This document shows positions 1 to 13,659 of a stretch of DNA of 13,659 nucleotides, one piece after another. The DNA is taken from NCBI GenBank assembly GCA_001789205.1, contig MFYT01000025.1, forward strand, positions 1 to 13,659. Reading direction: 5' to 3'. Both the position numbers and the translations under genes were made by a program. Every line of letters begins with the position of its first letter. Positions within the stretch are counted from its first letter, which is position 1. The notes beneath the pieces are model-generated. The model saw nothing but the letters and a program-made list of their open reading frames with translations. It was not told the DNA's origin and did no database searches. Origin of the DNA: Candidatus Raymondbacteria bacterium RIFOXYA2_FULL_49_16. Its GTDB lineage: Bacteria > Fibrobacterota > OXYB2-FULL-49-7 > XYB2-FULL-49-35.

Positions 1-691
1 CATCGATTTCTATCTGTCCGCGTTTTGGTAATGAATAGCGTATTGCCATCCGGCTCATCCCATATTCGTTGCACACCCTTAAGCTTGGAGAAGACGAAGA
101 AAATGCTGGAATGACTGTTTCAGCAGCAACATTACCTTCCGCATCGGTCCGAACAATATATATATCCCTGTCAGTGAAACCCGAATCCGCGACATCTCCG
201 ACAAGGACAAAACCGTTGTCAGGAGTGACTTGTACATCGAAGAAACGTTCATAGCCCGGACCACCGAATATTCTTGACCAGAGTGTGTCTCCTTGCGCAT
301 TTATCTTGAGCAAGTATCCATCGTAGAGTTTTGTATCAGAAGAGCTCTTAAAACCGCAGAGGACAAAACCACTGTCAGGTGTCGGCCGTATGGCATAGGC
401 GAATTGCGTCCCTGGATGACTGCCATAACTCCGGGTCCACAGCGTATCGCCAAACGAATTTACCCTGGCAACATAGATATCGTACCATATTGAGATCGAA
501 AGGCCTGCTAAAATAAATCCTCCATCCAATGTTGTATGGCCTGAATAGATAAGTCCAAGTCCATTGTCAGGTGTGCTAATAGTCTTTGTCCAGAGCGTAT
601 CGCCATTTTTATCAGTTCGGACTAAATACGCATCTGTATTCCAGGGGGTAGTAGCGGTGGACCCAAAGAGTTTACATACGCTTCCATGCTC
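1..691 (-). pseudogene. 5'-truncated propeller-repeat protein with C-terminal sorting domain, runs off left edge
   Basis: Reading the minus strand, one frame stays open from a TAA at 694-692 down to base 1, but no ATG, GTG or usable TTG lies near its 5' end. The first clear homology (FGSTATTPWNTDAYLVRTD) starts in mid-repeat. Three units of 51-53 residues follow, each with a D-x-Y-x-x-[KR] strand, a GDTLW motif and a TPDxGF strand, as in the beta-propeller or SBBP-like repeats of exported FCB proteins. The end (MAIRYSLPKRGQIEID) matches the start of a FlgD/type IX-like sorting domain, so the true stop is probably shortly beyond the left edge. The usual PNPF signature is replaced by NEYG. The signal peptide and earlier repeats are missing, because the permease gene stops only 24 bp upstream. 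I read this as a remnant left by a deletion or rearrangement. A frameshift or assembly error is the alternative. Confidence 0.65.
167..634 (-). repeat. Three tandem ~155-bp coding repeats (propeller units)
   Basis: The minus-strand frame contains three successive units at about 634-482, 481-323 and 322-167 (153, 159 and 156 nt). A fourth partial unit starts at 166 (DIYIVRTDAEGN). Each full unit has the pattern [DT]xYLV-x3-[DN]-x2-GDTLW-x-[KR] ... T-x-D-[SNG]-GF-[IV]-L. The units match clearly at protein level and only moderately at DNA level, which suggests old duplication. Confidence 0.7.
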
Positions 692-714
692 TTATTTTAT
701 TTTCAATCAATGCG

Positions 715-1629
715 TTATACTGCAATATCAGATTTTCTATTCAGGATATTCTGACTTATTAGAATTCCGGAAAACACCATGATCGAGGCAATAATCTGAG
801 ATGTATTCAAGCGCTCGTTTAAAAAAACAACGCCCATAGTAATGGTGAAAATCGGAATAAGATTGATAAAGGCGGCGGCTTGGTTCGCTGGTATGCGGCT
901 TACCCCGAAATTATATAAACCATAGGCGATTGCGGTCACAATAACACCCAAATAAACCACTGCACCAGCGGACACGGGATCAAATACAGATGGAATCACC
1001 GGTTGAGGCCAAAAGACCAACGGAAGAAAAAAGACGCTCCCAATAGCGGCTTGTGCTGCGGTTAGAAAAAGCGGTGAGATGTTTCTCGTGGCTCGTTTGA
1101 GTGAAATAGTGTAGCCCACTGCGCTAACCATGGCCAAAAACTCAAAAAAATTTCCAAGCGGGGGGTTTGGCGCGCTGATACTCGGCGTATCAGCAGCGCT
1201 AAGCCAAAATGCACCAGCAATGGCGACTATAAAACCAATCAAGGTGCGTATGCCTAGTGTTTCCTTTAAAAAAAACTTCGCGGCCAATGCCACGAACAGT
1301 GGCAGCATTGCAATGATCATGCTGGCCGACGACGCCGTAGTGTTTTGAAGCGCCTTTGCCTCGAAGATGAAATAGAGGCAGGGTTCAAAAAACGCCATAA
1401 GCAAAATCCATTTCCAATCTTCCCGGCGCGGCCAATATTTTCGTAAACGTCCCAGGAAAGGCGCAAAACATAACGTACCGATGAACATACGGGCAAAAAT
1501 CACGAACATGGGATCATAGGCGCGAAAGGAGAGCTTGAGCATGATAAAAGAACTCGCCCACAACAGCATACCCAAAAGCAGACCGGAATAGGCTGATAAA
1601 ACAGTCCTTTGCATCGCATTAAAATCCAT
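715..1629 (-). CDS. EamA/DMT-superfamily inner-membrane permease
   Basis: From the ATG at 1629 this is a 304-residue, very hydrophobic protein with about ten predicted membrane helices, in two EamA halves of five helices each. The first half contains FEPCLYFIFEAKALQNTTAS and a closing FFLKE. The second contains GVSRIPANQAAAFINLIPIF and a closing FLNERL. This internal duplication and these motifs are typical of drug/metabolite transporters such as RhaT/YdcZ-like EamA proteins. The family exports or imports small metabolites, and the substrate cannot be read from sequence. The frame is also open up to an ATG at 1722. I prefer 1629 because the extra 31 residues (with PPLPCFP) are not family-like and 304 residues matches the usual length; neither start has a good ribosome site. 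The gene is divergent from the metallophosphoesterase gene, and no partner gene is adjacent on its own strand. Confidence 0.85.
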   Translation of the reverse strand: MDFNAMQRTVLSAYSGLLLGMLLWASSFIMLKLSFRAYDPMFVIFARMFIGTLCFAPFLGRLRKYWPRREDWKWILLMAFFEPCLYFIFEAKALQNTTASSASMIIAMLPLFVALAAKFFLKETLGIRTLIGFIVAIAGAFWLSAADTPSISAPNPPLGNFFEFLAMVSAVGYTISLKRATRNISPLFLTAAQAAIGSVFFLPLVFWPQPVIPSVFDPVSAGAVVYLGVIVTAIAYGLYNFGVSRIPANQAAAFINLIPIFTITMGVVFLNERLNTSQIIASIMVFSGILISQNILNRKSDIAV

Positions 1630-1681
1630 AATTACAGGGAAACAAGGCAATGGAGGGATGTGGAATACCGAAAGATTGCTG

Positions 1682-1710
1682 TTGACAAACATTACTAAAC
1701 TGAGTATATT
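1682..1710 (+). promoter_or_regulatory. Sigma-70-type promoter of the metallophosphoesterase gene
   Basis: TTGACA at 1682-1687 is followed after exactly 17 bp by TATATT at 1705-1710. This is 6/6 and 5/6 to consensus with ideal spacing. Transcription would start near 1717, giving a leader of about 24 nt with AGGGAG at 1731-1736 just before the ATG at 1741. It lies in the divergent gap shared with the permease gene. Confidence 0.75.
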
Positions 1711-1740
1711 ACCATAAAACACCCATATCCAGGGAGCGAT

Positions 1741-3555
1741 ATGCTTAAAGCTGTTCTTTTTGTTGTTTCGTTTGCATATGTAATTACCGCCTCTCCCACA
1801 ACCCAGCTCTCAGCCTATTATCAGGATATCTTCTCATCAAACGCCGATGATACTACGTTTACGTTCGGTGTCAATGGCGACAACCACATCAACTCCATCT
1901 ATGGTATCACGGCTGCGCAATACCGGAACACACTGACTACGTGGCGTACAGCCGGTTGCGCCTTTGTGACCACAGTAGGTGATTGGGGTTACGGCAATCA
2001 GGCCGACGTCGATAGCACACGCGTTGCAATCACCTCTGTGTCAAATTGCCCTCCGGTCCTGTTCACTATGGGCAACCATGAAATGGACGGCGTTGGAAAA
2101 CGCCCTTGGGTCGATTCGATTGCCAAAGGAGTTGTCACCGATTGGGCTTCTGCAGACGGTCTGACGGATAAGATATACTATGCGTTCACGTATGGTTCTC
2201 AATATCTCTTTATCTTCCTTGATGGCGATTACCAGGTTGGCGCAAGCGGCAGTTCCAATGGGACTCTCGATACTGTACAAGTACGCTGGTTTAAGGAACA
2301 ACTCGAGGCAAACAGGGACAAGCATGTGTTTGTCTTTTTCCACGAACCCATTGAACAATGGACCTATGATACACCCGGATACCTCTTTAATTCCAGGGGC
2401 CCGGTGTGCGCTGAATTGGAAAAGCACATAAACCTGAGCGGCAAACAGGCGTGGACTTTCTCAGGACATTTGCATTATGATAAGAAAACAACGTTCCACA
2501 AGGTTCACAGCGTTCATATCTCCGCGGGTACTGCAGGTGTGGTATCTATTGACGGTGATAACATAACCGTGAACGTGGGCAGTGGCTGGACCAATCTTGA
2601 CCAGTTTCCCTGTAATGTCGCCGAATATGACCCTATATCGGGCGATTCGGTCATACGGATTGCAGAGGACTCAATCAGGGGCATGTACAGTTCAGTACGC
2701 GATAATAATGTTTTTTCGCAGGTGACGGCTGAAAACGGCGTAGGCCCGGTCTATGGGACTAAAATGATGAAAGGCCCGGCAATCACTTGGTATCATTCCT
2801 ATCTATTTTCAGACCAGCTTATAACGGTCCGGCCCAATATGAAGTTTTTGTACTCAATCTACCTTGTAAACGTCAGTGCGGTCAATCAGGACCATGCGGG
2901 CATCCAGCCTTTCGTGGTTATGCCCGATGGTTCTAATCCCACAACAACGATACAAGACCAGAACGCCATATCGTTTGATATGAGAAAAACGCCCATTTTC
3001 CAGTGCTATGCCTGCGAGCTGCCATCGTTGGCTGGCCGCGCCTCGAGCCAATGGTATCACCGCGAGTTCGACCTCTCGGCCTTTGCCGGCGCCTCACTCG
3101 ACCGTTTTATGTTTCTGAGTCAGGCCAATGGGGCAAATTTCAGCTCGTTCTATGTTGACAACATTAAAGTGCGATGGCCTGCGCCAACAACGATCAAGGA
3201 AACACCCGCATCAGAACCCGATGATGATTTGGTCATACATGCATCACCAAATCCGTTTAATCCGGCTGTTACAATTTCAATTACGAATGTCAAATTATCC
3301 GCTTCGCCTGCGAAGCGAGGCGAGCGAATTATGAATCCTGATTTAAAAATTTATAATACCCAGGGACAACTCGTAAAAGATCTGACCTCGGACATTCGTA
3401 ATTTGAAATTCGTAATTCGCTCGCCTCGCATCGCCGCAGGCGAAGCGGGTAATTCAGTTGTCTGGGATGCATCGGGCCAGCCATCCGGTCTATATGTTGT
3501 CAGGGCTACTCTTGGCAGCAGTGTGTTCACCAAGACCATCACGCTTATGAAATAG
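1741..3555 (+). CDS. Secreted calcineurin-like metallophosphoesterase with C-terminal sorting domain
   Basis: This is a 604-residue exported protein. Residues 1-18 form a signal peptide (MLKAVLFVVSFAYVITAS). Residues about 40-260 carry the full metallophosphoesterase motif set: GDNH (D47, H49), GDWG (D81), GNHE (N112, H113), FFHEP (H201) and GHLH (H243, H245), so two-metal phosphoesterase activity is expected. Residues about 330-480 look like a beta-sandwich ending in FYVDNIKVRW, like galactose-binding-type carbohydrate or adhesion modules. From residue 501 (ASPNPFNPAVTIS) to the end (GLYVVRATLGSSVFTKTI) is a FlgD/type IX-like sorting domain, so the protein is probably sent to the cell surface or medium. 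The sorting domain is longer than usual because palindromic DNA repeats are translated within it at residues 520-531 and 558-570. The start is supported by the signal peptide, AGGGAG and the promoter. The substrate is unknown. Confidence 0.9.
   Translation: MLKAVLFVVSFAYVITASPTTQLSAYYQDIFSSNADDTTFTFGVNGDNHINSIYGITAAQYRNTLTTWRTAGCAFVTTVGDWGYGNQADVDSTRVAITSVSNCPPVLFTMGNHEMDGVGKRPWVDSIAKGVVTDWASADGLTDKIYYAFTYGSQYLFIFLDGDYQVGASGSSNGTLDTVQVRWFKEQLEANRDKHVFVFFHEPIEQWTYDTPGYLFNSRGPVCAELEKHINLSGKQAWTFSGHLHYDKKTTFHKVHSVHISAGTAGVVSIDGDNITVNVGSGWTNLDQFPCNVAEYDPISGDSVIRIAEDSIRGMYSSVRDNNVFSQVTAENGVGPVYGTKMMKGPAITWYHSYLFSDQLITVRPNMKFLYSIYLVNVSAVNQDHAGIQPFVVMPDGSNPTTTIQDQNAISFDMRKTPIFQCYACELPSLAGRASSQWYHREFDLSAFAGASLDRFMFLSQANGANFSSFYVDNIKVRWPAPTTIKETPASEPDDDLVIHASPNPFNPAVTISITNVKLSASPAKRGERIMNPDLKIYNTQGQLVKDLTSDIRNLKFVIRSPRIAAGEAGNSVVWDASGQPSGLYVVRATLGSSVFTKTITLMK
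3299..3330 (+). repeat. Palindromic repeat, copy 1, inside coding sequence
   Basis: This is a GC-rich element holding a perfect hairpin (CGCTTCG at 3300-3306, loop CCTG, CGAAGCG at 3311-3317), followed by AGGCGAGCGAATT. It is nearly the exact reverse complement of the element at 3414-3448, from which it differs by a 3-nt indel and one or two substitutions. It is read in frame as SASPAKRGERI within the sorting domain of the metallophosphoesterase. AT-rich flanks contain ATTACGAAT (3280-3288). Confidence 0.75.
3414..3448 (-). repeat. Palindromic repeat, copy 2, inverted relative to copy 1
   Basis: On the plus strand this reads AATTCGCTCGCCTCGC, then a hairpin with TCGCC (3431-3435), loop GCA and GGCGA (3439-3443), extended by CGC/GCG across an A-A mismatch. 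It is the inverted counterpart of 3299-3330. It is translated as IRSPRIAAGEAG. The preceding flank holds two direct copies of ATTCGTAAT (3394-3402 and 3408-3416), which are the reverse complement of the flank of copy 1. Confidence 0.75.
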
Positions 3556-3595
3556 CGCGCCTCTCCTGCTGGTAAAATGCTATTTTTCAACCACC

Positions 3596-4762
3596 ATGGA
3601 CACTGGCGCCTTCACGCTTGTCGCCAGAACTCTGGCCGGTCTCGAACCAATACTTGCCGCTGAACTTGCCGCGCTTGGCGCAACAGATATAACCAGCCAA
3701 ACCCGGGCAGTCTCATTTTCCGGAACCAAAGAGCTTATGTATCGCGCCAACCTATGCGCGCGAACCGCCCTACGCATTCTGGCGCCCATTTGCACATTTA
3801 CCGCGACCATGCCGGAGCAGGTCTATGCTAGCGTCAGCGCCATCGACTGGACGCGCTATCTTGACCCGGACACGACCTTTGCCATCGATAGCACCGTCAA
3901 TTCACCGTACTTCAATCATGCGAACTATATTGCGCTAAAGGCAAAGGACGCCATTGCCGACTATTTCAGGGACAAGACCGGTAAACGCCCCTCAGTAAAC
4001 GTGGAACATCCTGATCTGCGCATCCATATCCATATCCACGACAGCGAATGTACCGTATCGCTTGACAGTTCAGGAGCGTCTCTCCACAAACGAGGATGGC
4101 GTGTTGACCAGGGTGTGGCGCCGCTCAACGAAGTACTGGCCGCGGGCATGGTTCTACTCACCGGCTGGGACCGGACCGTCCCCTTTATAGATCCCATGTG
4201 CGGTTCAGGTACGCTTCTGGTTGAGGCCGCGCTCATTATGGGCAATATTGCGCCGGGAAAATTCCGCGCTGCCTTTGGATTTATGCGCTGGAAAGATTTT
4301 GACGCAGCACTCTGGCGTTCGGTCACTGCTCAGTCAATTGCGGCGGAACAACCCATTGCCTGCCCCATTCTTGGATACGATGCCTCTGAACAGGCAGTGG
4401 CCGGTGCATGCAAAAACATCTCAGCCGCCGGACTTGAGAAGAACATCACGGTTTCGTGCAAACGCTTTGAGGATCTTTCCCCTGCCACCGATACCGGGAT
4501 GCTGATCATAAACCCTCCGTATGGCGAACGGCTAAAAGAGAACGATCCCAGCGCTTTATATGCCGCCATGGGTGATACGCTCAAACAGCGTTTTTCGGGC
4601 CACGAGGCATGGATCCTGAGCGCCAACATGGAGGCACTCAAGCGCATTGGTCTGCGCGCCTCAAAAAAGCGCACTCTCTTCAATGGCCAGCTCGAATGCC
4701 GGTTTCAGCGATACAGTCTCTATTACGGAAGCCTGAAATCCAAGTGGAAGGACAAAACATAA
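3596..4762 (+). CDS. rlmL: RlmL-like THUMP-domain 23S rRNA (guanine-N2)-methyltransferase
   Basis: This 388-residue cytosolic enzyme belongs to the COG0116 family. An N-terminal ferredoxin-like plus THUMP region spans about residues 5-155 (binding RNA). The family linker KRGWRVDQGVAPLNEVLAAG follows at 165-184. The Rossmann methyltransferase fold has DPMCGSGTLLVEAAL at 199-213 (SAM-binding motif I), GYDAS at 260-264, and the catalytic NPPYGERL at 306-313, which is the signature of N2-guanine or N6-adenine methylation. The expected target is the m2G2445-type position of 23S rRNA. It is a stand-alone RlmL: the C-terminal RlmK domain of the E. coli fusion is absent. There is a run of alternating histidines (IHIHIHD, 143-149) in the THUMP part. 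The start has no obvious Shine-Dalgarno site. The gene lies 40 bp after the metallophosphoesterase and may be co-transcribed, though functionally unrelated. Confidence 0.88.
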   Translation: MDTGAFTLVARTLAGLEPILAAELAALGATDITSQTRAVSFSGTKELMYRANLCARTALRILAPICTFTATMPEQVYASVSAIDWTRYLDPDTTFAIDSTVNSPYFNHANYIALKAKDAIADYFRDKTGKRPSVNVEHPDLRIHIHIHDSECTVSLDSSGASLHKRGWRVDQGVAPLNEVLAAGMVLLTGWDRTVPFIDPMCGSGTLLVEAALIMGNIAPGKFRAAFGFMRWKDFDAALWRSVTAQSIAAEQPIACPILGYDASEQAVAGACKNISAAGLEKNITVSCKRFEDLSPATDTGMLIINPPYGERLKENDPSALYAAMGDTLKQRFSGHEAWILSANMEALKRIGLRASKKRTLFNGQLECRFQRYSLYYGSLKSKWKDKT

Positions 4763-4770
4763 AAATTTCC

Positions 4771-4798
4771 CTTGCGCCTGGAAACACAGGGTTACAAT
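4771..4798 (+). promoter_or_regulatory. Possible sigma-70 promoter for the leader ORF and glucan genes
   Basis: TACAAT at 4793-4798 is a good -10 box. The best -35 is CTTGCG (4771-4776, 16 bp spacing) or TTGCGC (4772-4777, 15 bp spacing), both weak. It lies just after the rlmL stop and before the start of the leader ORF at 4832, as expected for a promoter of the downstream operon. Confidence 0.35.
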
Positions 4799-4831
4799 AT
4801 TAATGCCCGATCAACCCCAAGGAGCGCTTCC

Positions 4832-4909
4832 GTGGATCCTGACCTGAGTTGGTTGCGGGACATGCATTTATCTGCCAGGCGTTTCCTTTTTCATTCCATT
4901 CTTTCCTGA
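4832..4909 (+). CDS. Possible 25-codon leader ORF
   Basis: AAGGAG at 4819-4824 stands seven bases before a GTG at 4832, which opens a 25-codon ORF (beginning MDPDLSWLRDMHLSARR) that stops at TGA 4907-4909, 56 bp before the next gene. A possible promoter lies directly upstream. I do not recognise the peptide. It has no hydrophobic signal and no obvious run of a regulatory amino acid. The same stretch can pair as RNA: CCCG and CAACC (from 4807) with GGTTG and CGGG (to 4859) enclose the ribosome site and GTG. It could be a regulatory leader peptide, a small protein, or a decayed gene start. The strong ribosome site is the main evidence. Confidence 0.35.
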   Translation: MDPDLSWLRDMHLSARRFLFHSILS

Positions 4910-4965
4910 AAAAAAAGCAGCCATACCACACACAGCATCACAAAACGGTGCAGGAGATTTACACC

Positions 4966-6960
4966 ATGAAAGAAAAGACAGCGACATCAGACAAGGAGCC
5001 CCCTCCAGAACCGGGTATCCGTTCCCTTGGCCCGGTCCCCAACCTTGAAAAACACGTAAAGCCCGAATGGTGGCGCACCCTCTTCAACGCCACCTATCTG
5101 AAAACCGACGGCGATGTTGTGGGCGATCGTGAAATCACCGCAAAGGAAGTGCATCAGTTTATCTCCATTCTCAAGCTTTTACAGAACGATAAAATCCTTG
5201 ACCTTTGCTGCGGCCAGGGACGTCACTCCCTTGAGCTCGCGCGCCGTAATTTTCAGAACATCGAAGGGCTTGACCGCTCAAACTTCCTTATCCAGAAGGC
5301 CAAAAGTCAGGCGAAAAAGGAGTGCCTGAGCGTCAGGTTCCGGGAGGGCGACGCCCGTTCCCTTCCCTTTTCAGCGGACGCGTTCGACGCGGTCATGATC
5401 CTGGGCAACAGCTTCGGCTACTTTGAGACCGTGGAAGACGACCTGCGCATCCTCAAGGAGGTCTTTCGCGCGCTCAAGCCCTGGGGAAGGCTCCTCATCG
5501 AGGTTTCAGACGGCGATTATCTCCGCAAAAAATTCCAGCCCCGGTCCTGGGAATGGATTGACAGCACATACTTTGTCTGCCGCGAACGCTCGCTCTCGTA
5601 CGACCGTCAGCGTCTCATCTCGCGTGAAATCGTGAGTAATATCGAAAAAGGCGTAGTCGTGGACCAGTTTTACGCCGAACGTCTCTATAACAAAGAAAGC
5701 CTTAGGGAGCTTCTGGCCGAAGCGGGTTTTTCGGACATCATTTTTCAGGGGGAAATGAACGGCGATTCGACGCGCAACCAAGACCTGGGCATGATGGCCC
5801 GCCGCATCGTGGTCTCCTCCGTTGTGCGCAAAGCATGGACGCCGGTAAAGATCAGGAAGGGAAAACCGCCGCGCTCTGTAATTGTGCTTATGGGCGATCC
5901 CACAAAGACCGATATTATTAAACCCGCTGGCGTCTTTGACGACGACGACATTTATACCATTGACAAGCTCAAAGGCGCCCTGCGCGAAATAGAACTCAAA
6001 GGCGGCTACCGATTCACCTACCTCAATAACCACGATACGCTTATCCAGGATCTCCAGCGATTCAAAGATCGCGGCCGCGTGGATTTTGTCTTTAACCTGT
6101 GCGACGAAGGCTTTGACAACGACCCACGCAAGGAACTCAATGTGTCGGCCCTGCTCGACATGCTCGGCATTCCCTACACAGGCGGCGGCCCCCAGTGCCT
6201 CGCCTACTGCTACGACAAATCCCTGGTGCGCGGGATTGCCACTGAGATGGCAATCCCGACGCCAAAAGCCTTCTTCATTAAACCTGATGATATCATCTTC
6301 GAACTGGCCATTGAATTTCCCGTCATTGTAAAACCCAATTTCGGCGATTCCAGCTTCGGTATAACCCAGCGCTCTGTGGCCAACACCATCGAGGAGCTCA
6401 TGAACGCCATCACCGAGATCCGCGAAAAACTGGGCTATGACAAGCCCATACTTGTCGAGGAGTTCCTGGTGGGAAAAGACCTGAGCGTGGGCATCATCGG
6501 CAACACCGGTAAATCGCCGCTCATTCTCCCCATTACCGAAGAGGACTACTCTGACGTGCCGGCCGAGCTGCCCCGCATCTGCGGGTACGAGGCCAAGTGG
6601 ATGCCCGATTCCCCCTACTGGAAAATAAAATCAGTACCAGCGGACTTGTCCGACGATACTGAGAAACTCATCATCGATTGCTGCCTCAAACTGCAAGACC
6701 GGCTCGAATGCCGTGACTATACGCGCTACGACTGGCGGCTCAACGCGAACGGCAAGCCAAAACTGCTCGAGGTAAACCCGAATCCGGGCTGGTGCTGGGA
6801 CGGACATCTAACCAAAATGGCCAAATTCGACAATATTTCCTACAGCGGCACAATCGAGGCGATTCTCCAGGCTGCGGAACAGCGTATCTTTCCGGTGCAG
6901 ACGGAACAACGCGACAATGGTGAAAAAGCGGTCCAGCCTGTCATTGCGCAGGAACAATAA
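4966..6960 (+). CDS. Fusion of SAM methyltransferase and D-Ala-D-Ala-ligase-like ATP-grasp enzyme
   Basis: This 664-residue, two-enzyme protein is presumably cytosolic. Residues about 35-285 are a class I methyltransferase of the Methyltransf_11/25 kind, with motif I ILDLCCGQGRHSLELA (77-92), GLDRS (101-105) and EGDARSLPF (127-135). Residues about 303-640 are an ATP-grasp ligase related to Ddl. It has FNLCDEGFDNDPRKELNVSA (376-395), the Ddl-like LDMLGIPYTGG (398-408), the ATP-binding VIVKPNFGDSSFG (453-465), VEEFLVGKDLSVG (497-509), and the metal-binding set D589, E602, N604 in RYDWRLNANGKPKLLEVNPN (587-606). Such enzymes join a carboxylate to an amine via acyl phosphate. Both catalytic cores look complete. 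It is much longer than Ddl (about 310-370) and should not be called a cell-wall Ddl without testing. The ATG at 4966 has AGGAG nine bases upstream. An upstream TTG at 4849 in frame was rejected. It lies 34 bp before the glycogen-synthase-like gene, apparently in one operon. Confidence 0.85.
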   Translation: MKEKTATSDKEPPPEPGIRSLGPVPNLEKHVKPEWWRTLFNATYLKTDGDVVGDREITAKEVHQFISILKLLQNDKILDLCCGQGRHSLELARRNFQNIEGLDRSNFLIQKAKSQAKKECLSVRFREGDARSLPFSADAFDAVMILGNSFGYFETVEDDLRILKEVFRALKPWGRLLIEVSDGDYLRKKFQPRSWEWIDSTYFVCRERSLSYDRQRLISREIVSNIEKGVVVDQFYAERLYNKESLRELLAEAGFSDIIFQGEMNGDSTRNQDLGMMARRIVVSSVVRKAWTPVKIRKGKPPRSVIVLMGDPTKTDIIKPAGVFDDDDIYTIDKLKGALREIELKGGYRFTYLNNHDTLIQDLQRFKDRGRVDFVFNLCDEGFDNDPRKELNVSALLDMLGIPYTGGGPQCLAYCYDKSLVRGIATEMAIPTPKAFFIKPDDIIFELAIEFPVIVKPNFGDSSFGITQRSVANTIEELMNAITEIREKLGYDKPILVEEFLVGKDLSVGIIGNTGKSPLILPITEEDYSDVPAELPRICGYEAKWMPDSPYWKIKSVPADLSDDTEKLIIDCCLKLQDRLECRDYTRYDWRLNANGKPKLLEVNPNPGWCWDGHLTKMAKFDNISYSGTIEAILQAAEQRIFPVQTEQRDNGEKAVQPVIAQEQ

Positions 6961-6994
6961 ATTATTTTAGAGCCAAGGATACTGCGCAATTCTT

Positions 6995-8812
6995 ATGGAA
7001 CACGCCCATACCAGCAACAAACCCATCCCAGAGCCTCCTGGGCAAGCCGCAAAAACGCCTGAGCCTGCGCCTGTGCAGTCCAGCAAGGGGTTTGACGCGC
7101 TCAAGCTCAAAATCATCGCCTTTGATGACACCGTCGCCCCTAAGCTGCCCGATCACCAACGCAGTCTTTGGCTCGACATCCGCTCAACCATCTCTGAGAT
7201 CATCCGTGAGCAAAAGGCCCCCTCTATTAGCACCTTTGCCACGTTGCCGGCCATTCTCATTGCCACGCCTGAAATAGTGGCCTTGCCCCACAACATGGGC
7301 AATCTGGCGCACGTTATTTCAACAGGCGACGGCGGCGGACTCGCCGACATTTCCGCGGCCCTGGTCATGGAACTCGACCGCCAGGGCGCAAACGTACATG
7401 TGGCCTTGCCCGAATACCGTAATATGTTCGCCGCCTTTGCCACGCTGACCCACAAAGATTACGAAATGCTGCGCCGCGACCTCAACGACCGGAGCCGCAT
7501 TCATCTGATTGAGGACGGCCTCTTTGACCATGCCAGCAGGGTGTATAACGACTCCTCGTCCCGTCTCTACGATATTGACGCGCGCAGGGCGAACGCCTTT
7601 CAGCGCGGCATCATCTACCGGGTGCTGCCCTTCTTGAAAAACCGTTTCACCCGTGTGCTTGTCCACTGCAACGACTGGATGACCGGACTCATTCCCTCTG
7701 CCGCGCGCGGCATGGGGGTAAAAAGCCTCATGACCTTCCACAATATTTTCACCTATCGCCAGACTCCGCATGGGTTGCAAGAACAGGGCATCGATATCCA
7801 GTGGTTCTGGAACCATGTCTTTTTCAAGGACCATCCCGATAAACATGGTTCATTTGAGGCCAACTACGCGAACAACCAGGTCGACTACATGACTAGCGGC
7901 CTCTTTGCCGCTGATTTCATCAACACAGTATCACCCACTTTTCTGAAAGAGATTGTCCAGAACTACTTCATGGAACACCATACCATTCCGGACGCCATGC
8001 GCGACGTCATAAAAGGACGTTGGTATGGCGGGGCCGCGATGGGCATTCTGAACGCCCCTTCAAAATTTGCCGACCCGCGCCTCGATACGGAACTGCCCTA
8101 CAAATACTGGTACGAACCCGTGGCAACCGACACCGCAATCCTGGACATCAGGGAAGGAAAACGGAAAAATAAGGAATGGTTCCAGAAGCAGGCGGGGTTG
8201 CAGGTAAATCCAGACGTACCGCTTTTCTTCTGGCCTTCGCGAATAGCCAAACCGCAAAAGGGATTCGAACTGCTCCTGCACATTATACACTATCTCATGC
8301 CCAAATTCGACCTCCAAATCGCGGTAGTGGCGAACGGCGACCTTGACCTTATCCGTCAATACGAATGGTATCAACGCGTCTATCCGGGACGCATTACCTA
8401 CCGGCCCTTTACGCGCAAACTCAGTCAAGTGGGCAAAGCGGCCGCGGATTTCCTCTTCATGCCCTCTCTCTACGAGCCCTGCGGTATTCCCCAGGTAGAG
8501 GCGCCGCGCTATGGCACCATTCCGCTGGTGCGCAGGACAGGCGGCCTGGCCGACACTGTTGAGCCGCTCTCGGGCAACGGCCTCATGGGCAACGGATTCC
8601 TGTTCCAGGACTTCATACCCAGCGGTCTCTGGTATGTCATTACCCGCGCCATGGCTTTCTTTAAAAAGGATGATGACTTTAAATATATGGTGCTCGGCAG
8701 AATTATGAAGGAAAGCTTTGAAAACTTCAATATTGAAAAAACCGCGCGGCAATACCTCGATGTATACGAAAAAATATTCAGGCAAACCGACCCGGGTGTA
8801 AAAATAGTCTGA
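6995..8812 (+). CDS. glgA: GT5 glycogen/starch-synthase-like glycosyltransferase
   Basis: This 605-residue cytosolic GT-B enzyme probably extends alpha-1,4-glucan from ADP- or UDP-glucose. Residues 1-95 are a low-complexity, proline-rich and helical extension not found in standard GlgA (about 480 residues). The GT5 N-terminal domain follows: STGDGGGLADISAAL (109-123), VHVALPEYRNMF (134-145), HCNDWMTGLIP (224-234) and MTFHNIFTYRQ (246-256). The C-terminal domain has FFWPSRIAKPQKGFELL (411-427, with R416 and K419 at the donor-binding positions), PSLYEPCGIPQVEAPRYG (490-507, catalytic-type E494) and RRTGGLADTV (513-522). The KxGG lysine of the N-terminal donor loop is not present: D112-G precedes GGL. 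AAGGA lies about 12 bases before the ATG. The gene is 34 bp after the ATP-grasp fusion and converges on the glucosidase gene. The family is clear; the exact donor and product are not. Confidence 0.88.
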   Translation: MEHAHTSNKPIPEPPGQAAKTPEPAPVQSSKGFDALKLKIIAFDDTVAPKLPDHQRSLWLDIRSTISEIIREQKAPSISTFATLPAILIATPEIVALPHNMGNLAHVISTGDGGGLADISAALVMELDRQGANVHVALPEYRNMFAAFATLTHKDYEMLRRDLNDRSRIHLIEDGLFDHASRVYNDSSSRLYDIDARRANAFQRGIIYRVLPFLKNRFTRVLVHCNDWMTGLIPSAARGMGVKSLMTFHNIFTYRQTPHGLQEQGIDIQWFWNHVFFKDHPDKHGSFEANYANNQVDYMTSGLFAADFINTVSPTFLKEIVQNYFMEHHTIPDAMRDVIKGRWYGGAAMGILNAPSKFADPRLDTELPYKYWYEPVATDTAILDIREGKRKNKEWFQKQAGLQVNPDVPLFFWPSRIAKPQKGFELLLHIIHYLMPKFDLQIAVVANGDLDLIRQYEWYQRVYPGRITYRPFTRKLSQVGKAAADFLFMPSLYEPCGIPQVEAPRYGTIPLVRRTGGLADTVEPLSGNGLMGNGFLFQDFIPSGLWYVITRAMAFFKKDDDFKYMVLGRIMKESFENFNIEKTARQYLDVYEKIFRQTDPGVKIV

Positions 8813-8821
8813 TAGTCCTGT

Positions 8822-11482
8822 TCATTTCTCAAAATACAGTACCGTCTCGCGCGTCGCATACTGTTCCCCGCCTTCCATGGGAATATCGACCATGATCTGG
8901 TATACGCTCCCTTCGCGCGAAATAATGGAACCGCCGGACATATAGCTCAGCGGCCGCTCCGAACGCGCTTCGAACATATATGACGATCCGCGCAGACCTT
9001 CAACAAGGCACACGGTTTTCTCCTTATCGCGTGTCACACTGAGTATGCGCAGACGCTTGGATTTTTCACCGGCAATTGCCGGAACAAATGGCGCGTAGAT
9101 ATCTGTGCCTGGCCGGTATTGAATCGCTATTTGCGAACGGCCGATCACAGTGGTCTCAATCGTGCAGACCACGCCAATGGCGAGGGTCTCGGCCTTGAAA
9201 AGCGCGTCCTTGCCATCAATGGTCACCGCGATCATTCCGGCATCGGCCGGGAATATGGGCGCGCATGTTACCATGAGCTTTTTCTCCCCTGCCTGCCGGA
9301 CCACGGTGATGACAAGCACGCCGGGTTCGCGCTTTATAACGATCCCGAGCGTATCGGCCCCTGCCGCGATGTTACGGAAAGCGCAGCTGTCCCACTCAGG
9401 CGGCAGCTGCGGGGCGAGTGTGAACGCGCTGTTGGGAATGTCCCACGCAAGGCCCAGCATGCCTCGGATAAAGGGAAGCGTCACCATGGCCGACGACCAG
9501 ACTTGGCCATGACAACCACGGATCATGGATTTGTAGATATCGCCTGAATAGAGTTCGGGATGGGCGCCCAATGCATCGTCAAAGGTGGCCTGCGCGTTAT
9601 CACGCAGAAATTCGTATCCCGCGTCAGGCCTGCCATACCGGTAGCAGGCGACCGATGCCCATCCGGTAAAGAGCGGCCACACGCTGCCATTGTGATAGCT
9701 CATGGGGTCGTACGCTGGATTACCGGAACCCGTTATGCGCGCGCCCCAGTCCGAGGCAATCTGCGCCGAAGCAAGCTTCCCAGCCATGCATGTCCCGCGG
9801 GAAAGGGATGGAATACCCCACCACATGGATACCGCGGGCATGACCGTGAGGTCTTTTTTAACATACGCTGAATCGACCGCCACGTTCATGTCCACTGTGG
9901 CGAAATTTTCGCCCGCCCTGCACGTGCCAAACCCGTACTGCGAGAGCGAATCGACCCACAATATCCGCTCAAAGGACTGCGCGCTCTGCGCCGCCTTCCT
10001 GGCGCAGTGCTCACTGAACTTTTTCTCCTTCATTTCAGCGCCTAGTCTGGCCATGGCCTTGCTCGCCTGGATCCAAACGCCTTGGAGATAGGTCTCCTCG
10101 TGCACCGGCATGAGCCTGCCGTCTTCCACCCATCCGTGGCCGCCGCTGGTGTTCTCGATAAAGCCATTGCTGTCCGTGTCCATGCCCTCAGTGTATTCAT
10201 AGGCGTTTTTTGCCGACTGCCACATGCTCTTCAGAAAAACCTTGTCGTTGCTGGCCCGGTAATATTCATCGAGCGCAACGCAGTAGAGGGGCGACGCGTC
10301 GGCTGACGCGTGAAAATAGGGATAGTCGGCGGCCCAATTGACAAATGGCACTGCCTGCGACAACTCGTGCATTATTTTTCCATCCGCCCGCTGGTATTTT
10401 CTGAGAAACGAGAGTTCTTCCCGCGCGCCGGAAAAATCGCCGGACCCGATAAGGGCGAAGGTCGTCCAGAGACCGTCCCTGCCGAAATACCAGGGAAAGC
10501 CCGGCCGGTTTGCCCGGCCCTTGGGGTCCGCAGTCGAGGGCCTGAATCCCGCGACAAGACCAGCGCCAAGATAGGGATGTTCGGCAAAGCCCTTGCAGAT
10601 CCTGATCTTTGCCCAGGAAAAAGCGTCGTTCAACAGACGGTCGGGTGTTGTAACCTGCATGGTTTTGACCAAATACGCGTTATAATGGAAGGCCGCCTTT
10701 TTGTATTCGCTTTCAATGCCCTTGCGCAGGTCGCTGCAGAGATTGAGCACCCGCGCGGAATCGCCGCGTACGCTCCCGGTAAACACAATGACCATGTCCT
10801 GTTTATCAAAACGTGGACCCGTGGCGTCAAAGGAAAAACTACCATAGGTCCTCTTCTGCGTTGGCTTTTGCCAAAGGGTGCAGGCCGCGGCACCCTGTAC
10901 CCCGATCATGCCAAAGAACCTGCTCCTGGCGTCAGTAAGGACAAAGGCGGAATCCGCGGCGTCGAACCGGACCGCCACGTCGCCGCGCACGCCCGGCCAC
11001 ATAAGGGAGAGTTCGCCGGAAAATGTAGCTTCGATGGAAAGGGGTTCGCGGGAATCCGCACTGAGCACGATGAACGCCGCGGGCTGCGAAACAGGCGCAA
11101 AGAGAGTCATGGTCACGGTGAATTTTTCGTGCTTGAACGTAAAAATCGTTGCCTCGGGCCGCACCGTAATGGTGGAGGCGAGTTCAGAACCGGTAAACCG
11201 CTGCGTTCCTGGACCGCTTCCCAGTTTGAAACTCAATTTGAAATTGCTCACGATATTGAGCGGATAGACCCATACTTCTGAGACCCAGTCCTCGAGTCCG
11301 ATGATGGCCGCCCCTTTGCCGGTCACATCGAACGGCCGCGAGGCCTCAACAGGACGCGTGAGGACCAAACCGCTGTTAAACTCCTGGACAAGATCGGGAA
11401 ATTGCTCAGAAAAAAGAGGTACAGATACGATAAAAATGATGTAAAGCAGTCTCGCGACAAATTGTTTCAAAAAGTCCTGCAC
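8822..11482 (-). CDS. Secreted (alpha/alpha)6 glucosidase of glycogen-debranching type
   Basis: This 886-residue exported protein starts at a GTG (11482). Residues 8-26 (FVARLLYIIFIVSVPLFSE) form a signal peptide, which supports the start although no Shine-Dalgarno site is present. Residues about 30-260 are a beta-sandwich domain of the type that precedes six-hairpin glycosidases. Residues about 270-690 are the catalytic (alpha/alpha)6 toroid, with GFPWYFGRDGLWTTFALIGS (328-347), GWVEDGR (450-456, whose acids are candidates for the general acid), SYHNGSVWPLFTGW (595-608) and HPELYSG (641-647). These match the amylo-alpha-1,6-glucosidase/GDE C-terminal family and related GH15/GH63-like clans. 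Residues about 700-886 are beta-rich. It should act on alpha-glucan outside the inner membrane. Its stop codon is 9 bp from that of the GT5 gene, with no terminator between. A palindrome and possible promoters lie upstream. The precise linkage cleaved is uncertain. Confidence 0.85.
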   Translation of the reverse strand: MQDFLKQFVARLLYIIFIVSVPLFSEQFPDLVQEFNSGLVLTRPVEASRPFDVTGKGAAIIGLEDWVSEVWVYPLNIVSNFKLSFKLGSGPGTQRFTGSELASTITVRPEATIFTFKHEKFTVTMTLFAPVSQPAAFIVLSADSREPLSIEATFSGELSLMWPGVRGDVAVRFDAADSAFVLTDARSRFFGMIGVQGAAACTLWQKPTQKRTYGSFSFDATGPRFDKQDMVIVFTGSVRGDSARVLNLCSDLRKGIESEYKKAAFHYNAYLVKTMQVTTPDRLLNDAFSWAKIRICKGFAEHPYLGAGLVAGFRPSTADPKGRANRPGFPWYFGRDGLWTTFALIGSGDFSGAREELSFLRKYQRADGKIMHELSQAVPFVNWAADYPYFHASADASPLYCVALDEYYRASNDKVFLKSMWQSAKNAYEYTEGMDTDSNGFIENTSGGHGWVEDGRLMPVHEETYLQGVWIQASKAMARLGAEMKEKKFSEHCARKAAQSAQSFERILWVDSLSQYGFGTCRAGENFATVDMNVAVDSAYVKKDLTVMPAVSMWWGIPSLSRGTCMAGKLASAQIASDWGARITGSGNPAYDPMSYHNGSVWPLFTGWASVACYRYGRPDAGYEFLRDNAQATFDDALGAHPELYSGDIYKSMIRGCHGQVWSSAMVTLPFIRGMLGLAWDIPNSAFTLAPQLPPEWDSCAFRNIAAGADTLGIVIKREPGVLVITVVRQAGEKKLMVTCAPIFPADAGMIAVTIDGKDALFKAETLAIGVVCTIETTVIGRSQIAIQYRPGTDIYAPFVPAIAGEKSKRLRILSVTRDKEKTVCLVEGLRGSSYMFEARSERPLSYMSGGSIISREGSVYQIMVDIPMEGGEQYATRETVLYFEK

Positions 11483-11505
11483 GCAGGTATATATACATAA
11501 ATTTT

Positions 11506-11521
11506 AGATTGATATCAATCT
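11506..11521. promoter_or_regulatory. 16-bp perfect palindrome, possible operator
   Basis: AGATTGATATCAATCT is a perfect inverted repeat with no spacer, 24-39 bp upstream of the glucosidase GTG and overlapping the -10 region of the first candidate promoter (and the -35 of the second). That is where a dimeric repressor would bind. The half sites resemble FNR half sites (TTGAT/ATCAA), but the four-base spacer of an FNR box is missing. Weak transcription termination for the gene to its right is an alternative, though the stem is AT-rich and lacks a loop. Confidence 0.4.
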
Positions 11522-11546
11522 TTACTGTTATCGCATCGCTGGTCAA
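11518..11546 (-). promoter_or_regulatory. Candidate promoter of the secreted glucosidase gene
   Basis: On the minus strand TTGACC (11546-11541, 5/6 to the -35 consensus) is followed after 16-17 bp by TAAAGAT (11524-11518), a weak -10. It leaves a leader of about 30 nt before the GTG. A second option is TTGATA with 17 bp to TATATA nearer the GTG, which would give an almost leaderless mRNA. The choice cannot be made by eye. Confidence 0.4.
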
Positions 11547-11551
11547 ATAAA

Positions 11552-11881
11552 TCAGTCAGGAAGGTCACGGACCGACGATACGATGGGTATGATCTCGTGC
11601 AGGTTGAGGGTGCTGAACATCTCGCGCACCTGATCGGATGTGGCAACAATGCACAATTTTCCGTTGCGTTCAAGAACATCCTTGTTAAAATGAATAAGAA
11701 CGCTAATCAGCGAGCTCGAAAGATGTTCTGCCTGGGAAAACATGACCGCGATGGAGGTCTTGCCGCTGTTCAGCAGATCAAAAATCGTCTTTTCAAATTC
11801 CTGAAAATGGACGCGTATATCGAAAAACTCACGTATATGAATAACCGTGTACGAACCATGAATGGACAGTTCCATGCGCAT
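11552..11881 (-). CDS. Single-domain STAS protein (anti-sigma-factor antagonist-like)
   Basis: This 109-residue soluble protein covers one STAS domain. It has an N-terminal strand (MELSIHGSYTVIHI), the LLNSGKTSIAVMFSQAEHLS region (36-55), the Ser patch SSS at 55-57 where STAS proteins carry the phosphorylatable serine (usual pattern DSSG), and a C-terminal STLN/EIIPIVSS segment. Such proteins release a sigma factor or regulate a partner by cycling between phosphorylated and free states. Here the aspartate before the serines is Ser and the glycine after them is Leu, so classical phospho-switching is not certain. The start was set at 11881 because GGGGG stands five bases before that ATG. The frame also extends to an ATG at 11917 without a ribosome site. 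No kinase, phosphatase or sigma gene is adjacent in this window. Confidence 0.75.
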   Translation of the reverse strand: MRMELSIHGSYTVIHIREFFDIRVHFQEFEKTIFDLLNSGKTSIAVMFSQAEHLSSSLISVLIHFNKDVLERNGKLCIVATSDQVREMFSTLNLHEIIPIVSSVRDLPD

Positions 11882-11931
11882 AGCAGCCCCCTGCTGATTG
11901 CGGAAAAGATATAACATTTCGGAGATGTGTA

Positions 11932-11975
11932 CAAAGAAAATAATTTATGGCTGAGCAATACAGAGTATCAGCCAT
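11932..11975 (-). terminator. Hairpin terminator after the opine-dehydrogenase-like gene
   Basis: ATGGCTGA (11947-11954) and TCAGCCAT (11968-11975) form a perfect 8-bp stem, and the loop can add TAC/GTA. Read on the minus strand, the stem starts 17 nt after the stop codon of the 11992-13170 gene and is followed by AAATTATTTTCTTTG, a T-rich but interrupted tract. Position and orientation fit a rho-independent terminator of moderate strength. Confidence 0.6.
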
Positions 11976-11991
11976 GACGCGAAGGAACGTA

Positions 11992-13170
11992 TTATACGCA
12001 GCCTTGCTTTAAAAAGTTCAGTATCCGGTCATTTTCAAGTCCCGCAATCCCAATGTCGTCCAAAGTAAGACCGCTTGCAAGAAAATCCTTTCCGCAAATA
12101 ATGGATCCGAGCGTTATCATGGACTGGATGACCGGAACATCAACATTGAATCTTTTTGCCAGATGGTACCGTGCAACCGTACCAACGGGGATATCTTCCG
12201 TGAAATACCTATGGTTCACCGAATCGGGACCGGTAATCGGGGGCATAATGACATCAACAAACGGGACCCAGTATTCAAATCCCATTATGCTTCCTTTCCA
12301 GTAAAATTTTTCCTTACTGTGGTCTGACATGGTAACGCCCATTGCGGCGCCAATCCTCTTCTCCTCCTGATAAAACGCATATTGCACATGGCATACCGCG
12401 GGACTCATCCCGTATTTATACATCGAGTATTTTCCTTTTGGAATGCCCAAGGTACCCTCACTCTCGGACACCTCCATTGCGCCGACATTTAAAATTGACC
12501 CGGGTACATGTATCACGGGATTGGGGTTTGAAAGATCAACGCCAATAATGGTGTCACCCTGTTTCAGCTCAATCGCACCATCAAAAGGAGGTATAGATTT
12601 CAATACTTCGATGAACGCTCCACTGTCCTTGCTGGGGAATGTGTCCCACATGATCGAACGTATCCGCATAATGCAATCCAGCTTTCCCGGACTCTCCATA
12701 CGGACCCCGTAGGGCATTGAACTCCATCCGCCAATGATTACCTGGGCAGTGCATCCTTTATCCTTCATCATTTTTCTCAATATCATGGAGCCGAAATTAT
12801 CGGGGAATATGCTTATAATCTGCCCGTCTTTTAAAAAAGGGATCATTTTTTCAAAAAAAGGCCTGAGCCCTTTGGCCGGGACCGCCAAAATGATAAGGCC
12901 TGCGTTTGCTAATGCTTCTGATATTTCCGTTGTAACAATATGGATTTTGGCGGTCCCGGTTCTTTTAAACCATTTGAAATTCCTCTGTTCTCCGCCAAGC
13001 TCTATCTCATGGTTCTCCATGACCTTTCCAAGCATCCTTGGCGCGAATTCAGGCAATTCAAAAAGGTGCACGGTATAGCCGGCAAGGCTGAAATCGGCCG
13101 CAAATGTCTGGGCGCATGCGCCTCCGCCAAGAATCGCGACAGGCTTTTTTAAAATGTCGATGTTTGCCAT
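11992..13170 (-). CDS. Octopine/nopaline dehydrogenase-family NAD(P)-dependent oxidoreductase
   Basis: This 392-residue cytosolic enzyme has an N-terminal Rossmann domain with the dinucleotide motif AILGGGACAQTFAADF (12-27), the GLIILAVPAKG strand (91-101), and an acidic residue (E38 in HLFELPEF) at the end of strand 2 that suggests NAD(H). The C-terminal octopine-dehydrogenase domain contains NPNPVIHVPG (215-224, with the family's catalytic-type H221) and HRYFTEDIPVG (320-330, with D326 at the position of the paired acid). Family members reductively condense an amino acid with a keto acid to form opines, or act on related N-(carboxyalkyl) amino acids. The substrate here is unknown. GAGGA lies ten bases before the ATG. 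A hairpin terminator follows the gene. The zinc-ribbon gene is 89 bp upstream on the same strand, with no visible functional link. Confidence 0.82.
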   Translation of the reverse strand: MANIDILKKPVAILGGGACAQTFAADFSLAGYTVHLFELPEFAPRMLGKVMENHEIELGGEQRNFKWFKRTGTAKIHIVTTEISEALANAGLIILAVPAKGLRPFFEKMIPFLKDGQIISIFPDNFGSMILRKMMKDKGCTAQVIIGGWSSMPYGVRMESPGKLDCIMRIRSIMWDTFPSKDSGAFIEVLKSIPPFDGAIELKQGDTIIGVDLSNPNPVIHVPGSILNVGAMEVSESEGTLGIPKGKYSMYKYGMSPAVCHVQYAFYQEEKRIGAAMGVTMSDHSKEKFYWKGSIMGFEYWVPFVDVIMPPITGPDSVNHRYFTEDIPVGTVARYHLAKRFNVDVPVIQSMITLGSIICGKDFLASGLTLDDIGIAGLENDRILNFLKQGCV

Positions 13171-13259
13171 TGAATAAAACTCCTCATTGATTGTATGATT
13201 TTACGGAAAAATACGTATGAGTCTTACCCGCGAACCAGACGATGGATTCTCCACGTTTT

Positions 13260-13562
13260 TCACTTAAAAACATTGAAGAATTTGCTAATAAAAGACTGTT
13301 CGAGATTCAATACTTCTTCCAGTTCGCCATGGTCGAGCCAAATGCCGCCGCATTCGGAACATTTGTCTATTTTAATGTGCTTGTAGTCCATCTCGATGAG
13401 ACCCATGCCGCACTTGGGGCATGACATGTGATGGAGTTCCTTGAGCCGCTTCTTTTCCACGGCCTTCATTTCGCGATGTTTCTCTTCTTCGAGTCTTTTC
13501 TTGCGCTCAAATTCTTTACGCGCAAAATACTCTTCCTCTTTGGGCGTTGGTTTGACCGGCAT
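13260..13562 (-). CDS. Small zf-TFIIB zinc-ribbon protein
   Basis: This is a 100-residue protein. Residues 7-45 are highly charged (KEEEYFARKEFERKKRLEEE) and probably form one helix or coiled coil. Residues 46-85 are a zinc ribbon of the zf-TFIIB type (PF13453), with CPKC (C48, C51) and CSECGGIWLD (C68, C71). The GGIWLDxGELE signature is typical of this small bacterial family, whose function is generally unknown; nucleic-acid or protein binding is likely. A strong GGAGG lies eight bases before the ATG, predicting high translation. It is followed after 89 bp by the dehydrogenase gene. The 97 bp upstream to the window edge hold no other recognisable feature. Confidence 0.85.
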   Translation of the reverse strand: MPVKPTPKEEEYFARKEFERKKRLEEEKHREMKAVEKKRLKELHHMSCPKCGMGLIEMDYKHIKIDKCSECGGIWLDHGELEEVLNLEQSFISKFFNVFK

Positions 13563-13659
13563 AGTAAAACCCTCCTATATGTTGGTTAGACTCTATGTCT
13601 GAAGGATATACGTTTTTTGCGTAGATAAAATGCCATGTTAAGCCGCTTGTTTAAAGATA

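Follow-up and report, generated by a model that had tools for sequence, protein, structure and literature searches.

The metallophosphoesterase gene of the window, by which we mean the whole 13,659-nucleotide stretch of DNA from Candidatus Raymondbacteria bacterium RIFOXYA2_FULL_49_16 analysed here, contains two palindromes translated in frame and in opposite orientation within its C-terminal T9SS sorting domain (CTD). These are probably two separate insertions of short (24-30 nt) mobile REP-like palindromes that target a seven-base repeat, with selection retaining the in-frame survivors. In the following paragraphs we describe the gene, the palindrome family and its insertion site, and then discuss the other explanations and the known systems that it resembles.

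The product of 1741-3555 matches PF00149 (calcineurin-like phosphoesterase; E 1.3e-5) in a profile search. The Por/T9SS sorting-domain alignment, at 503-600 of the product, covers both insert regions; TIGR04183 scores just below its cut-off (21.6 bits vs. 23) and PF18962 also falls below (21.5 vs. 27), a shortfall that the insertions probably explain. Elsewhere in the genome 150 other sorting domains exceed the TIGR04183/PF18962 cut-off. At E≤1e-40 no orthologue of the metallophosphoesterase was found in 40 genomes besides its own, and GTDB contigs gave one distant match; paralogous CTDs of the same genome, among which insert-free copies exist, therefore served as the empty and filled references in place of orthologues. 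The features of the region are as follows.

1741-3555, forward strand: metallophosphoesterase gene, with a T9SS sorting domain at the C-terminus of its 604-aa product (ORF; PF00149, TIGR04183, PF18962)
3247-3555, forward strand: sorting domain (CTD), from PNPFNP through the stop (profile match, paralogues)
3279-3297, forward strand: left spacer of loop 1, AATTACG-type heptamer, AATTACGAATGTCAAATTA (paralogue alignment; pairs with 3399-3417)
3298-3324, forward strand: palindromic insert 1, 27 nt, at AATTA^CGAA (empty/filled comparison; covariance-model match 3296-3329)
3325-3337, forward strand: right heptamer remnant of loop 1, CGAATTATGAATC (sequence, paralogue alignment)
3343-3384, forward strand: LKIYNTQGQLVKDL, central strand region that separates the arms of the inverted repeat (translation; predicted strand, fragment residues 39-44)
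3394-3419, reverse strand: heptamer spacer of loop 2 in the opposite orientation, ATTCGTAAT twice (sequence, paralogue alignment)
3420-3449, reverse strand: palindromic insert 2, 30 nt, at the same heptamer position (empty/filled comparison; covariance-model match 3415-3451)

An earlier note on this DNA had reported the two palindromes, and they were found again by an independent inverted-repeat search and by paralogue comparison. The limits it had given (3299-3330 and 3414-3448) are close to the empty-site boundaries, 3298-3324 and 3420-3449, and the 3-nt difference in length is genuine (27 vs. 30 nt). The AT-rich flanks that it described were also located: ATTCGTAAT occurs twice, at 3394-3402 and 3408-3416, and 3280-3288 holds the reverse complement ATTACGAAT. 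In a list of repeats for the whole window the region holds the first, third and eighth ranks: 3310-3336/3408-3434 (27 nt, 93%), 3293-3312/3435-3454 (20 nt, 95%) and 3279-3297/3399-3417 (19 nt, 95%), all inverted pairs; those joining the two loops rank among the longest of the window. The RNA fold of 3262-3470 reaches -87.5 kcal/mol (z -8.8), which none of 200 shuffles matched, and as DNA the region folds at -50 (z -7.4). This RNA fold, together with the approximately 55 copies in the genome described below, indicates that the palindromes are not due to chance. An Rfam search of the window gave no match.

Insert 1 is read in frame within ..SASPAKRGE.. and insert 2 within ..RSPRIAAGEAG.., and all six frames of both are open, with no stop. 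AlphaFold2, run on the single CTD sequence, gave a model of moderate confidence (mean pLDDT 67.9) with strands at fragment residues 14-20, 39-44, 76-81, 88-96 and 99-107; both inserts fall outside these strands, and pLDDT is below 50 at residues 25-28 and 63-75. The loops would accommodate 8-10 added residues while the tag retains the conserved C-terminal strand at its end. In-frame insertions would survive because the loops are tolerant and the element is free of stops in every frame, and the effect of an insert on secretion is presumably neutral or nearly so.

A pattern and covariance-model search of the whole 5.43-Mb genome revealed about 55 distinct copies, which bears out the suggestion of a dispersed REP/MITE-like family. 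Run at E≤1e-3 against 59 further genomes from the phylum, all of them distant relatives, the same covariance model gave no match; judged from these sequence searches, the family appears to be lineage-specific. On classifying 58 matches by position, CTD loops were found to hold 19 of the 55-58 copies, including the eleven best-scoring. CTDs constitute 2-3% of the sequence, and the excess is some 12- to 16-fold over chance (binomial P 1e-15 to 1e-18), the CTD counts, like the heptamer census, being drawn from 1.8-2.1 Mb of sequence partly chosen by CTD or palindrome matches. The remaining copies are intergenic, in small doubtful ORFs, or part of mosaic intergenic repeats. The preference for coding loops proposed in the earlier note does not extend to coding loops in general; it does apply to this one domain family, in which 19 CTDs carry 21 in-frame inserts. 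Sorting-domain proteins have undergone a very large expansion in this organism, with 263 CTDs in 2.08 Mb, often as arrays of neighbouring genes.

The AT-rich heptamer spacers and the palindromes differ in what they do to a loop. The spacer replaces ordinary loop sequence at unchanged length. The palindrome had been thought to replace the inter-strand loops as well; instead it lengthens them, loop 1 from a median of 15 aa (5-95%: 12-19) to 24-34 aa and loop 2 from a median of 12 aa to 19-26 aa. Close paralogues differ by an insert while their flanks otherwise align, and such empty/filled pairs have clean boundaries (C25 vs. C16, C21 and C57; C39:152236 vs. C14 and C77). Further pairs are C9:5103 vs. 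C9:3862, which differ by 30 nt, and C108:957 vs. C108:14833. The resolved inserts are 24, 27 or 30 nt long. All 12 inserts in an AATTACG context lie at AATTA^CGAA and are oriented alike with respect to the heptamer; loop 1 and loop 2 share this site, which in loop 2 is reverse-complemented. This preference of the AATTACG class for one exact heptamer position and orientation had escaped the earlier note. Distinct palindrome subtypes occupy GGCAG, GGTGAA and other spacers. A second palindrome-like repeat of about 24 nt is seen in loop 1 of C40 (CTD 8732) and C77 (CTD 999); in C40, which has both palindrome types, it is TCCTTCGACAAAGCTCGGGACAAG.

The frame of reading varies among carriers. One palindrome DNA is translated as PASPAKRGER or as TRFARKARRAK, and another subtype gives YPPRLTLGEAG. 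In C39:152236 the insert is shifted by one heptamer (7 nt) relative to the strand and reads TRFARKARRAK, not PASPAKRGER. It is therefore the DNA and not the peptide that is kept, which makes it highly implausible that the loop peptides (ITNYELR, IRNSKFV, ASPAKRGE) were themselves selected with DNA similarity following secondarily: the preservation of a 15-aa loop 1 by heptamer spacers and the orientation fixed for each loop would fit selection against unfavourable peptides, but unrelated spacer families fill the same loops and the reverse complementarity within genes, discussed below, lacks an explanation at the protein level.

From these observations we propose that AATTACG-type seven-base repeats are the target of the element, which enters them at AATTA^CGAA with a fixed orientation. 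In a subset of CTDs such repeats encode the spacers of both loops, and the palindromes end up inverted because the spacers are oppositely oriented in the two loops. That the two loops were entered independently, as previously suggested, agrees with the occurrence of paralogues having an insert in loop 1 only, in loop 2 only, in both and in neither. On a CTD tree built without the loops the inserts are scattered, requiring 13 changes for 15 loop-1 carriers and 6 for 6 loop-2 carriers, this tree being a weak one of only about 60 residues. Two CTDs illustrate other outcomes: C31:12744 has an insert with a stop codon shortly downstream of it, and C97:7678 is a CTD remnant with an insert in a third loop. 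The evidence for mobility of the palindromes comes from one genome.

We consider it unlikely that one or two original CTD insertions were simply duplicated and copied by gene conversion, through recombination between repeats, with little or no transposition. Paralogous CTDs are numerous enough for such exchange, and CCGCTTCGCCTGCGGCGAYGCGAGG, the loop-2 subtype, is found only in CTDs, as are several of the loop-1 subtypes. The AATTACG loop-2 inserts are nearly identical and restricted to CTDs, and gene conversion or duplication of CTD segments may on that account explain part of the spread. Copying of this kind does not, however, readily account for differing subtypes in AATTACG, GGCAG, GGTGAA and other spacers that are scattered on the CTD tree, for close paralogues that differ by the insert within otherwise alignable flanks, or for the same insert in a spacer class displaced by 7 nt and translated in another frame; related palindromes also occur in intergenic regions. 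Gene conversion between CTDs probably adds to the spread, and transposition, rather than local gene conversion as the sole process, appears to have dispersed the family.

Mobilization by a RAYT, which the earlier note had suggested looking for, was rejected. Four Y1_Tnp genes are present in the genome and none has the family palindrome beside it; these Y1/RAYT-like genes (C107:16297, C18:29576, C18:57389 and C31:28537) each have different palindromes of their own on their flanks, such as GTAGGGGCGGGTTT...AAACCCGCCCCTAC at the C107 gene. Alignment of the copies showed no conserved terminal tag of the GTAG/CGTC kind that known REP superfamilies have, and no target duplication was seen at the inserts. 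The mosaic intergenic repeats are several hundred bases long, contain several palindromes each and are often near contig ends (C9:145490-145955, C42:52899, C61:4995, C29:16754, C13:128-646, C65:11118-11224 and C110:19567). Pfam searches of three genes neighbouring these repeats identified no transposase; their products are an AAA/DUF4143 ATPase, a sigma-54 response regulator and a sulfatase.

The inverted arrangement of loops 1 and 2, also missed previously, is found genome-wide in CTD genes, including those free of palindromes. In the 214 CTDs that lack a recognised palindrome, the complementarity of loop 1 to loop 2 is much stronger within a gene than between genes (z 10.8). Direct similarity of the two loops (z 2.9) is at the level of random CDS pairs; pairs of other segments from the same CTDs ranged from z -0.7 to 3.1, and geometry-matched random CDS pairs from -1.6 to 2.6. 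The complementarity persists without the AATTACG class (z 7.1), and also when the test is limited to one CTD subgroup (z 4.7) or to a single CTD from each contig (z 3.8-7.0), and it spans several repeat families (AATTACG, AGCAAGT, GGCAGCT and similar). In another genus it was z 1.4, a value based on only 6 usable CTDs. The relationship of loop 1 to loop 2 offers a measurable constraint on DNA within a gene.

Complementary loops could also reflect a selected hairpin of mRNA or single-stranded DNA, in which loop 1 pairs with loop 2 on either side of the central strand and which controls the speed of translation, the decay of the mRNA or the folding of the tag as it is exported. The strong fold of the window and the loop 1:loop 2 complementarity in CTDs of different repeat families are what such a hairpin would be expected to leave. 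We nevertheless regard it as quite improbable, since a strong stem is absent from most CTDs and mismatches between the arms have no excess of G-U: at a score of at least 8 there were 16 G-T vs. 33 A-C, compared with a background of 199 vs. 208. The lack of a G-U excess favours a mechanism acting on DNA, and we prefer template switching to an mRNA hairpin as the cause. During replication, switching between the arms of the inverted repeat would copy one arm into the other, which would be the simplest way for the loop 1 and loop 2 repeats of a gene to match; the suggestion derives solely from the complementarity and the absent G-U bias in these sequences. More tentatively, and with some doubt, the loop-coding segments may constitute an inverted-repeat pair that is repeatedly homogenised by template switching, can form a hairpin or cruciform, and acts as a landing platform for site-specific mobile palindromes. 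If so, repeat DNA would be diversifying the export tag of many proteins while the strands stay fixed.

Palindromes within genes are known from several bacteria; what sets the present ones apart is their concentration in one domain, at an exact site in seven-base repeats. In Rickettsia, palindromic elements of 105-146 bp are inserted in unrelated conserved proteins (PMC2229807), and RPE-4 and RPE-6 are shorter members (PMC3733652). Such protein-coding palindromes of Rickettsia and Wolbachia lie in frame inside functional genes, where the protein tolerates them, and have intergenic copies too (PMC2229807; PMC3733652). The resemblance noticed earlier, in an unrelated phylum, holds for in-frame insertion in coding loops: the present palindromes likewise lie in frame within genes that stay open, and intergenic copies exist. 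They differ in their length of 24-30 nt, in their concentration in two loops of a single domain family and in their heptamer spacers, the comparison being one of descriptions. For several species intragenic REPs have been described, and loops were suggested to be the sites that tolerate them (PMC3733652; PMC3116915). The family resembles REPs and REPINs in that its palindrome is short, GC-rich and imperfect, with a bulge of one base, in its dispersed distribution and in occasional pairs in opposite orientation; unlike them it has no GTAG/CGTC tag, the RAYT genes are accompanied by other palindromes, and there is a strong bias to one protein domain.

The closest match in size, structure and target is to the small dispersed repeats (SDRs) of Nostoc punctiforme (Elhai et al. 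2008, Genome Res 18:1484), a comparison made by description. These are reportedly hairpins of 21-27 nt, often situated within tandem heptamer repeats. Ours are dispersed hairpins of slightly wider range (24, 27 or 30 nt), also with a precise site in a short repeated motif, whereas the SDRs are cyanobacterial and are not described as specific to the coding loops of one domain. In Nostoc, SDR5 has a precise site within HIP1, which it enters after the third base and before the fourth (PMC4390886). Heptamer direct repeats, such as TAACTGA in the Beggiatoaceae and those of cyanobacteria, are scattered across phyla and of unexplained origin (PMC4679880). They occur mostly between genes near start codons, whereas the heptamers described here (AATTACG, AGCAAGT and GGCAGCT types) encode CTD loops and are inverted between the two loops.

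Coding inverted repeats with retention of protein function are found in mitochondrial genes of Nematomorpha (PMC6649704), and template switching homogenises inverted-repeat arms within coding DNA (PMC8604942). By comparison, the arms here are short repeat spacers in the same two loops of many paralogues, and their homogenisation is presumed. In Porphyromonas gingivalis 29% of the PorSS CTDs are reportedly associated with MITEs (PMC4596501); these adjoin the CTD genes, while our palindromes are inside the sorting domain. In the open-licence literature we found no precedent for a heptamer target combined with two fixed loops in a single domain family. In-frame palindromes are usually viewed as scattered accidents. 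With repeated insertions, empty-site paralogues, a fixed site and orientation, and translation in multiple frames, tolerance, targeting and mobility become separable for study.

Elsewhere in the phylum (L232, L238, L239 and L240) AATTACG heptamers are present as intergenic inverted pairs, in some cases around a GC-rich hairpin. A search of the phylum for inverted-pair patterns of the heptamer also revealed intergenic hairpins of this heptamer, some of which enclose a central GC-rich hairpin (G096 and G117), and heptamer arms around a palindrome are thus found outside genes as well.
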